Shown: positions 1-64,000 of the stretch, in pieces | Layout of the letters: each line of letters starts with the position of its first letter | Position numbering within the stretch: position 1 is the first letter of the stretch | Assembly (NCBI RefSeq): GCF_028712165.1 | Contig: NZ_JAQTQR010000002.1 | Location: forward strand, 1 to 64,000 | Direction of reading: 5' to 3' | DNA length: 64,000 bases | Source of the DNA: Sulfuricurvum sp. | Lineage (GTDB): Bacteria > Campylobacterota > Campylobacteria > Campylobacterales > Sulfurimonadaceae | Position numbers and translations under genes: made by a program | The notes under the pieces: generated by a model | What the model was told of the DNA's origin: nothing | The model's input: the letters and a program-made list of their open reading frames with translations, nothing else | Databases searched by the model: none

Positions 1-117
1 TGTGAAGAAGCGTAAATTAGTTGCATAAGATAGTTTGCGGATGTATTTATCTGTACATAACTACTAGAAATAGAGCTGATTGGTATGTGGTACAATTCGG
101 GTATATGACTGTGGGAA

Positions 118-385
118 TATGATGTAACTCTAGGACATCAACCGATTTTGTAAACCTAAATATACCTCTAAAGTTCCCTAAAATAGGGAGCTAAAGAGGT
201 TATTACTTCACACTATCTTTTCCTAACTACTTCAATTTTTCTAAGTCATTTCAACCCATACATCAAAATACGAGCAAATATTTCACAGTTCCTTAGAAAA
301 ATTCTGAGCTGAACTTAGAAAACTAGAAAATAATTTTACCCTACTGAAAGCACCTGAATAAGGTACTTATAGAGTATAGTGGTAA
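118..385 (+). repeat. Left arm of the 268-bp inverted repeat
   Basis: Read base by base, this arm is the exact reverse complement of 2227-2494. Identity stops at base 117 on the outside and at 386 on the inside. It carries a copy of the hairpin that follows groEL (about 164-200), a 10-bp copy of the groEL end (118-127) and three CTTAGAAA-type sites (238-245, 292-299, 314-321). No gene is seen in it. Bases 1-117 outside the arm also show no recognisable gene. Confidence 0.95.
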
Positions 386-441
386 GTTTTGAAAACTTCT
401 TCTATATATTCATCTTTCAAATTTGTTCTGAAAGAAACTGC

Positions 442-876
442 TTATTTCTTTTTGTTTTCAATCAATATGCTTCCATCTTTATCATCTATTTTTGGTTTCA
501 TATTTTCAGTTTCAATAATAATTTTTTCTTTAGCTTCAGTAGTAAGGGTCTCGAGTTTTGCTTTAAGTTCTTCATTTTCAACTCTGAAATTATCTGCTAC
601 TTCTCTCCATACTTTTGCGATATTCTCATACTTTTCTTTTTCACAATCAGTCGTAGCTTTGGAAGCATTTTCATCAGCTTCATTTGCTTTTTCAGTTGCA
701 TCTTTAAATCTATTATTGAAACGTTTATCCATTTCATTATGCATTTTCTCTAAAAACTTAGCAAGATATTTGACTACTACGGCTTTTATAAATTCTTTTA
801 CCATAGGCAAGATTACATCTTTAACAAATGGCCAAATAATTTTTATTAAGGTTTTACCCATTGATGTTTTACTCAT
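442..876 (-). CDS. Small coiled-coil protein, function unknown
   Basis: This 144-residue protein is not recognised. The ATG at 876 is chosen because a GGAG lies 5 bases before it; an in-frame TTG at 891 would add five residues. The first 40 residues form a hydrophobic or amphipathic stretch rich in Ile, Val, Lys and Phe, which could lie on or in the membrane. The rest is highly charged (Lys/Glu/Asn/Ala-rich) and looks like a long coiled coil. It is the only passenger gene beside the recombinase inside the inverted-repeat element. Passenger genes in such places are often toxins, antitoxins or defence factors, but nothing in the sequence shows that here. Confidence 0.6.
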   Translation of the reverse strand: MSKTSMGKTLIKIIWPFVKDVILPMVKEFIKAVVVKYLAKFLEKMHNEMDKRFNNRFKDATEKANEADENASKATTDCEKEKYENIAKVWREVADNFRVENEELKAKLETLTTEAKEKIIIETENMKPKIDDKDGSILIENKKK

Positions 877-1011
877 ATTGACTCCAATCAATTAAAATTG
901 ATATATTATACTTTCTTTTAACAATATTTATTACAAGCAACGAAGTATTGTAATAACGATTATAAAGCTTAAAATATGCCATCATCGATTATAGTTTTCG
1001 ATGAGAAGTCT

Positions 1012-2109
1012 TTATTTCCATAACATTTCAATTTCTTTACGACCCGTCTCGCCATCTAATTTTACGTATCTATTCAACATCGATAATGATTGATGATTGG
1101 ATATTTTTCGTAGTACAAACTGATTACATCCTTTCATTCCCAAGTGGGATAGAACCGTATGGCGTAGGGAATGTATCACAACTCGGTTCTTCCTGTCATC
1201 GGCTTCAAGACCTATATTGAATAGGTTATCAAAGACAATTTTCAAGCTCCTAGATATCCATCTATCCAAATCAATTATATTTGGGTTGTATACCAATTTA
1301 TCATTGGGATTAGTTGATTGCTTGATTCTTATTTTTACAAGCTCAATAGTGCGTTCGTCTAAAAAGCTCTTATAGGTAGAACCGTTCTTTATATCCTCAG
1401 AAGTTATCATACTGTGGCTCAGGTCAACATCTTTGACCGAATAATTAAGTACAGTACCTTTTCTACCTGCCGTACTTAATGATAATGCAACAAACAGAGT
1501 CAGGGTGAAGTCGTTGGATATCTCATCCAATAAGGTATTAATTTCGTCTTTGGATAGGAATCGCTCACGCTTATTATCTATCCGTGGCTTCTTTACATTT
1601 AATAGGGGATTGGAAATTTTAACCCCGTTTTGTTTGATGTAATAGTTATAGATAGTAGATAGTAACTCAAGATACATAATAGTAGTGTGCGGAGATACCT
1701 CACTAAGCATTTTTTGCTTGTATTTCTCAATGTGCTCAGTTGTTACATTATAAATACACATATGACCAAAATATGATTTCAACCGATTATTGTATTGTCT
1801 GTGTCGTTTCTCAGTAGAGACAGTTTTATGGCTAGAGAAATAAACCTCAGCAATATCATCAACCTTGGTGTCGTAACGAGTTTTATTTACTATCTTTGGC
1901 GGTAGTTCATTATTACGCAAACTTAATATGGTTCGAGTTCGTAAATCATCTACATATGTTTCAGTGATACCTGATGACTTTAAGCCAACTTTTTGAAATT
2001 GGGTTTTGTTATCCTCGTTTTGATAAGTGAAGTAATAAGTAACATCACCATCTTTTCTTTGTCTATGATAGACACCTTTGTATTTCTTTGATTTAATCAT
2101 TGCACTCAT
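1012..2109 (-). CDS. Tyrosine recombinase / phage-type integrase
   Basis: The protein has 365 residues, a normal length for a complete integrase. An N-terminal arm-binding-like segment (about 1-60) and a SAM-like core-binding domain (about 80-165) precede the catalytic domain (about 180-350). The active-site set is visible: Arg216 in TAGRKG, a Lys near 241-247, His313 and Arg316 in HSLRH, His339 in NHQS, and Tyr348 in NRYVK. It should therefore be active in DNA cleavage and strand exchange. The start at 2109 has an AGGAA six bases upstream. The gene faces away from groEL, and four CTTAGAAA repeats lie directly upstream, probably as binding sites for this protein or as autoregulatory sites. 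Confidence 0.93.
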   Translation of the reverse strand: MSAMIKSKKYKGVYHRQRKDGDVTYYFTYQNEDNKTQFQKVGLKSSGITETYVDDLRTRTILSLRNNELPPKIVNKTRYDTKVDDIAEVYFSSHKTVSTEKRHRQYNNRLKSYFGHMCIYNVTTEHIEKYKQKMLSEVSPHTTIMYLELLSTIYNYYIKQNGVKISNPLLNVKKPRIDNKRERFLSKDEINTLLDEISNDFTLTLFVALSLSTAGRKGTVLNYSVKDVDLSHSMITSEDIKNGSTYKSFLDERTIELVKIRIKQSTNPNDKLVYNPNIIDLDRWISRSLKIVFDNLFNIGLEADDRKNRVVIHSLRHTVLSHLGMKGCNQFVLRKISNHQSLSMLNRYVKLDGETGRKEIEMLWK

Positions 2110-2143
2110 GAAGTATTCCTGTCACAAGCAAATCAATCGTCTT

Positions 2144-2200
2144 CTTAGAAAAATGATACGACCTTAGAAAAGACCTTAGAAAATAAAATCACCTTAGAAA
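2144..2200 (+). repeat. Cluster of four CTTAGAAA repeats upstream of the recombinase
   Basis: Four near-identical copies start at 2144, 2163, 2175 and 2193, three of them within ACCTTAGAAA. Three further copies lie in the right inverted-repeat arm (2291-2298 and 2313-2320 inverted, 2367-2374 direct), and three mirror copies lie in the left arm. Clustered short repeats beside an integrase gene are typical of arm-type integrase sites. Iterons or operator sites are the alternatives. Confidence 0.6.
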
Positions 2201-2226
2201 TCGATACTCTATGGCAATAATTTCAT

Positions 2227-4128
<1,902 letters not shown>

Positions 4129-4143
4129 TTATATAGTGGTTGA

Positions 4144-4404
4144 TTATTTGATAATTCCGAGCAAATCGTCTGTTTCGATGACCAAATACGCTTTTCCATC
4201 AAGAGTAAGTTCACTGCCGGCATATTTGCCGAATACAACAGTGTCTCCTGCAGAAACGTTTTCTACCTCGGTGCTCACAGCAAGGACAGTACCTTGTGAA
4301 GGTTTCTCTTTTGCGTTGTCCGGGATGATAATCCCTGATGCGGTTTTGGTTGCCTCTTCGAGACGTTGGACCAAGACACGTTTTCCAAGCGGTTGGAAGT
4401 TCAT
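4144..4404 (-). CDS. groES: Co-chaperonin GroES (Hsp10)
   Basis: This is the 86-residue cap of the GroEL folding chamber. The start at 4404 ([10 protein letters not shown]) is chosen over an upstream ATG at 4446 because it gives the family's normal N-terminus and has AAAGGAA in front. The mobile-loop region (about residues 16-32, with the hydrophobic SGIIIP tripeptide area) and the C-terminal beta strand are present. It is the first gene of groES-groEL and is driven by a near-consensus promoter 34 bp upstream. Confidence 0.98.
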
Positions 4405-4437
4405 AGCATTTCCTTTTAAGTGATTTATATGCTCGGG

Positions 4438-4466
4438 ATTGTACACGAGTTTGGGTTAATTGTCAA
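4438..4466 (-). promoter_or_regulatory. groESL sigma-70 promoter
   Basis: On the minus strand, a perfect -35 box TTGACA (4466-4461) is separated by exactly 17 bp from a -10 box TACAAT (4443-4438). This is unusually close to consensus for this lineage, whose -35 boxes are generally weak. No clear CIRCE element (HrcA site) was seen in the upstream region. Confidence 0.8.
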
Positions 4467-4614
4467 TCTCTTAGTCTCTATGACTCAATTAATGTGAGCT
4501 TATATTATATATATTGAAGTTAACCCTTATTTATTTTTACATTTAGTGTAGCTTTTAGTTTTTAATAAGCAATGGTTCACTATAATTCCGGCCTTATCCA
4601 ATTCTACATAAGAT

Positions 4615-4691
4615 GGCTGGGTAGCTCAGCTGGTTAGAGCGCTGGTCTCATAAGCCGGAGGTCGGGGGTTCGAGTCCCCCCCCCGCCACCA
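4615..4691 (+). tRNA. tRNA-Met (CAU)
   Basis: A 77-nt cloverleaf with an encoded CCA end. The parts are acceptor 4615-4621/4681-4687, D arm 4624-4640, anticodon stem 4642-4646/4654-4658 with loop CTCATAA (anticodon CAT at 4649-4651), and T arm 4664-4680 with TTCGAGT. The acceptor stem has one mismatch (T4-C69). CAU could also be tRNA-Ile2, which is read after lysidine modification; elongator Met is the likelier call. Confidence 0.9.
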
Positions 4692-4763
4692 TCTTACAAT
4701 CATCCAAAATTCCTTAGAAATCCCGATAATAAGCCACTTGGTATTTTCTCATTCATTTAGTAT

Positions 4764-5264
4764 TTACGGCCTTTGCACCATCTCATCGGAGAAAACCTTC
4801 CCTGTATATTTAAATAACTGAGCTCCATGCATACTGATAGCCCCTTCCAGAACATCGAGAGCGGCGAACAATTCTTCTGACTTTTTCTTTAACAGATGAA
4901 ATTTCTTTTTTATTTGAGAAGAAATGGATAGGGTTGGATGCCACCATAAAACAATTCTTTGGAATCCAAATAACATCTTATTTTGCCCTCTGCCGGATTT
5001 TAATGAAAGAATTTCTAAATATATATCATGCAGTTCTTTATGAAGTGTATCAACGGTAGTAAATGAATTAAAGATTTTGGAATTTCGATCGATTGACTTA
5101 AACTCATGGTTAAGCCATTTTCCAAGTACACATTCGGTAGCGGATGATTCGATCAGAGGGGAATCGGGCAGATTGTTTTTGACAAGCTCCTCGACCCTGC
5201 TTATCCATCGATGATGTGATTTTTGTGCTTCATGTAATCCAACTATAAGTGCTTTTTGTGTCAT
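4764..5264 (-). CDS. Stand-alone CZB (chemoreceptor zinc-binding) domain protein
   Basis: This 166-residue protein has no transmembrane segment or chemoreceptor signalling domain. The first 85 residues match the CZB pattern: His17/18 and Trp20, then Cys45 in CVLGKW, then His75 and His79 in LHKELHD. In this family those residues bind zinc and can sense oxidants such as HOCl or regulate diguanylate cyclases and receptors. The C-terminal 80 residues are helical and basic. The start has AGGGAA upstream. It is a single gene between the tRNA and the hydrogenase island, transcribed away from the island, and its partner is unknown. Confidence 0.8.
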   Translation of the reverse strand: MTQKALIVGLHEAQKSHHRWISRVEELVKNNLPDSPLIESSATECVLGKWLNHEFKSIDRNSKIFNSFTTVDTLHKELHDIYLEILSLKSGRGQNKMLFGFQRIVLWWHPTLSISSQIKKKFHLLKKKSEELFAALDVLEGAISMHGAQLFKYTGKVFSDEMVQRP

Positions 5265-5500
5265 CGTAATTCCCTATTTTGAATTCCAACCATTGATAAA
5301 TTATTCTATCGATGCTTTCTTTAAAAAATAATAATAAAAAACCCAAATAATTAAAAAATAGTTATTTTTAGAAGATACCGTATAGAAGATCCCCTTTGAA
5401 ACACGAGCACAGTAAAAAGATGACACTTGTAATTATTTAAACCGCATTTATTACCGCAGAATTACATTTTTTTAGTAACTTTTCTGAACGGTTCATGTGT

Positions 5501-5506
5501 TATAAT
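5501..5506 (+). promoter_or_regulatory. Putative -10 box for the group 4 hydrogenase operon
   Basis: TATAAT lies 32 bp before the first operon ATG, with T-rich sequence upstream and no clear -35, as is usual for the vegetative promoters of this lineage. The rest of 5265-5500 is A/T-rich and shows no other gene. Confidence 0.5.
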
Positions 5507-5538
5507 CTTCGAAATTAGCACCTAAAAGGGATGCAAAG

Positions 5539-7359
5539 ATGCTATTAACACTTATTTTATTACCGATAGCAGCGGCTTTTTTAATACTGTTCTCCTCTAA
5601 GTATATACAGTATTTTTTGAGTGTAGCCGTTTTAGCGAGTGGAAGTTATTACTCGATTTTACTTTTTACCTCCGCAGAAAACGTGTCGTTTTATCTCTCT
5701 TCTTTTTTTAATACTGTTATTATTGCCGCAGATATCGTTTTATTGCTCTATTTTTTATATCAGGGTAAGAAATATAACAGTCTGAAAGTTATAGTGTTGG
5801 CTGCCGTACAGTTATTGCTATTTCTATACATTGAGCATGTTTCAGCAGGGCATTCAGCACAGGTAGTGGTCGATGGGATCACTAAATTTACAATAGAATA
5901 TGATACTTCCTCTGGACATTCAGCAGAGATAGCAGTTGATGAGCTTTCTCGATTTATGTTCTTGATCATCAACATCGTCGGCGGAATCATTGTCCTTTAT
6001 TCGGTTCGATATATGGAAGATGAAACGGCAACACCGCGTAAAAAACAGCTTTTTATAGCTGCAATGTTCTTGTTCCTCTCGGTTATGAATACTCTTGTCT
6101 GCGCCAATTCACTGATGCTTTTCTTCTTTTTATTTGAGATGACGACATTGGCATCGTATCTCCTTATCGCCTTTAGAAATGATGAGGTCAGTCGCACGAA
6201 TGCCCTCAGAGCGCTTTGGATGAATCAGATCGGTGGGGTGGTTATTTTGCTCGGAGTGTTGGTGGCAGTTCTAGGATTCGGCACCGTGATGTTTGATACA
6301 CTGTTGCAACATTCAGGCGGAGTATTGTTTCTCTCAGTTGCATTGCTGAGCATGGCGGCGTTGGTCAAGGGAGCTTCGATTCCGTTTGACGGTTGGTTGC
6401 TTGGGGCTATGGTCGCGCCGACCCCTGTGAGCGCGATGCTTCATTCGGCAACGATGGTCAAGATCGCGCCGTATTTGATTTTAAAACTTGCACCGGCACT
6501 GGGGGCGACGCTGCTCGGCGGGGTTTTATCGATAACAGGAGGTCTGGTATTTGTCACAGCCTCGTATCTGGCATTGTCCCGCTTTGTTTTCAAAGAGATC
6601 CTGGGATACTCCACCGTGGCCCTTTTGGGGCTGATGATGGCGTTGGCGGCGATCGGCACGAAAGAGAGTATGATGCTCGCAATGGTATTGATGGGGTTTC
6701 ATGCCCTCTCCAAAGCGCTCCTCTTTTTAGCGGCGGGGGTACTGGAAAAACAGTATCATCTTAAAAGCATTGAAGAGATGAGCGCGCTCGTTCACCGTGC
6801 CCCCAAAACGGTCGGATATATCTTGCTGGGTTTCGTTTCGTTGACCTTGCCGCCGTTCGGTCTTTTTATGGGGAAACTTTTTGCCATCACCTCGGTGGCT
6901 TCGCTTTTACGGGAGCGGCCATTGCTTTTGATCGTGCTGGTCTCCATGATTATCGGGAGTGCCTTGCTGGTGCTTTTGTATTTTAAAGTCTCTTCGGCAC
7001 TTCTCTCCAATCCGTCGGATACGCTTTCTGCTGAAGAAGAGCGCATTCCCTATGGTTTTAGCCTTCCGTTGATTCTTTTAAGCGTTCTTATCGTGGGCAC
7101 CGGTGCCGGATTTATTGTCATCCAGCATGATGCGTTACTTGCATTACTGGCACTTCCTCTGATCTTTGTCTTTGTTCTGCCGTGGATTATGAGGGGGATG
7201 GAACGGTATGATCGTACTGAGCCTTACCATTGCGGTGAAAAAGAGCCTTTTGATACGGCATTGATCTATTATGAACCTACTATACGGGTGAAGCAGATGA
7301 TTTATTGGAGTTTTACCCTGCTGTTTGCAGCCGTAGCCGTTGTCGGAGCCCTCTCATGA
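5539..7359 (+). CDS. Group 4 hydrogenase antiporter-like membrane subunit (HyfB/CooM/NuoL type)
   Basis: A 606-residue polytopic protein of the NADH-dehydrogenase subunit 5/Mrp-antiporter family, the ion-pumping arm of group 4 membrane hydrogenases. About 14-16 hydrophobic segments are visible. The family core (about 275-330) carries the conserved charged residues in LVKGASIPFDGW and the SAMLHSATMVK helix. CooM proteins are about twice as long, so this is closer to HyfB or a bare antiporter subunit. Residues 104-117 and 126-139 are a small internal repeat (GHSAxxxVDxxxxF) between the first membrane helices and the conserved domain. It is the first gene of a six-gene operon and overlaps the next gene by ATGA. 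Confidence 0.88.
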   Translation: MLLTLILLPIAAAFLILFSSKYIQYFLSVAVLASGSYYSILLFTSAENVSFYLSSFFNTVIIAADIVLLLYFLYQGKKYNSLKVIVLAAVQLLLFLYIEHVSAGHSAQVVVDGITKFTIEYDTSSGHSAEIAVDELSRFMFLIINIVGGIIVLYSVRYMEDETATPRKKQLFIAAMFLFLSVMNTLVCANSLMLFFFLFEMTTLASYLLIAFRNDEVSRTNALRALWMNQIGGVVILLGVLVAVLGFGTVMFDTLLQHSGGVLFLSVALLSMAALVKGASIPFDGWLLGAMVAPTPVSAMLHSATMVKIAPYLILKLAPALGATLLGGVLSITGGLVFVTASYLALSRFVFKEILGYSTVALLGLMMALAAIGTKESMMLAMVLMGFHALSKALLFLAAGVLEKQYHLKSIEEMSALVHRAPKTVGYILLGFVSLTLPPFGLFMGKLFAITSVASLLRERPLLLIVLVSMIIGSALLVLLYFKVSSALLSNPSDTLSAEEERIPYGFSLPLILLSVLIVGTGAGFIVIQHDALLALLALPLIFVFVLPWIMRGMERYDRTEPYHCGEKEPFDTALIYYEPTIRVKQMIYWSFTLLFAAVAVVGALS

Positions 7360-8174
7360 TCTGGATATGGATTGCATTTGCACCGATTTTGGGCGGATTG
7401 GTTTACGGCGGGGAGCGGGTATTGCGTGCACGGATGCAGCGACGTCAGGGACCTCCGTTTTTACAGCCTTTTTATGACATGTTCAAACTTCTGGACAAGC
7501 GGACGCTGATCGTGCATGCTCCTCATGCGTTGTTGGCGGTAGCCCATTTTTTTGCTCTTTGGTTTAGTGTTGCAGCGATCTTTTTGGGATGGAATCTCCT
7601 CTATATCGTGTTTCTCCATCTGTTTGCCCAAATAGTGCTGATTCTCGCAGGCTACAGCGTGCGATCGGCATATTCGCATCTGGGTGCGAATCGGGAGCTT
7701 TTGATGCTCGTTGCGTATGAACCAATATTGATTCTCGTAGCGGTCGGGTTCTATTTGGTATCGGGAAGTTTCGATATCGCGCAGATTGTCCGCGGGGGCG
7801 GATATTTAGCCCAAATGCCACTGCTGTTTATCGCATTGTTAATGATCGTTCCGATTAAAGTGAAAAAGTCCCCTTTCGATGTCGGTGAGGCACATCAGGA
7901 GATTGTCGGCGGTGTTGAGATCGAGTACAGCGGTATGTTTTACGAATTCTTATATATGGCACGGTTTCTTGAATATATTTTTATTTATAGTTTTGTTTTT
8001 ATCTTCGCAGGTGTATCGTACGCTCTTGGAGCGGCTTTAGTCGCAGGGGTATTTTTACTGGTGAATCTGGTCGATAATGCGACTGCCCGTGTACATACAA
8101 TGCATATGGTTAAAATCATTTATGCTGTAGCTATGAGTTTGGCTATCGCTAATATTTTGTGGATCGTGCTATGA
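7356..8174 (+). CDS. Group 4 hydrogenase membrane anchor subunit (HyfC/CooK/NuoH type)
   Basis: A 272-residue membrane protein of the NuoH/HycD family, which anchors the hydrogenase module to the antiporter arm and forms part of the proton path. The start at 7356 is chosen because it makes an ATGA overlap with the previous gene and begins directly in the first helix; an upstream start would overlap by 55 bp. The loop KKSPFDVGEAHQEIVGGVE near residue 170 is the family signature (the NuoH quinone-site loop). About eight helices are visible. Confidence 0.9.
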   Translation: MIWIWIAFAPILGGLVYGGERVLRARMQRRQGPPFLQPFYDMFKLLDKRTLIVHAPHALLAVAHFFALWFSVAAIFLGWNLLYIVFLHLFAQIVLILAGYSVRSAYSHLGANRELLMLVAYEPILILVAVGFYLVSGSFDIAQIVRGGGYLAQMPLLFIALLMIVPIKVKKSPFDVGEAHQEIVGGVEIEYSGMFYEFLYMARFLEYIFIYSFVFIFAGVSYALGAALVAGVFLLVNLVDNATARVHTMHMVKIIYAVAMSLAIANILWIVL

Positions 8175-8692
8175 AATTCTTTACCTCTTTTCGTAAAAAA
8201 TCACCCTGGATACTGCATTACAATGCCGGAAGCTGCAACGGATGCGATATCGAGATCCTTGCTGCACTGGGACCGAAGTTCGATCTGGAGCGGTTTGGGG
8301 TGATCAATACGGGGAATCCGAAGCAGTCGGACATCTTTTTGGTGACGGGGCCGGTGACGTACCGCTCCCGTGAACGTCTCGTCGAACTCTATTCGCAAAT
8401 TCCCGAACCCAAAGTGGTGATAGCGGTAGGATCCTGTACAACCACTGGGGGGGTATTCCGTGGGATGTACAACGTTGAAGACGGGATCGATCAGTATATT
8501 CCGGTAGACGTTTATGTTCCCGGCTGCGCTTCCACGCCTCAGCTCATCATTGATGCGATCGTCAAAGCGTTGGAGATTTTGGAAAATAAAAGCAAAGAGA
8601 TCGAAAAACCGTTCAAACTATTCGGAAGCGTTGAGACGATCGGCAACAAACTCAGTCGTCTTAATATGGCAAAAAGGGTGAAACATGACTAA
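8171..8692 (+). CDS. Group 4 hydrogenase small subunit (HyfI/CooL/NuoB type)
   Basis: The 173-residue iron-sulfur subunit that carries the [4Fe-4S] cluster nearest the NiFe site. Four Cys ligands are visible: CNGC near residue 20, Cys in VGSC near residue 93, and Cys in VPGC near residue 120. It has no Tat signal, in keeping with a cytoplasm-facing complex. The start at 8171 overlaps the previous stop (ATGA). A start four codons upstream is possible but has no matching ribosome-binding site. Confidence 0.93.
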   Translation: MKFFTSFRKKSPWILHYNAGSCNGCDIEILAALGPKFDLERFGVINTGNPKQSDIFLVTGPVTYRSRERLVELYSQIPEPKVVIAVGSCTTTGGVFRGMYNVEDGIDQYIPVDVYVPGCASTPQLIIDAIVKALEILENKSKEIEKPFKLFGSVETIGNKLSRLNMAKRVKHD

Positions 8693-9029
8693 ATTAGAGA
8701 CAACATTAGCGACCCTTTTAGCGGATATCGGCACTTTTTATGAGCCGAAAAAATGGCATTTTCTGACGGTCAACGGGATCGATCTGGGGGAAGGAAAAAT
8801 CGAACTGCAATGGATTTTTTCGAAATACGGAGTCAAAGATGAAATCGTCATCTATTATGCACTTAGTGATTATGAAACTCCTGTCCCCTCACTGGTGAGT
8901 TTGATACCTTCGGCGTTTATGGGGGAGAGGGAGATCGTCGATATGTTCGGTCTTAAAGTGGACGGAGCGGAGAGAGGGCTTTATCTCGATGAGGATTCTT
9001 TGCAACATCCGTTACGGAGTGAATCATGA
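8685..9029 (+). CDS. Group 4 hydrogenase NuoC-like subunit (CooU type)
   Basis: A 114-residue protein of the 30-kDa NADH-dehydrogenase subunit family. The conserved end is visible: a loop with PSLVSLIPSA, then EREIVDMFGL (the family's E-R-E-x-x-D-M-x-G signature) and LYLDED. It stabilises the contact between small and large subunits. It overlaps both neighbours by a few bases, so the six genes are probably translationally coupled. In HyfG/HycE proteins this domain is fused to the large subunit; here it is separate, as in CooU or Ech-type complexes. Confidence 0.87.
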   Translation: MTKLETTLATLLADIGTFYEPKKWHFLTVNGIDLGEGKIELQWIFSKYGVKDEIVIYYALSDYETPVPSLVSLIPSAFMGEREIVDMFGLKVDGAERGLYLDEDSLQHPLRSES

Positions 9030-10111
9030 AAAAAACAATCCAAATCCCTCTGGGGTCTCAGCATATTTCCCTGCTCGAGCCGATCCGGTTTAAATTTGAG
9101 TGTGAAAACGAAAAGATCATCGGGGTCGATGCCGATGTCGGATTCGTCCATCGGGGAGTAGAACTGGCCTGTACCCGTAGTTTTGAGTTTAAGCAGGTAG
9201 GGTATGTTGTTGCCCGTGTTTGCGGGCTTTGTGCTATTACCCATTCGCTCTCTTATACCCTCGCGGCGGAAAAACTGCTGGGGTATGAGGCCAATGATCG
9301 GATTAAATATCTGCGGATGCTGATGGTGGAACTCGACCGTATCCATTCGCATATGCTGTGTTTGGCGCACACGGCGGAAAATGCAGGATTTGAAGCGCTG
9401 TTTATGCAGATCATGGCCGATCGGGAACTGGTGATGGACCTTCAAGAAGCGATCAGCGGAAACCGTGTCCAGTTTGATTTTATCGCTATTGGCGGAGTGA
9501 ATCGGGATCTGACCCCTGAATTGACTGCACTCATTCATAAAAACCTCACTTTACTCTCAGAAAAAATCGATGCATTGATCGGACTGTTCAATAATAATTG
9601 GTCGCTCTCGCTCAAATACAAAGGGGTAGGCGTGTTGCGTTTGGAGGATGCTTATACCTATAATGCTCTGGGTCCGTTGGCCCGAGCAGCCGGCCTGGCG
9701 ACGGATGTACGCGTCGAGACGAGCGATTTTCCGTATGAGGATATAGGATACACAATGATCCTCGAATCCACAGGGGATATTCATGCGCGTAATTTTGTCC
9801 GGCTTCGGGAGATTGTAAACTCGATTGCCATGTGTCGAAATATCGCAGATAACCTCCCTGCAGGTGAGATACTGGAGAAGACCAAAGGAAAACCGAAAGG
9901 GGAAGCGGTGGTTCGTGTCGAGGCTCCTCGCGGAGAGCTTTTTTATCTGGTGCGCGGTAACGGCGGTAACATGCTTGAGAGGGTTCGTATCAAGACTCCG
10001 ACTTTTTCGGGAATTCCGGCGATGATGGAAGTATTCAAAAGTTCTGAATATGCCGATGCACCTGCGATCCTCGCCTCGTTTGATCCGTGTATGTCTTGTA
10101 CGGCGAAGTAG
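9026..10111 (+). CDS. Group 4 NiFe hydrogenase large subunit (CooH/EchE/NuoD type)
   Basis: The 361-residue catalytic subunit. Both NiFe-binding motifs are present: RVCGLCAITHS (about residues 67-77) and DPCMSC at the end, giving all four Cys ligands. It is therefore a true hydrogenase and not a NuoD. The chain stops only three residues after the last Cys, so there is no propeptide for a maturation protease to remove. It sits between the NuoC-like and ferredoxin-like genes. Together the six subunits should evolve or oxidise H2 with a low-potential carrier and move ions across the inner membrane. Confidence 0.94.
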   Translation: MKKTIQIPLGSQHISLLEPIRFKFECENEKIIGVDADVGFVHRGVELACTRSFEFKQVGYVVARVCGLCAITHSLSYTLAAEKLLGYEANDRIKYLRMLMVELDRIHSHMLCLAHTAENAGFEALFMQIMADRELVMDLQEAISGNRVQFDFIAIGGVNRDLTPELTALIHKNLTLLSEKIDALIGLFNNNWSLSLKYKGVGVLRLEDAYTYNALGPLARAAGLATDVRVETSDFPYEDIGYTMILESTGDIHARNFVRLREIVNSIAMCRNIADNLPAGEILEKTKGKPKGEAVVRVEAPRGELFYLVRGNGGNMLERVRIKTPTFSGIPAMMEVFKSSEYADAPAILASFDPCMSCTAK

Positions 10112-10120
10112 GAGAGGCAT

Positions 10121-10552
10121 ATGTTTAAGTCTATGTTTACGGCGTTGATAAACCTTTTTAAACCTGTACATACGGTAAACTATCCCGCAGAAGATATTGT
10201 TCTTCCAAAAGGGTATCGGGGACTGATCGAATACGACAAAGAATCGTGTATTTTCTGCGATAAATGCGAAAAGGTGTGTCCTCCGGGGGCGATTTTGTTC
10301 TATCAGCCGCTAGAGGGTGAAAAAGAGTACCGCTATAACCCGTGGCTTTGTATCTACTGCGGTGAATGTGTACGCGCCTGCCCCAAACCCGAAGAAGCGT
10401 TGTGGCAAAGTGAAACAAAACAACATTCAGCTGTGAAAGAGGATGGGGCAAACGAGGGATGGTTTGTTTACGAAGAAGCATGCAAACAAAGCCGTGAAGA
10501 TTTTAAAGCGGCGAAACAAGCGTCTAAAACCCAAAATAAGAGTGAGGAGTAG
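10121..10552 (+). CDS. Group 4 hydrogenase ferredoxin-like subunit (CooX/HyfH/NuoI type)
   Basis: A 143-residue protein with two [4Fe-4S] motifs, CIFCDKCEKVCPP (about 44-56) and CIYCGECVRACPKP (about 84-97), linking the external electron carrier to the small subunit. The C-terminal 40 residues are charged and not conserved-looking. It is the last gene of the group 4 module. The next gene starts 3 bp later, so the fusion hydrogenase is probably co-transcribed with the group 4 operon. Confidence 0.9.
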   Translation: MFKSMFTALINLFKPVHTVNYPAEDIVLPKGYRGLIEYDKESCIFCDKCEKVCPPGAILFYQPLEGEKEYRYNPWLCIYCGECVRACPKPEEALWQSETKQHSAVKEDGANEGWFVYEEACKQSREDFKAAKQASKTQNKSEE

Positions 10553-10555
10553 AGA

Positions 10556-12985
10556 ATGCGTATCGTAATTGTCGGAGGCGGGATAGCCGCTGTGTATATT
10601 GCCAATACTCTTATGGAACAAAATAGCGGCTCAGAGGTAGTGATCGTTTCGGATGAAGAACATCCTCCGTATGATCGGATACATCTGTGTAAATTGGTAG
10701 ATGATTGCAAGTGTATTGATTCTATAGAATTGGAACTTCACCCTGCCGTTCGATTGGAACTGAACCAAAAAATCATCTCTATCGATCCTGCGGAGAGACG
10801 CGTTTTCAGCGAGAATGCTGCATTTCATTATGACAAGCTGATCATCGCAACAGGTTCGCGTCCAAAGTCTCTTTTTGATATCACCGGCATTGAAAATGCG
10901 GCAACGTTTAGAAGTCAAAAAGATTGCGAAACGATCGCGCAGGGGATGATCGGCAAAAATGTAGTGATCGTAGGAGCAGGTCCCATCGCTTTGGAGCTTC
11001 TCGATACCCTTATGCGCAGCGATGCTCCGAAAAGCATCACTTTGCTGGTACGAAAAAACTATCTCTACTCCGCCTCAATCAGCCGTGAAGGATTGGCGCT
11101 GATACGGGAGATTTTCGAAGCCGATCCTCGTATCAAAATCGATTTTAACGACGCGATAGTGGATCGGGAGATCGTCGGATCCCGAATCACTCGCATCTTG
11201 ACCCGTAACGGGACGGAAATTGAAGATCCGTTCCTTATTTTCGGAGTCGGAATAGATCCGAACATTCCGTTTGCCCGTGACGTGCTCGAATGCGATAAGG
11301 GCATTTTGGTCGATGAACGGATGCGCACTTCGGATGAAAACATCTACTGTGTCGGCGAAGCGGCACAACTTCGTGAGGGTGGATTCATCGCAGGACGGGT
11401 GAAAGAGTGCACGATAGAGGCCGATGTCGCCATTGCGAATATCTTGGGTGATGCGAGTAAAACTTTTAAAGAAGAGGTCTCTATCGACGGACTTAAAGTG
11501 GGATCGTTTTTGTTTGCCGACGTTACGGCGACCGATTTTGATCCGAATGACAAAGAGAACGAAAATATCCTCATTTCTCACGGAGATCGGATCGACCAGT
11601 ACATCGTCAATCATGATCGGCTCAAACGCTTTATCGGGATCAATACCAACATCGATCTGCTTGCTCTTAAGCATTTGATCGAAACCGATGCCCCGATCGA
11701 TGCGGCGTATCTCTACTCAAACCGTCTGATGTCTGAATATGGAAAACTCATTTGCAGCTGCGAAGGGGTCCATGAGCTGGAACTGGTCGACATTATCCGC
11801 GAAAATGCCGTCACCTCGTTCGCCGATCTCAAAGAGTTCTCCAAAGCGGGACGTACCTGCGGACGGTGCAAACAAGACGTCTGTGCGATCATCTCCGCAA
11901 CCCCTGTCGATCCGATAGAAGCGGCGCGTCTGCGTGCTGAAAAAGAAGCGGCGGCTCAGGCGGCGGAACTCGAAAAAGTGCGCGCACGGATCGAAAAATA
12001 CAATCGTCTTCATCCGAGAAATCAGCTCAATGCGGAGAATTTCCACGAGGCATTGGAATCGTTTGAAATGAGCCGGGAATTCAACCGCTGGATCTCGATG
12101 ATTACCGCATCGATGCATCTGCATCCACAGTTTGAAGAGGTCGTGGGAGAAGGGGTGACGCAGCTGAACAAAATCCCGATTATCTGGCTGGAACTCGCCG
12201 ATTGTACCGGTAATTCCGAAGCGTTTATCAAAACTTCCCATCCAAAAGTCGACGATCTGATCCTCAAATACATCTCGCTCGATTATCATGAACTGCTGAT
12301 GGCGGCGTCTGGGGATCAGTCGGAATCGGCGCTGGAGAATATTTTGCGTAATGACAGCGGGAAATATCTTCTGATCGTCGAGGGGGCGGTTCCTTTAGGA
12401 ATGGACGGTAAATTTTTACGGATTGGTCCGAAGGGGGAAACGGGTGTCGATCTGTTGCGACGTGTTGCCAAAAATGCCGTAGCCGTAATGGCAGTGGGAT
12501 CGTGTGCGTATGACGGAGGGGTAGTCGCCGCCGCTCCCAATCCGACAGGTGCCGTCGGTGTTGCGGAAGCGCTAGGGAGATCGGATATTATCAACCTTCC
12601 CGGCTGTCCGACGAATCCGATCAATATCGTCGGAACCCTGTTGCAATACATCATGTTCGATGAATTTCCGAAACTCGATTCCAAAAACCGTCCCGAATGG
12701 GCGTACGGTTTCCGTGTCCATGACAACTGCGAACGCCGCGGTCACTACGATGCGGAAGAGTTTGTCCGTGAATGGGGTGATGAGGGGGCGAAGAAGGGAT
12801 GGTGTCTTTTTGAGATGGGGTGCAAAGGACCCTACGCCGATCTCAACTGCTCACTCGTGAAATTTAACGAGGGGACGAGCTGGCCGGTGCAGGCGGGACA
12901 CGGATGTTTCGCATGCGGTCAGGGGAAAATCGCATTTGACAGCTACGCAAACAACCGTAAATTGGAGGTTGAAAATGAGAAATGA
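10556..12985 (+). CDS. FAD-dependent oxidoreductase fused to NiFe hydrogenase small subunit
   Basis: This 809-residue protein joins two normally separate proteins. Residues 1-300 are a pyridine-nucleotide-disulfide-type flavoprotein (FAD motif VGGGIAAVY at 6-14, ATG at 98-100, NAD-type motif VGAGPIALE at 139-147, CVGEAA at 265-270). Residues 399-443 form a BFD/NirB-like [2Fe-2S] domain (Cys400, 402, 435, 438). A charged linker leads to a group 1-type hydrogenase small subunit from about 540. Cluster ligands there are Cys550, 650 and 684 (proximal; Asn553 replaces the fourth Cys), His722, Cys725, 750 and 756 (distal), and Cys765, 784 and 787 (medial [3Fe-4S]). There is no Tat signal, so it is cytoplasmic. 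It pairs with the large subunit downstream. The likely role is H2 exchange with NAD(P)H or another soluble donor. Confidence 0.92.
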   Translation: MRIVIVGGGIAAVYIANTLMEQNSGSEVVIVSDEEHPPYDRIHLCKLVDDCKCIDSIELELHPAVRLELNQKIISIDPAERRVFSENAAFHYDKLIIATGSRPKSLFDITGIENAATFRSQKDCETIAQGMIGKNVVIVGAGPIALELLDTLMRSDAPKSITLLVRKNYLYSASISREGLALIREIFEADPRIKIDFNDAIVDREIVGSRITRILTRNGTEIEDPFLIFGVGIDPNIPFARDVLECDKGILVDERMRTSDENIYCVGEAAQLREGGFIAGRVKECTIEADVAIANILGDASKTFKEEVSIDGLKVGSFLFADVTATDFDPNDKENENILISHGDRIDQYIVNHDRLKRFIGINTNIDLLALKHLIETDAPIDAAYLYSNRLMSEYGKLICSCEGVHELELVDIIRENAVTSFADLKEFSKAGRTCGRCKQDVCAIISATPVDPIEAARLRAEKEAAAQAAELEKVRARIEKYNRLHPRNQLNAENFHEALESFEMSREFNRWISMITASMHLHPQFEEVVGEGVTQLNKIPIIWLELADCTGNSEAFIKTSHPKVDDLILKYISLDYHELLMAASGDQSESALENILRNDSGKYLLIVEGAVPLGMDGKFLRIGPKGETGVDLLRRVAKNAVAVMAVGSCAYDGGVVAAAPNPTGAVGVAEALGRSDIINLPGCPTNPINIVGTLLQYIMFDEFPKLDSKNRPEWAYGFRVHDNCERRGHYDAEEFVREWGDEGAKKGWCLFEMGCKGPYADLNCSLVKFNEGTSWPVQAGHGCFACGQGKIAFDSYANNRKLEVENEK

Positions 12986-13064
12986 TATTCTCGGCGACAG
13001 CCGTAGCTTTAGTGAAAGGAATTTGAGAGGGGCTTTGCTCCTCTCGAAGGAGACATACAAATGA
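12975..13064 (+). CDS. Possible 29-residue coupling peptide between hydrogenase subunits
   Basis: An ATG at 12975, out of frame with the end of the fusion gene, has GGAGG six bases before it. It opens a 29-codon frame whose TGA (13062-13064) overlaps the ATG of the large-subunit gene (ATGA). The frame bridges the whole 75-bp gap between the two subunit genes. The peptide resembles nothing known, and the GGAGG lies in codons of the upstream gene, so chance is possible. If translated, it could couple translation of the two subunits. Confidence 0.3.
   Translation: MRNDILGDSRSFSERNLRGALLLSKETYK
13025..13045 (+). promoter_or_regulatory. Intergenic hairpin before the fusion-hydrogenase large-subunit gene
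   Basis: A stem GAGAGGGGC / GCTCCTCTC with a TTT loop stands just 2 bp before the AAGGAG ribosome-binding site of the 13061 gene. There is no T-run, so it is more likely an RNA-stability or translation-tuning hairpin than a terminator. Confidence 0.45.
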
Positions 13065-14746
13065 ATAAAACGAAAAAAATAATTATTGACCCGATTACCC
13101 GAATAGAGGGACATCTGCGGATTGAAGTCGAGATTGATGAAAATAATGTTGTGACTGAGGCATGGGCTTCAGGGCAGCTTTTCCGAGGGATCGAGACGAT
13201 TTTAAAAGGGCGTGACCCGCGCGATTCAGGGCTGATTGCCCAGCGTATTTGCGGCGTATGTACAAATGTTCACTATCGTGCCTCGATCAGTGCGGTGGAA
13301 GCGGCATACGGTATCGAAATACCCCATAATGCCGAGATAATCCGTAATTTGGTCACTCTCTCACTGTTTGTCCAAGATCATATTGTTCATTATTATCACC
13401 TTCATTCGCTCGATTTTGTCGATATCACGGGTGCTCTCAGCGCCGATTGTACAAAAGCCGCCAAAGATGCCGAGACGTGGTCTGATCACCCTTATCGCAA
13501 CTCGGACGGTCATCTCGAAGCAATCAAAGAGAAGCTGGAAGGGTTTGTCAAAGCGGGGCGGTTGGGGCTGTTTGCCAACGGCTACTGGGGACATGCGGCG
13601 TATCGTTTGAGTCCTGAGGAGAATCTGGTACACATGAACCATTACCTCGAAGCACTGCGGATTCAGCGCGAGCTTTCCAAAGCGGTAGCGATCTTTGCGG
13701 GGAAAACTCCCCATCCCCAAAATCTGGTTGTGGGAGGGGTGACAAGCGTTGCCGATATGCTGAACCCTCAGCGTCTGAACGACTTTTTATTTATTATCAA
13801 AGAGGTGAGGGACTTTATCGAACGTGCTTATATCCCCGATACTTTGATGCTCGTCAATGCTTACCGTGACTCGATCAAAGCGGGAGAAGGACGTGCCGTC
13901 GGGAATTTCATGTGCTGCGGCGGATATCGTTTCGGTAAAGATCAGCAGCTCTTTGAGAGCGGTGTCATAAAAGGGCATGATTTTGATTCCATCGAGCCGT
14001 TTGACAGCAGTAAAATCACCGAAGAGGCATCCCGCTCGTGGTATGAAAACGATGCCCCTCTCTCTCCGTATGAGGGGGAAACAACCCCGTTTTATACCGA
14101 TCTAAACGAGGACGGATCGCTTAAAACCGAGGGAAAATACACGTGGGTAAAAGCGCCGAGATATGATGGCAATGTCATGGAAGTGGGACCGTTGGCTCGC
14201 ATGATTGTCGGGTATGCAAAACATTCTCCGGTGATTCGCCCCTATATGGAGCGTTTTATGAAACGTTCCGGTATGGAGTTGATTGATTTCTCGACCACAG
14301 TGGGACGCAATGCGGCACGTGCGGTAGAAGCGCAGATCTGCTGCGATTATCTTTTTGATACGATGAGCGATTTGATCGAAAATATCAAATACTACGATGA
14401 GACGACGTGGACGAAGTATGTATTCGAAGAGCTGCCGCATGAGGCAAAAGGGGCGGGGATTTTTGAAGTGCCGCGCGGGGTACTCGGACATTTTGTCCGA
14501 ATCGAAGATGCAAAAATCGCCAACTATCAGGCGGTTGTTCCGACAACCTGGAACGCATCACCTAAGGGAGCACAAGAAGGACGCGGAGCGTATGAAGAGT
14601 CGTTGATCGGGATTAAACTCGCCGATCCGTCCGCTCCGCTCGAAGTTTTACGCGCGGTTCATTCTTTCGATCCGTGTCTGGCATGTGCGGTACATGTGAT
14701 CGATGCAACAGGACGGGAATTGTCACACTATAAAATTCTGAATTAG
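13061..14746 (+). CDS. NiFe hydrogenase large subunit, partner of the flavoprotein-fused small subunit
   Basis: A 561-residue group 1-type large subunit. The N-terminus has DPITRIEGHLRIE, the first Ni-binding motif is RICGVCTNVH (about 67-76), and the second is DPCLACAVH near the C-terminus. After that His there are 16 residues (VIDATGREL...), a normal propeptide for removal by a HyaD/HydD protease, unlike the other two cytoplasmic hydrogenases here. It is closely related in layout to the HydB-like gene at 20378, which suggests duplication. The start has AAGGAG at -9. It should form the cytoplasmic fusion enzyme with the 10556 product. Confidence 0.93.
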   Translation: MNKTKKIIIDPITRIEGHLRIEVEIDENNVVTEAWASGQLFRGIETILKGRDPRDSGLIAQRICGVCTNVHYRASISAVEAAYGIEIPHNAEIIRNLVTLSLFVQDHIVHYYHLHSLDFVDITGALSADCTKAAKDAETWSDHPYRNSDGHLEAIKEKLEGFVKAGRLGLFANGYWGHAAYRLSPEENLVHMNHYLEALRIQRELSKAVAIFAGKTPHPQNLVVGGVTSVADMLNPQRLNDFLFIIKEVRDFIERAYIPDTLMLVNAYRDSIKAGEGRAVGNFMCCGGYRFGKDQQLFESGVIKGHDFDSIEPFDSSKITEEASRSWYENDAPLSPYEGETTPFYTDLNEDGSLKTEGKYTWVKAPRYDGNVMEVGPLARMIVGYAKHSPVIRPYMERFMKRSGMELIDFSTTVGRNAARAVEAQICCDYLFDTMSDLIENIKYYDETTWTKYVFEELPHEAKGAGIFEVPRGVLGHFVRIEDAKIANYQAVVPTTWNASPKGAQEGRGAYEESLIGIKLADPSAPLEVLRAVHSFDPCLACAVHVIDATGRELSHYKILN

Positions 14747-14790
14747 TATTCGCTATAATTATGCCAATGAATCTAAAATAGGAATAGCAT

Positions 14791-15384
14791 TTGGCACGAT
14801 TAACGAAAGAAGAACGTAAAGTTTCCATCATGACGAAAGCATTGGAACTCTTTTCCAAAGAGGGGTTTTATCAAACGACAATGCCCTCTATTGCTGAAAA
14901 AATCGGAATGAGTGTCGGGAATCTTTATAACTACTTTACTTCCAAAGAGATGCTTGCGAAAGACCTTATCCTCTATATCGCCAATATTTTGGGTGAAGAG
15001 ATTCGGAAAATCAACGAAAGTCCTCTTAATACAAAAGAAAAAATCGATGCGATTGTTCACATGTATTTTAGAATCGCCCAAGAGCGTCCTGAGACGATCG
15101 AGTATTTTTTGCGTGTTTATCTCTCAAACCGCGAAGTATTTCAAAACTGCTGCGAAGGGATGATCTGTGTATCAGCCTTTGTGACCGAATTGATGATTTT
15201 CTTCGAAGAAGGGGTTCGCTCCGGTGATCTCAGAGATCAGGATTTTTTCAGTGCATTTGGTCTTTTTATGGGGTATTTGGGCGGAATGGTATTTATAAAC
15301 GGTGAAAAAATTCTCCCAAAACCGTTGGAAAGTTATGAATCCTCCATCTCTGAAAATATCTATTATGCCCTCAAAACCCGCTAA
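14791..15384 (+). CDS. TetR/AcrR-family transcriptional regulator
   Basis: A 197-residue regulator with the classic N-terminal helix-turn-helix (about 12-58; TMPSIAEKIGMSVGNLYNYFTSKEML) and a variable helical ligand-binding domain. The start is TTG at 14791 with AGGAAT upstream; the first ATG (14830) would cut into helix 1. It lies between two hydrogenase gene sets and overlaps the HupU-like gene, so it may control that gene pair or the fusion hydrogenase. H2-sensing systems normally use HupT/HupR-type two-component proteins, so a TetR regulator next to a HupUV-like pair is unusual. Its ligand is unknown. Confidence 0.9.
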   Translation: MARLTKEERKVSIMTKALELFSKEGFYQTTMPSIAEKIGMSVGNLYNYFTSKEMLAKDLILYIANILGEEIRKINESPLNTKEKIDAIVHMYFRIAQERPETIEYFLRVYLSNREVFQNCCEGMICVSAFVTELMIFFEEGVRSGDLRDQDFFSAFGLFMGYLGGMVFINGEKILPKPLESYESSISENIYYALKTR

Positions 15385-16261
15385 ACTCAAAGTCATTTGG
15401 CTACAGGGAATCACCTGCAACGGCAACACGCACTCTTTTTTAAATGATCTTTCTTTAGGATCACTTCTGGAATCGGTGGAGTTTATCCATCATCCGCTCC
15501 TCCCGTGCAGTAAAACACTCCAAGAACTCGTTAAAAAACTTCCAAAAAGTGATATCCTCATTTTCGAAGGGGCGTATAAAGCTGATTTTGAGCGTGCCGG
15601 TATGGCAATGAAAGAACTTTTGATGACTCTTGCTTCCAGGTCAAAACATATTATTGCAATGGGAAGCTGTGCGAGTTTCGGAGGAATATTCAAAGAAGCG
15701 GACTCTGATCATATAAGCGGTATTTTGTTTGACAAAGAAAAAGAGAGCGGACCTTTGAGGGAGATACGTGAGAAAGTAATTACTCTCAGCGGTTGTCCTG
15801 CCCATCCGAAGTGGCTGAGTTTTGTAATCGACATGATATGTCAGGGTAAAACAATTTTAGTAGATGAGTTTCGCCGTCCGAAAGAGTTGTACGGCTATCT
15901 CGTCCATAACGGATGTTTACGTAACGAGTATTTCGAATGGAAAGTCGATTGCGATACATTCGGAACCAAAGAGGGGTGTCTGTTTTACGATCAGGGATGC
16001 CAAGGACCATTTACTCACGGCAGCTGTAATAAAATTCTTTGGAATGATGTAAGCTCCAAAACCCGTTCCGGTACACCATGTGTCGGATGCACCGAGCCCT
16101 CTTTTCCCAAACGGGAACTTTTTACGACCAAAACCTATATGTCGATTCCCGCTGAGATGCCTCTTGGAATTCCTAAACGGAGTTATCTTGCATTGGCAGG
16201 GGCGGCGAAATCGTTTCATATCAAACGGCTTGAGGGGAAATTGATCGATGATAACGCATGA
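15335..16261 (+). CDS. Cytoplasmic NiFe hydrogenase small subunit (HupU/group 2-like)
   Basis: A small subunit of about 308 residues without a Tat signal. It begins close to the first cluster motif (KVIWLQGITCNGNTHS), the pattern of group 2 sensory or cytoplasmic hydrogenases. The second Cys of the usual CxxC is Asn here. Cys in GSCASFGG and SGCPAHP follow, then HNGC, CLFYDQGCQGP and CVGC for the other clusters. The start at 15335 has GGAAAG upstream; 15365 (MPSKPAK) is also possible and would shorten the overlap with the TetR gene. It is paired with the 16248 large subunit. It could be an H2 sensor or a group 2d-type uptake enzyme supplying reductant for CO2 fixation. Confidence 0.87.
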   Translation: MNPPSLKISIMPSKPAKLKVIWLQGITCNGNTHSFLNDLSLGSLLESVEFIHHPLLPCSKTLQELVKKLPKSDILIFEGAYKADFERAGMAMKELLMTLASRSKHIIAMGSCASFGGIFKEADSDHISGILFDKEKESGPLREIREKVITLSGCPAHPKWLSFVIDMICQGKTILVDEFRRPKELYGYLVHNGCLRNEYFEWKVDCDTFGTKEGCLFYDQGCQGPFTHGSCNKILWNDVSSKTRSGTPCVGCTEPSFPKRELFTTKTYMSIPAEMPLGIPKRSYLALAGAAKSFHIKRLEGKLIDDNA

Positions 16262-17543
16262 ACTGATCGAACGGATCGAGGGGGAAGCGGTACTCGATTT
16301 TAAAACGGATAAGAGCGGAGCGGTTCAGGACGCCGAGATACGCTTTTTGCATTTTCGGGGAATGGAAGCGATCTTGGAAGGGCGCAATGCCCTCGATGCT
16401 CTTGTCATTGCGCCACGCGTCTGCGGTATCTGCGGTCACTCACATCTGATTGCAGCCGCTCGGATGATCGAAAATGCGTATATCGATGCCGGATTTTCGC
16501 TCAGTATTACTCCAAAAGCTCATTCAATTCGTGAAATCACCCTCTCGTGCGAACTCATCCAAAATCATATCAAATGGCTCTATCTTGTCATGCTCCATGA
16601 GAGCGGAAAACTGCTGGGAGAAGAGCCTTCGGTTGCACTAAAAGCTCTATATGCCTCATCCAAGATTAATCAACTCTGTGCCCTTTTCAGCGGGCAGTGG
16701 CCCCATAGTTCGTATGCACTTCCGGGCGGTGTGACATGCGATCCGACCCATATCGAAGTGATGCAGGCACTTAAAATCCTCTCCGAAGTAGAGCGTTTTA
16801 TCGAAGATGAAGTACTAGGATGCAGTGCAGAAGCGTTCGGCAATCATATGAGTAACGATTCGCTCCTCTTATTGGAGGGAGATTTCGGAAAACTTTTGCG
16901 ACAGATGGATCGCTTGGGGCTGCTAGATGCGGGAAAGAGCCACGGCCGATTTTTGGTTTTGGGAGACAATGCCGAATCGATAGCAAACGGTGTACGAAGT
17001 ATCGCCGATATCGCACTGGTGAGTGAAGACAGCTCGCAGACCTTTGCCGAGGGTGGAAATACCTACGCTAAAAATGCCCTCTACAACGGAGACTTTTACG
17101 AAAGTGGCCCTTTGGCACGTGCCCTTGTATCGAAACGAGAGGGAATATCGGTTATGCATCAGCGACATAGCGACAGTGCATTGACTCGAATTACAGCGCG
17201 TATCGACGAGATTCTCACCCTTACAGCGCATGTGCGCCAACTTCTTACCACGCTCGATCTTTCTCACCCCTCATTTATTACCCCCTCTGCAATTGAGAGT
17301 ATCAGCGGCTCTGGTGTAGGCATCGTCGAAGCGCCGCGCGGATCGTTGATCCATCGTGCAAGGATTGAAAAAGGGCGCATTGCATCGTATTCGATCATCA
17401 CCCCGACCCAATGGAACCTCGGTAACGGAACAATGACGAATCCGGGGACAGCACAGAAAGCAATGATCGGTGCAGAGTCCACTGCGAAAGCCTCATTGCT
17501 CTTTCGCACTTTTGATGTTTGCTCTGTCTGCACAACACACTAA
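16248..17543 (+). CDS. Cytoplasmic NiFe hydrogenase large subunit (HupV/group 2-like), no propeptide
   Basis: A 431-residue catalytic subunit, short for a large subunit. The first Ni motif is RVCGICGHSH (about 57-66). The second is FDVCSVCTTH, immediately followed by the stop codon. The usual Asp-Pro-Cys has become Asp-Val-Cys, and there is no C-terminal peptide, so maturation needs no protease; this is characteristic of regulatory (HupV/HoxC) hydrogenases and perhaps other group 2 members. It overlaps the small-subunit gene. A copy of part of its 3' region is found at 18711-18949. Confidence 0.9.
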   Translation: MITHELIERIEGEAVLDFKTDKSGAVQDAEIRFLHFRGMEAILEGRNALDALVIAPRVCGICGHSHLIAAARMIENAYIDAGFSLSITPKAHSIREITLSCELIQNHIKWLYLVMLHESGKLLGEEPSVALKALYASSKINQLCALFSGQWPHSSYALPGGVTCDPTHIEVMQALKILSEVERFIEDEVLGCSAEAFGNHMSNDSLLLLEGDFGKLLRQMDRLGLLDAGKSHGRFLVLGDNAESIANGVRSIADIALVSEDSSQTFAEGGNTYAKNALYNGDFYESGPLARALVSKREGISVMHQRHSDSALTRITARIDEILTLTAHVRQLLTTLDLSHPSFITPSAIESISGSGVGIVEAPRGSLIHRARIEKGRIASYSIITPTQWNLGNGTMTNPGTAQKAMIGAESTAKASLLFRTFDVCSVCTTH

Positions 17544-17709
17544 TATAGATGTGTAAAATAACAAGAGGTTTTCTTTCAGTTTTTTCCAAATATTAAAAGA
17601 TATACATTTTTTGTTTTGATCAGTGTATAAATATTTTACTTTATTTTTACAATTAAACAATACGATTGCCATAATCAAAAAATCTTATTTAGATATGGGA
17701 ATTAAAATC

Positions 17710-18705
17710 ATGAATAGTAATAGTTTTTTTAAAAAAAGTTACATATTTATAACCATTGCGGTGGTTATTGCTCTTGTTGTCATTTGGTCAAAGAATTTAG
17801 ATTCTATCGCTGAAGTCAAAGATAAGATTTATACAGAGCAGACAATAACAATGGAAAAAGTTTATGCAAAAGCCATTAAAGATGAAAGCGATGTGGTAAT
17901 GACCAATGCTGATAATATATCAAGAGACAGCGGAATCATACAGGGTCTAAAGATAAACGACAGAAATATGGTACTAGAGAGTCTTAAATCGATTAAAAAA
18001 AGTTATAAAAGCAACACAATATTCGGTAATGTTAAAATTCACGTGCATGATAGAAATATTCACAGTTTCGTTCGACTTTGGAATCCGGATAAATATGGCG
18101 ATGATCTTAGTGGATTTCGTAAGTCTATCGTTGCAGTAAAAGAAAAACACGCACCTCTTGTTGCTCTTGAGGTAGGGGTCACCGGAGTTGAACTGCGCGG
18201 TATTATTCCAATATTTAGTGCTGATGAATATGTTGGTTCGGTTGAATTCATGCAAGGAACCGACACGATTGTTAAAGCATTAAAAAATAAATTCAACATA
18301 GATCTAATCATTGCATTAGATAATCGTTATAGTGATACGGCAAAAGAGCTTCAACATGCCACTAAAATAAATCAAAACTTAATTTTGGCAACAAATGAAA
18401 AGATGGCTGATAAAACATTTTTAGAAGATTTGAAGACAACGGCTTTGAATACCAATCTCAAAACTTTCAATACCAAACACTATTATACGGAAGTCATTCC
18501 TGTGAAAGATTTCTCAGGAGATGTGGTAGCTTATGCTTTACTTGGACAGAAATTAGAGGTATTGGACGAAAAAGTAAAAGAGACTAAAAGCTTATTGATA
18601 GAGAAACTTGTTCTTAATTCGGTTCTGGGCATTTTGAGCTTGATTTTATTTATCATCATTCTCCGTATCATGATTTTTCAAATTCGGGTATGGATTTCGA
18701 AATAG
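17710..18705 (+). CDS. Truncated chemoreceptor-like sensor (Cache domain, two helices, no signalling domain)
   Basis: A 331-residue protein with one N-terminal membrane helix (about 10-27), a periplasmic double-Cache-like domain (about 30-285), a second membrane helix (about 300-322) and then only a few residues. The HAMP and methyl-accepting or kinase domains that should follow are absent, and the chain ends where the HAMP would begin. Start 17710 has GGGAATT upstream; 17695 is an alternative. Base composition is more A/T-rich than the hydrogenase genes. It lies between hupV and a fragment of hupV, so it appears to have been inserted there. It may be a receptor remnant or a ligand-binding partner. 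Confidence 0.75.
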   Translation: MNSNSFFKKSYIFITIAVVIALVVIWSKNLDSIAEVKDKIYTEQTITMEKVYAKAIKDESDVVMTNADNISRDSGIIQGLKINDRNMVLESLKSIKKSYKSNTIFGNVKIHVHDRNIHSFVRLWNPDKYGDDLSGFRKSIVAVKEKHAPLVALEVGVTGVELRGIIPIFSADEYVGSVEFMQGTDTIVKALKNKFNIDLIIALDNRYSDTAKELQHATKINQNLILATNEKMADKTFLEDLKTTALNTNLKTFNTKHYYTEVIPVKDFSGDVVAYALLGQKLEVLDEKVKETKSLLIEKLVLNSVLGILSLILFIIILRIMIFQIRVWISK

Positions 18706-18710
18706 AGAAA

Positions 18711-18949
18711 TGGCATTTGTCCGAATTACGGCCCGAATCGATGAGGTAGTTTCCCTTATAGCTTATATTCGAATGCTCCTCACTTCACTTGATCTTACGG
18801 AATCTTCTTTTATTCCTCCCGTACCGATTGAGAGTATAAGCGGTAAAGGTGTAGGGGTTGTAGAGGCACCCAGAGGCTCTTTGATCCACCGTGCAACGGT
18901 TGAAAAAGAGAAAATTGTGTCATACTCTATTATCACTCCGTCACACTAA
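18711..18949 (+). pseudogene. Fragment of a hupV-like large-subunit gene
   Basis: About 79 codons match the C-terminal part of the 16248 product (from RITARIDE through SISGxGVGxVEAPRGSLIHRA to SYSIITP). The copy then stops before the final Ni-binding motif and lacks everything upstream. Only the start (MAF) and end differ abruptly. It is a broken duplicate left behind the truncated sensor gene and has no ribosome-binding site of note. Confidence 0.85.
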
Positions 18950-19030
18950 CATAACTTTTTAAAAATTAACTTTTTAAACAGAAATAATTTTTTTTTATCC
19001 TTATATAGGAAATTAAAATTATTTCTTGTC

Positions 19031-19059
19031 CTTAAAATGTATAAGAAATTATATTTTTC
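19031..19059 (+). promoter_or_regulatory. Shared nickel/hydrogenase motif upstream of hydA (copy 1)
   Basis: CTTAAAATGTATAAGAA followed by TTATATTTTTC matches motifs at 30184 and 31516. The site is 87 bp before hydA. A TACAAT at 19103-19108 or a TAAATA at 19076-19081 may be the -10 box. The surrounding 18950-19146 is A/T-rich and has no gene. Confidence 0.5.
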
Positions 19060-19146
19060 AATAAATTTTATGCTTTAAATATTCGTTTAAGTTATCCAGA
19101 CGTACAATACTGAATGATTGTTCATAAATATTTTGAGGAGGGGACC

Positions 19147-20385
19147 ATGTCCGATAAAATAGAAGCGGTTAAAAAACTGTTTACTTCGAAAAGTTCGCGC
19201 GTTGAAACGAACAAGGGTGATACATATTACCAAGAGTTGTTCGCGAAATGTGAAGCGCGATTAAATGAAATGCGTGCTCAAACGCCTGCAAATAGACTCG
19301 ACTTTTCTGAGCTTTTAGAAGAGAATGGAATTGACAGACGAGAGTTTATGAAATGGGCGAGTGCGACGACGGCTATGTTGATGCTCCCTCCGATGTTTAC
19401 ACCGTTGGTTGCTGATGCTGCGGTGATGATGAACCGTGCCCCTGTTATTTGGTTGGAGCTTCAAGACTGTGCCGGTAACTCCGAAGCGCTTTTACGTGCT
19501 GACGGACCGAAAATTGATGAAATCGTACTGGATATCATCTCCCTCGAATATCATGAGACCCTCCAAGCTGCAGCCGGTTTTCAGGCTGAAAAACAGCTCG
19601 ATGAGGCTATGGAAACGTTCAAAGGAAAATATCTTTTATTCGTAGAAGGTTCTATTCCGATGGGGATGAACGGTCAATACGGAACGATCGGTGCTGCCGG
19701 TGAAACGTTCCACGATCATCTCATGCGTTGTTCTGAAAATGCGGCAGCGGTTATCGCTGTCGGTGCGTGTGCAACGTTCGGCGGTATCCCGGCTGCTTCT
19801 CCGAATCCTACCGGTGCGGTAGGGGTTATGAATCTCGTTAAAAATAAACCGGTTATCAATATTCCGGCATGTCCTGCAAATCCGGCAAATATGGTCGGGG
19901 TTATTTTGCATTATCTATTGACAGGTCAAGTACCGGAACTCGATTCACTTCTCCGTCCTAAATTCGCATTCGGATACCGTATCCACGATAACTGCGAACG
20001 CCGCGCACACTTTGATGCTGGTGAATATGTAGAAGAGTGGGGCGACAAAGGGGCACAAAACAATTTCTGTCTCTATAAAATGGGTTGTAAAGGGCCGATG
20101 ACATTCAATAACTGTTCAATCGTCCGTTATAACGAAGCGGTGAACTGGCCGATCGGTGTAGGACGTGGATGTATCGGGTGTTCTGAACCTGATTTCTGGG
20201 ATAAATACGCGTATGAACGTCCGATGGCGGATGCTAAGATCAAAGCACCGACAGGTGGAGTTGAGAAAAGTGTGGATGAATTCGGTTTGGGTATGTTGAC
20301 CGCAGCCGGTATCGGTATCGCGATCCATGCAGCAGCAAGCACCGTAGCAGGTAAACGAGATAATTCAGGAGAGAGCCATGAGTAA
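19147..20385 (+). CDS. hydA: Exported uptake NiFe hydrogenase small subunit HydA
   Basis: The 412-residue small subunit of the membrane-bound periplasmic uptake hydrogenase. A Tat signal (DRREFMKW at 63-70, hydrophobic 71-90) follows an unusually long 60-residue leader. The cluster-binding domain starts at about 98 with DCAGNSE (Cys108; Asn111 replaces the expected Cys), then GACATFGG, ACPANPAN, HDNCERR, KMGCKGP and CIGC. A C-terminal hydrophobic helix (about 375-400) anchors it to the membrane. The start at 19147 has GAGGAGG upstream and is preferred over 19114. It is first in hydABC. Confidence 0.94.
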   Translation: MSDKIEAVKKLFTSKSSRVETNKGDTYYQELFAKCEARLNEMRAQTPANRLDFSELLEENGIDRREFMKWASATTAMLMLPPMFTPLVADAAVMMNRAPVIWLELQDCAGNSEALLRADGPKIDEIVLDIISLEYHETLQAAAGFQAEKQLDEAMETFKGKYLLFVEGSIPMGMNGQYGTIGAAGETFHDHLMRCSENAAAVIAVGACATFGGIPAASPNPTGAVGVMNLVKNKPVINIPACPANPANMVGVILHYLLTGQVPELDSLLRPKFAFGYRIHDNCERRAHFDAGEYVEEWGDKGAQNNFCLYKMGCKGPMTFNNCSIVRYNEAVNWPIGVGRGCIGCSEPDFWDKYAYERPMADAKIKAPTGGVEKSVDEFGLGMLTAAGIGIAIHAAASTVAGKRDNSGESHE

Positions 20386-22153
20386 GCATATAGTAGTTGA
20401 CCCAATTACCCGTATCGAAGGACATTTACGCATCGAGGCGGTAATTGATGAAAATAACACGATTGTTGATGCGTACAGTGCATCGACTATGTTCCGCGGA
20501 ATTGAGACGATTTTACAAGGGCGTGACCCACGTGACTGCGGACTATTGGCAATGCGTATTTGCGGTGTTTGTACCGGTACACACTATCAACGTTCTATCG
20601 AAGCGGTTGAGGATGCGTTTGGAGTTACAATTCCTAAAAATGCACGTATCGTACGTAACCTGATCCAAGGTGCGTTGTATGTACACGATCACCTTGTTCA
20701 CTTCTATCATCTTCATGCACTTGACTTTGTCGATGTTGTTTCTGCACTTTCCGCAGATCCGGCTAAAACGGCGGCTGAAGCACGTAAATGGGCGGCAGTT
20801 GCGGGTGAATCACCGTTTATCGACGGTGAGGGCGAATTTAAAGCGATCCAAGATCGTGTGGCTAAATTTGTAAAACAAGGGCGTTTAGGGATTTTTGGTA
20901 ACGGATATTGGGGTAATCCTCATTATAAGTTGACTCCGGAACAAAACCTTATCGGTGTTGCACACTATTTGCAAGCATTGGACATTCAACGCGATTTGGC
21001 AAAAATGCAGGCGATTTTCGGGGGTAAAAACCCGCATCCTCAATCGATTGTTGTCGGTGGTGTAACGTGTGTCCAAGACATTGAAAATCCGGCACGTATC
21101 GCATTGTTTAAATCCTTACTCCTTGCAGGGCGTAAATTTGTAAAAGAAGCGTATTTGCCGGATGTTTACATGGCGGGTACGATGTATGCGGGTGAAGCAA
21201 CCGACTCAAAAGCGACCTTTACGGAACTTATGGGCGGAAAAGGGGTTGGTGGAACCGGCGGCGGATTACTCAACTATATGAGTTACGGTGATTTCCGTCT
21301 CGATGATACCGGTTTTTATAAATCAGCACTTCTCTTCCCAAGCGGTGTTGTTTATGGCGGTGACATCAGTAAAGTAGCAGATGTCGATCAAGCAAAAATT
21401 GCGGAAGACGTGACACACTCATGGTATAAAGGGGATAAACCTCTTCACCCGTATGAGGGACAAACGATTCCGGAATATACGGGTCTTGATAAACGTGAAG
21501 ACGGTATCGCATATCTTAAAACAAAAGAAAAATACAGCTGGATCAAATCTCCGATCTATAACGATACCCGTGTTGAAGTGGGGCCGTTGGCTCGTATGGT
21601 AATCGGTGTAGCACGTAAAGATCCTCGTATTACCAAATATGTAACAGAATTTTTACAACGCGGTAACTTACCGATTGCAGTGCTCTTTAGTACCGTCGGG
21701 CGTACTGCTGCGCGTGCTGTTGAAACATCATTGATGTCCGATGTGATGATCGAGTGGGTAGACGAACTTGCTGCTAACGTAATGGCAGGAGATAAGAGTA
21801 CATGGACACACTTTGACTTCGATAAAGTAAGTGTGAGTGCAAAAGGTCACGGTATGGCTGAAGCTCCACGTGGTTCATTGGGACACTGGGTGAGCGTTGA
21901 GAATGGAAAAGTGGCAAACTACCAAGCGGTTGTCCCTTCTACATGGAACGCAGCTCCTCGTGATCATAAAGGACGTTTGGGTGCGTATGAAGCGAGTTTG
22001 ATCGGAACCAAAGTGGCGAATCCGGAACAACCTCTTGAGATCATTCGAACCATTCACAGTTTTGACCCTTGTATTGCTTGTGCGGTACACGTTGTCGATA
22101 CCAAAGGTAAAGAGCTTGCTGTTTACAAAGTAGATACCTCTTGCAGTATCTAA
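20378..22153 (+). CDS. hydB: Uptake NiFe hydrogenase large subunit HydB
   Basis: The 591-residue catalytic subunit. DPITRIEGHLRIE opens the protein, RICGVCTGTH is the first Ni motif and DPCIACAVH the second. The 19 residues after the His (VVDTKGKEL...) are the propeptide removed by a HydD-type protease before export with HydA. It oxidises H2 in the periplasm and passes electrons through HydA to HydC and menaquinone. It overlaps hydA by 8 bp. Sequence layout is very like the 13061 large subunit. Confidence 0.96.
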   Translation: MSKHIVVDPITRIEGHLRIEAVIDENNTIVDAYSASTMFRGIETILQGRDPRDCGLLAMRICGVCTGTHYQRSIEAVEDAFGVTIPKNARIVRNLIQGALYVHDHLVHFYHLHALDFVDVVSALSADPAKTAAEARKWAAVAGESPFIDGEGEFKAIQDRVAKFVKQGRLGIFGNGYWGNPHYKLTPEQNLIGVAHYLQALDIQRDLAKMQAIFGGKNPHPQSIVVGGVTCVQDIENPARIALFKSLLLAGRKFVKEAYLPDVYMAGTMYAGEATDSKATFTELMGGKGVGGTGGGLLNYMSYGDFRLDDTGFYKSALLFPSGVVYGGDISKVADVDQAKIAEDVTHSWYKGDKPLHPYEGQTIPEYTGLDKREDGIAYLKTKEKYSWIKSPIYNDTRVEVGPLARMVIGVARKDPRITKYVTEFLQRGNLPIAVLFSTVGRTAARAVETSLMSDVMIEWVDELAANVMAGDKSTWTHFDFDKVSVSAKGHGMAEAPRGSLGHWVSVENGKVANYQAVVPSTWNAAPRDHKGRLGAYEASLIGTKVANPEQPLEIIRTIHSFDPCIACAVHVVDTKGKELAVYKVDTSCSI

Positions 22154-22163
22154 GGAGCCAATC

Positions 22164-22880
22164 ATGAAACAGGGGTACAAACAAGTTAAACGTATGACAC
22201 CTGCTATGCGCATCATCCATTGGTTGAATGCGTTTAGTATGATTGGTGCCATCATAACGGGTCTTTACATCGGTCATCCGTACTATCAGACATTGATAGC
22301 GGATGGTGCAGTCGACAAGTATGTTATGGCATGGAACCGATACGGGCATTTTATGATTGCCATTATTTTTGATGTTACGTCAGTTGTAATCGCGTATCTA
22401 TATTTTTTCAGCCGATTTGAAAAACCGTATAAAAAACTGATTCCAAACGGGAAAAATGTAACGGAATTTTTTGCAGTCTTAGTCAACCTTTTGACACTTA
22501 ATCGCAAAAAAGGGTTTGATTCAACGCATTCGGACAGTTTTAATACGGTCTATTTTACAATTTTCCATTTGCTCCTTATATGGATGTTGTTGACCGGCTT
22601 GCAAATGTATGTTCAAGGATTGGAATCAGGTCTCAGCTCTATCGGATCATGGTGGCCATGGCTCTTGCATGTTTCAACCGATTGGACATTGTATGTGACA
22701 GGCGGAACGAATATGGATGTTCGTATCGCACATCATATGAGTATGTGGTTTATTATTTGCTGGGTAGTCTTTCATATCTACTATCAAGTATGGAGAACGA
22801 TTTTCTGGAAAGAAGCAGATATCGCTATCGTTATCGGCGGCTCAAAATTTGTTAAAGATGATACGTTAAAAAGTGTGTAA
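22164..22880 (+). CDS. hydC: Hydrogenase cytochrome b subunit HydC
   Basis: A 238-residue diheme b-type cytochrome with four or five membrane helices. Conserved His residues are seen in RIIHWLNAF (helix 1), YTIFHLLLIWM-type helices, and MSMWFIICWVVFHIYYQ (last helix). It binds heme, takes electrons from HydA and reduces menaquinone. It begins 10 bp after hydB with GGAG upstream, and a terminator follows directly. Confidence 0.94.
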   Translation: MKQGYKQVKRMTPAMRIIHWLNAFSMIGAIITGLYIGHPYYQTLIADGAVDKYVMAWNRYGHFMIAIIFDVTSVVIAYLYFFSRFEKPYKKLIPNGKNVTEFFAVLVNLLTLNRKKGFDSTHSDSFNTVYFTIFHLLLIWMLLTGLQMYVQGLESGLSSIGSWWPWLLHVSTDWTLYVTGGTNMDVRIAHHMSMWFIICWVVFHIYYQVWRTIFWKEADIAIVIGGSKFVKDDTLKSV

Positions 22881-22888
22881 AGACTAGT

Positions 22889-22921
22889 GCGGGCTTTCAT
22901 GCCCGCCGGTACTCTGTTTTT
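22889..22921 (+). terminator. Terminator after hydABC
   Basis: A stem GCGGGC / GCCCGC (22889-22894 / 22901-22906) with a 6-nt loop starts 8 bp after the hydC stop and is followed by a T-run (22916-22921). It probably ends or attenuates hydABC transcription before hydE. Confidence 0.65.
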
Positions 22922-22975
22922 CTTAACCTCCCATTGGGGATGAGATGAAAAATAGCGTATTCAACAAGGATTATT

Positions 22976-24898
22976 ATGGCATTTACGTTAGAGGTTATGA
23001 CCTCTTTTTCTCAACCTACTATTAAAAATTATTTGATTTCTACGATTCGCTCTTTTAATATTAAAGCCGTTGTCCATCAGCAAAAATCAAAAATTATTTG
23101 TGCTTTCGACTCTCAGGATGAAACGCTTCAATTGTGTTTGGAAACGATTGCTTCTACATTGCCCGCTTCGTGTTTTATGAGCGGTTCACAGCACTATGAT
23201 ATAGAAGGGGAACCTGAGGCGATTCCGGATTTCGAGGTTGAGTATCCTCTCGGTCTCGGTTTATGTCCTTCGTGTCAGAAAGAGATGTTCGACCCTTCGT
23301 CAAAACGGTATTATTATCCATTTACCCAATGTACCCATTGCGGAGGACAATACGCGTTTTTCGAGCACTATCCGTATGAGCGAAGCAATACGGCACTGAG
23401 TTATGTACAGCCGTGTCCGACGTGTGAACATGAATCACAAAATGTCGGGCGTCGAGAAAAACAGGTGTTGAATTCATGTCATGAGTGCGGTATCCCGGTT
23501 AAATTACTGCATAAAGATAAAGAACGCTATGCCAATGATGCGGGAAGTTTTAGAACGATGTTCGAAGTCGCGGCTAAAGCATTGCGTGACGGTAAAACAC
23601 TGCTCATGAAAACGACGATGGGATACCGCCGTTTCTACCGAGCAGAGAAACTGGAACACGGCTCCGTATTAATGCTGGTCAATGCAGCGAAAATCACCGA
23701 CTATTGCTCTTTGATCAATGATGAATTTAATGCATTGCTCAGTATCGAACGTCCGATATTGCATGTCGCTCTTAAAGATGAAAGCTTGCGCAGTACTTTC
23801 GGAACCTCTATTGACGTCAAATATCCCGATGAAGGTTTTTCGATTTTACTGGGGAAAGAGCTGACACTGCTGGGACTGGATTACATTGCTTACGAAGCAT
23901 TGGAAAGTCCGTGCGAAGCGGATTTTGTGATGGAATTTGATCTGAATATTCAGCATCAGAGCGATATGCGTCTGTTCATTAACAAAGATATCAAATTTAT
24001 CACCTCCGGTGAGCGGGTTTCGTTCCCTTCACGTTTTCCTGTCGGAACCGATACATTGAGTATCGCACACGGCCTGGTGGGAATCAAAGATGAGAAGGGG
24101 ATGCTGTTTGATCAAATGGGGCGATTCACCTCTGCATCAACAGTGAAAGTCAATCAGCTCGAAAACGAGACACCCGCGGTTGAATCCAACAATTTTCACA
24201 CGATGGCGGAAGATGAAGCCTCTTTTATGTCGGTCATCGCGGAACACGGTAAATTCGGATCCAAAGTGGTCGGAGCCTATTTTCAGGAAGAACCCTCGTT
24301 TTTGTATTATGACGGTAAAAAAGTGATTCGCGTTGTCCCTCCTCATACCTTCAGTGCGGCAGGATTGATCGATAAAATGAGCACCTTGCGTGAGGGTTCG
24401 AATCGATTGATGGACAACATCAAAAATAAATTGCCGCAAATGTATGAATTGCTCTTGGAACTGGAACAAAGCGATGCCACTTTGTTTGAAGCGACGGCCA
24501 TGATTTTGGGACTGGAAGATAAAAGCTATGAGGGTGTAATGCGGGAAGCTCTGAAGTTTATCGGGAAAGGCGGACTTCAAATCGATACGAAAGTGCATGA
24601 CAACCGTTTTAATCATGTCGCTTTTTTATCCAGTATCATCAGCTATCAGATAGCGGGTGTAGATTCAGTATATCTAAGCTATTCTATCTTCGAATCGTTC
24701 GGAGACTACTTCAGTGAATTGTTGAATGAAATAAAAGGGAAAACCAAAGCGACGGATATAGTACTGTGCGGCAGCTATTTCGGTGGACAATCGCTCTTTA
24801 GCCGGTTGCAGAGAAATTTGAAAGCAACGCCTCCGCTGCTGAATGTGAATTATCCGATCGGGAAGGAAAATTGCGTTGTCGGTGGAGTGTACTTATAA
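22976..24898 (+). CDS. hydE: Hydrogenase maturation protein HydE (HypF paralogue)
   Basis: A 640-residue protein of the Wolinella/Helicobacter HydE family, needed for hydrogenase activity in that lineage. The order resembles HypF: a degenerate acylphosphatase-like N-terminus (1-75) that lacks the GVGFR active-site loop, a zinc-finger region (LCPSCQKEMFDP at about 99-110, QCTHCGG, PCPTCE, SCHECG), a reduced YrdC-like part and a C-terminal Kae1/HypF-like domain ending in GGVYL. The loss of catalytic residues suggests a helper or specificity role and not carbamoyl transfer. The start has AAGGAT upstream. It lies between hydC and hypF. Confidence 0.85.
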   Translation: MAFTLEVMTSFSQPTIKNYLISTIRSFNIKAVVHQQKSKIICAFDSQDETLQLCLETIASTLPASCFMSGSQHYDIEGEPEAIPDFEVEYPLGLGLCPSCQKEMFDPSSKRYYYPFTQCTHCGGQYAFFEHYPYERSNTALSYVQPCPTCEHESQNVGRREKQVLNSCHECGIPVKLLHKDKERYANDAGSFRTMFEVAAKALRDGKTLLMKTTMGYRRFYRAEKLEHGSVLMLVNAAKITDYCSLINDEFNALLSIERPILHVALKDESLRSTFGTSIDVKYPDEGFSILLGKELTLLGLDYIAYEALESPCEADFVMEFDLNIQHQSDMRLFINKDIKFITSGERVSFPSRFPVGTDTLSIAHGLVGIKDEKGMLFDQMGRFTSASTVKVNQLENETPAVESNNFHTMAEDEASFMSVIAEHGKFGSKVVGAYFQEEPSFLYYDGKKVIRVVPPHTFSAAGLIDKMSTLREGSNRLMDNIKNKLPQMYELLLELEQSDATLFEATAMILGLEDKSYEGVMREALKFIGKGGLQIDTKVHDNRFNHVAFLSSIISYQIAGVDSVYLSYSIFESFGDYFSELLNEIKGKTKATDIVLCGSYFGGQSLFSRLQRNLKATPPLLNVNYPIGKENCVVGGVYL

Positions 24899-24910
24899 AT
24901 TAACGTTACA

Positions 24911-24993
24911 CACTTTTCGGGCAAAGCCCGCAAAGTGGCAGGGACAAATGTCCCTACAACCCCCTAAAGCTACCCGTATCTCTCGGATACGGG
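24911..24993 (+). promoter_or_regulatory. Three consecutive hairpins before hypF
   Basis: Stem 1 (24911-24937) nests CACTTT/AAAGTG around CGGGC/GCCCG. Stem 2 (24941-24954) is GGGAC/GTCCC. Stem 3 (24973-24993) is CCCGTATC/GATACGGG, and its last three bases are the first bases of the hypF ribosome-binding site GGGAGAG. Stem 3 could mask the site and lower hypF translation. There is no T-run, so full termination is unlikely. Confidence 0.55.
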
Positions 24994-25003
24994 AGAGAAA
25001 TTG

Positions 25004-27247
25004 ATGATGAACAATTTCAAAATCACCATCAAAGGATTAGTCCAAGGTGTCGGATTCCGCCCGTTTGTTTATAGGACTGCAAAACAGCATCACATAAAAG
25101 GGACGGTGTGCAATACTCCTGAGGGTGTTGTGATCGAAGCTCAGGGGATACACTGCGATGCGTTTGTAGAGGCGCTGCGAACGAATCTCCCCCCAAGAGC
25201 CCGTATTGACTCGCTGAGTGTCAGTGAAGCAACGGGTAGCACTGCCTACGAAGATTTTACTATTTTAGAGAGTTCTATGGGGGAAGGGTCTGTCGCAATC
25301 CCTCTGGACACTGCTTTATGCCCCGCATGCGAAGTAGAGATGGATGACCCGCAAAATCGCCGCTATCAATACCCCTTTATCAACTGCACCGACTGCGGTC
25401 CGCGCTATACGATCATACAAATTCCTCCGTATGATCGTGTCAGAACTTCGATGAAACATTTTACGATGTGTCCGGAATGCGAAGCAGAATACACCGACCC
25501 CAATTCCCGCCGTTATCATGCCGAACCGATCAGCTGTCCGCAATGCGGCCCGAAGTTGAAATTGATCGAAAATCAGGGGAACCCAATCATGGGCAATCCT
25601 CTTGAACTTGCCGTGGAAATGCTGAAATCGGGGGAAATTATCGCACTCAAAGGATTGGGCGGATTTCATCTGATGTGCGATGCTACCTCTGATGCCGCCG
25701 TGAGTGAATTGCGTCGCCGTAAACATCGCAAGGCCAAACCGTTGGCCGTGATGTTTCGCTCTTTGGAAGATCTGGAAAGCTATACCGAAATTACGAGTGA
25801 TGAGCGAGTACACATCGCCGGAGCGCTTAAACCGATCGTCATTGTACGTGCCAAAAAAGAGACGGATTTATCTCAGTATGTAGCTCCTACAATCGATCGG
25901 CTGGGTGTTTTTTTACCTTATACCCCATTGCACCGTCTTCTTTTCGAACAAATCGATTTTCCTCTGGTTGCGACCAGTGCGAATATCAGCGATGAACCCA
26001 TTATTGTCCGTACGGATGAGATAGTGAGCCGATTGGGAAATGTGGTCGATGCCGTTTTAAGCCATGACCGCACCATCATCAACCCTCTCGATGATTCCGT
26101 AATTCAAATCGCAGAGGGAAGGGTTATTATGCTCAGAATGGGTCGGGGATATGCGCCTCGTACCTTCCCTTTGACCAACACGCTTGAGGAGAGTGTTTTA
26201 GCGGTGGGAGCGCACCAAAAGAGTGCGATTGCCCTCGGGGTACACAACAATATGGTATTGAGCGGACATATCGGTGACTTGGGAAGTGTGGAAGCAGATG
26301 GTTATTTTGATCGCACTATCCAAACTTTCAAACGATTTTATGAGTGTGAACCAAGCATAATCGCCAGTGATTTGCATCCGTTTTACAGCTCGACGCAGTA
26401 TGCCGTTGCCACAAAAAGAGAACATATCCCTATACAGCATCATTATGCCCATATCCTCGCCTGTATGGCGGAGTACGATTTGGATGAAAAAGTGCTGGGG
26501 TTTGCGTATGACGGGACCGGATACGGGGATGACGGGAGCCTTTGGGGCGGTGAAGTGCTGATCGCCGATACGCATGGATATGAGCGGATCGGTTTTTTAA
26601 AACCGTTTGCACTTCTCGGCGGGGACAAAGCGATCAAAGAACCTCGCAGAATCGCGCTCTCATTGTTATTTGAATCGTATACTCTGGATGAAGTTCTGGA
26701 GTTAAAATCCCCGACAACGGAAGCTTTTTTGCCTCACGAGATACGGACGCTTCACCATATGTGGTCGAAAAAGATCAATGCCCCGCTGAGCAGTTCGATG
26801 GGTCGGCTGTTTGACGGCGTAGCATCCTTGGGCGGATTTATCCAGACACTTGATTATGAAGGTCAGGGGGGAATGATCATGGAATCATTCGTCGATGAAT
26901 CGATCACGGAACCGTTTGAGTTTAATGTTTTAGACGGAGTTATCGATCTTTCAATGATGGTGAAAGAGATCATGGCACTCACCGCGGAAACGGATTCGAA
27001 ACACTATATCGCGAGCCGCTTTATCGCGACGGTTGAGGCCATTATGCTTAGATTCGCTTCGATGTATCCCGATTTGCCGATGGTTGTCGGAGGAGGGGTA
27101 TTTCAAAACCGTGCGCTGATGGAACGCTTGTATCGCCGCTTCGGTGAGGGACGTTTTTATGCCCAACAGCAAACACCGATCAATGACGGATCTATTGCAT
27201 TAGGGCAGCTCTATTATATAATACACAATACCAAAGGGGAAATATGA
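25004..27247 (+). CDS. hypF: Carbamoyltransferase HypF
   Basis: This makes the cyanide ligands of the NiFe site from carbamoyl phosphate, passing them to HypE. The domains are complete: acylphosphatase (about 1-90, with GVGFRPFVYR), two C4 zinc fingers (LCPACEVEM...CTDCG and MCPECEAEY...CPQCG, about 105-185), YrdC-like (about 200-380) and Kae1-like (about 385-745, with HHYAH and YDGTGYGDDG). It has about 747 residues, normal for the family. The start is ATG 25004 or 25007 behind GGGAGAG; a TTG at 25001 is unlikely. It overlaps the next gene by ATGA. Confidence 0.97.
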   Translation: MMNNFKITIKGLVQGVGFRPFVYRTAKQHHIKGTVCNTPEGVVIEAQGIHCDAFVEALRTNLPPRARIDSLSVSEATGSTAYEDFTILESSMGEGSVAIPLDTALCPACEVEMDDPQNRRYQYPFINCTDCGPRYTIIQIPPYDRVRTSMKHFTMCPECEAEYTDPNSRRYHAEPISCPQCGPKLKLIENQGNPIMGNPLELAVEMLKSGEIIALKGLGGFHLMCDATSDAAVSELRRRKHRKAKPLAVMFRSLEDLESYTEITSDERVHIAGALKPIVIVRAKKETDLSQYVAPTIDRLGVFLPYTPLHRLLFEQIDFPLVATSANISDEPIIVRTDEIVSRLGNVVDAVLSHDRTIINPLDDSVIQIAEGRVIMLRMGRGYAPRTFPLTNTLEESVLAVGAHQKSAIALGVHNNMVLSGHIGDLGSVEADGYFDRTIQTFKRFYECEPSIIASDLHPFYSSTQYAVATKREHIPIQHHYAHILACMAEYDLDEKVLGFAYDGTGYGDDGSLWGGEVLIADTHGYERIGFLKPFALLGGDKAIKEPRRIALSLLFESYTLDEVLELKSPTTEAFLPHEIRTLHHMWSKKINAPLSSSMGRLFDGVASLGGFIQTLDYEGQGGMIMESFVDESITEPFEFNVLDGVIDLSMMVKEIMALTAETDSKHYIASRFIATVEAIMLRFASMYPDLPMVVGGGVFQNRALMERLYRRFGEGRFYAQQQTPINDGSIALGQLYYIIHNTKGEI

Positions 27248-27801
27248 ACGCTAAAGTCGCATTGATCGGTTCGGGAAACGCATTTTTTATGGACGAAGGA
27301 GTCGGTTTATATGCCGGCAAATATCTCAAAGAAAATTTTACGTTTGAACCGGCATTGGACATCGTTGATGGCGGAACGCTTGGGTTTAGATTGATGCCTC
27401 TGTTGCAAGAGTATGAGCATGTCGTTATTGCCAACACCAGTTCCGATGATACCAAAGCGGTGGGAACCATCGATGTGTTAAGCGGCGATGAGTTGATTGC
27501 CAATCAAGGGATCAAAAAAACGGCGAACGAAGTCGAGATCACCGAAATGCTCCAAATCTGCTCGATGGCACATCACTGTGCGCAAACGTCGATGATCAGT
27601 ATCGTTCCCGAAGATATCATCAGTGTCGCTGTGGGTGTGACCCCCGCACTTCGATTAAAATGGTCGGAATACATTGATGTGATTGTGGATGAACTCGAAA
27701 AACTGGGGATTAAGAGCAGTAAAAAAGCTGAAGTCATGTGTCTCGATGAAATCCTCGAACAGTTCGCCAATCCAAGCATCGAACACGGCAAAGGATTCTA
27801 A
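27244..27801 (+). CDS. Degenerate hydrogenase maturation protease paralogue (HyaD/HybD family)
   Basis: A 185-residue member of the HybD/HydD fold with GSGNAFFMDEGVG at the N-terminus, so the first metal-binding Glu is kept. The second ligand (Asp62 in HybD) lies in IANTSS, where the neighbour has ILDT, and the third (His93) is Asn in ANEVEI where the neighbour has AHEVGV. With two of three nickel ligands changed, it is probably not a normal nickel-dependent protease. It directly precedes the intact paralogue at 27805. It could be a chaperone-like recognition subunit or a protease with other chemistry. Confidence 0.75.
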   Translation: MNAKVALIGSGNAFFMDEGVGLYAGKYLKENFTFEPALDIVDGGTLGFRLMPLLQEYEHVVIANTSSDDTKAVGTIDVLSGDELIANQGIKKTANEVEITEMLQICSMAHHCAQTSMISIVPEDIISVAVGVTPALRLKWSEYIDVIVDELEKLGIKSSKKAEVMCLDEILEQFANPSIEHGKGF

Positions 27802-27804
27802 CGT

Positions 27805-28347
27805 ATGTCTATCGTCGTTCTGGGTGTCGGAAATGTGTTGGAAGAAGATGACGGAGTCGGCATTTATGCGGCGGCGTTTCTCAAAGCCAATTTTACCTTT
27901 AATGATCGTGTCCATATCATCAACGGAGGGGTCGAGGGGATCAATCTGCTGAACCTCTTTTTGGAAAATGCCTATATCATTATCCTCGATACGATCAATC
28001 TCGACGACACTCCCGGAAGCATTTACAATATCCCTTCCTACGAACTCAGCGGCTACGGCCTCAACAGCGGCGGTGCACATGAAGTGGGAGTCATGCAGTG
28101 TCTGGATATGATTGAGTTGATGGGACACCCCATGCCCGAATCCAATGTGATAGGGATTGTCCCTAAAAGTATTACGTTTCATATGGGGCTCAGTGCGGAA
28201 CTTGAAGAACGATTTGAAGCGTATATCGGAACTATCATCGGATATCTCAAATCATCATACGGAATTGATGTTGTAAAAAAAGAGACTTCAAAGAGTCTTT
28301 TGGAAATTATTGAAAAATTTAAATACCCGAGTCATCAAGGGTTGTGA
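27805..28347 (+). CDS. hydD: Hydrogenase maturation protease HydD (HyaD/HybD family)
   Basis: A 180-residue endopeptidase that removes the C-terminal peptide of NiFe large subunits after nickel insertion. Ligands are in place: GVGNVLEEDDGVG (acidic ligand near residue 15), IIILDT (Asp about 60) and AHEVGV (His about 92). Only the 13061 and 20378 large subunits in this window carry removable peptides, so these are the likely substrates. It lies 3 bp after its degenerate paralogue with AAAGGA upstream. Confidence 0.9.
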   Translation: MSIVVLGVGNVLEEDDGVGIYAAAFLKANFTFNDRVHIINGGVEGINLLNLFLENAYIIILDTINLDDTPGSIYNIPSYELSGYGLNSGGAHEVGVMQCLDMIELMGHPMPESNVIGIVPKSITFHMGLSAELEERFEAYIGTIIGYLKSSYGIDVVKKETSKSLLEIIEKFKYPSHQGL

Positions 28348-28407
28348 AATACAGATTTTATGCTTAAATGGTATAAAATGTTAACTATCTTGATCGCAGG
28401 TCATACT

Positions 28408-29442
28408 ATGAAACTTTTGAGTTTTTTATCGTTGTTTATATTGCCATGTTTAGTCTTTGCGAATGACGGTTTCGGAGCACTTGATGCTGGTGGGATCATT
28501 ATCGGAAAAACTGATGATATAGCGATGCAAAAAGAGGTTTTGGACATCAGTTACGACAAAATCAAAGTCGATTATGAATTTGTCAATGAAAGCGATAAAG
28601 ATATCACGGAGACGATAGTATTTCCTTTACCTCCGTATTATGTTGGTGACCCAAATCCAGCATATATCGGTACGATACCAGACTTTAAAGTTGTAGTTAA
28701 CGGTCAACCTGTAAAATTTAAGACGAAGGTGAGAGCCGTTACTGATGATGAAAATCGAACTGAAACTGATATTACCCAAAAGTTGAGAGGTATGGGCTTT
28801 AGTGATTATGATATTGTAATGGCTGCTTATAATATTAAAAAAATATTACAAGATAAAGCTGATATCCTCAAAAAAAATGGTTTACTTGATCAAGACTTTG
28901 TATACACTGGAGGTTGGGATATTGAATCGCTCTGGAAAAACTACGTAACCTACGAGTGGAAACAAACATTTAAAGCTCATCAAAAACTCAAAGTATCACA
29001 TACCTATACCCCTCTTCCAAGTAGTGGGATGAGTGCTTGTTATATAAATACTCTTTTGGGAGGAGATTTGCAAAGCTCGAGAGAAGGACTTGCTAAATAC
29101 TTATGTGCTGATGCAAAAACACTTGATAAATTAGATAATCTTGCCAAAAATGATCGTAATTGGCAGGGATATCCCTGCCTTCGAGGTGCTGATATAAGTT
29201 ATATTTTGCGCACAGCCAACACTTGGAAGGACGGTATAAGAGATTTTCATCTCATCCTTCGAAGCAAAACTCCTGATGAAACGGTTTCATCCTGCTTTTC
29301 AAAATCGATAAAACAAACCAGTCCGACAACTTACGAAGTAAAACTCAAAAACTTTAAACCCAAAAAAGATTTGTCCGTATATTTCGGAAATATTGATAAA
29401 AATGCACCATTTACAGAAGCGAAACCGCCGGTTTTTCAGTAA
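28408..29442 (+). CDS. DUF4424-family exported protein
   Basis: A 344-residue protein. The start 28408 is chosen because it opens a clean signal peptide (MKLLSFLSLFILPCLVFA, cleavage before NDGFG). The mature N-terminus NDGFGALDAGGIIIGKTDDIAMQKE is the DUF4424 hallmark. The rest is beta-rich with several Cys residues, probably periplasmic or surface-attached. Its function is not known. It begins 60 bp after hydD but its link to hydrogenase is unclear. Confidence 0.8.
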   Translation: MKLLSFLSLFILPCLVFANDGFGALDAGGIIIGKTDDIAMQKEVLDISYDKIKVDYEFVNESDKDITETIVFPLPPYYVGDPNPAYIGTIPDFKVVVNGQPVKFKTKVRAVTDDENRTETDITQKLRGMGFSDYDIVMAAYNIKKILQDKADILKKNGLLDQDFVYTGGWDIESLWKNYVTYEWKQTFKAHQKLKVSHTYTPLPSSGMSACYINTLLGGDLQSSREGLAKYLCADAKTLDKLDNLAKNDRNWQGYPCLRGADISYILRTANTWKDGIRDFHLILRSKTPDETVSSCFSKSIKQTSPTTYEVKLKNFKPKKDLSVYFGNIDKNAPFTEAKPPVFQ

Positions 29443-29446
29443 TAAT

Positions 29447-30133
29447 CTAAGGGTTATTAGAGCGAAAATAGAGATCTTCTAAAATCGCTACACGCTCCTT
29501 GATGGGAGTATTAAATTTAAACTCCGCCTCTTTGAGGTAGTAGGGGAAATGCTCTTTGCTTACCCCTTTAAAGGTAGTAATAAACTGTTCAAAATAGTGC
29601 CAAAACTTGGTAATCGCATTGTCATGCTCGGATATCTTGATGATTTTGCTCATACGCATAAATTTTGAAAACTCTTTATAATATACCCCTTCGAGATTAT
29701 CTTCCAAAAACTGTTGTTTGTACATATTTAGTGATGGCATAAGCAGAGTGTACACACGTTCTCCGTAGCTGAATGTCAGAAAATTATGGGAATCAAAGAT
29801 AGCCGTTTTATCACGTCGTTTGGACTTTTCGATATAAAGGTACTCTTCGTATTGGCTCTCCTGCGTTCGATGGAGATGGTAGTGATCCTCACAATACTCT
29901 GCACAAATATGCCGGAATTTCTGATAGTACTTTGAGACGGTAACGTAGGTTAAATTCAGGGATCTGGATGCTTCGAGCGCATTTTCATCATTGCAAAAAA
30001 ATTGGATAAGCGTTTTGATCTGATTGATTCGCATCGGACTGTACTTTTTTTTGCATACGGAACATTTAACCATCCCATCTGACAAATAATAAAGTGTGTG
30101 TTTGCAATAGATGCAGTGAGTTTGTCCGTTCAT
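29447..30133 (-). CDS. IS1595-type transposase-derived DNA-binding protein
   Basis: A 228-residue protein. A zinc ribbon (CIYCKHTL...CSVCKKKY, residues 7-30) and a helix-turn-helix (ALEASRSLNLTYVTVSKYYQKF) resemble the N-terminus of ISXO2/IS1595 transposases. The C-terminal end (ITKFWHYFEQFITTFKGVSKEHFPYYLKEAEFKFN) matches the end of their catalytic domain. The middle is short and the acidic triad is not clear, and no terminal inverted repeats flank the gene. It may be a domesticated transposase. It is divergent from the porin gene, with the shared motif at 30184 in between, so a regulatory role is plausible. Confidence 0.55.
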   Translation of the reverse strand: MNGQTHCIYCKHTLYYLSDGMVKCSVCKKKYSPMRINQIKTLIQFFCNDENALEASRSLNLTYVTVSKYYQKFRHICAEYCEDHYHLHRTQESQYEEYLYIEKSKRRDKTAIFDSHNFLTFSYGERVYTLLMPSLNMYKQQFLEDNLEGVYYKEFSKFMRMSKIIKISEHDNAITKFWHYFEQFITTFKGVSKEHFPYYLKEAEFKFNTPIKERVAILEDLYFRSNNP

Positions 30134-30183
30134 AAAGATATTGTATCGAAATTGGCATAGTATAAAAAATAGGCTAAATAGTT

Positions 30184-30212
30184 CTAAAAATATATAAGAA
30201 TACTATTTCTTC
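30184..30212 (+). promoter_or_regulatory. Shared nickel/hydrogenase motif upstream of the porin (copy 2)
   Basis: CTAAAAATATATAAGAA followed by TACTATTTCTTC. The first 17 bases are identical to those at 31516. A TATACT at 30236-30241 is a possible -10 box, exactly 23 nt after the motif, the same distance as in copy 3. Confidence 0.6.
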
Positions 30213-30294
30213 AATCGTATATTATTTACCAAAGTTATACTGCTTCATTTAGTGAATTTGTATTCATTATTCATAAAATGAAAGGTATTTCAAA

Positions 30295-31497
30295 ATGAAA
30301 AAAGCTTTGATGATGAGCTTTGCAATTGTTGCTGCATTAAGCGGGGAAACTATCGATGAAGCATTTAATGAGGGAAAAGCGAGCGGACAACTTCGTATCA
30401 CCTATGTAAATCAGGACAATGCAGTCGATATCGATACCTACGGCACATCTCTCGGAGGTCAGCTGAAATATGAGACGGGAAGAAGCAATAACGTCAAACT
30501 GGGAATAGCGGCATATATCAGCCAAAAAATCGGTTATGCAACCGGAGATGAGGAGGAGGGGAAAGCGAACCACGATTTGTTTGCTGCAAATGCTAAATCC
30601 TATGCGTATATAGGTGAAGGATATATCGATTACAGTGCAAATGACTTTTCTCTACGAGTAGGGCGTCAGCTCATCGATACTCCGCTAGCGGATACCGATG
30701 ATATCCGTATGCACCGAAACAGTTTTGAAGCGGCCATTGCTACCTATAGCGGAATCGACAAAACAACATTGGTTGGCGGATACATTACACGCTGGGCCGG
30801 ATACGATTCCGGAGATGATATCACTCACTTTAAAAAACTTGATACTGCAGACAGTCATGGTGCAGCTATTGTCGGTATACTCAATGAGAGTGTCGAAAAT
30901 CTTGCCGTGCAGGGATGGTATTACGGAATCGATAATGTGTCGAATATACTTTATACGGATGCAACCTACATGATTTCGGTCAATGAACTCATTGATGCCC
31001 AATTTTCCGGACAATACGGATACTTTGCTGAAAAAAAATCAAGTGATGTAGATGGGAGTGTATACGGTATCGCCGGTACATTTAATATAGGAATGGTATC
31101 TTTGGGTGCGGCATACAACAAAACAATCAACGATAATGGAAAAACAATCGTAAACGGCTTCGGCGGAGGCCCATACTTCACATCGATGGAAGAGATGAGT
31201 ATCGGTAGTATGGAAGATGCCAAAGCGTATCAGTTAAGTGGTGAATTGGATCTAGCAAGTATCGGAATCAAAGGATTGATGTTTAGTGCTTTGTACGGTA
31301 ATTTCAAAAGTGCACCTGCGGATTTAAACGTAAAAGAGATTGATTTGATCGCAGCCTATCAAATCAGTGAAGCGTTTAGCGCTGAAATGAGTTATGCAAT
31401 GATTGGGGATAAAAATAAAAATAGGTTGAATGACGGTATACATGATTACGATGGCGGTTATGATTACTTTCTTCTCCGTATGAGTTACAACTTTTAA
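30295..31497 (+). CDS. OprD-like outer-membrane porin, probably for nickel
   Basis: A 400-residue exported beta-barrel. The signal peptide covers about residues 1-18; strands alternate throughout, with RVGRQLIDTPLADTDDIRMHRNSFEA typical of the OprD family of Campylobacterota; the chain ends in a Phe (MSYNF), as outer-membrane porins do. Its position before nikMNQO and the motif it shares with that operon suggest it lets nickel through the outer membrane; the substrate is inferred. Confidence 0.85.
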   Translation: MKKALMMSFAIVAALSGETIDEAFNEGKASGQLRITYVNQDNAVDIDTYGTSLGGQLKYETGRSNNVKLGIAAYISQKIGYATGDEEEGKANHDLFAANAKSYAYIGEGYIDYSANDFSLRVGRQLIDTPLADTDDIRMHRNSFEAAIATYSGIDKTTLVGGYITRWAGYDSGDDITHFKKLDTADSHGAAIVGILNESVENLAVQGWYYGIDNVSNILYTDATYMISVNELIDAQFSGQYGYFAEKKSSDVDGSVYGIAGTFNIGMVSLGAAYNKTINDNGKTIVNGFGGGPYFTSMEEMSIGSMEDAKAYQLSGELDLASIGIKGLMFSALYGNFKSAPADLNVKEIDLIAAYQISEAFSAEMSYAMIGDKNKNRLNDGIHDYDGGYDYFLLRMSYNF

Positions 31498-31515
31498 TTT
31501 GAAACGCAGTAAGTG

Positions 31516-31544
31516 CTAAAAATATATAAGAAAGTATTGTTTTT
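31516..31544 (+). promoter_or_regulatory. Shared nickel/hydrogenase motif upstream of nikM (copy 3)
   Basis: CTAAAAATATATAAGAA followed by AGTATTGTTTTT. A -10 box TATAAT lies at 31568-31573, 23 nt downstream. This places the motif centre near -50, a common activator position. A weak dyad (TAAAAATA / TATTGTTTTTA) is present. Confidence 0.6.
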
Positions 31545-31612
31545 ACCTCTCTTTTAGGTTAACTACCTATAATTATTTCAAAACTGAATAACTATTCAAC
31601 AGAGGAGTTTTT

Positions 31613-32281
31613 ATGCATATTCCGGACGGTTTTATATCTCCCTCTACCTATCTTCCGGCAACGGTTGCAGCTATTCCTCTGCTGATGATAGCTTTTAAAA
31701 AAACAAAAGAAGCGATTAATGATGAATCTTTTGCCTTCTTATCCTCCCTTACCGCATTTTCCTTTGTCATTATGATGTTCAATATCCCTATTCCGGGAGG
31801 GACCAGCGGACATGCGATAGGGGCTGCAATTCTGGCGATAATGTTCGGTCCTTGGGTCGCGGCTTTTTGCATATCCCTTACCCTGTTTATTCAGGCTCTT
31901 GTTTTTGGGGATGGAGGACTTAGTGTGTTTGCTATTAACTCTCTGGCGATGGGGTTTGTTGCTTCGTTTGCAGCATTCTATGTTCACAAGCTCCTCAACA
32001 ACAGACTGAACAATTCGATCGTTCTGTTTCTATCCGGCTGGAGCGGTATCGTTGCCGCATCGTTTGTGGTCGCCGTAGCTTTGGGTATCCAGCCTCTTTT
32101 GGGTGTTGATTCTGTAGGACATCCGATTTATTTTCCGTTTGGGCTGAATGTTACTATCCCTGCTGTAGTCGGTTCACACGTTCTATTCTTCGGAGTTGTA
32201 GAGGGGTTTGCAACGATGTTGGTTATGAAATTTATTGCGAAAATCTCCAATCAGCGTACCAATAAAGAGGTGGTGATATGA
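31613..32281 (+). CDS. nikM: Nickel ECF transporter substrate-binding membrane protein NikM/CbiM
   Basis: A 222-residue membrane protein. The N-terminal MHIPDG is the family's metal-binding start, in which the Met-His amino end binds the ion. About seven helices follow, with GTSGHAIGAA in the middle. CbiM (cobalt) and NikM (nickel) cannot be separated by this sequence alone; the hydrogenase and hyp genes on both sides favour nickel. It overlaps the next gene by ATGA. Confidence 0.92.
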   Translation: MHIPDGFISPSTYLPATVAAIPLLMIAFKKTKEAINDESFAFLSSLTAFSFVIMMFNIPIPGGTSGHAIGAAILAIMFGPWVAAFCISLTLFIQALVFGDGGLSVFAINSLAMGFVASFAAFYVHKLLNNRLNNSIVLFLSGWSGIVAASFVVAVALGIQPLLGVDSVGHPIYFPFGLNVTIPAVVGSHVLFFGVVEGFATMLVMKFIAKISNQRTNKEVVI

Positions 32282-32580
32282 GTCAAAACAAAAAGTACCT
32301 GTTGGCTTTTATTCTAGTCCTGATCATTCTAACCCCACTTGGTCTTGTTGCACAAGGTCCTGCTTGGGGGGAATGGAGCGTAGAGGAGATCCGGGCTATG
32401 ATAGGTTTTGTTCCTCAATCGATTGAGAATACAAAGCCTCTGATCGGGGCAATCATTCCGGATTATGAAATCAGCGGACTTTCGCCTATCGCTTCTACCT
32501 GGATCAGTGCCGTTGTTGGCGCTCTCTTAGTCTTTGCGGTTATGGTTGGAATCAAAAAATCGGTGAAACGTGAAAGCTAA
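32278..32580 (+). CDS. nikN: Nickel transporter small subunit NikN/CbiN-like
   Basis: A 100-residue protein with two membrane helices (about 7-23 and 75-92) and a periplasmic loop containing QGPAWGEWSVEEI, like the PDGLE/CbiN-type accessory subunit of Ni/Co ECF transporters. It works with NikM in metal loading. It overlaps both neighbours. Confidence 0.8.
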   Translation: MSQNKKYLLAFILVLIILTPLGLVAQGPAWGEWSVEEIRAMIGFVPQSIENTKPLIGAIIPDYEISGLSPIASTWISAVVGALLVFAVMVGIKKSVKRES

Positions 32581-33118
32581 AACCTATCTCATTTTATACA
32601 TCGGTGCGCTCATAGCCATATCGATGTGCAAGAGCTATGAGCCTCTTTTAGCTGTCCTTGCAGTACTTTTGGTGATGTCCGGAAAATCGGTTTTAGTGAT
32701 TGGTCGCAGATCGTTGATTTTGGTTGCCCTTTTTTCACTCTTTATCACTCTGAGCTATTCGGTGATGCTGTATCTGCAAAATCAACCCTTTTGGAACTAT
32801 GTTCTAACCGTAAATCTGCGATCATTCGATATGGTATTTTTGACGCTCCTTTTTACGGCCAGAGTCAATATCTATGAGGCAGTCGCTTTTTCAAAAGATT
32901 TGAGCTTTTTACTGGTTTTGAGCGTCTCAAAAATCATGACAATGCAACGTGCTTTCGGAGACTATACCGACGCCCTCAAATCACGGACACTCAAAAAACC
33001 GACCCGAAATCAGATTTATGATTATCTGGGTTCGGCTATTGCAGGATTTTTGGATAAAAATATCCGAGAGAGCAAGGAAAATTTCGAAGCGATGAAATCG
33101 AGAGGATTTCATGTTTAG
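32570..33118 (+). CDS. nikQ: ECF transporter transmembrane subunit NikQ/CbiQ, short
   Basis: A 182-residue membrane protein, shorter than typical CbiQ (about 225-260). Helices are at the N-terminus and middle, and the coupling region with RAFGDYTDALKSRT and ESKENFEAMKSRGF (the two Ala-Arg-Gly-like coupling helices) is present. The start is GTG at 32570, overlapping nikN by 11 bp. It transmits ATP-driven motion from NikO to NikM. Confidence 0.8.
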   Translation: MKAKTYLILYIGALIAISMCKSYEPLLAVLAVLLVMSGKSVLVIGRRSLILVALFSLFITLSYSVMLYLQNQPFWNYVLTVNLRSFDMVFLTLLFTARVNIYEAVAFSKDLSFLLVLSVSKIMTMQRAFGDYTDALKSRTLKKPTRNQIYDYLGSAIAGFLDKNIRESKENFEAMKSRGFHV

Positions 33119-33821
33119 AGCTGAAAATATTACACTGAAACGTGATGACAGCACAGTTTTCGAAAATCTCAGCCTGTCTATCAATGCCGGAGAAAAAGTA
33201 GTGCTTCTGGGAGTAAACGGCAGCGGTAAAAGTACATTGCTGCGAATGTTGAACGGCTTGGTTTTTCCCGATAGCGGAGAACTGTTTTTTGAAGACAACC
33301 CACTCACAAAAAGGACGTTAAAAGATAAACATAAAAATGAATATTTCCGACGCAATGTCGGGCTTGTTTTTCAAAATATTGATGCGATGCTGTTTAACCC
33401 GAGTGTCTATGACGAGATCGCTTTCGGTGCGAGACAACTGGAGTTCGATGATGTCGACGCACGGGTGCGTAACTACGCAGAGTTGTTTGGTTTAACACCG
33501 TATCTGCAAAGTGTACCGTTCAAACTCAGCGGCGGACAAAAACAAAAACTCGCACTTGCATGTGTCATGTCCCTATCGCCAAAAGCGTTACTGCTGGATG
33601 AACCGACCAGTGCGCTAGACCCGGCAAGTACGGCAAAATTTCTCGATATCGTCGCTGCGCTCCCTATCACTACGATAACGGCGACGCATAATTTGACTAT
33701 TGCACCGAGGTTGGGTGAACGTGTCATTATTTTAGACGAAAACGGTAAAATCCTGTACGATGGTAAAAGCGAAGATGCTTATGAGATCGACCTGCTGACG
33801 CGGGCCGGATTGATAATTTAA
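33111..33821 (+). CDS. nikO: ECF transporter ATPase NikO/CbiO
   Basis: A 236-residue ABC ATPase. Walker A is GVNGSGKST (about 34-42), the Q-loop lies in VFQNIDAM, the signature is LSGGQKQK (about 140), Walker B is ALLLDEP (about 162) and the switch His is in TATHNL (about 194). It powers nickel uptake. It overlaps nikQ and precedes hypB by 24 bp, suggesting that nickel uptake and insertion genes are co-transcribed. Confidence 0.95.
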   Translation: MFRAENITLKRDDSTVFENLSLSINAGEKVVLLGVNGSGKSTLLRMLNGLVFPDSGELFFEDNPLTKRTLKDKHKNEYFRRNVGLVFQNIDAMLFNPSVYDEIAFGARQLEFDDVDARVRNYAELFGLTPYLQSVPFKLSGGQKQKLALACVMSLSPKALLLDEPTSALDPASTAKFLDIVAALPITTITATHNLTIAPRLGERVIILDENGKILYDGKSEDAYEIDLLTRAGLII

Positions 33822-33845
33822 AAATTAAATAACAAGGAAATAATA

Positions 33846-34721
33846 ATGTGTAAAGATTGCGGATGTTCTATAACAACAAACCACCACCAGCACGGACATA
33901 CCCATGTCGATGAATTCGGTCGGGAATATACCCACGTACATGATCATGAACACGATGAAGATGCACACCCTCACGAGGGGGGACATCACCATCATCATCA
34001 TGACGATGAACATTCTCATACCCATCAGGCAGCGCATGAGACATTGCACCATAACCCGCAGCTCAACGACACCAAAACGATTGCGGTGATCAAAAAGATT
34101 TTAGACAAAAACGACCAAGAAGCACACTATAACCGCGAGCACTTTAATGAACATGGAGTATTGGCGATCAATCTGATGAGTTCTCCCGGCAGCGGAAAAA
34201 CAACGCTGCTCGAAAAGATGGGTAGCCTAGCCCCGTTTAAATTCGGTGTCGTCGAAGGGGACTTGGAGACGTCACGCGATGCGGATCGTCTCAAAGCGGT
34301 TGGTATTCCTGCAGTGCAAATACAGACGGGAAGCGCGTGCCATCTGGATGCGTTTATGGTTCACAAAGGGCTGCATGATCTTCCTCTGGCCCCTTTGGAT
34401 GTCTGTTTTATCGAAAATGTCGGAAACCTCGTTTGTCCGGCAAGCTATGATGTGGGATCGCATCTCAATATCGTATTGGTTTCTATCCCTGAAGGAGAAG
34501 ATAAAATCGCCAAATATCCGGTGATGTTCAGGGCAGCCGATCTGATCCTTATTACGAAAACCGATCTGCTTCCGTATTTCCAATACGACATCGAGCGCGA
34601 AAAAGCCGAAGCCCGTAAAATCAAACCGAACGTTGATATTTTGGAAGTAAACATTAACGACGAAGCTTCGATCAAACGGGTGATCGAATGGATCGAATTT
34701 AAACGAAAGATGAGAGCATAA
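33846..34721 (+). CDS. hypB: Nickel-insertion GTPase HypB with a His-rich nickel store
   Basis: A 291-residue protein. The N-terminus has the CxxCGC site (MCKDCGC) that binds nickel with high affinity, then a long His-rich stretch (about 13-68) for nickel storage. The GTPase domain has SSPGSGKTT (about 112-120), a metal/dimer site including SACHLD, and the TKTDL base-recognition motif. With HypA it inserts nickel into the large subunits. It starts the hyp block. Confidence 0.97.
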   Translation: MCKDCGCSITTNHHQHGHTHVDEFGREYTHVHDHEHDEDAHPHEGGHHHHHHDDEHSHTHQAAHETLHHNPQLNDTKTIAVIKKILDKNDQEAHYNREHFNEHGVLAINLMSSPGSGKTTLLEKMGSLAPFKFGVVEGDLETSRDADRLKAVGIPAVQIQTGSACHLDAFMVHKGLHDLPLAPLDVCFIENVGNLVCPASYDVGSHLNIVLVSIPEGEDKIAKYPVMFRAADLILITKTDLLPYFQYDIEREKAEARKIKPNVDILEVNINDEASIKRVIEWIEFKRKMRA

Positions 34722-34723
34722 TT

Positions 34724-35017
34724 ATGTGTTTATCCATACCTTCAAAAGTGGTCAAAATCGATACGGATCTCAACATCGCTACGGTCGATACGATGGGTGT
34801 TCAGCGTACTGCCGGATTGGATTTGATGGAAGAGGGCTCTGTGCAAGTCGGCGATTACGTGTTGCTGCATATCGGATTTATTATGAACAAAATCGATGAA
34901 GAGGATGCTCTCGAATCGCTGAGGGTCTATCAGGAAATTCTCGAAAAACTCGATGAGGAAGAGCGTCGGCAACTTGTTCTCGAAGATGATAATTGTGTCA
35001 ATAGAGAAGCCCCATGA
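34724..35017 (+). CDS. hypC: Hydrogenase chaperone HypC
   Basis: A 97-residue small chaperone with the invariant N-terminal MCLSIPSKV, whose Cys2 carries the Fe(CN)2CO group between HypD and the large subunit. It lies 2 bp after hypB and overlaps hypD by 4 bp (ATGA). Confidence 0.96.
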   Translation: MCLSIPSKVVKIDTDLNIATVDTMGVQRTAGLDLMEEGSVQVGDYVLLHIGFIMNKIDEEDALESLRVYQEILEKLDEEERRQLVLEDDNCVNREAP

Positions 35018-36135
35018 GCTCTCTCGAACTCAAAGATCTTTATGATGGGTTTCGCGATCCCGAGGTTATAAAAGGGTATCAAAAACTGATTGCGGCAGAC
35101 GCACAAAAGCTCTCCCGTACCATCAACATCATGGAGGTATGCGGCGGACATACCCATACCATCATGAAATACGGTATTTTGCAGCTGTTGCCTGAGAATA
35201 TCAAATTCGTTCACGGTCCGGGGTGCCCTGTCTGTATCATGCCCAAAGAACGGATTGATCATGCCTATGTGCTCTCTCAGCAGCCAAACGTCATTTTGGT
35301 GACATTGGGCGACATGATCAAAGTCCCCGGAAGTAACGGAAGCTTGCAGGACGCACGGAGCAAAGGTGCGGACGTTCGTTTCGTCTACTCGCCTCTGGAT
35401 TGTCTGAAGATCGCAAAAGAGAATCCCGATAAAACGGTTATCTTCTTTGCCATAGGGTTTGAGACGACCACTCCGATGACTGCGGCGCTTTTGGATACGA
35501 TGATAAAGGAGAATATTACCAATATCCTCTTGCATCTCAACCATGTCACGGTTCCCGAACCGATGCGCGCGCTCATCAGTGACGAGGCGTGCATCATCGA
35601 TGCGTTTTTGGGGCCTTCGCATGTCAGTGTCATCAGCGGAAGCAAAATCTACGAAGAGTTTCCGCGAGATTGGGGAAAACCCATCGTCGTCAGCGGATTC
35701 GAGCCGGTGGACGTGATGCAGTCAATCAGTATGATTGTCAAACAGTTCATTGAAAATCGGTGTGAACTCGAAGTGGAATACCATCGCGCCGTGACGCGCG
35801 ATGGAAATCTTAAAGCCCAAGCGTTGAATGATAAATATTTCCATAAGGTAGACTTTCGCTGGCGCGGATTAGGCGATATCCCCCAAAGTGGACTGGGTCT
35901 GCGTCCGGAGTATGACCGATACAACGCCGAGAAGATTTACGATGCAGTACTGCCAAAAGAGGAGATCGACGATCATAAACTCTGCATCTGCGGCGATATC
36001 CTAAAAGGGAAAGCTTCTCCGCCGCAGTGTACTATATTTGGCACGGCGTGTAAACCGACAAGCCCGGTGGGGAGTTGTATGGTAAGTTCTGAGGGTGCAT
36101 GTGCGGCGTATTATAAGTATGGGAATTTGGTATAA
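35014..36135 (+). CDS. hypD: Iron-cyanide scaffold protein HypD
   Basis: A 373-residue scaffold on which Fe(CN)2CO is built. Conserved motifs are present: MEVCGGHTH (about 43-51), GPGCPVC (about 70-76), FAIGFETTTP (about 149) and the C-terminal Cys cluster (CICGDILKG, PPQCTIFGTAC, GSCMVSSEGAC) for the [4Fe-4S] cluster. It is the last gene of the first hyp segment. The next gene in the usual order, hypE, is 3.3 kb away. Confidence 0.97.
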   Translation: MSSLELKDLYDGFRDPEVIKGYQKLIAADAQKLSRTINIMEVCGGHTHTIMKYGILQLLPENIKFVHGPGCPVCIMPKERIDHAYVLSQQPNVILVTLGDMIKVPGSNGSLQDARSKGADVRFVYSPLDCLKIAKENPDKTVIFFAIGFETTTPMTAALLDTMIKENITNILLHLNHVTVPEPMRALISDEACIIDAFLGPSHVSVISGSKIYEEFPRDWGKPIVVSGFEPVDVMQSISMIVKQFIENRCELEVEYHRAVTRDGNLKAQALNDKYFHKVDFRWRGLGDIPQSGLGLRPEYDRYNAEKIYDAVLPKEEIDDHKLCICGDILKGKASPPQCTIFGTACKPTSPVGSCMVSSEGACAAYYKYGNLV

Positions 36136-36147
36136 TCTATAAAGATT

Positions 36148-36451
36148 ATGAATCTAAATAAGGCTTTGGAAGATACGGGAGAGAGTACGCCGTTTATAGA
36201 ATTTATCCTCAAAACTGAAAAATATTTTGAGTGAAAATGTCCCAATAAATGTCTCTAAAAATCGTTTGAATGAGATCGTAAAAATGATCGAAAAAAACAA
36301 AGAGATCACATCGATACAGATAGCCGAGCGATTAAAAGTAAGTGATAAAACCATCAAAAGGGATATGGCGACTCTCAAAGAGCAGGGGAGACTGCAGAGG
36401 GTTGGTAGTTTGAAAAGTGGGTATTGGGAAGTGTTGAATGATAGTGAATAA
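36148..36451 (+). pseudogene. Remnant of a Fic-family gene with a winged-helix end
   Basis: Codons from 36148 read MNLNKALEDTGESTPFIEFIL and soon meet a stop. The frame from about 36233 reads VPINVSKNRLNEIVKMIEKN...TIKRDMATLK...GYWEVL. In Fic proteins with a C-terminal winged helix these two stretches are close neighbours. The catalytic Fic domain (HxFx(D/E)GNGR) is absent. It is therefore a decayed 3' end, placed between hypD and the Septu-like pair. Confidence 0.7.
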
Positions 36452-36471
36452 TGCTGAAAGTATCTCGTCAT

Positions 36472-36490
36472 CCTCGGGCTTGACCCGGGG
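36472..36490 (+). repeat. REP-like palindrome
   Basis: The palindrome CCTCGGG-N5-CCCGGGG lies within the context CGTCATCCTCGGGCTTGACC, a kind of dispersed intergenic repeat seen in many bacterial genomes. It stands just before the 36530 gene and may mark the end of the inserted defence segment. Confidence 0.5.
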
Positions 36491-36529
36491 ATCCATCCCA
36501 AGAATAGAAATACGAAATTAGGAATTTAG

Positions 36530-38350
36530 ATGGAATTAGTCTATTTATGGGTCGAAGAGTATAAAAATATTTATCATCAGGGATTTAATTTTAGTCCGAA
36601 GTTTGAGTGTGAGTTTAAAGATGAATATGATGAGGATGGAAAATTAAAAGATAAGTGTGAACTGATAATCAAGCCAAAAGAAAATATCGAAAACTTTTTT
36701 GGCGAAAATATCAATGTCGCGGCAATTGTTGGAGAAAATGGGAGTGGAAAAAGTCGATTATTCGATCTTCTATGTAGGCTGAGTCTTGAATTTTTATACA
36801 ACGAAAGAATTATTGTCATATTTTGGAATGAAACAATATTATCTTGTGAATTTTTCAATATTAACGATATTAACTTTATTAACAAAAGCGAGATAACATA
36901 CAAAGATATATATAAGAAAGCTGATTCTACTCAATACGGGCTAAATGGTGTTAAAAGTTTATATTTTGAAAATAATTCAATTATTCATTTGACAGAATCA
37001 CATATAGACCCTCTTATCCAATATAAAAATACAGCTAATTTTAATTATCTAGGAAATTACAAAACAATTAATAATAACAATATTATTTTATTGTCTGACA
37101 TTTTGTTTACCTTTAATGAAAATCTTTTAATTTACAGAGCAGCATTTGAAGATATCCAAAAAGTTTTTGAGCAACTTTCTTTGAAGCTGCCTACGGTATA
37201 TGTACTTTATATTCAAATTGAAGATTATGAAATTCGAGCAAATAATTTTATTCAAGCATTAAAAAAACATGGTTGTGCACCGCAGCAATGTTCTGAAATA
37301 AAACAAAAAATGGATGCAATTGAGGAAACTATAGGCTATGAGGAAAAAATATGGCTTGCTTTATTACTGAGTCAATACATTTCCTCACAAAATTTAGTTC
37401 CTATTATCAATTCTGAAAGAGCATTTATTGAGTCTTATAAACGAACACATGAAGTCGAACCATGCATTGAAGAATACTTTAATACACAAAATGAATATGA
37501 TGGCTCATTTGCATTTCTGACTGAATTTGAAAACATTAAGAAATTTATTGAAAAAACAAAACAACTTGGAGATATTCATTGGTCTCAATCTCAAAAAGTA
37601 TGGGCAGTCTTAGCAAATAAAATAGACGATGAATTCATTCAACTGTATAGCAAACTTACAACAAAACAAATCATAAAATTTGACATGCTTGATGAAACGA
37701 CAAGTCCAATTATTTATAGTTCCGGTGAAATCACTTTTTTAAATTTATTTTTCAAGCTATATTCAATTAAAATTCATAGTTTTGACAATTTAACAAATAA
37801 TGTAACTATTCTATTTGATGAAATAGAACTCTATTTACATCCAAATTGGCAAAAATTTTTATTTGGTCAACTTCTTAAAATTTTAGAATTTGTTTTTCCT
37901 CCTTTTGTAAAAATACACTTATTAATAGCTACTCATTCCCCTTTCATACTCTCTGACATACCCAAAGAAAATGTGATTTTTTTGGAAAAAGATGAGGCTA
38001 CTGGAAATTGTATAAATGTAACTACAGAAACAAAAATTGACACTTTCGGCGCAAACATCCACACCCTCCTTTCTCACGGTTTTTTTATGAAAGATGGTTT
38101 GATGGGAGAGTTTGCGAAAGGAAAAATCACAGAAATTTTAAATTTTCTCAATGATAAAGAAGCATTAAAAACTATACAAGAAAATCAAATAAAACCTATT
38201 ATAGAGTCTATCGGTGAAGATTTTTTAAGAAATAAGCTTTTAAATTTATATCGTAAAAAACTTTCTGAAGATGAAAAAGAAAAAGAAAAGCAAAGTTTGA
38301 AAGATAAAATTGATGAGCTAATAAGACAATATGATGAGTTAAGCAAATGA
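36530..38350 (+). CDS. AAA/ABC-type ATPase, PtuA-like (Septu defence)
   Basis: A 606-residue SMC/OLD-style ATPase. Walker A is GENGSGKS (68-75), the signature-like SSGE precedes FLNLFFKLYS (about 400), Walker B is ILFDEIE (about 427), and the switch THSPFIL is near 468; a charged coiled tail follows. Base composition is much more A/T-rich than the hyp genes. It overlaps the HNH gene by 4 bp. This ATPase plus HNH-nuclease pair is the PtuA-PtuB layout of Septu anti-phage systems. No retron reverse transcriptase is next to it. Confidence 0.8.
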   Translation: MELVYLWVEEYKNIYHQGFNFSPKFECEFKDEYDEDGKLKDKCELIIKPKENIENFFGENINVAAIVGENGSGKSRLFDLLCRLSLEFLYNERIIVIFWNETILSCEFFNINDINFINKSEITYKDIYKKADSTQYGLNGVKSLYFENNSIIHLTESHIDPLIQYKNTANFNYLGNYKTINNNNIILLSDILFTFNENLLIYRAAFEDIQKVFEQLSLKLPTVYVLYIQIEDYEIRANNFIQALKKHGCAPQQCSEIKQKMDAIEETIGYEEKIWLALLLSQYISSQNLVPIINSERAFIESYKRTHEVEPCIEEYFNTQNEYDGSFAFLTEFENIKKFIEKTKQLGDIHWSQSQKVWAVLANKIDDEFIQLYSKLTTKQIIKFDMLDETTSPIIYSSGEITFLNLFFKLYSIKIHSFDNLTNNVTILFDEIELYLHPNWQKFLFGQLLKILEFVFPPFVKIHLLIATHSPFILSDIPKENVIFLEKDEATGNCINVTTETKIDTFGANIHTLLSHGFFMKDGLMGEFAKGKITEILNFLNDKEALKTIQENQIKPIIESIGEDFLRNKLLNLYRKKLSEDEKEKEKQSLKDKIDELIRQYDELSK

Positions 38351-39438
38351 TTGAAATTACAAAGAATTTGTCTTTACAGAAAATTCATATAGATTTTTTA
38401 AAACCCAAACTTGAAGACAGAATCGACACTATAATAATAGGTGGGAAAATTACTAAAAACAACAATGATATACATTTAAATGATCATATAAAATCTTGTT
38501 TGCTTTGTATAAAAAATAATTTAGAAATCATTCTTGGAGCAAATCCCGATGAACTGAAAAAAATCATAAAATTTTTTCAATTTAAATACCCTTGTGTTGC
38601 AAAAAAACATGAAGATAAAAAGAATCAACCTCCTATTTATACAATAGTTTATAATATTTTTGTAGATAATGGATATGACGATTATTTATCAAAAGTAGAA
38701 GTTGAGAAGCAAAAAGATAAGAATAAATTCAAAGAAGAAAAAGAATATCACGCTTATAAATTAGTTGAAAATTTAGGAATTAAAACTTGTCCTTATTGCA
38801 ATAGAAGTTATATTTCATTTGTAAATGAAAAAAAAGATGAAGAGAACCAAAAAACAAAGAAAAAAACTCGTCCACAACTTGATCACTTTTATCCCAAGGC
38901 AATTTATCCATTCTTAGCTTGTAGTTTTTACAATCTCATTCCAAGTTGTAGTGCTTGTAATCATATGAAAAGTGATGATGATAGTTACGAAGATGAAAAA
39001 ACTGGAGATTTGGTGCATCCTTATGATGTAAAAAATAGTGATTTTACATTCTCATATACTTTAAATAATCTTGATATTTTAAATATTATCGATAAAAAAA
39101 ATATCAAATTAGAAGATGAGAAAAATATTACAATCACTCTCGATAGAAAATATGAAAAAAATAATGAATATTTCCAACTGGAGACTATTTATCAAAATCA
39201 TAAAGATATAGTCATTGAACTCATTTTGAAAGAGATTAATTATCCGAAGAGTTATATTAATGAATTAATTAGTAATGGGTTTGCTACTGAAGAAGAAATT
39301 TATCGCTTTATCTTTTCAAATTATTTAGATGTTAATGATTTACATAAAAGACCACTTAGCAAACTTACTAAAGATATCGTCAGTGAATTGGGAATCCTAT
39401 ATAAAATTGAGTTAGCAGTAAAAGAAAAAATTGTTTAA
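38347..39438 (+). CDS. HNH endonuclease, PtuB-like (Septu defence)
   Basis: A 363-residue protein with an HNH nuclease core: CPYCNRSY (about 147-154), LDHFYPKAIYPFLA (about 179-192, catalytic His), SFYNLIPSCSACNHMKS (about 195-211). The paired CxxC motifs hold zinc. The rest is A/T-rich, Lys/Asn/Asp-heavy sequence. It should cut nucleic acid once the ATPase partner senses infection. It overlaps the ATPase gene and ends 10 bp before hypE. Confidence 0.82.
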   Translation: MIEITKNLSLQKIHIDFLKPKLEDRIDTIIIGGKITKNNNDIHLNDHIKSCLLCIKNNLEIILGANPDELKKIIKFFQFKYPCVAKKHEDKKNQPPIYTIVYNIFVDNGYDDYLSKVEVEKQKDKNKFKEEKEYHAYKLVENLGIKTCPYCNRSYISFVNEKKDEENQKTKKKTRPQLDHFYPKAIYPFLACSFYNLIPSCSACNHMKSDDDSYEDEKTGDLVHPYDVKNSDFTFSYTLNNLDILNIIDKKNIKLEDEKNITITLDRKYEKNNEYFQLETIYQNHKDIVIELILKEINYPKSYINELISNGFATEEEIYRFIFSNYLDVNDLHKRPLSKLTKDIVSELGILYKIELAVKEKIV

Positions 39439-39448
39439 AAGGAATGAA

Positions 39449-40441
39449 ATGACCAAAACCATAACCCTCGCCCAAGGCAACGGCGGCGAAGAGAACAATG
39501 AACTGATCAAAAAGGTGTTTTACAAAGCCTTTAAAAACGAGATATTAGAGCGGAGCGAAGATGCGGCGGTGATCGGGAATCTGGCGATGACGACCGACAG
39601 CTTTACGGTGAGTCCGCTGTTTTTTGCGGGAGCGGATATCGGCAAGCTCGCCGTGTGCGGAACGTGCAACGACCTCGCCATGATGGGGGCGCAGCCGAAG
39701 TATTTGACGTGCAGCGTCATTATCGAAGAGGGGTTTGAAGTCGAGTCGCTGGAGCGGATCGTTGAGAGCATGAGAGCGGAATTGGCGATCAACGGTGCGG
39801 TCGTGGTCAGCGGCGATACCAAGGTAGTGCCGAAGGGGAGCGTGGACAAGATTTTCATCAACACGACGGGTCTGGGCGAGATCGTCCAAGCGGGGATCAG
39901 CTCGAACAACGTGAGCGAAGAGGATGTCATCCTCATCAACCGCGACATCGGATGCCACGGGGCGACGATTTTCGCCGCGCGTGAGGGGATTGAAATGAGC
40001 AGTACGTTACGCTCCGACTGTAACTCATTGTACCCGCAGGTCAAAGCGCTTTTGGATGCGGGGGTGAAGATCACGGCGATGCGTGATGCGACGCGCGGAG
40101 GGGTCGCTGCGGTGCTCAACGAATGGGCGCGCCAATCGAACGTCTGTATCGAGATCGACGAAGAAAAACTCCCTATAAGCGATGAGGTTATGGGGATCTG
40201 CGAGATGCTGGGCTTTGAAGCTACTGCTCTGGCGAATGAGGGGACGTTTGTACTGGCGATCAAAAAAGAGGACGCTCAAAAGGCCATAGAGATACTCAAG
40301 AGTTTCGAGGTGTGCGCTATGGCTTCAGCGGTAGGCGAAGTGACCCAAAAGTACCCGAAAAAAGTGATCTTGAAAAGTCCGTGGGGGACGTCTCGGTTTT
40401 TAGAGACCCCTAACGGCGAACTGCTTCCGAGGATCTGTTAG
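39449..40441 (+). CDS. hypE: Carbamoyl dehydratase HypE
   Basis: A 330-residue ATP-dependent enzyme that turns the HypF-delivered carbamoyl group into thiocyanate on its C-terminal Cys. The chain ends PRIC as required. LAQGNGGEENNELI opens the protein, and TTDSFTVSPLFFAGADIGKLAVCGTCNDLAMMGA-type PurM-fold motifs follow. The start 39449 is chosen for AAAAGGAA upstream. It lies directly after the Septu pair, 3.3 kb from hypD, and 0 bp before hypA. Confidence 0.96.
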   Translation: MTKTITLAQGNGGEENNELIKKVFYKAFKNEILERSEDAAVIGNLAMTTDSFTVSPLFFAGADIGKLAVCGTCNDLAMMGAQPKYLTCSVIIEEGFEVESLERIVESMRAELAINGAVVVSGDTKVVPKGSVDKIFINTTGLGEIVQAGISSNNVSEEDVILINRDIGCHGATIFAAREGIEMSSTLRSDCNSLYPQVKALLDAGVKITAMRDATRGGVAAVLNEWARQSNVCIEIDEEKLPISDEVMGICEMLGFEATALANEGTFVLAIKKEDAQKAIEILKSFEVCAMASAVGEVTQKYPKKVILKSPWGTSRFLETPNGELLPRIC

Positions 40442-40783
40442 ATGCATGAATATTCGATAGTACAAGCATTACTAACGCAGTGTGAAGATATAGCGCGTGA
40501 AAATGAAGCGGAGTCGGTCACGAAGATCATTGTCAAGATCGGTAAAATGTCTGGAGTGGAACCGCATCTGCTCGAAATCGCATTCAATACCTTTAAAGAG
40601 AAAACGGTATGTGACGGTGCCGATTTTGTGTTGAACGTACAGCCTCTGGTGATCGAGTGCAAAGAGTGCGGGGTACAGACAACCTTGGATGAGATTTTTT
40701 ATAAATGTCCCGCGTGTGAAAGTTTGGATGTCAAAGTGATCGACGGCGAAGATATGTATTTAATGACGTTGGAAATGGAGTAG
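40442..40783 (+). CDS. hypA: Nickel metallochaperone HypA
   Basis: A 113-residue protein. The N-terminal MHEYSIV has the nickel-binding Met1-His2-Glu3. The zinc site is CKECG (about 75-79) with CPACES (about 95-100). It works with HypB to load nickel. It follows hypE without a gap. Confidence 0.97.
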   Translation: MHEYSIVQALLTQCEDIARENEAESVTKIIVKIGKMSGVEPHLLEIAFNTFKEKTVCDGADFVLNVQPLVIECKECGVQTTLDEIFYKCPACESLDVKVIDGEDMYLMTLEME

Positions 40784-40786
40784 GGT

Positions 40787-41536
40787 ATGCAGGAATATTG
40801 GGAATTATATATGAAAACAATCGATGGCAATATTGCCTCGGTTTTAGTCAATGCCGGAATTTCAGCCGAGCTGCCAAGTGAGGATAAATATTATGTCGGA
40901 TTTATCAAAATGGCCATGAAAGCTCCAAATGAGAGAGGTCTCGTTTCCGAGAACGAAGAGGTACAGCTCAATTTCATCGAAGATAAAATCGAGATGGAAT
41001 CACTCCGATACCGTATCGGTAATTACGTCGGCAAGATCGTTTCCAACGGTGAAATTACTTTTATCTACTATCTTAAACATGATTTTGAATGGCCGGATGT
41101 TGTAGCGGCGGCGATGAATGATTTTGAAGGGTATCAATATGAATTCGGTTCAAAAATGGATTCGGATTGGGAGGTATACAATAAACTTCTTTTCCCGACA
41201 CCGATCGAGTGGCAGATTATTCACAATCATAAAGTATGCGACAATTTAAAAGCCAACGGCGATTCGCTGCATTTGCCGAGAGCAATCGAGCACAAGGCTT
41301 ATTTTGAAACGGTAGAGCAGAGAGCTGCTTTTGTGGAACGGATCGAATCCGAAGCATTCAAGGTCAAAGACCTGATGGATGCGAACGAAAACACTCCGAT
41401 GCTTGGACTCAGTTTTTACCGTCAGGATAAACCATTTTATTACGATATTGATACATTGACATTGCATTTGATTGAGATAACATACCAATGTGAAGGTCAA
41501 TATGACGGTTGGGAAACCAGTGTCGTAAAAATATAG
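40787..41536 (+). CDS. DUF695 / RraB-like domain protein
   Basis: A 249-residue soluble protein. The N-terminal half (about 1-135; EYWELYMKTIDGNIASVLVN) resembles DUF695, and the C-terminal half (about 150-249; LHLPRAIEHKAYFETVEQRAAFVE) resembles the RraB family of RNase E inhibitors. It starts 3 bp after hypA, so it is in the hyp operon, but a role in hydrogenase maturation is not evident. Confidence 0.7.
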   Translation: MQEYWELYMKTIDGNIASVLVNAGISAELPSEDKYYVGFIKMAMKAPNERGLVSENEEVQLNFIEDKIEMESLRYRIGNYVGKIVSNGEITFIYYLKHDFEWPDVVAAAMNDFEGYQYEFGSKMDSDWEVYNKLLFPTPIEWQIIHNHKVCDNLKANGDSLHLPRAIEHKAYFETVEQRAAFVERIESEAFKVKDLMDANENTPMLGLSFYRQDKPFYYDIDTLTLHLIEITYQCEGQYDGWETSVVKI

Positions 41537-41636
41537 TAATAAATCACTGAAAGTACATTCACTTTTAAGATACTTTAATCTATTCACGGTGATAATAGAG
41601 ATAGAAATGTATAGATTACTGGAAAAGGAGTTTAAA

Positions 41637-43064
41637 ATGAATTACGATGAGATATTTAAAAAAGTAAAAGAGAATGAAGGGCTTTCACGGCGTAGTGCGC
41701 TGAAAATGATGGCACTATCACCGGTAGCTGCATCCGTCTTGGCAAGTGCAGGTGCTCCGGCAACCGCCAATGCTTCTTCGGATGCTACAGGGCGTGTAGT
41801 GATCGTGGGAGGGGGTTCCGGTGCATTAATGGCACTCTCACGCTTACGCAGAGCTCTTTCCAAACCCGATATTACCATTATCGCTCCTAACGAAAAACAT
41901 GTTTATCAGCCGGGTCAAATTTTTGTCGCTGCAGGTGAATACGATCCTGAAGATATTATTTTCGATAACACCGGCTATATTGGTGACGAAGTCAAATGGA
42001 TTAAAGATGAAGTTGCAACGTTTGATCCCGACAATAACAAACTCTCAACCAAAAATGGAACGGTAGTCGAGTATGATTACCTCGTTGTTGCGGCAGGTGT
42101 GCAATATCATTATGAGCAAATCGAAGGTCTCACTGTTGATATGCTTGGAAAAAATAATATTTCAAGTGTCTATTTGAACGATTTGGCGGCAGGAACGGCA
42201 GAGGGCGGAACAATCACACGTGATTGGTTCAAAGCTTTGCATGAAGCGGCTAAAACCTCTAAACCGCGTGTTATCTGTACCCAACCGTCCACTCCGCTCA
42301 AATGCGGCGGTGCACCGCAAAAAATCCTCTATCTCAGTGATGATTTCCTCAAACGGGACAAATTGACTGCAGAATTTACGTTTGCAACAGCAGGTGAAAA
42401 ACTGTTTGGTCTTCCTGAAATCGATGCGGCATTGCATAAAGTTCAAGACGGATACGGCAATATTACCAATAAATTCGCTCATGAACTTATCCGTATCGAT
42501 GCAGAGAAAAAAATAGCGACTTTCCATCACAAATATCAAGTCCAAGGCGAATTTGATAAAGACCTTAACGAATACGACATGATTGATAAAGAAGAAGATG
42601 TCGATATGGAATACGACTTTATCCATATCGTTCCTCCGACGTCTGCGGTGGAAGCGGTTGCCAACTCTTTGCTGGGATGGCAAAAAGGGACAGCGAAAGG
42701 GTGGCTTGAAGTCGATCGTGAGACGCTTCAGCACCGCCGCTATAAAAATGTCTTCGGTATCGGAGATGTGTGCGGTATTCCGATCGGTAAGACGGGGGGA
42801 AGTGCACGACATCAAGGCCCTATTATGGTAGGGAATCTGATTTCGGTCATGGAGAAAAAAGAGCCGACGTTGAAATTTGACGGCTATACTGTTTGTCCAT
42901 TAAAAGTCTCTTATGGAGAGATCATCATGGCAGAATTCAATTATGACGGGTTGGCTCCATCTTTCCCTCTCGATCCGGCGAAACCTCGCTGGATATGGTG
43001 GGCATTTGATTTGTATATGCTTCAGCCGATGTATCGCTATTTGATGCTCAACGGATTGATGTAA
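41637..43064 (+). CDS. Tat-exported sulfide:quinone oxidoreductase-like flavoprotein
   Basis: A 475-residue flavoprotein. The start 41637 is chosen for AAGGAG upstream. A Tat signal (LSRRSALKMMALSPVAASVLA, about 17-37, ending ATANA) precedes the FAD motif VVIVGGGSGALMAL (about 53-66). Two redox Cys in SQR positions are visible, KCGGAPQK (about 220) and VCPLKVSYG (about 422), plus a C-terminal amphipathic part (LDLYMLQPMYRYLM-like) for membrane binding. It likely oxidises sulfide in the periplasm and reduces quinone. Its 3' end overlaps the convergent EAL-HDOD gene by 17 bp. Confidence 0.87.
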   Translation: MNYDEIFKKVKENEGLSRRSALKMMALSPVAASVLASAGAPATANASSDATGRVVIVGGGSGALMALSRLRRALSKPDITIIAPNEKHVYQPGQIFVAAGEYDPEDIIFDNTGYIGDEVKWIKDEVATFDPDNNKLSTKNGTVVEYDYLVVAAGVQYHYEQIEGLTVDMLGKNNISSVYLNDLAAGTAEGGTITRDWFKALHEAAKTSKPRVICTQPSTPLKCGGAPQKILYLSDDFLKRDKLTAEFTFATAGEKLFGLPEIDAALHKVQDGYGNITNKFAHELIRIDAEKKIATFHHKYQVQGEFDKDLNEYDMIDKEEDVDMEYDFIHIVPPTSAVEAVANSLLGWQKGTAKGWLEVDRETLQHRRYKNVFGIGDVCGIPIGKTGGSARHQGPIMVGNLISVMEKKEPTLKFDGYTVCPLKVSYGEIIMAEFNYDGLAPSFPLDPAKPRWIWWAFDLYMLQPMYRYLMLNGLM

Positions 43065-44250
43065 TCGATATCTCCTCGGGAGTGATCCCGTAGGACTTGA
43101 GCAACAGTGATGCACTGTTCACATCGCCCTTTTCCAGTTTGAGAGAAGCGGCGTAAATTCTCCCTAAAACCCCCGTATGCGCTATCAATGCGTCTTCAAT
43201 CTCTTGGTTTGGATGAAGCGTTTGGAGGAGACTCTCCATCGGAACATTCATCAATCCTTCCAATAACGAAAGCATCGCTATAAGCTGAATTTGTTCTAAC
43301 TGTAGTTCAGTCGGATATGGAGTGCATTTTTCCAAGAGTGAGACCATTCGGTCGATTCGGTTTTGGGCGAAAACGGCGTGAGAATTTTTCTCATCGATCG
43401 CCCGGGTTCCGGATTTGGAATAGATGATCAACAACAGCCATTGCATCAGTGCACTTTTGCCGAAACGTTCGATGATCTCCCGAATGGAAATGGCACCCTC
43501 AATGTATTCCGGATGTGCCGAACGGAGGAATTGGAAAAGCTGCAGTGCGAGGATACCCTGATACTTAAATGAATCACATATCTCTTCCATCGGGGCATCG
43601 TCTTGGAGCAGTGTGAAGAGCTCCATAACATCCATGTATTGAGGATCGATTCGGCGTCCGGTGATGAGGTGAGCATGGGCAAAATAAAAACCTTGAAAAT
43701 ACTCGAATCCGAGTGCTTCATATGCTTCCGCCATTTCGTAAAACTCGACTTTTTGAGCGATGAGCTTCATTTTTCCATAGGGGTTCGGTGCATGGTTGAA
43801 TTGTTCGATATCCGTTTGTGTCACATCAAATTTAGCAAATTCCATATAAGGGAAGAGGGGCATGAACGCTTCGAGGTAATGTGGATTAAAAGATGCATTA
43901 TCCAAAGCAAACCGATACCCAAGTGAGTGAAAATGGCGTAAGGCTTCATGAATACGGGCTGTAATTTTGGTCGATTCCGAGAGCTCAAAGACAAATTTTT
44001 CTTTGGGTAAGGTGCGTAGGATATCGGTGAGCAGCAGAGGACCATCTGTATTAATAAAGGCCAGCGTCTCTCCAAATGCTGAACTAGAGCCGATTTGGTT
44101 GAGGAGATTGACCAAAACCGATGCGGTTGCATGTCTCGGATCATCGATGACACATTCTCCATAATTGTCACGATAAAAGAATTCATAGCCGATAATGTTC
44201 TCGGATCGGTCTAAAATCGGTTGTCGTGCAAGGTTTAGATTATTGTGCAT
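43048..44250 (-). CDS. EAL-HDOD (YuxH-like) signalling protein
   Basis: A protein of about 400 residues. The N-terminal EAL-like domain (about 1-190) begins LARQPILDRSENIIGYEFFYRD; the EAL signature itself is changed (EFFYR), so it probably cannot hydrolyse cyclic-di-GMP. The C-terminal HDOD domain (about 195-385) is a metal-free HD relative. Such proteins act as signalling adaptors, often for motility. The start 44250 uses the second ATG of a pair. It is a single gene divergent from pepN. Confidence 0.85.
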   Translation of the reverse strand: MHNNLNLARQPILDRSENIIGYEFFYRDNYGECVIDDPRHATASVLVNLLNQIGSSSAFGETLAFINTDGPLLLTDILRTLPKEKFVFELSESTKITARIHEALRHFHSLGYRFALDNASFNPHYLEAFMPLFPYMEFAKFDVTQTDIEQFNHAPNPYGKMKLIAQKVEFYEMAEAYEALGFEYFQGFYFAHAHLITGRRIDPQYMDVMELFTLLQDDAPMEEICDSFKYQGILALQLFQFLRSAHPEYIEGAISIREIIERFGKSALMQWLLLIIYSKSGTRAIDEKNSHAVFAQNRIDRMVSLLEKCTPYPTELQLEQIQLIAMLSLLEGLMNVPMESLLQTLHPNQEIEDALIAHTGVLGRIYAASLKLEKGDVNSASLLLKSYGITPEEISITSIR

Positions 44251-44328
44251 CATTGTGACTTTATATTTTAATGTCTTAAGTGTACCGTAATTTGAGTATT
44301 ATTTCAAAAAACAATAGATGGATTAAGC

Positions 44329-46932
44329 ATGCAAGATCATAAAACGATTTATTTTAAAGATTATCTACCCAGTTCATATACAGTTGAAACCTGTTCGCTT
44401 GAATTTATTATCGAAAACAGCTCGACTCGGGTTGAAAACATTATGGAAATCAAGCGATGCGATCCTAATGCGAAAGAGTTGAGACTCGATGGTGAGATGC
44501 TCGATCTGGAACTCATCTGGGTGGATGATGTTCTCTATTCCGAAGAGATGTATACCAAAACCGAAGAGGCATTGATCCTTCCTCTCGACTGCGATAGTGC
44601 CCGTATCCGGATCATCAACCGTATCTATCCGGATCAAAACACCGCATTAGAGGGATTGTACCGTTCCGGCGGTATTTGGTGCACCCAAAACGAACCGGAA
44701 GGGTTTCGTCGTATCACCTATTTTATCGACCGTCCCGACGTAATGGCGAAATTCACCACGAAAATCATTGCCAATAAAGAAACGTGTCCCGTTTTACTCA
44801 GTAACGGAAATCTGCGCGGAACGGCAACGTTGGAGAATGGTAAGCATATGGCTCTTTGGGAAGATCCGATCCCGAAACCGTGTTATCTGTTTGCTCTAGT
44901 CGCTGGAGATTTGGAAAGTATCCATGATACGTTTACGACGATGAGCGGTAAAAAGATCGATTTGGCGATCTATTGCGATCTGGGCAATGAAAATAAATGC
45001 CATCATGCGATGCGCAGTTTGAAAAAATCGATGGAGTGGGATGAAGTTACCTACGGATGTGAATACGATTTAGAAGTCTATAACATCGTTGCAGTGGATA
45101 GTTTCAATATGGGAGCGATGGAGAACAAAGGGCTCAATATTTTTAACTCTCATTATGTCCTGGCCGATGAAGAGACGGCAACCGACACCGATTTTATGGG
45201 GATCGAGAGTGTCATTGCCCATGAGTATTTTCATAACTGGACCGGAAACCGTATTACCTGCCGTAACTGGTTTGAATTGACACTCAAAGAGGGGCTAACC
45301 GTATTCAGAGATCAATCCTTCAGTGCTGATATGAACTCAGAGCTGACTCAACGTCTGGATGATGTAAGGGCATTGCGCGAACGTCAATTTGTCGAAGATG
45401 CCGGCCCGACCGCCCATCCGATCAAGCCGGATCATTATATGGAGATCAATAACTTCTATACCGCAACCGTTTATGAAAAAGGTGCGGAAGTAATTCGGAT
45501 GATGTATACGCTTTTGGGACGTGAGCGGTTTCGGACGGCAATGGATCGATATTTTGAGAATTTTGACGGCCAAGCGGTAGGAACGGAAGATTTCCTATGG
45601 GCAATGGAGACGCAAAGTCCTGTTGATTTGACCCAGTTTAAACGATGGTATTCCCAAGAACGAACACCTACTCTCAAGATTTCAACCGAATACCTTCCGG
45701 ATTCGTCTGAACTGGTGATGAAAATCATCCAGAATATCCCGAAAAATACTAAAAATCACGAACAGCTTCCGTATGCAATGCCGTTTAAAATGGCGCTTTT
45801 AGCCCCTGATGGGAGCGAATACCCACTGGTCAGCGATGATATTACCCTCTTGCATGAGGATGTTCTATGGATAGAAAACCAAATTCATGAGATTCGTTTC
45901 AAAGAGATTCCAAAACCGCCTCGTCTCTCTTTAAACCGCGGATTCAGTGCACCGGTGATCATTGAGTGCGATACAATCGATTACCCGTTTTTGATGGCAA
46001 ATGAGCGTGACGGATTTGTCCGTTTCGAAGCGGCACACCGTTTCGGTATTGAAACATTGGAATCCATGATAGCGGGCGATACGGTCAATGAACACTATAT
46101 CGAGAGTTATGGTGCATTACTGCGTGACGTGACGATTGATCCGATGTTTAAATCCCAAATATTAGAGCTTCCGACCATCACGACTATGATGCAGCGTCAG
46201 GAAATTATCGACGTAGCGGCAATCGTGAAGGCGCAAGAGGAGTTGAAACAGGTAATTGCCAGACGTTATTTCTCCGAATTGCAAAATATGATTGAAGCGT
46301 TATTTGATCCTTCCAATACTTTGATCGATGGTGAAAGTATGGGAAAACGTGCCCTCAAAAATCGATTGCTGGCTCTTGTAATGAGTTTGGATGAGGAATC
46401 GATCCGAAACCTGTGTATACGCCAATATCGTGAGTCGCTCTCTATGAGTGATCGTTTAAGCGCCCTGGATCTACTGGAAAACTATGCTCCAAATGATGTT
46501 GGCGAAGCGTTAAATGATTTTTATACCCGTTATAAAGACCAAACGCTGGTCATGAACAAATACTTCGGTGTTTGTGCCTCATCTCGTCGGGATGGGACAC
46601 TTGGACGCGTTCAGGCATTGCAAAACGATCCGGTATATGATCCAAAAGTACCTAATCTTGTTCGTGCGTTGATCGGTTCGTTTGCCCGAAATCCGGTCGC
46701 TTTTTATGATGAGAGCGGAGAAGGGTTTAAATTTGTAGCGGACAAAGTGATCGAAATTGATGCCTTGAATCCGCAAATCGCATCCGGGCTTGCAGGGGCA
46801 TTTAAAAATTACGGGAAACTCTCCGTACTGCAAAAAGTACAGATGCAGAGGGAATTAGAGCGGATTAAAAATCATCCGGATCTTTCGAATAATGTATTTG
46901 AGATTATTACAAAGATTTTAGAAGCAGAGTAA
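44329..46932 (+). CDS. pepN: Aminopeptidase N
   Basis: An 867-residue zinc metallopeptidase (M1 family) that removes N-terminal residues from peptides in the cytoplasm. GAMENKG (about 263) is the substrate-binding motif, and HEYFHNWTGNR (about 298) with the downstream Glu is the zinc site. Length and order match E. coli PepN. Confidence 0.97.
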   Translation: MQDHKTIYFKDYLPSSYTVETCSLEFIIENSSTRVENIMEIKRCDPNAKELRLDGEMLDLELIWVDDVLYSEEMYTKTEEALILPLDCDSARIRIINRIYPDQNTALEGLYRSGGIWCTQNEPEGFRRITYFIDRPDVMAKFTTKIIANKETCPVLLSNGNLRGTATLENGKHMALWEDPIPKPCYLFALVAGDLESIHDTFTTMSGKKIDLAIYCDLGNENKCHHAMRSLKKSMEWDEVTYGCEYDLEVYNIVAVDSFNMGAMENKGLNIFNSHYVLADEETATDTDFMGIESVIAHEYFHNWTGNRITCRNWFELTLKEGLTVFRDQSFSADMNSELTQRLDDVRALRERQFVEDAGPTAHPIKPDHYMEINNFYTATVYEKGAEVIRMMYTLLGRERFRTAMDRYFENFDGQAVGTEDFLWAMETQSPVDLTQFKRWYSQERTPTLKISTEYLPDSSELVMKIIQNIPKNTKNHEQLPYAMPFKMALLAPDGSEYPLVSDDITLLHEDVLWIENQIHEIRFKEIPKPPRLSLNRGFSAPVIIECDTIDYPFLMANERDGFVRFEAAHRFGIETLESMIAGDTVNEHYIESYGALLRDVTIDPMFKSQILELPTITTMMQRQEIIDVAAIVKAQEELKQVIARRYFSELQNMIEALFDPSNTLIDGESMGKRALKNRLLALVMSLDEESIRNLCIRQYRESLSMSDRLSALDLLENYAPNDVGEALNDFYTRYKDQTLVMNKYFGVCASSRRDGTLGRVQALQNDPVYDPKVPNLVRALIGSFARNPVAFYDESGEGFKFVADKVIEIDALNPQIASGLAGAFKNYGKLSVLQKVQMQRELERIKNHPDLSNNVFEIITKILEAE

Positions 46933-46944
46933 ACGCAACAATGT

Positions 46945-47322
46945 TCACCATTTCAACTGCTGGATAAGGTGATCGTAAACCTGCCGGATTTTGTCGCCGT
47001 CGGGTTCCCCTTTATAGTCCATTTGTGCGCGTGCAATTTGGGTATTGTTCTCTTTGATTGTGATACGGATATATCCGTCAAAATCAGATCCTAATGATCT
47101 GCTTTGCGCATTGGTACAGTGTGCACTGTGAATGTATACTATCACCGATACACGGGCATTCGGATCATTTGTACTTTTCAGCGTACCGCTTAAATCTTCG
47201 ATGCGGAGTGCGGATGGAGGATGACCGACAAAATGCCGATCATTAATCTCTGTAAAAATCTCCCGTTCCAAACACCCGCTTAACGCGAGTGCACAGAAAA
47301 AGAAAAAGAGGTTTTTTCTCAT
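46945..47322 (-). CDS. Small lipoprotein
   Basis: A 125-residue protein with a lipoprotein signal (LALSGC lipobox near residue 17). The mature part is not recognised. It contains the positively charged end LIQQLKW. It is 3 bp from the next gene on the same strand. Confidence 0.7.
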   Translation of the reverse strand: MRKNLFFFFCALALSGCLEREIFTEINDRHFVGHPPSALRIEDLSGTLKSTNDPNARVSVIVYIHSAHCTNAQSRSLGSDFDGYIRITIKENNTQIARAQMDYKGEPDGDKIRQVYDHLIQQLKW

Positions 47323-47325
47323 ACG

Positions 47326-47751
47326 TTACGCATGTGAGTGTTGGCCGCAGCAATTGTGGCCATGGGAGTGGGAATGTCCGTGAGTTTCTCCGTGATGGTC
47401 ATGTTCCCCCAAAAGGGAATCAAAGTTGTTCGAAGTTACTTCTATGAGCTCATTGGCATAGAAAAGCTTTAGGGCATTGCTTATCGTTAATCGCTCTTCT
47501 CCTGCAAAATAGACTTTGATGCCATAACTTTTCAAGAGGGCGAACGGATTCAATCCCAAATGGGATGTGATCAATACATCAACGTTATTGGCAACGAGGG
47601 TACGGGCGACGTCACGTCCTCCGAGCTGGTCCATTTTGACAACATCGATCTGTGTTGTATCGGTTGCAAAAGCAAAAAATTTGGCGTTCCCGAAAAGGGG
47701 AGCGAGTGCAGCATCGAGGGACGATGTTTTAATCGGCATAGCGATAATCAT
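47326..47751 (-). CDS. NifX/NifB-C-type protein with a His-rich tail
   Basis: A 141-residue member of the dinitrogenase-cofactor-binding (MTH1175/NifX) fold, with MIIAMPIKTSSLDAALAPLFGNAKFF at the start and the LITSHLGLNPFALLKSYGI core. A C-terminal tail of about 20 residues is dense in His and Cys and probably binds metal. No nif genes are nearby. It is cotranscribed with a paralogue under apparent control of the DUF134 regulator. Confidence 0.82.
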   Translation of the reverse strand: MIIAMPIKTSSLDAALAPLFGNAKFFAFATDTTQIDVVKMDQLGGRDVARTLVANNVDVLITSHLGLNPFALLKSYGIKVYFAGEERLTISNALKLFYANELIEVTSNNFDSLLGEHDHHGETHGHSHSHGHNCCGQHSHA

Positions 47752-47760
47752 AATAAATCC

Positions 47761-48135
47761 TTAATGGTGTGAGCAGCTCATATCAGGCTGCATGAGGGTT
47801 AGCTGATTGGCTAAAAAAGCGTTCAGCGATTGTTCGACACTCACGGAGATATTGTCGTGATATACCGCTAACCCTTTTTGTGCAAATCCTTGCAACGGGG
47901 AACCGCCTATTCCTGATACGATCAGGGCATCGGCTCCGAGAATACAGATATTTTCGACGGCACCGCCGCATCCGCTGCTTTTGTGCCCTTCGTTTTTAAC
48001 GACAAGAACATCTACGGTTTTGCCTTCGGGATTCAGTTCAACAACGGTATAAAAGTTGGCTCTGCCGAAATGGGCATCCCGTTTTGAAAGAAGCCCTTGG
48101 TGTTCATTGGTAGGAAAGACTATTTTTCTATTCAT
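47761..48135 (-). CDS. NifX/NifB-C-type protein
   Basis: A 124-residue paralogue of the 47326 product: IVFPTNEHQG start, HFGRANFYTVVEL, then the Cys-containing loop KSSGCGGAVENI and DALIVSGIGGSPLQGF. The chain ends CSHH, a possible metal site. It is the first gene of the leftward operon, 35 bp from an ACATATGT operator. Confidence 0.82.
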   Translation of the reverse strand: MNRKIVFPTNEHQGLLSKRDAHFGRANFYTVVELNPEGKTVDVLVVKNEGHKSSGCGGAVENICILGADALIVSGIGGSPLQGFAQKGLAVYHDNISVSVEQSLNAFLANQLTLMQPDMSCSHH

Positions 48136-48170
48136 AGTGAAACTCCTTATGTAAAATATCTAGAAACAAT

Positions 48171-48305
48171 TTAACATATGTAAAATTAAAAGGATATTAA
48201 TGGTAGCTTATAAAGAGTATAAGTTCTATTGTATTGATGTTTATCCCCTATTTAAAGGCTTCAGAAACTGTTTGGGTTAAAATGACTATAATTAACATAT
48301 GTAAA
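48171..48305. promoter_or_regulatory. Two identical operators between the NifX-like operon and its regulator
   Basis: TTAACATATGTAAA occurs at 48171-48184 and again at 48292-48305, each centred on the palindrome ACATATGT. One copy is 35 bp from the 48135 start, the other 14 bp before the 48320 ATG. The DUF134 protein encoded on the right is the likely binder, controlling itself and the divergent operon. Confidence 0.65.
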
Positions 48306-48319
48306 CATTAGGAAATACG

Positions 48320-48946
48320 ATGAAGACCGGTAAAAAACGCAATATTACCTTTAAACCTACGTGCTTTTCATTCGGCCCTTTAACGCAAGCTCCAAAAGAG
48401 ATGATACAGTTACGAGATGATGAACTCGAAGCGCTTTATCTCGCCGATTTCAAAGCGCTCTATCATGAAGAGTGTGCACACTCATTAGGGGTTTCGCGTC
48501 CGACATTTGCCAAGCTTATCAAACAGGCCCGCAAAAAAATGGTGGAGATGATAATGTTCGGAAAAGGGATCGAGCTTATACGAGAACCTCATAGTTTTAC
48601 CCTTGTATTTCCCAGCGATGACCGTATCTCCGTCCACCCTTATTTTTTGATCGCAAAATACTTTGCATTTGCCAAAGTGGAAGATGGGGTTATCGGCTCA
48701 ATTACCTATAAAGAGAATCCCATTTATAAAGAGCTTTTCCAAACCAAAAAAGAGATTGTCAATGACGAGAGTGCCAAAGGATTGGCGGCAGGACGGATCA
48801 TTCCACCCCTTTTAGAAGACGCAAACATTTTAGTTGCGCGAACATTGGGCGATGGAATACGTCGCAATATAGAAGGGATGGGGATAAGCATTGCACTAAC
48901 CGCAACCAGCGATCTTGATGCGGTGGTTGCAGAGCTGATAGACTGA
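48320..48946 (+). CDS. DUF134 regulator with NifX-like domain
   Basis: A 208-residue protein. The DUF134 helix-turn-helix (about 1-85; RDDELEALYLADFKALYHEECAHSLGVSRPTFAKL) is followed by a NifX/MTH1175-type domain (about 90-208). The same fold is found in the two divergent genes, so the regulator may sense the same metal or cofactor. Identical palindromic sites flank both promoters. Confidence 0.85.
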   Translation: MKTGKKRNITFKPTCFSFGPLTQAPKEMIQLRDDELEALYLADFKALYHEECAHSLGVSRPTFAKLIKQARKKMVEMIMFGKGIELIREPHSFTLVFPSDDRISVHPYFLIAKYFAFAKVEDGVIGSITYKENPIYKELFQTKKEIVNDESAKGLAAGRIIPPLLEDANILVARTLGDGIRRNIEGMGISIALTATSDLDAVVAELID

Positions 48947-48961
48947 AAAAAGTATTGGAAT

Positions 48962-49351
48962 TTATTTCCCATACCCATAATTGTCATAAAGATACTCGGC
49001 TATAGCGGTTGATTCCTCTTTTGTTAGGGACCCTTTTTGTGAGGGCATAAGACCGAAACGTTCGATTGACTGTTTCATACAAAGTGCTTTGGCCTGTGTC
49101 GGATCGAAGATATAATCATTGATAAAACTTACCGCTTCAGTTTTGGTGGTTTTAGCATTTTTGACATGGGTCATAACTCCCATAATCGGAGGTGCAATCA
49201 AGTTTTTCATCTCTTCGTAGGCCGGTCTTTGTTTGACATGACAAGCGGCACATTTTTCCTCGAATAAGGTTGAGCCTTTTTCTTGTGCCATTGATATTAC
49301 AGCTCCCAATGAAATGACGAGAAGACTTAAAGTGAGCGGATGCAGTTTCAT
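48962..49351 (-). CDS. Small c-type cytochrome
   Basis: A 129-residue exported monoheme cytochrome c. The start at 49351 is chosen for GGAGG upstream and a clean signal peptide; it ends near AQEKG. The heme motif is CAACH (about 42-46), and the sixth-ligand Met is probably in FGLMPSQKG. It likely shuttles electrons in the periplasm. Confidence 0.85.
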   Translation of the reverse strand: MKLHPLTLSLLVISLGAVISMAQEKGSTLFEEKCAACHVKQRPAYEEMKNLIAPPIMGVMTHVKNAKTTKTEAVSFINDYIFDPTQAKALCMKQSIERFGLMPSQKGSLTKEESTAIAEYLYDNYGYGK

Positions 49352-49470
49352 AACAGAACCTCCATATGAATCTATAGGATTCATTCTAATACAGTTTAAA
49401 TTAGCTTATTATTAATATAATGATAGGTAAATCAAAAAATTGATAAATCTAAAAAGAAGAGAGTAGATAA

Positions 49471-49941
49471 ATGGTGAGAATTGAAGTTCCGGGAATGGAA
49501 AGGTTAGAGATTGAGCATTTGGTATTGGATTATAACGGGACAATAGCGATTAACGGGATACTCATCGAGGGAGTTATGGAGCGATTGGGGAAACTTTCGG
49601 TCTTACTGGATATTCATGTTATAACAGCCGATACGTACGGCTCCGTTCACGAGCAATGTCATGGACATAATATTTCAGTCCATGTGATCGGAAAATATCA
49701 TCAAGATCGGGAAAAACTGACTTTTCTCGAATCACTCAAACCCGAGCACTGTGTCGCGATCGGAAACGGGAAAAATGATCTGCTTATCCTCTCACATGCG
49801 GCATTGGGATTTGCGGTGATTCAAGAAGAGGGGATAAGTACAAAAACACTTTTGGCTTCGGATGTTGTGTTTCAATCGATCAATGATGCCCTTGAAGCAC
49901 TGCTAAATCCTAACCGGCTGATAGCAACCCTTAGAAATTAA
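49471..49941 (+). CDS. HAD-family hydrolase, P-type-ATPase-like
   Basis: A 156-residue soluble HAD protein. LDYNGTIAING (about 19-29) is the first HAD motif with a Tyr in place of the second Asp-like position, TADTYGS (about 53) is the second motif, and AIGNGKNDLLIL (about 96) the last. The sequence resembles the P-domain of metal P-type ATPases and is found alone in several lineages. Substrate unknown. Confidence 0.8.
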   Translation: MVRIEVPGMERLEIEHLVLDYNGTIAINGILIEGVMERLGKLSVLLDIHVITADTYGSVHEQCHGHNISVHVIGKYHQDREKLTFLESLKPEHCVAIGNGKNDLLILSHAALGFAVIQEEGISTKTLLASDVVFQSINDALEALLNPNRLIATLRN

Positions 49942-49959
49942 TAGTTATTTTATATTTTT

Positions 49960-51129
49960 TTACATCCCAGGGATACGGGGGATATAGCCCATTTTGGACA
50001 TTTTATAGTACCAGCCCCAAGCGATTTTCATCCAATGTCCGATGATCGGCATCGGAATCAAAGTTGCTTTTTTATCATCGCGGTAAACGAATCCCGCGCC
50101 GTTTCCCATATCCATCACACAGAGGATGTTGAGATGGTCTTTGTATCCTTTTTTCTCGCCTGATTTGAATCCCCAAGCAATAGCACTGTTGTGCGCTGCA
50201 TTTCGAGCCATCACTTCGGCGATATGTCCTTGTTTTGCTTTCCAGTCCGGGCCCTCTAACGCACTCGCATCACCAATGGCGTACCATCCTTTGACCCCTA
50301 CGATTTCACAAAAATCATCTATACGGATAAATCCGGCATTGTTAAGCGGCAAATCGCTCTCTTTGATAAACACCGATCCATCTCCTGCAGGGATAAACAT
50401 CGTCAAATCGCTTTCAAGAATACTTTCGTCTTCAAAGACGACTCCATTTTCTTCAAAACGGGCAATTTTTTTACCATAGCGTGAACCGAATCGATTTTGT
50501 TTGAACATCATTTCCATCATTGAGAGGGCTTTTTTCCCCATTCTTGCCCCGGGCTCCGGCATCGGAGCGAAAAAGGTCATTTCGTAATTGTCGCGGATAC
50601 CGAGCTTTTTAAGTTGGTGGTGGAGATTGAAAAAGAGCTCAAATCCCGGTCCGCCGCGTACGCCGCTAGGGTCATTGGGATTACCTCCGAAACCGAATGC
50701 GATTTTTCCGCTTCCTTTTTTTATTAAAGCGTCGATCTTCTCTTTAAGTTGTACGGATTGTTCGGGCGCACCGCAGATAGAGAGCGTATGCTCGATTCCG
50801 GCGTGTTTCATCTTGCTTGCACCTGTCGCTATTACGAGGTGATCGGTTGTCCGTTTACCCCCTTTTTCGAGGGTGATTGTTCTTTGTCTCGCGCTAATGG
50901 ATGTCACTCGATCGATGCTCAACGTAAAGCCGTGTCGTGCAGCGAGTTTCTCTAAAGGAAAGGCAACATTGTCGAATGTAGTCGTTCCTACCGGAATCCA
51001 AATCGCAATAGGGTAAATGAATACATAGGGACGATCGCTGATGAGTTCAACATCAAATCCCTCTTTTCGGTAATAGATCGCCGCTTCGACTCCGGCGATT
51101 CCACCACCGATGATAAGAACATTTTGCAT
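49960..51129 (-). CDS. SQR/NDH-2-like FAD oxidoreductase
   Basis: A 389-residue flavoprotein. The start 51129 (MQNVLIIGGGIAGVEAA) opens directly with the FAD motif. The second FAD motif YAIGDASAL is near residue 295. No Tat signal is present. The usual paired SQR cysteines are missing, so it may not form the sulfur bridge; NADH:quinone or another sulfur-related reaction is possible. The C-terminus has an amphipathic part (HWMKIAWGWYYKM). Confidence 0.75.
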   Translation of the reverse strand: MQNVLIIGGGIAGVEAAIYYRKEGFDVELISDRPYVFIYPIAIWIPVGTTTFDNVAFPLEKLAARHGFTLSIDRVTSISARQRTITLEKGGKRTTDHLVIATGASKMKHAGIEHTLSICGAPEQSVQLKEKIDALIKKGSGKIAFGFGGNPNDPSGVRGGPGFELFFNLHHQLKKLGIRDNYEMTFFAPMPEPGARMGKKALSMMEMMFKQNRFGSRYGKKIARFEENGVVFEDESILESDLTMFIPAGDGSVFIKESDLPLNNAGFIRIDDFCEIVGVKGWYAIGDASALEGPDWKAKQGHIAEVMARNAAHNSAIAWGFKSGEKKGYKDHLNILCVMDMGNGAGFVYRDDKKATLIPMPIIGHWMKIAWGWYYKMSKMGYIPRIPGM

Positions 51130-51276
51130 TGTTATACCTTGTTGTATTTCGATATACAAATAATAATTATAGCTTTTAACTATCAGTAAGAATTATAATA
51201 GCAATGACGGTAAAAGTCAATACAAGAAACAGATTTATACGTCACTATGGGGGTTTGAGAGAATAAATATAAAGGC

Positions 51277-51302
51277 TTTTTTCCAAACAGATTGGGAAAA
51301 AA
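51277..51302. promoter_or_regulatory. Dyad between two divergent flavoprotein genes
   Basis: A 26-bp near-perfect palindrome, TTTTTTCC...GGAAAAAA with a short centre, sits in the 297-bp gap between 51129 and 51427. It could be a shared operator, or a terminator-like structure. The rightward gene also has TATAAT at 51389-51394. No gene is seen in the gap. Confidence 0.4.
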
Positions 51303-51426
51303 TGTAACATTGGCTGCTTGTAATTTTTTTTTAGTATAAAATGCAAGGCTTATTTTAAGGATGTGATATAAATGTGATGGATTGGGGTTATAATCACTTT
51401 TTATGGAATTCATCTAAGGAGAAGAT

Positions 51427-52896
51427 ATGGCGAGATTAGTTGTCCTCGGCGGCGGAGTCGCCGGACATACTGCAGCGACATTTGCGGCAGATTGGCTCGG
51501 AAAAGAACACGAAGTAGTAGTAGTTACCCCTAACTCAAAATGGAACTGGATCCCTTCCAATATTTGGGTAGGTGTCGGTGGAATGACAAAAGAGGACGTA
51601 ACCTTTGATCTTGCTCCTGTTTATGAAAAAGCAGGGATCACGTACAAGCAAGCAAAAGCGGTCAGCATCAATCCTGAGGGGAATGGCTCAACGGATAAAT
51701 CTTTTGTAACGATTGAATTTACAGGACAAGGCAAAGCGGGTCAAAGCGAAGAGATTACGTTTGATTATCTTATCAATGCTACCGGACCGAAACTTAACTT
51801 CGGTGCGACTCCGGGCTTGGGTGAAGGGTCAAACTTAGGTGAATTCACTGTTTCTGTATGTACAGCGGATCACGCGGATCATGCAGCGCATGAACTTAAA
51901 AAAGTTATGGATAAAATGCGCAAAGGCGAACGCCAAAAAATCCTAGTTGGTACAGGACACGGTATGTGTACGTGCCAAGGTGCGGCATTCGAGTATATTT
52001 TCAATATTGAACACGAAATCCGTAAAGCAGGTCTCCGTGATATGGCCGATATCCAATGGATCTCGAATGAGTCATTCATGGGTGACTTCGGTATGGGCGG
52101 ACTTCACATGAAAGTGGGCGGTTACGTTGTAAGCTCACGTATCTTTACCGAGTCTTTGTTTGCTGAGCGCGGTGTTAACTACATCACAGGTGCACATGTC
52201 AACAAAGTAGAAAAAGGGAAAGTAACGTATGAACTTCTTGACGGTTCTATCGGAGAAGAAACATTTGATTTCTCAATGTTGATTCCACCGTTCGCCGGTG
52301 TCGGTCTTAAAGCATACAACAAAGCAGGTGAAGATATTACCGATACGGTATTTGCACCAAACGGCTTTATGAAAGTTGATGCTAACTATACACCGAAACC
52401 GTACGAAGAGTGGAAAGCGTCTGACTGGCCTCGTACATACCAAAATCCGACCTATAAAAATCTATTTGCTGCAGGGATTGCATTCGCACCTCCGCACATC
52501 ATCTCTAAACCGATGAAATCTCCTAACGGTACAATGATCAATCCAACTCCTCCGCGTACGGGTATGCCAAGCGGAATCATGGGTAAAGCGGTTGCACACA
52601 GTGTTTGCGATTTGATCAAACACGGCCCAAGTGCACACTTGCACGAAGCTTCTATGGCAGAAATGGGTGCGGCGTGTGTTGCATCAGCCGGTAAAGGATG
52701 GTTAGACGGTCAAGCAGCAGCTATGACGGTTTATCCGGTTGTACCTGACTTTGATAAATACCCTGGAACAGGCCGTGATACCGATTATACTTTCGGGGAA
52801 ATCGGACTTGCGGGTCACTGGATCAAACACATCTTGCATTATTTGTTTATCTATAAAGCAAAACTCAAACCGTTCTGGAAAGTAATTCCGGAATAA
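51427..52896 (+). CDS. Sulfide:quinone oxidoreductase-family flavoprotein
   Basis: A 489-residue FAD protein with LVVLGGGVAGHTAATFAADW at the start (FAD motif, about 5-10). Candidate redox cysteines are Cys in SVCTADH (about 150), the CTCQG pair (about 180) and ACVASAG (about 420). C-terminal HWIKHILHYLFIYK suggests a monotopic membrane contact. The start has AAGGAG upstream. It is longer than type I SQR and is followed by a small conserved-looking protein. Confidence 0.85.
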   Translation: MARLVVLGGGVAGHTAATFAADWLGKEHEVVVVTPNSKWNWIPSNIWVGVGGMTKEDVTFDLAPVYEKAGITYKQAKAVSINPEGNGSTDKSFVTIEFTGQGKAGQSEEITFDYLINATGPKLNFGATPGLGEGSNLGEFTVSVCTADHADHAAHELKKVMDKMRKGERQKILVGTGHGMCTCQGAAFEYIFNIEHEIRKAGLRDMADIQWISNESFMGDFGMGGLHMKVGGYVVSSRIFTESLFAERGVNYITGAHVNKVEKGKVTYELLDGSIGEETFDFSMLIPPFAGVGLKAYNKAGEDITDTVFAPNGFMKVDANYTPKPYEEWKASDWPRTYQNPTYKNLFAAGIAFAPPHIISKPMKSPNGTMINPTPPRTGMPSGIMGKAVAHSVCDLIKHGPSAHLHEASMAEMGAACVASAGKGWLDGQAAAMTVYPVVPDFDKYPGTGRDTDYTFGEIGLAGHWIKHILHYLFIYKAKLKPFWKVIPE

Positions 52897-52963
52897 GCAT
52901 TAAGTCAATTACTAAAGAGAGATGTCTCTCTTTGGACCTAAAATATTGTAATAGGAGAAAAAA

Positions 52964-53131
52964 ATGGCAGTAAAAGAAGAAGAGTTTAACTTCGCTAAGA
53001 ATGATAAATTCAATACCGCGATGATTCCTGGAAAATTTGCCCGTGCAATGCGTACATGCAAAATTTGGCAATTTATCCGTTTCGTAATCATCAACATTAA
53101 AATGATTATTGTAGTAGGCAAAAGCCACTAA
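52964..53131 (+). CDS. 55-residue membrane-associated protein downstream of the SQR gene
   Basis: A short frame from ATG 52964, with AGGAGA seven bases upstream. A charged N-terminus (MAVKEEEFNFAKND) leads to a basic, single-Cys stretch and a hydrophobic helix (about 35-50; IWQFIRFVIINIKMIIVV), ending GKSH. It is 67 bp after the SQR-like gene, and a hairpin follows it. Not recognised; it may anchor or regulate the flavoprotein. Confidence 0.6.
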   Translation: MAVKEEEFNFAKNDKFNTAMIPGKFARAMRTCKIWQFIRFVIINIKMIIVVGKSH

Positions 53132-53144
53132 GTGATTTTTTTTA

Positions 53145-53163
53145 GACGGCCCATCCGGCCGTC
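53145..53163 (+). terminator. Hairpin terminator after the SQR gene pair
   Basis: The stem GACGGCC / GGCCGTC with a 5-nt loop lies 13 bp after the small protein's stop. A run of eight T precedes the stem instead of following it, so termination is only probable. Confidence 0.5.
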
Positions 53164-53199
53164 ATGTCTTCCTTATAACCTTTCCGTTAAAGTTTAATT

Positions 53200-54009
53200 A
53201 TGATTAAAAATCTCATCACCTATCCCGATCCGACTATCCGGCTTATATCCGCCAATGTCCGTTTCTTTAATGACGAATTGTCTCAGTGGATCACCGATAT
53301 GATCGACACGATGAGAGCGAATGATCTTAGCGCCCTCAGTGCCATTATGATAGGTATCCAATACAATGTAATCGTTATGAAAGAAGGGGAAAACTATATC
53401 CCGTATATAAATGCCCGTTTGATCAAACATTCAGGGATGAGTACGCAGACCGAACGGAGTACCTATTACCCCGGAATCAGTGTAGATGTTGATCGATTTG
53501 AGAATGTAACGGTAATTTATGAAGACGAAAAAGGGAACCCTCACCATCGTGATTTGGATGCCGAAATGTCCAGAACCTTTCAGCAGCAGCTCGATTATTG
53601 TTTTGGAAGTACCTTTGTAGATCGTGTTGATAAAGAGATGAAACAGCGGATTAATGATCATTTGGAACACGGTCTCGTAGAAGGGGGCGGTTCATGTCCG
53701 ATTGTCTTTTATCGGGACTATTTTAAGCGAGGTGCGAAATATTTGATCTCCTTTACAGCGCTTACCTTTATCCTTCCGTTTTTTGTTTCACCTGAAATCC
53801 AAAAATGGGTGTATACGATTGACACCTATATTTTGATCCTCATTCCGTTATTGCTGGTTGCTTACTTTTTGTACGCGCAGTACGAGGCCAGGATCTACAA
53901 ACAGTGTACGAGTTGTCAAACCGGAAATATTATCGGTACGACGGCAATTTTGCTTTTTCAATATGCAATTATCAGTTTAGGCGTTTTTTTCTGGATTGCA
54001 CTAAAATAA
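53200..54009 (+). CDS. Inactivated peptide-deformylase-like protein fused to membrane helices
   Basis: A 269-residue protein. The N-terminal 150 residues align in order with peptide deformylase (LITYPDPTIRLIS..., then DMIDTMRAND), but the three active-site motifs are lost: GxGLAAPQ reads LSALSAIMIG, EGCLS reads YYPGISV, and HExDH reads QQQLDYC. Two or three membrane helices (about 185-265) follow, with a CxxC pair (CTSCQTG) between them. It therefore cannot be a metal deformylase. It may be a binding or sensing protein at the membrane. Confidence 0.7.
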   Translation: MIKNLITYPDPTIRLISANVRFFNDELSQWITDMIDTMRANDLSALSAIMIGIQYNVIVMKEGENYIPYINARLIKHSGMSTQTERSTYYPGISVDVDRFENVTVIYEDEKGNPHHRDLDAEMSRTFQQQLDYCFGSTFVDRVDKEMKQRINDHLEHGLVEGGGSCPIVFYRDYFKRGAKYLISFTALTFILPFFVSPEIQKWVYTIDTYILILIPLLLVAYFLYAQYEARIYKQCTSCQTGNIIGTTAILLFQYAIISLGVFFWIALK

Positions 54010-54079
54010 TAAAAAATTATATTTTTACCCTTTTTTCAGTATCATAACCCTAAAAATTGTTTAGCAGTAAGGAATCCGA

Positions 54080-56356
54080 ATGTCTCTACCGGATATATCC
54101 CCTTTAGTCCGTTCCAAGGAGAAACTCCTCTTTGAAAAGGACTCTATATTACACGAATGGGTCGAATCCGAGCTGTGTATTTCGATTTTAGAGCGTCATG
54201 AGATTGAACCCGATTTTTTTCGTACCTATTATGCCGGCAGTGTTTATGATTACTTCATGGGAGTTGTTTCCGGAAATATGGCGATCGGTGAGTGTCCGGT
54301 AATCGCTGATCTAATCGATTACCTGAAAAACAAAGATCTTCGGGCAGATGAACTGTTCGTTTTATGTACCCATTTTAAGCGTTCGGTTATCAATGCAACG
54401 TACCGTTTAGGGATTAATGATCAGTCGGTATTCAATGTGATCAGCTTTTTGTTTGATCAAAATTTTGCCAGCGTATTAAAACTCTATACGGATACCATTT
54501 ACCAAAAAGAGCAGGAAGCACTCAATGCTTCCAAAGCCAAAGAGTATTTTCTCTCTAACATGTCTCATGAAATCCGCACGCCGCTGAATGCGATTTTGGG
54601 ATTTGTATCCCTTTTGCGTGATGAAACAACGAATCCGCGTTATCAGCAGTATCTCGATATTATCAGCAACAGCGGTGAGAACCTTCTGCATATCATCAAT
54701 GATATCCTTGATTTCTCAAAACTCCGCAGCGGAGAATTTACGGTTGATCCTCAGCCCTTTAATATCCATGACGAGATTTCGCATACCATGGAGCTTTTTG
54801 TTCCGAGTGCCAACTCCAAAAGTATTACCCTGACCAGTTTTATCGATCCCTCTATCCCGTATGAAATTGTTGCGGATGCACTTCGAATCAAACAGATTGT
54901 CGGGAATTTTTTGAGTAATGCAGTTAAATTCAGTCATCCCGGCGGAGCGATCCATGTTGAAGCAAGATGTACAGATGGAATACTATCCCTATCCGTGAAA
55001 GATAACGGAATCGGTATCGCACCGGGAGATCAAGAACGAATTTTCGACGCTTTCTCTCAAGCACAAGAGGGGATGATGAAAATTAATGAGGGGACCGGTT
55101 TAGGTTTATCCATTTGTAACCAGCTGGCAGAGCATATGGGAGGGACAATCGAACTTGAAACCGAATTAGGGGCGGGGAGTTTGTTTACGCTTAAAATACC
55201 TGTTGTTGCCAACTATGAGTGTGAAATACCTAAATTCGATGTTTCAATTTTTGACGGTATCCGATTCGGCCTTCTTGAGTATGACCCTTCCGAGAGTTAT
55301 AAACTCGAATCGCTTCAGCGATATTGGGAACATTTCGGATTGGATATACAGCAGGTATCAACCGTTCAGGAAGAGTGTGATCTTCTGATCTTTTTAGAGA
55401 GTTCTATGGATGATGAAAAACGGGAAATTATTCTACGGCATCGTATTCCATCCGTCGCAATTTTGGACTTTTTGGATGATCGTTATGATACAACTTCTAC
55501 GATTGTGCCGCTTACCTTTCCGATCTATTGTACGAAACTCCAAAGCGCTTTGAGTGAGGTTTTGGGGATTACCCATTCCCGTCATCCGATTGAAATAGGG
55601 GAAAACGGGAGACTCGGCTTTATCGGCAAGGTTTTGGTTGCCGAAGACAATCTCGCCAATCAGGAACTCATTAAAATTATTTTAGAACGATACGGTTTGG
55701 AATACGTCATAGCTGCGAACGGACAAGAAGCACTGATGGAGTACCGATCAGAGAATTTTGATCTCATTTTTATGGATGAGCAGATGCCTCAAATGGACGG
55801 AAATGAAGCAACGGCAGCTATTTTGGCATACGAGAAAGAAAGAGGAGAAAAACATACTCCGATTGTAGCATTAACCGCCAATGTCATTAAAGGTGCACGT
55901 GAACGCTCCATCCAAAACGGGTATGACGCATTTTTAGGCAAGCCGATCGTCTTGCGTGAGATAGAGCAGATTTTCGAACGCTATTTGGAACCTACGGTTC
56001 TCCCTTTGCGAGAGAGTGCATCGACTAAAGTGTTGAGCAGCAGAGCTATCGATATGGATCATCTCAAGAGTGCTTTAATGCTCGAAGAAGACCAGATTGA
56101 ACATTTGTTGGAAATCTATCATCATAAAATGGAACATTCCCTTCATGAACTTTTGAGTGCGATAGAGAAAAAATCGTATGAGGATATTGCCTTTATCGCC
56201 CATGCGATTAAAGGTTCGAGCGCTAATTTCCGTTTTGAGGAGCTCTCCAGACTGGCATATGTCATTGAAGAATCGGCGGTAGGAGAAGATGACGAGTTTG
56301 ATTTTATCGAAGCCTACGAAGTGCTCCGATCCGAATTTATAAAGAAGTTTATATAG
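54080..56356 (+). CDS. Hybrid sensor histidine kinase with receiver and Hpt domains
   Basis: A 758-residue soluble kinase. A helical N-terminal sensor part (about 1-150) is followed by HisKA (SNMSHEIRTPLN, His163), HATPase_c (NAVKFS, DNGIGI, GTGLGLSI), a receiver (about 510-640; phospho-Asp about 564 in FMDEQMPQMDG) and an Hpt domain (about 665-758; HAIKGSSANF, His709). No membrane helix is seen. It likely relays phosphate internally and may act on the response regulator encoded next to it on the opposite strand. Confidence 0.93.
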   Translation: MSLPDISPLVRSKEKLLFEKDSILHEWVESELCISILERHEIEPDFFRTYYAGSVYDYFMGVVSGNMAIGECPVIADLIDYLKNKDLRADELFVLCTHFKRSVINATYRLGINDQSVFNVISFLFDQNFASVLKLYTDTIYQKEQEALNASKAKEYFLSNMSHEIRTPLNAILGFVSLLRDETTNPRYQQYLDIISNSGENLLHIINDILDFSKLRSGEFTVDPQPFNIHDEISHTMELFVPSANSKSITLTSFIDPSIPYEIVADALRIKQIVGNFLSNAVKFSHPGGAIHVEARCTDGILSLSVKDNGIGIAPGDQERIFDAFSQAQEGMMKINEGTGLGLSICNQLAEHMGGTIELETELGAGSLFTLKIPVVANYECEIPKFDVSIFDGIRFGLLEYDPSESYKLESLQRYWEHFGLDIQQVSTVQEECDLLIFLESSMDDEKREIILRHRIPSVAILDFLDDRYDTTSTIVPLTFPIYCTKLQSALSEVLGITHSRHPIEIGENGRLGFIGKVLVAEDNLANQELIKIILERYGLEYVIAANGQEALMEYRSENFDLIFMDEQMPQMDGNEATAAILAYEKERGEKHTPIVALTANVIKGARERSIQNGYDAFLGKPIVLREIEQIFERYLEPTVLPLRESASTKVLSSRAIDMDHLKSALMLEEDQIEHLLEIYHHKMEHSLHELLSAIEKKSYEDIAFIAHAIKGSSANFRFEELSRLAYVIEESAVGEDDEFDFIEAYEVLRSEFIKKFI

Positions 56357-56359
56357 CGG

Positions 56360-57109
56360 CTATTCTTCCAAATAATAACCGACTCCCGAAGCGTTTTTAA
56401 TCACGTCGGTTGGGAGTTTACTCCGTAGTCTCCAAACAAGTGTCCGGACACTGTTGTCGGTAGCCCCTTTGGTCTCCCAAACATAATTGATCGCCTGTTC
56501 GAAATCGACGACACTCCCTAGCTGTGCAACCAGCAGACGGATAAATGCGTTCTCTTTTTTGGTGAGTTTGATTTTTTGGTTTTGGTAATAGGTTTCACCC
56601 AATCCGGTATCGTGACGATACCCCTCGCCGAATTCGACAATCGGTTTGTCGGAGAGTTTTTTAGCGTAGACTAATTTTTCAAGCTCTTCCCGGTCTGATT
56701 TGAGTTCATCAATATTGGAATTGCGTTTTCGCTCTTCTTTAAACCGGTAAAGTGCCATTTGAATCGTGGTATGCAGATTAATAGGATCAAATGGTTTGAC
56801 GATGTAGCCATATGGTTCGGTTTTTTTCGCTTTTGCAAGCATATCATTGTCTGAATGGGCTGTTAGGTAAATAAAGGGGAGCGGATGTTTATCACGGATA
56901 AATTGTGCGAGTTCGATTCCGTCCATCGTCTTTTGTAAGCCGATGTCGATCAGAGCAATGTCAGGATTATAAATTTTAATTTTATTGCGTGCTGTAACGG
57001 CATTATCGGCAATGGATATTACATCGTACCCTTGTTTTTCAAGGGACATTTTCAAATTCATTGCCGTGACTTCGTCGTCTTCAACGACAAGCACTTTGAT
57101 CATACTCAT
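56360..57109 (-). CDS. Response regulator with winged-helix output
   Basis: A 249-residue protein. The receiver domain (1-118; VLVVEDDEVTA, ALIDIGLQKTMDG with the phospho-Asp near 54) is followed by a charged linker and an OmpR-like winged helix (about 165-249; VWETKGATDNSVRTLVWRLRSKLP). It ends 3 bp from the hybrid kinase gene, convergently, so the two may be a pair. Confidence 0.92.
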   Translation of the reverse strand: MSMIKVLVVEDDEVTAMNLKMSLEKQGYDVISIADNAVTARNKIKIYNPDIALIDIGLQKTMDGIELAQFIRDKHPLPFIYLTAHSDNDMLAKAKKTEPYGYIVKPFDPINLHTTIQMALYRFKEERKRNSNIDELKSDREELEKLVYAKKLSDKPIVEFGEGYRHDTGLGETYYQNQKIKLTKKENAFIRLLVAQLGSVVDFEQAINYVWETKGATDNSVRTLVWRLRSKLPTDVIKNASGVGYYLEE

Positions 57110-57285
57110 GTATCCTCTTTTATTATAGTTTTATTAGTAATTATTTTATCACATTGTCGATGAAATTGTACGATAATGCACGCAAATATTGTGATGAGCG
57201 GTCGCTATTGTAGAATAATATTTCTTTTTTATCCGTTATTCAACCCAAAAGGGGCATAATCGCGTCATTCACAGGTAACGATAGG

Positions 57286-58659
57286 ATGACAATGCTTGAC
57301 TTTGATAAATTTACCAAATATTCCAAACCGGGACCTCGTTATACGAGTTATCCTACGGCATTAGAGTTTAGTGACACGTTTGATTACGACAGCTACCTCG
57401 GAAAGCTCCACTCACAAGATCCTTCGAGACCTCTTTCGCTTTATTTCCATTTGCCGTTTTGTAAGAATGCCTGCTATTTTTGCGGCTGTAATGTTGTTTT
57501 TACCTCTAAAGAAGAGAAGAAAGAGCGTTACATTGACTATCTTACACGTGAGCTTCAGATTCTTTCGCAGCATATTGATGTGAATCGTCCTGTCATTCAG
57601 CTCCACTTCGGCGGCGGGACGCCGACGTTTTTCGATGCGGATCAACTGAACCGAATCATCAGTGCGATCAAGAGCCATTTTAAAAACTTTACCGCTGATG
57701 CCGAGATCAGCTGTGAGATCGATCCGCGCCATATCAACGAAGAACAGATGAAAGTGATGAGTGATGCCGGATTTAACCGTGTGAGCTTCGGGATTCAGGA
57801 TTTTGATGAGAAGGTACAAGTCGCCGTTCACCGTGTCCAGCCGTACGATATCACCAAAGCGGCAATGGATTTGGCGCGCAAATACAACATGGTGAGTGTC
57901 AATGTCGATTTGATCTACGGCTTGCCGTATCAGAGTTTGGAGACATTCAAAAAAACACTAGATTTATCGTTGACGCTGAACGCAGACCGGTTCGCCGTTT
58001 TCAACTATGCGCACGTCCCGTGGCTTAAAAAAACCATGCGTAAAATCGATGAGACGACACTTCCTCATCCGGCAGAGAAACTTGCCATCATGCGCTATAC
58101 GATTGATCACATGGAGTCCAACGGATATCGAATGATCGGAATGGACCATTTTGCCAAAGCTGAGGATGAACTTTTTAAAGCAATCGACAAAGGTGAACTG
58201 CACCGTAATTTCCAAGGGTACACGACGAAAGGCGGTGCAGATTTGATCGGTATCGGTCTCACCTCGATCGGCGAAGGCTCAGATTATTATGCGCAAAACT
58301 TCAAAGAGATGGAAGGCTATGAAGCCGCCATCGATGCGGGAAAATTGCCGTATGAACGCGGGGTAGGCCTCAATGAGGATGATCGTATCCGTCAGTTTGT
58401 TATTATGGAATTGATGAGTAATTTCAAACTCGATATCGTCCGTTTCGAACGGCTGTACGGCGTGAAATTTGCAGAGTATTTTGCCGATGCGATCGAAGCA
58501 CTTAAACCGTTTGAAGCAGATGGTTTGCTTACTATGACTCCGGAAGCGATTACGTGTTCAACGACAGGAACATTATTGATCCGTAATATCGCAATGCCGT
58601 TTGATGCCTATATGAAACGGCATGCGGCTTCTGACAAAGCGTTTAGTAAAACGGTGTAA
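57286..58659 (+). CDS. hemN: Oxygen-independent coproporphyrinogen III oxidase HemN
   Basis: A 457-residue radical-SAM enzyme of heme synthesis, active without O2. The cluster motif is FCKNACYFCGC (Cys59, 63, 66), followed by HFGGGTPTFF and the SFGIQDFD motif. Length matches HemN proper and not the shorter HemW, and the C-terminal domain is present. The start is ATG 57286 or 57292. Confidence 0.94.
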   Translation: MTMLDFDKFTKYSKPGPRYTSYPTALEFSDTFDYDSYLGKLHSQDPSRPLSLYFHLPFCKNACYFCGCNVVFTSKEEKKERYIDYLTRELQILSQHIDVNRPVIQLHFGGGTPTFFDADQLNRIISAIKSHFKNFTADAEISCEIDPRHINEEQMKVMSDAGFNRVSFGIQDFDEKVQVAVHRVQPYDITKAAMDLARKYNMVSVNVDLIYGLPYQSLETFKKTLDLSLTLNADRFAVFNYAHVPWLKKTMRKIDETTLPHPAEKLAIMRYTIDHMESNGYRMIGMDHFAKAEDELFKAIDKGELHRNFQGYTTKGGADLIGIGLTSIGEGSDYYAQNFKEMEGYEAAIDAGKLPYERGVGLNEDDRIRQFVIMELMSNFKLDIVRFERLYGVKFAEYFADAIEALKPFEADGLLTMTPEAITCSTTGTLLIRNIAMPFDAYMKRHAASDKAFSKTV

Positions 58660-58663
58660 ATGA

Positions 58664-59947
58664 ATGGAACCTCGCGAACTCTTTAATTTTACCGAAACTT
58701 CGGATGCCTGTATTAAATGCGGGAAATGTATTCCGGTGTGTACTATCCACAATGTTAATGCGGATGAGGTTACCTCTCCACGCGGATTTATCGATCTGCT
58801 CGGTGCGTATCAGCGCGGGCAGTTGGAATTGGATAAAAACGCCAAAGCGATTTTTGAAACCTGCTTTTTATGTACCAATTGTACGGACGTATGTCCGAAA
58901 GCCCTTCCGACGGATATGGTGATCGAACAGGTTCGTGCCGATCTGGCCGATAAATACGGAATTGCATGGTTTAAGCGGGCATTTTTCTTTCTTCTGCGTC
59001 ATCGTACATTAATGGATATCCTCTTTAAACTCGGGTATGTCTTTCAAACGTGTGGGTTTAAAATCAAAGCGGAACTTAACTCGATGCAGCCGCGGTTTAA
59101 TCTGCCGATCATCAAAAAAGAGCGTCTTTTACCGTCGATGGGAAAAACATCCTTTTTGAACACTTATCCTGAAAATATTCCTAACGGCGGAAAACGCCGT
59201 GTTGCCATATTTATCGGATGTTTGGCAAACTACAATTACACGGAGATCGGTAAAGGGTTGTTGGAAATTTTGGAAGTGTTGGAAGTAGATGCTTTTATCC
59301 CCAAAAAACAGCTTTGCTGCGGAGCACCTGCCTATTTTACCGGGGACTTTGCGACAGTCGATCATAACGCCAAAAAGAACATTGAGTATTTTGAAAGTTT
59401 CATCGATGAGGTTGAAGCGATCATCATTCCCGAAGCGACCTGCAGTGCAATGATCAAAATCGATTACGAGCATTTCTTTCACGATCAGCCCGAGTGGCTG
59501 GAGCGCGCACGTGCGCTGAAAGACAAAATCTTTATGGCAACCGAGTGGCTGGAACAAAAAACCGATCTCAAAGCAATTTTGGCGAGCAAGGGGCGAAGTG
59601 ACGCGGTGGTGACCTATCACGATCCGTGCCATGCCCGTAAGATGCAGGGGGTTTATCAAGAACCGCGCCGCCTCGTTTCTCAAAACTACACGATTACCGA
59701 AATGAGCGATCCGAATGCCTGCTGCGGTTTCGGCGGTGTGACGATGCAGACGGAAAATTTCCATTTTGCCCAGGCCGTAGGGAGACCGAAAGCTGCCATG
59801 ATCGCTAAAACAGGGGCACAGGTGGTTACGGCTGAGTGCAGTGCATGCCGAATGCAGATCAATAATTCTATGAATGAGGCGAATGTCGATGTCGTCTTTA
59901 AAAATCCGATCGAACTGATCGCGGAAGCACTAAAGGCCGGACAATGA
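58664..59947 (+). CDS. GlcF/HdrD-like iron-sulfur oxidoreductase subunit
   Basis: A 427-residue protein with two [4Fe-4S] motifs (CIKCGKCIPVC at about 16-26 and CFLCTNCTDVCP at about 67-78) and two CCG domains (QLCCGAPAYF about 222, ACCGFGG about 350). Such subunits take electrons from partner flavoproteins. No flavin subunit is next to it; it follows hemN by 4 bp, so a link to heme synthesis or to a distant partner is possible. Confidence 0.85.
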   Translation: MEPRELFNFTETSDACIKCGKCIPVCTIHNVNADEVTSPRGFIDLLGAYQRGQLELDKNAKAIFETCFLCTNCTDVCPKALPTDMVIEQVRADLADKYGIAWFKRAFFFLLRHRTLMDILFKLGYVFQTCGFKIKAELNSMQPRFNLPIIKKERLLPSMGKTSFLNTYPENIPNGGKRRVAIFIGCLANYNYTEIGKGLLEILEVLEVDAFIPKKQLCCGAPAYFTGDFATVDHNAKKNIEYFESFIDEVEAIIIPEATCSAMIKIDYEHFFHDQPEWLERARALKDKIFMATEWLEQKTDLKAILASKGRSDAVVTYHDPCHARKMQGVYQEPRRLVSQNYTITEMSDPNACCGFGGVTMQTENFHFAQAVGRPKAAMIAKTGAQVVTAECSACRMQINNSMNEANVDVVFKNPIELIAEALKAGQ

Positions 59948-60441
59948 CAACGATAGAGGTTGAATCGTTTTTAGAAACATTCCAAACACTGGTTATGGCC
60001 TCCATCACTCCTGAGGGTGAACCGCATGCGAGTACGGCACCGTATATTCGAATAGAAAATAATTTTTATATCCTCATCAGTACGGTAGCGCAACACGGAC
60101 GGAATCTTTTGGCTAGCGAAAAGGTCTCTTTGCTCTTTGTTGAAGATGAGTCTCAATGCATACAACCTTTTGCCCGCAAACGGGTAATGATTGAAGCATC
60201 CGTAAGCGAATTAGACCGTGATAATGAGACATATTCACAAGTTATCGATCGTTTGTGTGCCCATTTTGATCCGGACTTGGTTACATCACTCTCGAATATG
60301 GGAGATTTTCATCTGTTTGAGCTTACTCCCCAAAGCGGCAGTGTCGTTATGGGATTCGGCAAGGCGTATCGTTTGAACGAACATATGGAAGTTCAGACTC
60401 AAATCATGGGTCAGCATCAAAAAGGGCATGGGAATGGATAA
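59944..60441 (+). CDS. HugZ / pyridoxamine-oxidase-like heme-related protein
   Basis: A 165-residue split-barrel flavin/heme-binding fold (LVMASITPEGEPHASTAPYI, FYILIS, HGRNLLASEKVSLLF). HugZ proteins of Campylobacterota degrade or use heme, and the C-terminal end (QTQIMGQHQKGHGNG) is His-rich. Its place after hemN supports a heme role. It overlaps the previous gene by ATGA. Confidence 0.78.
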   Translation: MTTIEVESFLETFQTLVMASITPEGEPHASTAPYIRIENNFYILISTVAQHGRNLLASEKVSLLFVEDESQCIQPFARKRVMIEASVSELDRDNETYSQVIDRLCAHFDPDLVTSLSNMGDFHLFELTPQSGSVVMGFGKAYRLNEHMEVQTQIMGQHQKGHGNG

Positions 60442-60769
60442 ACTTCTCATCGTATGGAGCAGCGGTGAGGTCGAAGTAGCCAAAAAACTTGTGCTCCTTT
60501 ATGGAAGTGTTATCTTGCCGCGGGGATATTGGGATGAAGCCCATCTGATGATCTGGGGACCATCGGCAAAACTTTTGGCAGAGAATGCTGATATTCAGGA
60601 AATGTTTGCCAAGGTCGTAGATAGCGGTGTCAAATCTTCCGTATGTGTTGTATGCAGTGACGATTACGGTGTAACCGAGCAGCTTCGATCTTTGGGTGTG
60701 GAACCGATTCACACGGGAGAATTTTTGACCGAAGCTCTGAAAAATGACTGGAAAGTCGTGACGTTCTAA
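60434..60769 (+). CDS. DsrE-family protein
   Basis: A 111-residue DsrE/MTH1491-like fold (DKLLIVWSSGEVEVAKKLVLLYG; ending HTGEFLTEALKNDWKVVTF). The CVVC pair (about 71-74) may be redox-active. The start 60434 is chosen for its GGG-rich upstream bases. Function is uncertain; DsrE proteins handle sulfur carriers or redox signals. Confidence 0.7.
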   Translation: MDKLLIVWSSGEVEVAKKLVLLYGSVILPRGYWDEAHLMIWGPSAKLLAENADIQEMFAKVVDSGVKSSVCVVCSDDYGVTEQLRSLGVEPIHTGEFLTEALKNDWKVVTF

Positions 60770-60778
60770 AGGAACATA

Positions 60779-61597
60779 ATGGAATTTTGGAACCATATCT
60801 ACGAGCATTTTAATCCGGTAGCGTTTAACCTTTTTTCGATTCCCGTCCATTGGTACGGGTTGATGTATGTCCTCGCGCTCCTCTCGGCACTGATGATTGC
60901 CAAATGGATTGTCAAGAAAGATAACATCGCGATTACCAAAGAACAGCTGGACGATTATTTTATCTATGCGGAGATCGGCGTTATCCTCGGTGCCCGGTTA
61001 GGGTACATCCTTTTTTACGATATCCATACGTCCTATTATCTGAGTCATCCGTGGCAGATATTTAACCCGTTTATCGACGGGCAGTTCGTCGGAATCCGCG
61101 GGATGAGTTTCCACGGGGCTATAGTGGGCTTTTTGATCGGATCGTATCTGTATCATCGCCGACACGGTATCCCTTTCGGGCGCTTGATGGATTTGGTAGC
61201 GGTATCGGTTCCTTTGGGATATGTATTCGGACGGATCGGAAACTTTCTCAATCAAGAGCTTGTAGGACGTGTTACCGATGTGCCGTGGGGGATTTACGTC
61301 TACGATACTCTCCGTCACCCTTCACAGCTGTATGAAGCATTTGTCGAGGGGATCGTTGTTTTTGTCCTTATCTATGCTTACCGTAAGCGCAAAGCATTTG
61401 AAGGTGAACTGATCTTGCTGTACGGATTTTTATACGGAATCGGTCGTGCTTCGGTGGAGTTTTACCGTGCACCGGATGCACAGATCGGGTATATCGCAGG
61501 TCAGTGGATGACGCTCGGGATGGCATTGAGCTTAGGGATGGCAGCGGTATCGGTGATTATATGGATTTGGATGAAAAAGAGTATTATCAAAAGATAA
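60779..61597 (+). CDS. lgt: Prolipoprotein diacylglyceryl transferase Lgt
   Basis: A 272-residue inner-membrane enzyme with about seven helices that transfers diacylglycerol to the lipobox Cys of lipoproteins. HWYGLMY near the start, the SFHGAIVGFLIG motif and GRIGNFLNQE are family hallmarks. It ends overlapping the convergent kinase gene by 11 bp. Confidence 0.96.
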   Translation: MEFWNHIYEHFNPVAFNLFSIPVHWYGLMYVLALLSALMIAKWIVKKDNIAITKEQLDDYFIYAEIGVILGARLGYILFYDIHTSYYLSHPWQIFNPFIDGQFVGIRGMSFHGAIVGFLIGSYLYHRRHGIPFGRLMDLVAVSVPLGYVFGRIGNFLNQELVGRVTDVPWGIYVYDTLRHPSQLYEAFVEGIVVFVLIYAYRKRKAFEGELILLYGFLYGIGRASVEFYRAPDAQIGYIAGQWMTLGMALSLGMAAVSVIIWIWMKKSIIKR

Positions 61598-62792
61598 TAC
61601 AAAACGTATGGATTCCTTCTTCATAGCGGTAGCTCAATGTAAAATTATGCAGTTCGCACACTGACTGGGCGATATATAGCCCCAATCCTAATCCGCCTTC
61701 TCCGCGCTCTGTTACAAATGCCTGTAACGCCTCTTCAACCGGACGTTTAAGCGGTTCACCGCTGTTACGGATACAGATTTTTTCACCGTTACACGTAATT
61801 TCTATCGGAAGCGAAGATGCATGACGGACTGCATTATCAATCAAGTTTTGAAGAGCACTGGTAAAGAGACTTTCATCGACTGTAATGGTTTGTTCACAAC
61901 CGCTCATTCGGACTGAATGGTTATCAATGATCAGATTTTCGATTGCTTTATGAATCATTGTATCAAGACGATGCGGACTTTTGGTGAGTGAAAAAGCATG
62001 CATTTTCTCAATATATGCCATTTGACGTATCAGATGTTCGAGTCGGGTAAAAAGTTTCCCGAGCAAGTTTCGATTCGGACTTGGCTCTTCGAGTTCTACG
62101 ATGAGTTTTCCCTTCATAATCGGTGTTTTGAGCTCGTGCATGATGTTGCGCAAAAAGAGTTCGCGCGATTTTTTGAATTTGTTTTGTTTTTCCAGTGCAC
62201 TGTGCAGGGCGTTGGAAATGAGGGCGATTTCATCCTTGCCTGTGTTGGGCGTATTGAGGATCTCTTCTCCTTCGCCGTATCGCTGTATTTGCTCGTACAA
62301 ATGTTTGAGCGGTTTGAGATTTTTCCAAAGTACCAAATACATACTCACCAAACCGCCCATGAGGGCAAAAAACAAGAACCAGACAAAATAGTACGTTGCC
62401 CCCTCGGCCGTATCGCGATAATACATTGTACAGTGCTCACGTGACAACGCGTAAATCAAGCCTTTGTTGTCTTTGTAGATGGTGACGCTCACATTGCGGG
62501 ATCGAAGTTTGGCACGCATCGGCGGTGGGAGAGGAATCGCTTCACAATTCGGTGTCAGTGCATCTATGATTTTAAATCCCGCTTCCTGAAGTTCTTCGCT
62601 TTGTTCCATACAGGTTCGATCTCTTGTCTCATCTATGATACGGGAGAGCTCCATAGAGCGATGGGCAAGGAGGTGGAATCTTTGTTGTTCCTGCTCGCTC
62701 AAAGCAGAGATAAACAATAACAGTAAAACGATCACTGCCAAAAAAAAGAAAAAATGGAGTTTGAAAAATACGGAGTGACGGCGCGAAATCAT
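61587..62792 (-). CDS. Membrane sensor histidine kinase
   Basis: A 401-residue kinase. The start 62792 (MISRRHSVFF) is chosen because it makes an ATGA overlap with the response regulator and opens on the first membrane helix. A periplasmic domain of about 100 residues lies between two helices. HAMP-like linker, HisKA (MHELKTPIM) and HATPase (DNAVRHAS, GLGLYI) follow. It is paired with the 62789 regulator and a Spy-like protein, suggesting an envelope or metal stress system. Confidence 0.92.
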   Translation of the reverse strand: MISRRHSVFFKLHFFFFLAVIVLLLLFISALSEQEQQRFHLLAHRSMELSRIIDETRDRTCMEQSEELQEAGFKIIDALTPNCEAIPLPPPMRAKLRSRNVSVTIYKDNKGLIYALSREHCTMYYRDTAEGATYYFVWFLFFALMGGLVSMYLVLWKNLKPLKHLYEQIQRYGEGEEILNTPNTGKDEIALISNALHSALEKQNKFKKSRELFLRNIMHELKTPIMKGKLIVELEEPSPNRNLLGKLFTRLEHLIRQMAYIEKMHAFSLTKSPHRLDTMIHKAIENLIIDNHSVRMSGCEQTITVDESLFTSALQNLIDNAVRHASSLPIEITCNGEKICIRNSGEPLKRPVEEALQAFVTERGEGGLGLGLYIAQSVCELHNFTLSYRYEEGIHTFCIIF

Positions 62793-63451
62793 AGAGTAAA
62801 CTGATAGCCCATTCCTCGAATGGAACGGATGAGGGTAGGGTGTTTGGGGTTGGCTTCGACTTTTTGGCGAATACGGCTGATGAGAACGTCGATACTGCGC
62901 TCTGAGCTCTCCCATCCGATCGATTCGACGTTATTGGCGATAAAGTCACGGGAAATGATCTGACGGCGGTGTTTTATAAGCAGCGCCAGAAGCTCAAATT
63001 CGGCACGAGTCAGCGGAAGAAGCTCTCCGTCTTTATAAATACCGTTTTCATCTACGCGGAACGTATCTGTGCTCACCTGAATCGTTTTACCGTTGATGCG
63101 TCGAAGGAGGCTTTGTATACGGGCGACAAGCTCGCGCGGCTCATAGGGCTTGGGGAGATAATCATCGGCACCGAGTTCCAGTGCAATGACTTTGTCTCCC
63201 AAATCACTCCGAGCCGAGGAGATAATGATGGGAATATCGCTCCGTTCTCGGAGCATTTTGCAGACATCCAGCCCGTCGATATCGGGAAGGGTTAGATCAA
63301 GCAGTACAAGATCGTACGACTCGATTCCCAGCGATGCAAGAGCACTTTTGGGATGGGCATAGCTGATCACCTCCATCTGATAACGGCTCAGATACTGCGT
63401 GAGCAGGTCTGAGATTTCGAGATCGTCTTCAATCAGGAGGATTTTTACCAT
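62789..63451 (-). CDS. OmpR-family response regulator
   Basis: A 220-residue regulator with a receiver (ILLIEDDLEIS, LVLLDLTLPDIDG with phospho-Asp about 52, ending YLPKPYEPREL) and a winged helix (RSDFIANNVES-like region to YQFTL). It overlaps its kinase gene and follows a Spy-like gene by 9 bp, so it may regulate that gene. Confidence 0.94.
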   Translation of the reverse strand: MVKILLIEDDLEISDLLTQYLSRYQMEVISYAHPKSALASLGIESYDLVLLDLTLPDIDGLDVCKMLRERSDIPIIISSARSDLGDKVIALELGADDYLPKPYEPRELVARIQSLLRRINGKTIQVSTDTFRVDENGIYKDGELLPLTRAEFELLALLIKHRRQIISRDFIANNVESIGWESSERSIDVLISRIRQKVEANPKHPTLIRSIRGMGYQFTL

Positions 63452-63460
63452 AGGAACTGA

Positions 63461-63826
63461 CTATTTATTATTGCAAGCTTTGCAGCCCATTGGTCCTTGA
63501 GGCATATTCATATTGCCTTTCATTCCGCCTTTAGGACACATAGGCATGTTGGATTCGAATGTTTTACGTTGTTCCGGAGTGAGTACCGCCATCACTTTTT
63601 CGTGTTGTTGGTTATGGAACTCTTTGGCTTCTTCACGAAGCTTTTGGATTTGGGCTTTTTGATCATCGCTAAGACCCAATTTTTCAAACGGTCTAGGGAG
63701 TTTTGACGTATCGCAATCACATCGTTGCATCATCCCCTGACCATTCATCATTCCGCCGTTTTTCATCGGGCAGGCCATGAGGGCGGTTGCTCCGAGAATG
63801 AGCGCTATACTTAGAACTTTTTTCAT
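63461..63826 (-). CDS. Spy/CpxP-like exported metal-stress protein
   Basis: A 121-residue protein with a signal peptide (MKKVLSIALILGATALMA). The mature part is Met/Cys/Gly-rich at both ends (CPMKNGGMMNGQGMMQRC; MGCKACNNK) and has a helical LTPEQRKTFE-type core like Spy/CpxP. It is upstream of a two-component pair. It probably binds metal or protects envelope proteins. Confidence 0.8.
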   Translation of the reverse strand: MKKVLSIALILGATALMACPMKNGGMMNGQGMMQRCDCDTSKLPRPFEKLGLSDDQKAQIQKLREEAKEFHNQQHEKVMAVLTPEQRKTFESNMPMCPKGGMKGNMNMPQGPMGCKACNNK

Positions 63827-63907
63827 TTTTTTCTCCGTCGGTTGGTATGTAACTGTAGTATCATAGAGTTTTTATGATAATACTGGATCAATGCTCTATT
63901 AACAGCA

Positions 63908-64000
63908 TTAATGGATAATTTCTTCCTGCGGAGCAGCTTCGCTGATACGCATGAGGGTCAGGAACAGTACGGTAATCGCCGGACCGATAATCATTCCCCA
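63908..64000 (-). CDS. C-terminus of a membrane protein (partial)
   Basis: Thirty codons before a stop at 63908, reading in from the window edge: WGMIIGPAITVLFLTLMRIS then a short acidic tail. A GPAI-type motif before the last helix is like the end of AI-2E/PerM family permeases, but the piece is too short to be sure. Confidence 0.5.
   Translation of the reverse strand, partial: WGMIIGPAITVLFLTLMRISEAAPQEEIIH

What the first reader, a model, noticed from the sequence alone, without database searches (positions are those of the whole stretch)
36136..39448. Septu-like defence pair inside the hyp operon
hypD and hypE, which normally follow each other, are separated by 3.3 kb carrying an A/T-rich AAA ATPase plus HNH nuclease (PtuA/PtuB layout), with a Fic remnant and a REP-like palindrome on the left edge. 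The HNH gene ends 10 bp before hypE, so hypEA may now be transcribed with the defence genes. A defence unit riding on a housekeeping operon would be maintained and expressed whenever hydrogenase is made.
Basis: partly seen in the sequence, partly recalled or inferred. Interest (0 to 1): 0.65.

Follow-up and report, generated by a model that had tools for sequence, protein, structure and literature searches.

The report
Defence-gene hotspot inside a hydrogenase operon
Two probable anti-virus genes sit exactly between two hydrogenase-assembly genes in a Sulfuricurvum genome, and relatives show that this one gene joint repeatedly gains and swaps passenger genes, mostly of anti-virus type, all pointing the same way as the host genes, apparently by short-homology recombination and not by any mobile element.

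Summary
hypD and hypE, which overlap by ATGA in empty relatives, are split by 3.3 kb of A/T-rich DNA holding a Fic relic, a REP palindrome, an ABC-type ATPase and an HNH protein that ends 10 bp before hypE. The pair is PADLOC's candidate system PDC-M62, a remote relative of Septu PtuA/PtuB, but it scores below the curated cut-offs for PtuA and TIGR02646. The larger finding is the site. The hypD|hypE joint is an insertion hotspot inside an operon in Sulfuricurvum (8 of 33 genomes) and Sulfurimonas (20 of 38 sampled). hypB|C and hypC|D are never split. In 41 inserts, 127 of 128 ORFs of 100 aa or more point with hyp; the one exception is a shadow ORF. Cargo includes SoFic, McrBC, PifA-type KAP ATPases, type II R-M, Hhe and PDC-M62, plus SixA, aldo-keto reductase and VF530. 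PDC-M62 reached this joint at least four times independently. No integrase or transposase was seen. Loaded Sulfuricurvum loci carry a shared 35-38 nt hypE 5' end, and some inserts hold internal hypD 3' or hypE 5' fragments. I infer modules recombined at the gene ends and co-transcribed with hyp. Expression and defence activity were not tested.

The parts
33846..34721 (+). hypB (hydrogenase nickel incorporation GTPase), upstream operon member
   Evidence: PF02492 7e-18; joint with hypC never split in 74 loci
34724..35017 (+). hypC
   Evidence: PF01455 3e-24; joint with hypD never split in 81 loci
35014..36135 (+). hypD; its 3' end is the left border of the insertion site
   Evidence: PF01924 6e-150, TIGR00075 2e-152; in empty relatives its stop overlaps the hypE start as ATGA
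36158..36451 (+). Fic gene remnant: core deleted, C-terminal winged helix-turn-helix left (open frame 36227-36451)
   Evidence: 81% nt identity to the intact Fic gene of G012, 92% to that of G007, both at the same junction; intact homologue is SoFic, 7e-46
36468..36494 (.). REP-type palindrome; left limit of homology with PDC-M62 copies located in the bat operon
   Evidence: 3 copies in this genome; identical REP about 36 bp upstream of the M62A start in G015 and G003
36530..38350 (+). PDC-M62A: PtuA-like ABC-type ATPase (P-loop GENGSGK 68-74, SxGE signature-like 397-400, DE 430-431, HSPF 469-472)
   Evidence: PADLOC PDC-M62A 1.2e-97; invariant motifs in 11 relatives; PDB profile hits PtuA 8.7e-23; Foldseek top hits PtuA, weak model
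38347..39438 (+). PDC-M62B: PtuB-like HNH nuclease (CPYCN 148-152, DH 179-180, CSACN 201-205)
   Evidence: PADLOC PDC-M62B 3e-69; invariant C148, C151, H180, N196, C201, C204, N205 in 12 relatives; PtuB 9n69_F 1.2e-5
39439..39443 (+). AAGGA ribosome-binding site of hypE, supplied by the inserted DNA
   Evidence: sequence, 5 nt before the hypE ATG
39449..39486 (+). hypE 5' tag (first 38 nt), the shared recombined segment found only in loaded loci of the genus
   Evidence: exact core in 7 of 60 genomes, all loaded, once per genome; 38/38 identity to G003 followed by 47/82
39449..40441 (+). hypE
   Evidence: TIGR02124 2e-130
40442..40783 (+). hypA
   Evidence: PF01155 1.4e-31

Best explanation
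The hypD|hypE joint of Sulfurimonadaceae is a recombination hotspot inside a core operon, free of recognisable mobility genes. Accessory modules, mostly anti-phage, enter exactly at the ATGA overlap. Incoming DNA carrying [hypD 3' end - module - hypE 5' end] crosses over in the last roughly 50-115 nt of hypD and the first roughly 24-40 nt of hypE. Occasional one-sided events leave gene-end fragments inside the island, so modules stack and replace one another. Inserts are kept only if they read with hyp and restore a start signal for hypE, so the cargo becomes part of the hyp transcription unit. In this genome a Fic (SoFic-type) cargo decayed, and a REP-bordered PDC-M62 pair, a Septu-like ATPase plus HNH nuclease, took its place. 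The pair most likely acts like PtuAB: the ATPase senses infection and licenses the HNH subunit to cut a nucleic acid, possibly a tRNA as Septu and retron-Eco7 do, which stops phage growth. Shown: recurrence, precision, orientation, mosaic gene ends, scars and homology. Inferred: the recombination route, co-transcription, defence activity and target.
For: Empty ATGA sites in many relatives. Inserts in 8 of 33 Sulfuricurvum and 20 of 38 sampled Sulfurimonas genomes, tallied by hand, with the neighbouring hypB|C and hypC|D joints 0 of 74 and 0 of 81 split. 127 of 128 cargo ORFs of at least 100 aa read with hyp. Median spacing 0 bp between cargo genes, 8 bp from the last cargo stop to the hypE ATG, 11 bp from the hypD stop to the first cargo start. 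The hypE 5' tag is present in 7 of 9 loaded and no empty Sulfuricurvum loci (Fisher 7e-6, not corrected for relatedness). G003 matches the window 38/38 in nt 1-38 and then 47/82. G012 equals G002 at 96/96 in nt 25-120 but only 17/24 in nt 1-24, where it matches G027 at 22/24. Scars: a hypD 3' fragment of about 110 nt inside the G421 insert, a hypE 5' fragment inside G403, and a hypD 3' fragment in front of G003 cargo while the true hypD lies 64 kb away. PDC-M62 reached the joint at least 4 times. Cargo annotation. PtuAB cuts tRNA-Tyr: PMC13096335.
Against: No transcript or phage data. Many genomes are draft MAGs and represent one genome per species. Some cargo (SixA, aldo-keto reductase, VF530, patatin) is not defence. 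The tag statistic is not corrected for shared ancestry, although it appears in two hypE clades about 68% alike. M62A modelled poorly (pLDDT 55), M62B gave no structural hit, and its PtuB link rests on one E = 1e-5 profile hit. PDC-M62 pairs overall are not enriched in operons. The absence of integrases was judged from the annotated cargo representatives and by reading the ORFs, not by a dedicated recombinase search.
Confidence: 0.72

Rival explanations
1. A dedicated site-specific element uses the hypD 3' end and hypE 5' end as attachment sites, with the recombinase encoded in trans or lost.
For: Exact, repeated insertion point; element-like replacement of the hypE 5' end by a shared 35-38 nt tag; hypD 3' and hypE 5' fragments duplicated inside islands, reminiscent of att sites.
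Against: No recombinase among the annotated cargo. The hypD is joined directly to cargo with no displaced hypE start in most loci. Cargo sizes and contents share no common end sequence beyond hyp itself, and the tag occurs once per genome.
Confidence: 0.12
2. One ancient insertion at the joint, inherited vertically, with cargo lost or exchanged by ordinary deletion.
For: Some modules (SixA, aldo-keto reductase, VF530) recur in the same order in Sulfurimonas.
Against: Empty loci keep the exact ATGA overlap across the genus. PDC-M62 arrived at least 4 times on strongly supported branches. hypE 5' ends are mosaic between clades.
Confidence: 0.08
3. The pair is not a defence system but another ATPase/HNH repair or toxin module that happens to sit in a hyp operon.
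For: PDC-M62 is only a candidate, identified bioinformatically; curated Septu models are not met; plasmid hits are weak and phage hits nearly absent.
Against: Closest solved relatives of the ATPase are Septu and retron PtuA and the PARIS ATPase AriA; its island neighbours are known defence types; the same family sits beside a true-looking PtuAB pair in the cob operon of G007.
Confidence: 0.15

Closest known systems
Septu (PtuA/PtuB) and retron I-A (Ec78/Eco7, Ec83) PtuAB effectors
   Same: Two-gene ABC-type ATPase plus HNH nuclease in that order; ATPase profile hits PtuA chains (9e-23 to 1e-16), HNH profile hits PtuB of TIGR02646 (1e-5); conserved P-loop, DE, HSPF and CxxC/DH/CxxCN motifs.
   Different: Scores far under the curated cut-offs (47.6 of 500 bits for PtuA, 17.8 of 52 for TIGR02646); conserved MELVYLWV start and TFGANIHTLLSHGFFM...GEFAK C-terminal block; longer HNH protein; no reverse transcriptase recognised nearby.
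PADLOC candidate PDC-M62
   Same: Both proteins match full length (1e-97, 3e-69); a published comparison found DefenseFinder calling many PDC-M62 loci Septu (PMC11811056).
   Different: Nothing important; this is a member. Its activity is unproven.
Core defence hotspots (for example cDHS1/2 of Pseudomonas aeruginosa, PMC10250203) and integrase-free hotspots driven by recombination at flanking core genes (PMC5635113)
   Same: Hypervariable defence cargo between two fixed core genes, low GC, no recognisable mobile element.
   Different: Here the two flanks are adjacent, overlapping genes of one operon and the cargo is always co-directional and tightly packed. [quoted passage not shown]

Membership tests
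Septu (PtuAB) | PtuA and PtuB recognised by the curated family models | tested here: not met
   NF041760 47.6 bits against a cut-off of 500; TIGR02646 17.8 against 52.15
Septu (PtuAB) | ABC-type ATPase gene followed by HNH gene | tested here: met
   HNH Pfam hit itself is sub-threshold (15.5 of 21.4 bits)
Septu (PtuAB) | Walker A/B and HNH catalytic residues intact | tested here: met
   P-loop 68-74, D430/E431, H180, N205 invariant in relatives; corresponding mutants abolish Septu defence in PMC13096335
Septu (PtuAB) | Phage defence through ATPase-licensed tRNA-Tyr cleavage | not testable with these tools
   needs cloning, phage challenge and tRNA analysis
PDC-M62 (PADLOC candidate) | Adjacent matches to the M62A and M62B profiles over full length | tested here: met
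   1.2e-97 over 1-598 and 3e-69 over 1-350
Retron I-A | Reverse transcriptase and msr-msd next to PtuAB | tested here: not met
   neighbours are hypD, a Fic relic, hypE, hypA; no RT ORF in the surroundings
Core defence hotspot | Variable defence cargo between the same two core genes in many strains, with empty sites | tested here: met
Integrase-free hotspot by flanking homologous recombination | No mobility genes in the cargo | tested here: met
   no integrase or transposase among the annotated cargo representatives; small singletons were judged by eye only
Integrase-free hotspot by flanking homologous recombination | Recombination signal in the flanking core genes | tested here: met
   mosaic hypE 5' ends; scars
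Integron or site-specific cassette array | Integrase and attC-like sites at cassette borders | tested here: inconclusive
   no integrase seen in the cargo; no systematic attC search was made; the borders are hyp gene ends

The most novel reading that the evidence does not exclude
Defence modules in these bacteria use the ends of core operon genes themselves as exchange handles. A module flanked by about 50-115 nt of hypD 3' end and 25-40 nt of hypE 5' end is swapped between species and genera as an operon-borne cassette, so that immunity genes are carried and expressed by a housekeeping transcription unit without mobility genes of their own. The bat (BatD|MoxR) and cob operons may be further sites of the same kind.
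Probability: 0.4. Interest if true: 0.75.

Novelty: new variant of a known kind. Interest (0 to 1): 0.58.

Why it matters
Defence islands are usually described between transcription units or on mobile elements, and new genes are said to enter operons mainly at their edges (PMC5635113). Here one joint in the middle of a conserved operon has repeatedly taken in immunity genes, always in the reading direction of the host, with the recombination tracts still readable to the nucleotide. This offers a natural test of how immunity genes move without mobile elements, and of whether tying them to a metabolic operon (hydrogen oxidation) sets when they are expressed. It also gives a place to look for unknown defence genes: the unassigned proteins at this joint are good candidates.

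Tried and rejected
(1) That PDC-M62 pairs are in general operon riders: neighbours of 55 pairs are no more co-directional than control genes (65% against 62%; downstream gap under 60 bp 47% against 59%), so this was dropped. (2) That the REP is a structured leader or terminator: the RNA fold has z = -0.12 and no terminator is called. (3) That a conserved leader (GATACCATTAAAACACATATAAATTTT) is specific to PDC-M62: it is mostly found 90-106 bp upstream of M62A genes, but it also precedes a PifA-type KAP gene in G002 and a RecQ-like gene in G004, so it is more likely a left-border sequence. (4) Structure comparison of M62B gave nothing; the M62A model is too weak to add more than support. (5) A phage or plasmid origin: one weak phage hit, 33 plasmid hits all under 60% identity and none covering 80%. 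(6) An assembly artefact: single-contig genomes of relatives show inserts at the same joint. Paper searches for earlier reports of this hotspot found none in the open-access library; subscription papers were not searchable.
Full report
WHAT IS THERE. It carries a [NiFe] hydrogenase region: small and large subunits (19114-22153), a cytochrome b (22164), hypF (25001), a maturation protease (27244), cbiM (31613), then hypB-hypC-hypD (33846-36135), hypE (39449) and hypA (40442). Between hypD and hypE lie 3.3 kb of DNA with 24-30% GC against 44-57% in the flanking hyp genes. They hold a Fic remnant, a REP palindrome, a 606-aa ATPase and a 363-aa HNH-like protein. The two large genes are intact and overlap by 4 bp. 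The second ends 10 bp before the hypE ATG, and the inserted DNA supplies an AAGGA ribosome-binding site 5 nt before hypE.

THE PAIR. PADLOC names it PDC-M62A/PDC-M62B (1.2e-97 and 3e-69, full length), a candidate system; PtuA profiles follow at 2e-19 and PtuB at 2e-10. A profile of 11 M62A relatives hits, as best solved structures, the PtuA ATPases of retrons Ec83 and Ec78 (8.7e-23 and weaker) and Septu PtuA 8ee4 (1.4e-16), then the PARIS ATPase AriA (3e-14). The M62B profile hits one chain only, a PtuB of TIGR02646 (1.2e-5), aligned through the CxxC, the HFYxK and the NL(I/F)xSC blocks. Motifs are intact and invariant: P-loop 68-74, SxGE 397-400, DE 430-431, HSPF 469-472 in M62A; C148/C151, H180, C201/C204/N205 in M62B. 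Foldseek with the weak M62A model (pLDDT 55) also ranks PtuA first; the M62B model (pLDDT 70) finds nothing. The pair is below the curated thresholds for Septu proper. It is therefore a Septu-like member of PDC-M62 and not a Septu. [quoted passage not shown] PMC11555353). A similar ATPase-licensed nuclease action is the likeliest mechanism here, with target unknown.

THE FIC RELIC AND THE REP. Relatives G007, G010 and G012 carry an intact Fic gene at the same joint, which matches SoFic at 7e-46. The window keeps the left edge of such an insert (90% identity to G007 over 36100-36168) and the Fic 3' part (81% to G012, 92% to G007 over its last 205 nt), with the core deleted. The older cargo was therefore Fic. 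The PDC-M62 pair then arrived with a left border at the REP. The REP-to-ATG block is nearly identical in G015 and G003, where PDC-M62 sits in the bat operon, and homology stops at the left end of the REP in the window. A leader that lies upstream of the REP in those copies is absent here.

THE SITE IS A HOTSPOT. In empty relatives hypD and hypE overlap as ATGA. Using a hypD-hypE fusion query and counting by hand genomes with both genes on one contig, 8 of 33 Sulfuricurvum genomes and 20 of 38 sampled Sulfurimonas genomes have more than 400 bp between them. One more Sulfuricurvum (G003) has cargo in front of hypE with hypD elsewhere. Other genera of the family, and members of the order outside it (G044, G306, G192, G051), also have inserts. 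In the loci fetched, which were chosen to include inserts, hypB|C was split in 0 of 74 and hypC|D in 0 of 81, hypD|E in 43 of 82. Inserts run from 0.4 to 15.8 kb. Of 128 non-overlapping ORFs of at least 100 aa in 41 inserts, 127 read with hyp, 133 kb in all; the single exception is a shadow of the Fic relic in the window. Packing is operon-like: median 0 bp between cargo genes, 8 bp to hypE, 11 bp from hypD.

THE CARGO. Representatives were identified by Pfam and PADLOC: SoFic-type Fic (11 genomes), McrC plus an AAA_5 partner (9 each), PifA-type KAP ATPase (1.7e-82; 4), a second KAP type, PDC-S49 (4), DUF1016 nucleases, PDC-S02 (6), PDC-M62 pairs (4), a type II restriction-modification pair with an Mrr/STAND protein (G421), Hhe/PDC-S37 (G464), nucleotidyltransferase and HepT-like genes, ORF6N and KilA-N proteins, MazG-like. 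Not defence as far as known: SixA-type phosphatase with its partner (18 genomes), aldo-keto reductase (11), VF530 (8), patatin. No integrase or transposase was recognised. G112 holds further hydrogenase genes in the gap, and G192 a protein that reads like a sodium-coupled transporter (both identified by eye only).

HOW IT MOVES. Three kinds of evidence point to short recombination tracts at the gene ends. First, the hypE 5' core CCCTCGCCCAAGGCAACGGYGG is found in exactly 7 of 60 relatives, once each, always at hypE, and all seven are loaded. G003, whose hypE is only 68% alike in protein, matches the window 38/38 in nt 1-38 and 47/82 in nt 39-120. G012 is identical to empty G002 from nt 25 to 120 (96/96) but not in nt 1-24 (17/24), where it matches another clade (22/24 with G027). 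Second, gene-end fragments lie inside islands: a hypD 3' end of about 110 nt between two modules in G421, a hypE 5' end between two modules in G403, and a hypD 3' end before the cargo of G003, whose hypD is 64 kb away. Third, a tree of 68 M62A proteins places the five hyp-located copies in at least four separate, strongly supported positions. [quoted passage not shown] ComEC- and DprA-family genes are present, which allows but does not prove natural transformation.

WHAT IT MEANS FOR EXPRESSION. No terminator-like site occurs in the insert, promoter-like sites are at chance level, all cargo is co-directional, and the hypE start signal is restored. Transcription with hyp is therefore likely but was not measured.

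CONTROLS AND LIMITS. PDC-M62 pairs from 55 loci are not more co-directional with their neighbours than control genes, so the riding is a property of the hotspot. Similar scars exist at a second site: in the bat operon of G025 and G004 only the first 28 and about 12 codons of M62A remain, followed by other genes. Many genomes are MAGs, one per species; relatedness was not corrected for in the simple counts; novelty was checked only in an open-access library.

VERDICT. The pair itself is a new member of a known candidate family. The hotspot inside the operon, with its strict orientation and readable recombination tracts, is a new variant of the known core defence hotspot.

Noticed in passing
L086:6750-9688 (G000:C129): A second PDC-M62 pair of the same genome, about 36% identical over its best stretch, lies in the bat operon between a BatD-like gene and moxR; G015, G003 and G023 have pairs at the same or a neighbouring place in front of moxR.
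   Followed up: partly
L222:1235-3558 and L223:1368-2706: At the bat locus of G004 and G025 only the first roughly 12 and 28 codons of M62A remain, followed by a RecQ-like gene and an unknown gene: scars of cassette replacement like those at hyp.
   Followed up: partly
L114:303-5917 (G007:C3): The cobalamin operon of G007 carries both a PtuA/PtuB-like pair (442 and 236 aa) and a PDC-M62 pair; PDC-M62 pairs recur in cob operons of G026, G034 and two Sulfurimonas (L148, L210).
   Followed up: partly
L060:4079-7987 (G007): A 1303-aa cargo protein between Fic and DUF1016 with a P-loop-like start (GEPASGKTKQ) has no Pfam or PADLOC match; candidate new defence ATPase.
   Followed up: partly
L099:1641-8105 (G125): Insert of 47% GC with a 1189-aa SMC-like protein (DUF3584) and two preceding genes resembling a JetABC-type set, unassigned by PADLOC.
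   Followed up: no
L053:13336-13572, L055, L091, L099:2204-2437: A small ORF of 75-78 aa (FGLNIHDDGNCKYVL...LPFY..W) recurs as the gene before KAP-type or unknown cargo; two copies end in a REP-encoded NPVRPELVEG tail.
   Followed up: no
window:40787-41536: DUF695-RraB fusion directly behind hypA, conserved at this place in most clade-A Sulfuricurvum loci.
   Followed up: no
window:22976-24898: 640-aa protein next to hypF whose only Pfam match is one HypF-type zinc finger (PF07503).
   Followed up: no
L175, L186, L191, L217: Four Sulfurovum PDC-M62 pairs from different branches all precede the same radical-SAM-like gene (MSNIIFGPIHSRRFGKSLGVDLSP), suggesting another recurrent site.
   Followed up: no
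G014:C21:3239-3265: A REP copy sits between hypE and hypA in G014, where hypA is displaced by about 90 bp.
   Followed up: no

Follow-up and report, generated by a model that had tools for sequence, protein, structure and literature searches.

The IssA/SipA protein of Pyrococcus furiosus, which has the NifX fold (IPR003731), serves as a store of iron sulfide in the form of thioferrate, and sulfide induces it provided that there is enough iron; Fe and S are bound by its globular domain by itself, and a single Cys is present in the full-length protein (PMC5524996). In Desulfovibrio, the NifX-fold proteins of the orp/MrpORP system are encoded in divergent operons and one member carries a metal-sulfide cluster (PMC6345978, PMC3897727), the Mo-Cu sulfide cluster of ORP being held non-covalently (PMC6345978). 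NifX and NafY of nitrogenase are of the same fold. One-component repressors, in which an HTH and a ligand-binding domain lie in one chain, combine local autoregulation with operators that lie over the promoter.

The locus described here comes from a sulfur-oxidising bacterium, Sulfuricurvum sp., and lies on contig NZ_JAQTQR010000002.1, of which 64,000 nt were analysed (the window), in a genome of 2,724,856 bases. A DUF134 regulator faces away from an operon with two NifX-fold proteins, NifX1 and NifX2. The likeness to orp/MrpORP lies in the NifX-fold proteins of divergent operons and in a Peptoclostridium gene row (YeiH, DUF134, NifX, two ATPases, MrpORP) that places a DUF134 gene with MrpORP; however, orp is sigma54- and IHF-dependent (PMC6345978, PMC3897727), the palindromes of the window adjoin sigma70-like elements, and visual inspection of the ORFs surrounding the locus showed neither MinD-type ATPases nor MrpORP. 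With IssA the shared features are the fold and, in the NifX proteins of split DUF134 pairs elsewhere, a cationic Gly-rich tail, whereas the NifX1 and NifX2 tails (CSHH and His-rich, respectively) are not of the cationic Gly/aromatic-rich kind, and the accessible part of PMC5524996 names no DUF134 regulator. The nitrogenase proteins share their fold with the C-terminal domain of the regulator, but NifX1 and NifX2 are not matched by the nifX model and the locus is unlinked to nif. The regulator has the chain layout and operator placement of the one-component repressors, and differs from them by its proposed NifX-fold sensor; we know of no characterised regulator with a sensor domain of this fold.

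DUF134, which occurs in bacteria and archaea, is annotated as of unknown function, and we found no functional paper on DUF134/UPF0251 in the open-access literature searched. In the text that could be searched, DUF134 as a whole word appears once with regard to archaeal G-quadruplexes and once for a Bacillus phage region, UPF0251 appears in a mutation table only (PMC5886521), and two further matches are longer names, DUF1349 (PMC10434189) and DUF1345 (PMC8346489). No open-access paper was found that joins a dinitrogenase cofactor protein, cytochrome bd and sulfide. A local autoregulatory repressor is of a known kind; the family-wide site and a NifX-fold sensor would be new as far as these searches show. 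With a conserved site, a repressor geometry and recurring partners, the family becomes one of testable regulators, with a site, targets and a signal.

The divergent locus and its twin palindromes

The regulator (208 aa; 48320..48946, plus strand) had been taken for a DUF134 protein in the first-pass annotation, an identity borne out by PF02001 (E 1.2e-12; 48.6 bits against a gathering score of 27), and a genome-wide search showed it to be the sole match to this family in its genome (50.3 bits). Its DUF134 HTH, the DNA-binding domain, covers residues 5-84 by Pfam (48332..48571, plus strand) and is followed at about residues 93-208 (48596..48943, plus strand) by a domain of the NifX fold, recognised by profile, Foldseek and VIA-align. 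On the minus strand lie NifX1 (124 aa; 47761..48135) and NifX2 (141 aa; 47326..47751), both above the PF02579 (Nitro_FeMo-Co) gathering score of 26.3 bits, at 51.1 and 44.8 bits. The solved structures nearest to NifX1 are 1t3v/1o13, with ORP 2wfb weaker, and the nearest to NifX2 is 1rdu. The His/Cys tails that had been read in these two structural proteins are indeed present, as NifX1 ends in MSCSHH and NifX2 in a His-rich stretch that includes a Cys pair. The third gene encodes a putative lipoprotein (46945..47322, minus strand) with a lipobox-like LSGC seen by eye and without a Pfam match; since its ORF begins 3 bases past the NifX2 stop, it was assigned to the same operon, NifX1-NifX2-lipoprotein. 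The same order is conserved at three other loci (L010, L012, L013), and at L011 NifX2 and the lipoprotein are retained and NifX1 is lost. A HAD-like hydrolase and a DUF6858 protein recur next to the regulon within the genus (window 49471-49941; L030 3477-3866).

The exact 14-mer TTAACATATGTAAA stands twice in the intergenic region, at 48171-48184 and 48292-48305, once ahead of each of the divergent gene starts (48135 leftwards for NifX1, 48320 rightwards for the regulator), just as first reported. The copy upstream of the NifX operon is the predicted operator O1; that upstream of the regulator, which holds the conserved core, is the predicted operator O2. A search of all 2,724,856 bases for further TTAACATATGTAAA sites returned the twin pair as the only exact copies, with one-mismatch copies absent genome-wide and all other near-copies differing by two; two-mismatch matches were not commoner than those of the reversed control. 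The pattern WACATATGTW occurs at 8 places in the genome, much as its reversed-pattern control does (9 per strand vs 8), and the twin pair are its only intergenic copies, the six others falling within mechanically called, uncurated ORFs. With every other WACATATGTW inside an ORF and the two-mismatch 14-mers at control level, a wider regulon in this genome was rejected, and the regulator and NifX operon transcripts are the whole recognisable regulon. The 8-base core ACATATGT has three copies in the window, a number that 10 of 100 shuffles also reach, so that it is weak evidence in the window alone, and position and conservation elsewhere are decisive against chance. A chance repeat was rejected on the conservation of the site at DUF134 genes in other genomes.

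The palindrome in relatives and in other phyla

Within the genus, the regulator is present in 8 of 41 genomes, its own included, and NifX1 in 10, the latter count including a fragment in G019 and a match in G015 that is both weak and distant. The proposed operators, when checked in these relatives, held up, as a palindrome precedes each divergent transcript at all seven intact regulator loci. Both palindromes are exact in the window, G026 and G012; one is exact and the other a variant in G040 (GCATATGT), G014 (TCATATGT), and G001 and G006 (ACATTTGT/ACAAATGT). In G019 the N-terminus of the regulator is cut, NifX1 is fragmentary and the site is lost, i.e., all three are damaged and thus decayed together. 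G009 has NifX1 with a site, near the end of the stretch examined; in G011 NifX1 is close to the contig start and no site was found in the stretch examined.

A profile built from 7 regulators matched 100 of 348 genomes of the order, in 38 of 86 genera. Its 124 rows, counted by hand, resolve into 113 places (all N-terminal profile matches outside the regulator's own locus), 10 C-terminal half-hits and the regulator itself; the 113 consist of set 1 (60 loci), set 2 (52) and L066, with L215 left out as a duplicate of L128. The core ACATATGT was found within about 350 bp upstream of the DUF134 gene at 97 of the 113, so that the predicted operator palindrome is conserved at the regulator's own promoter, although these places are not independent events because some genomes give two and the genomes share ancestry. 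Set 1 was selected manually, with the E-value as the main guide, at a stage when none of its upstream DNA had been examined; it has the core in the upstream 350 bp at 50 of 60 DUF134 loci, compared with 7 of the 412 control genes in those stretches (5 of 410 once two DUF134-NifX fusions, L116 and L117, are removed), and 72 of the 86 copies in its 729,506 bases fall in the regions upstream of regulators. In set 2 the core is upstream at 46 of 52 loci versus 0.7 expected from shuffles, two of the misses being cut by contig ends, and L066 is one further locus with it. The exact core is missing at 16 of the 113 places, of which two are cut by contig ends and some have CAAATG, CATTTG or ACATATGC variants. 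A separate count, 57 of 70 upstream regions, includes certain same-genus loci more than once and stands outside these totals.

Two or three copies of ACATATGT are found at 50 of the 113 places, spaced mostly 22-23 or 29-35 bp apart, and the aligned sites read TTGAACATATGTCAA or near it. The longer pattern GAACATATGTCAA has 15 sites in 12 genomes, 14 at a DUF134 promoter and the fifteenth within a PBP1A ORF, with 2 for the reversed-pattern control in the same genomes, two of which have no site at all; as genomes and pattern were chosen after the sites had been seen, only the specificity (14/15) is informative.

Outside the order, RCATATGY was found within 150 bp upstream in 13 of 17 DUF134 genes of other phyla, with 0.41 expected; these loci are plasmid matches chosen for taxonomic spread plus L039 (Smithella), and several of the Enterobacterales among them are closely related. 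The plasmid loci represent Gammaproteobacteria, Bacillota, Spirochaetota and Bacteroidota, and were drawn from 188 DUF134 matches among 72,556 plasmid records, enterobacterial plasmids included. Sites read GGCATATGCC in Citrobacter, TTGACATATGTCAA plus a second copy in Selenomonas, and TTATTGACATATGTCAATAA in Roseburia; variant cores are CAAATG in Acetoanaerobium and Treponema and CATTTG in Parabacteroides, and the Salinivibrio DUF134 locus has no such palindrome. The gene start given for L231 is incorrect; its site is nonetheless within the 150 bp. The regulatory half of the first-pass annotation is strongly supported by these results, in that the site accompanies the DUF134 gene throughout the order and in other phyla.

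The recognition helix may also vary with the flanks of the site. Regulators with SRQT (Gln after 'SR') mostly have G-flanked sites (GCATATGC, GCAAATGC), and those with Pro, Thr or Ala after 'SR' mostly have A-flanked ones; this does not hold for L228, with one G-flanked and one A-flanked site, nor for L095 (mixed), L229 (SRPT with GCATTTGC) and L217 (SRQT and no site). A specificity code of this sort, seen post hoc, is only a lead, because it is confounded by ancestry.

The NifX-fold domain, its neighbours and a candidate signal

That all three proteins have a NifX-type fold, as the first-pass annotation stated, was confirmed by PF02579 for NifX1 and NifX2, and for the regulator by profile and structure, not by Pfam, its C-terminal domain being below the PF02579 cut-off as a single sequence (17.9 and 20.3 vs 26.3 bits). 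The fold was assigned to this domain by profile (1o13, E 1.4e-9) and by Foldseek, and in structural alignment (VIA-align) of the regulator model (mean pLDDT 90.7) it gave Z scores of 13.8 to 1o13, 13.2 to NafY 1p90, 12.4 to NifX 9ian_F and 12.0 to ORP 2wfb. The HTH gave a middling Z of about 7 to sigma region 4, and for both domains matches within 1 Z unit are ties.

The HTH and NifX parts are associated in several ways. In 9 genomes, all from one family, each part has a gene of its own and the two genes are side by side, and in Gammaproteobacteria the DUF134 gene overlaps the NifX gene or is near it; L116 (5651-6319) and L117 (6134-6832) have a DUF134 HTH fused in frame to a NifX2-type domain, followed by NifX1. 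That the two occur fused, adjacent or overlapping indicates that the modules work together. In one pairwise comparison the NifX domain of the regulator was 30% identical (E 2e-15) to the NifX of a split pair, a protein that at 8 of 8 loci examined has a Gly/Arg-rich, IssA-like tail with a net charge of +6 to +9. The in-frame genes of L116 and L117 are themselves a natural fusion of regulator and target type, and at L106-L113 (one family) a DUF134 gene is followed by a separate gene for a Gly/Arg-tailed NifX, these NifX proteins being candidate bacterial iron-sulfide storage proteins encoded next to their regulator.

A conserved set of Cys/His ligands in the regulator was sought over 56 sequences and rejected; no Cys or His of its NifX domain is conserved across these relatives. 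In the regulator as a whole, C15 is shared by 20 and a Cys at the position of P98 by 29. Since IssA binds Fe and S with one Cys in the whole protein and ORP holds its cluster non-covalently, this does not argue against metal-sulfide sensing; a metal-sulfide species is a plausible signal, if one still short of probable. Tentatively, and with less assurance, DUF134 proteins may be a cross-phylum family of CATATG-palindrome repressors in which a NifX-fold domain, either attached to the protein or encoded next to it, detects a soluble metal-sulfide (iron sulfide or thiomolybdate), not a metal ion or sulfide alone, and which control NifX-fold storage proteins and, elsewhere, sulfide-tolerant respiration and anion export. 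The induction of IssA-like proteins by sulfide, which depends on iron, could also be the work of a DUF134 regulator. Should metal-sulfide indeed be what the NifX-fold domain senses, this kind of sensor would be one that is not known from any characterised regulator, and IssA-like, ORP-like and cytochrome bd genes would be joined in one sulfide response.

The genes found near the 60 set-1 loci were NifX (35), CydA (15), DUF6858 (9), SLAC1 (8) and, more rarely, MinD-ferredoxin ATPases (3) and SQR (3), numbers that are undercounts as partners were identified by BLAST against a small reference set. With 14 of the 60 loci having none of the listed partners and SQR present at 3, the link to sulfur is recurrent, not uniform. 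NifX1 is directly ahead of cydAB or cydA in G001 and G006. At L030 (7284-10339), L071, L096, L099 and others, NifX lies beside cytochrome bd oxidase genes and divergent from DUF134, an arrangement that suggests co-control of the bd oxidase, and a DUF4492 small protein is encoded at several NifX-bd loci. Plasmid neighbours of DUF134 include SLAC1, TauE/SafE, a rhodanese-bearing flavoprotein and a Sulf_transp-like protein (below its cut-off), as well as Dps, PaaI thioesterase and arsenic genes. On plasmids of Enterobacterales and Aeromonadales (L216, L219, L220, L222, L223, L228, L230), the DUF134 gene overlaps a NifX gene, the pair being often followed by SLAC1, PaaI thioesterase or Dps and mostly with twin GCATATGC sites. 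The window itself has three SQR-like flavoproteins within about 7 kb, all below curated cut-offs.

These neighbours also bear on a different signal, i.e., that the regulator responds to oxygen/redox state or to a simple metal ion (Ni, Zn, Cu, Co), with NifX1 and NifX2 providing metal storage or delivery for the hydrogenases of the window. The His-rich tail of NifX2, the several hydrogenase genes and the His-rich HypB-like protein in the window are in keeping with a metal ion, and the cytochrome bd partners seen elsewhere would fit oxygen too. Yet the regulator shows no conserved Cys/His site, and the order-wide partners, within the small reference set, are NifX, bd oxidase, SLAC1 and DUF6858, not hydrogenases. 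We consider a signal of this kind rather unlikely.

Placement of the predicted operators and a probable mode of regulation

At several loci of the order, the site is centred in the 17-18 bp spacer between TTGACA-like and TATAAT-like hexamers; at others, one site lies over the -35 and a second after the -10. In the window, O1 (48171..48184) overlaps TTTACA, a candidate -35 in a weak promoter-like match on the minus strand, and O2 (48292..48305) abuts TATAAT (48287..48292, plus strand), the candidate -10 of the regulator promoter, for which there is no good -35 and which the promoter scan did not report; that scan gave 5 promoter-like sites in the window versus 1.6 expected (sd 1.6), a weak excess. 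Sites in the spacer, over the -35 or beside the -10 have the geometry of a repressor that blocks polymerase. From the sequence evidence, the palindromes are very probably the operators of the DUF134 protein, and autorepression is likely. That the regulator is a one-component autoregulatory repressor acting at both palindromes is the more probable reading of the locus as a whole, and since the site tracks DUF134, stands once before each divergent transcript and overlaps promoter elements, a compact autoregulatory loop explains it best.

The regulator might instead activate the NifX operon from O1, in a class II-like position over the -35, and repress only itself at O2. The overlap of O1 with the -35-like hexamer of a weak promoter would allow this, and the two sites 22-35 bp apart in many relatives could serve different ends. 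In many relatives, however, the site is in the -35/-10 spacer or straight after the -10, positions from which a bound protein is expected to obstruct polymerase, although most of the promoters concerned are those of the regulator gene itself. Activation at O1 seems improbable.

Under repression at both sites, the DUF134 HTH, probably as a dimer, would bind the palindrome ACATATGT (family core RCATATGY); at O2, next to the regulator's -10, it would repress its own gene, and at O1, across the -35 region of the divergent promoter, it would repress NifX1-NifX2-lipoprotein. The C-terminal NifX-fold domain would be the sensor, most likely of iron-sulfide or another thiometallate species. A build-up of sulfide and metal would form the thiometallate, its binding to the sensor would release the operators, and the derepressed NifX1 and NifX2 may then scavenge, store or hand on metal-sulfide species.

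As the association of DUF134 with the site is positional only, the palindrome could in principle belong to another regulator with which DUF134 is merely co-regulated. We regard this as very unlikely: the site follows DUF134 across phyla; ACATATGT is present without the listed partners at L077, L105, L107, L108, L110, L126 and L128; WACATATGTW is absent ahead of the other NifX genes of this genome, which are located on contigs 34, 43 and 76 (the site at 12648 of contig 76 is within an ORF); and 14 of the 15 longer sites in the 12 genomes are at DUF134 promoters.

The first-pass annotation described the regulon as having no nitrogenase, which is correct for the window but wrong for the genome. 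The NCBIfam cut-offs for nifD, nifK, nifN and nifX are exceeded there and a nifE-like gene narrowly misses its own (490.9 of 505.1), none of these genes being linked to the DUF134-NifX regulon. The nif genes of a relative are given in PMC4674564, the accessible part of which has nothing on a DUF134-NifX locus. FeMo-co precursors are carried by NifX-fold proteins, and nifDKN and nifX are present in this genome; even so, it is scarcely credible that the regulon belongs to nitrogenase cofactor assembly, and a nitrogenase regulon was rejected, because NifX1 and NifX2 do not match the nifX equivalog model (TIGR02663), no operator is present on the nif contigs, the locus is unlinked to nif, and the distributions differ, nifD being over its cut-off in 27 of 41 same-genus genomes versus 8 for the regulator, with G014 having the regulator but nothing that matches nifD, and the regulator being absent from most of the genomes that have nifD, i.e., the regulon is independent of nif. 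A cluster elsewhere in the genome (L028; contig 34, 9000-18500), which has no operator, contains a NifX that falls slightly short of the nifX cut-off, together with two ferredoxin-like proteins, a divergent NifX-fold protein and a TPR protein bearing a NifU-like end, and these are probably nif accessory genes.
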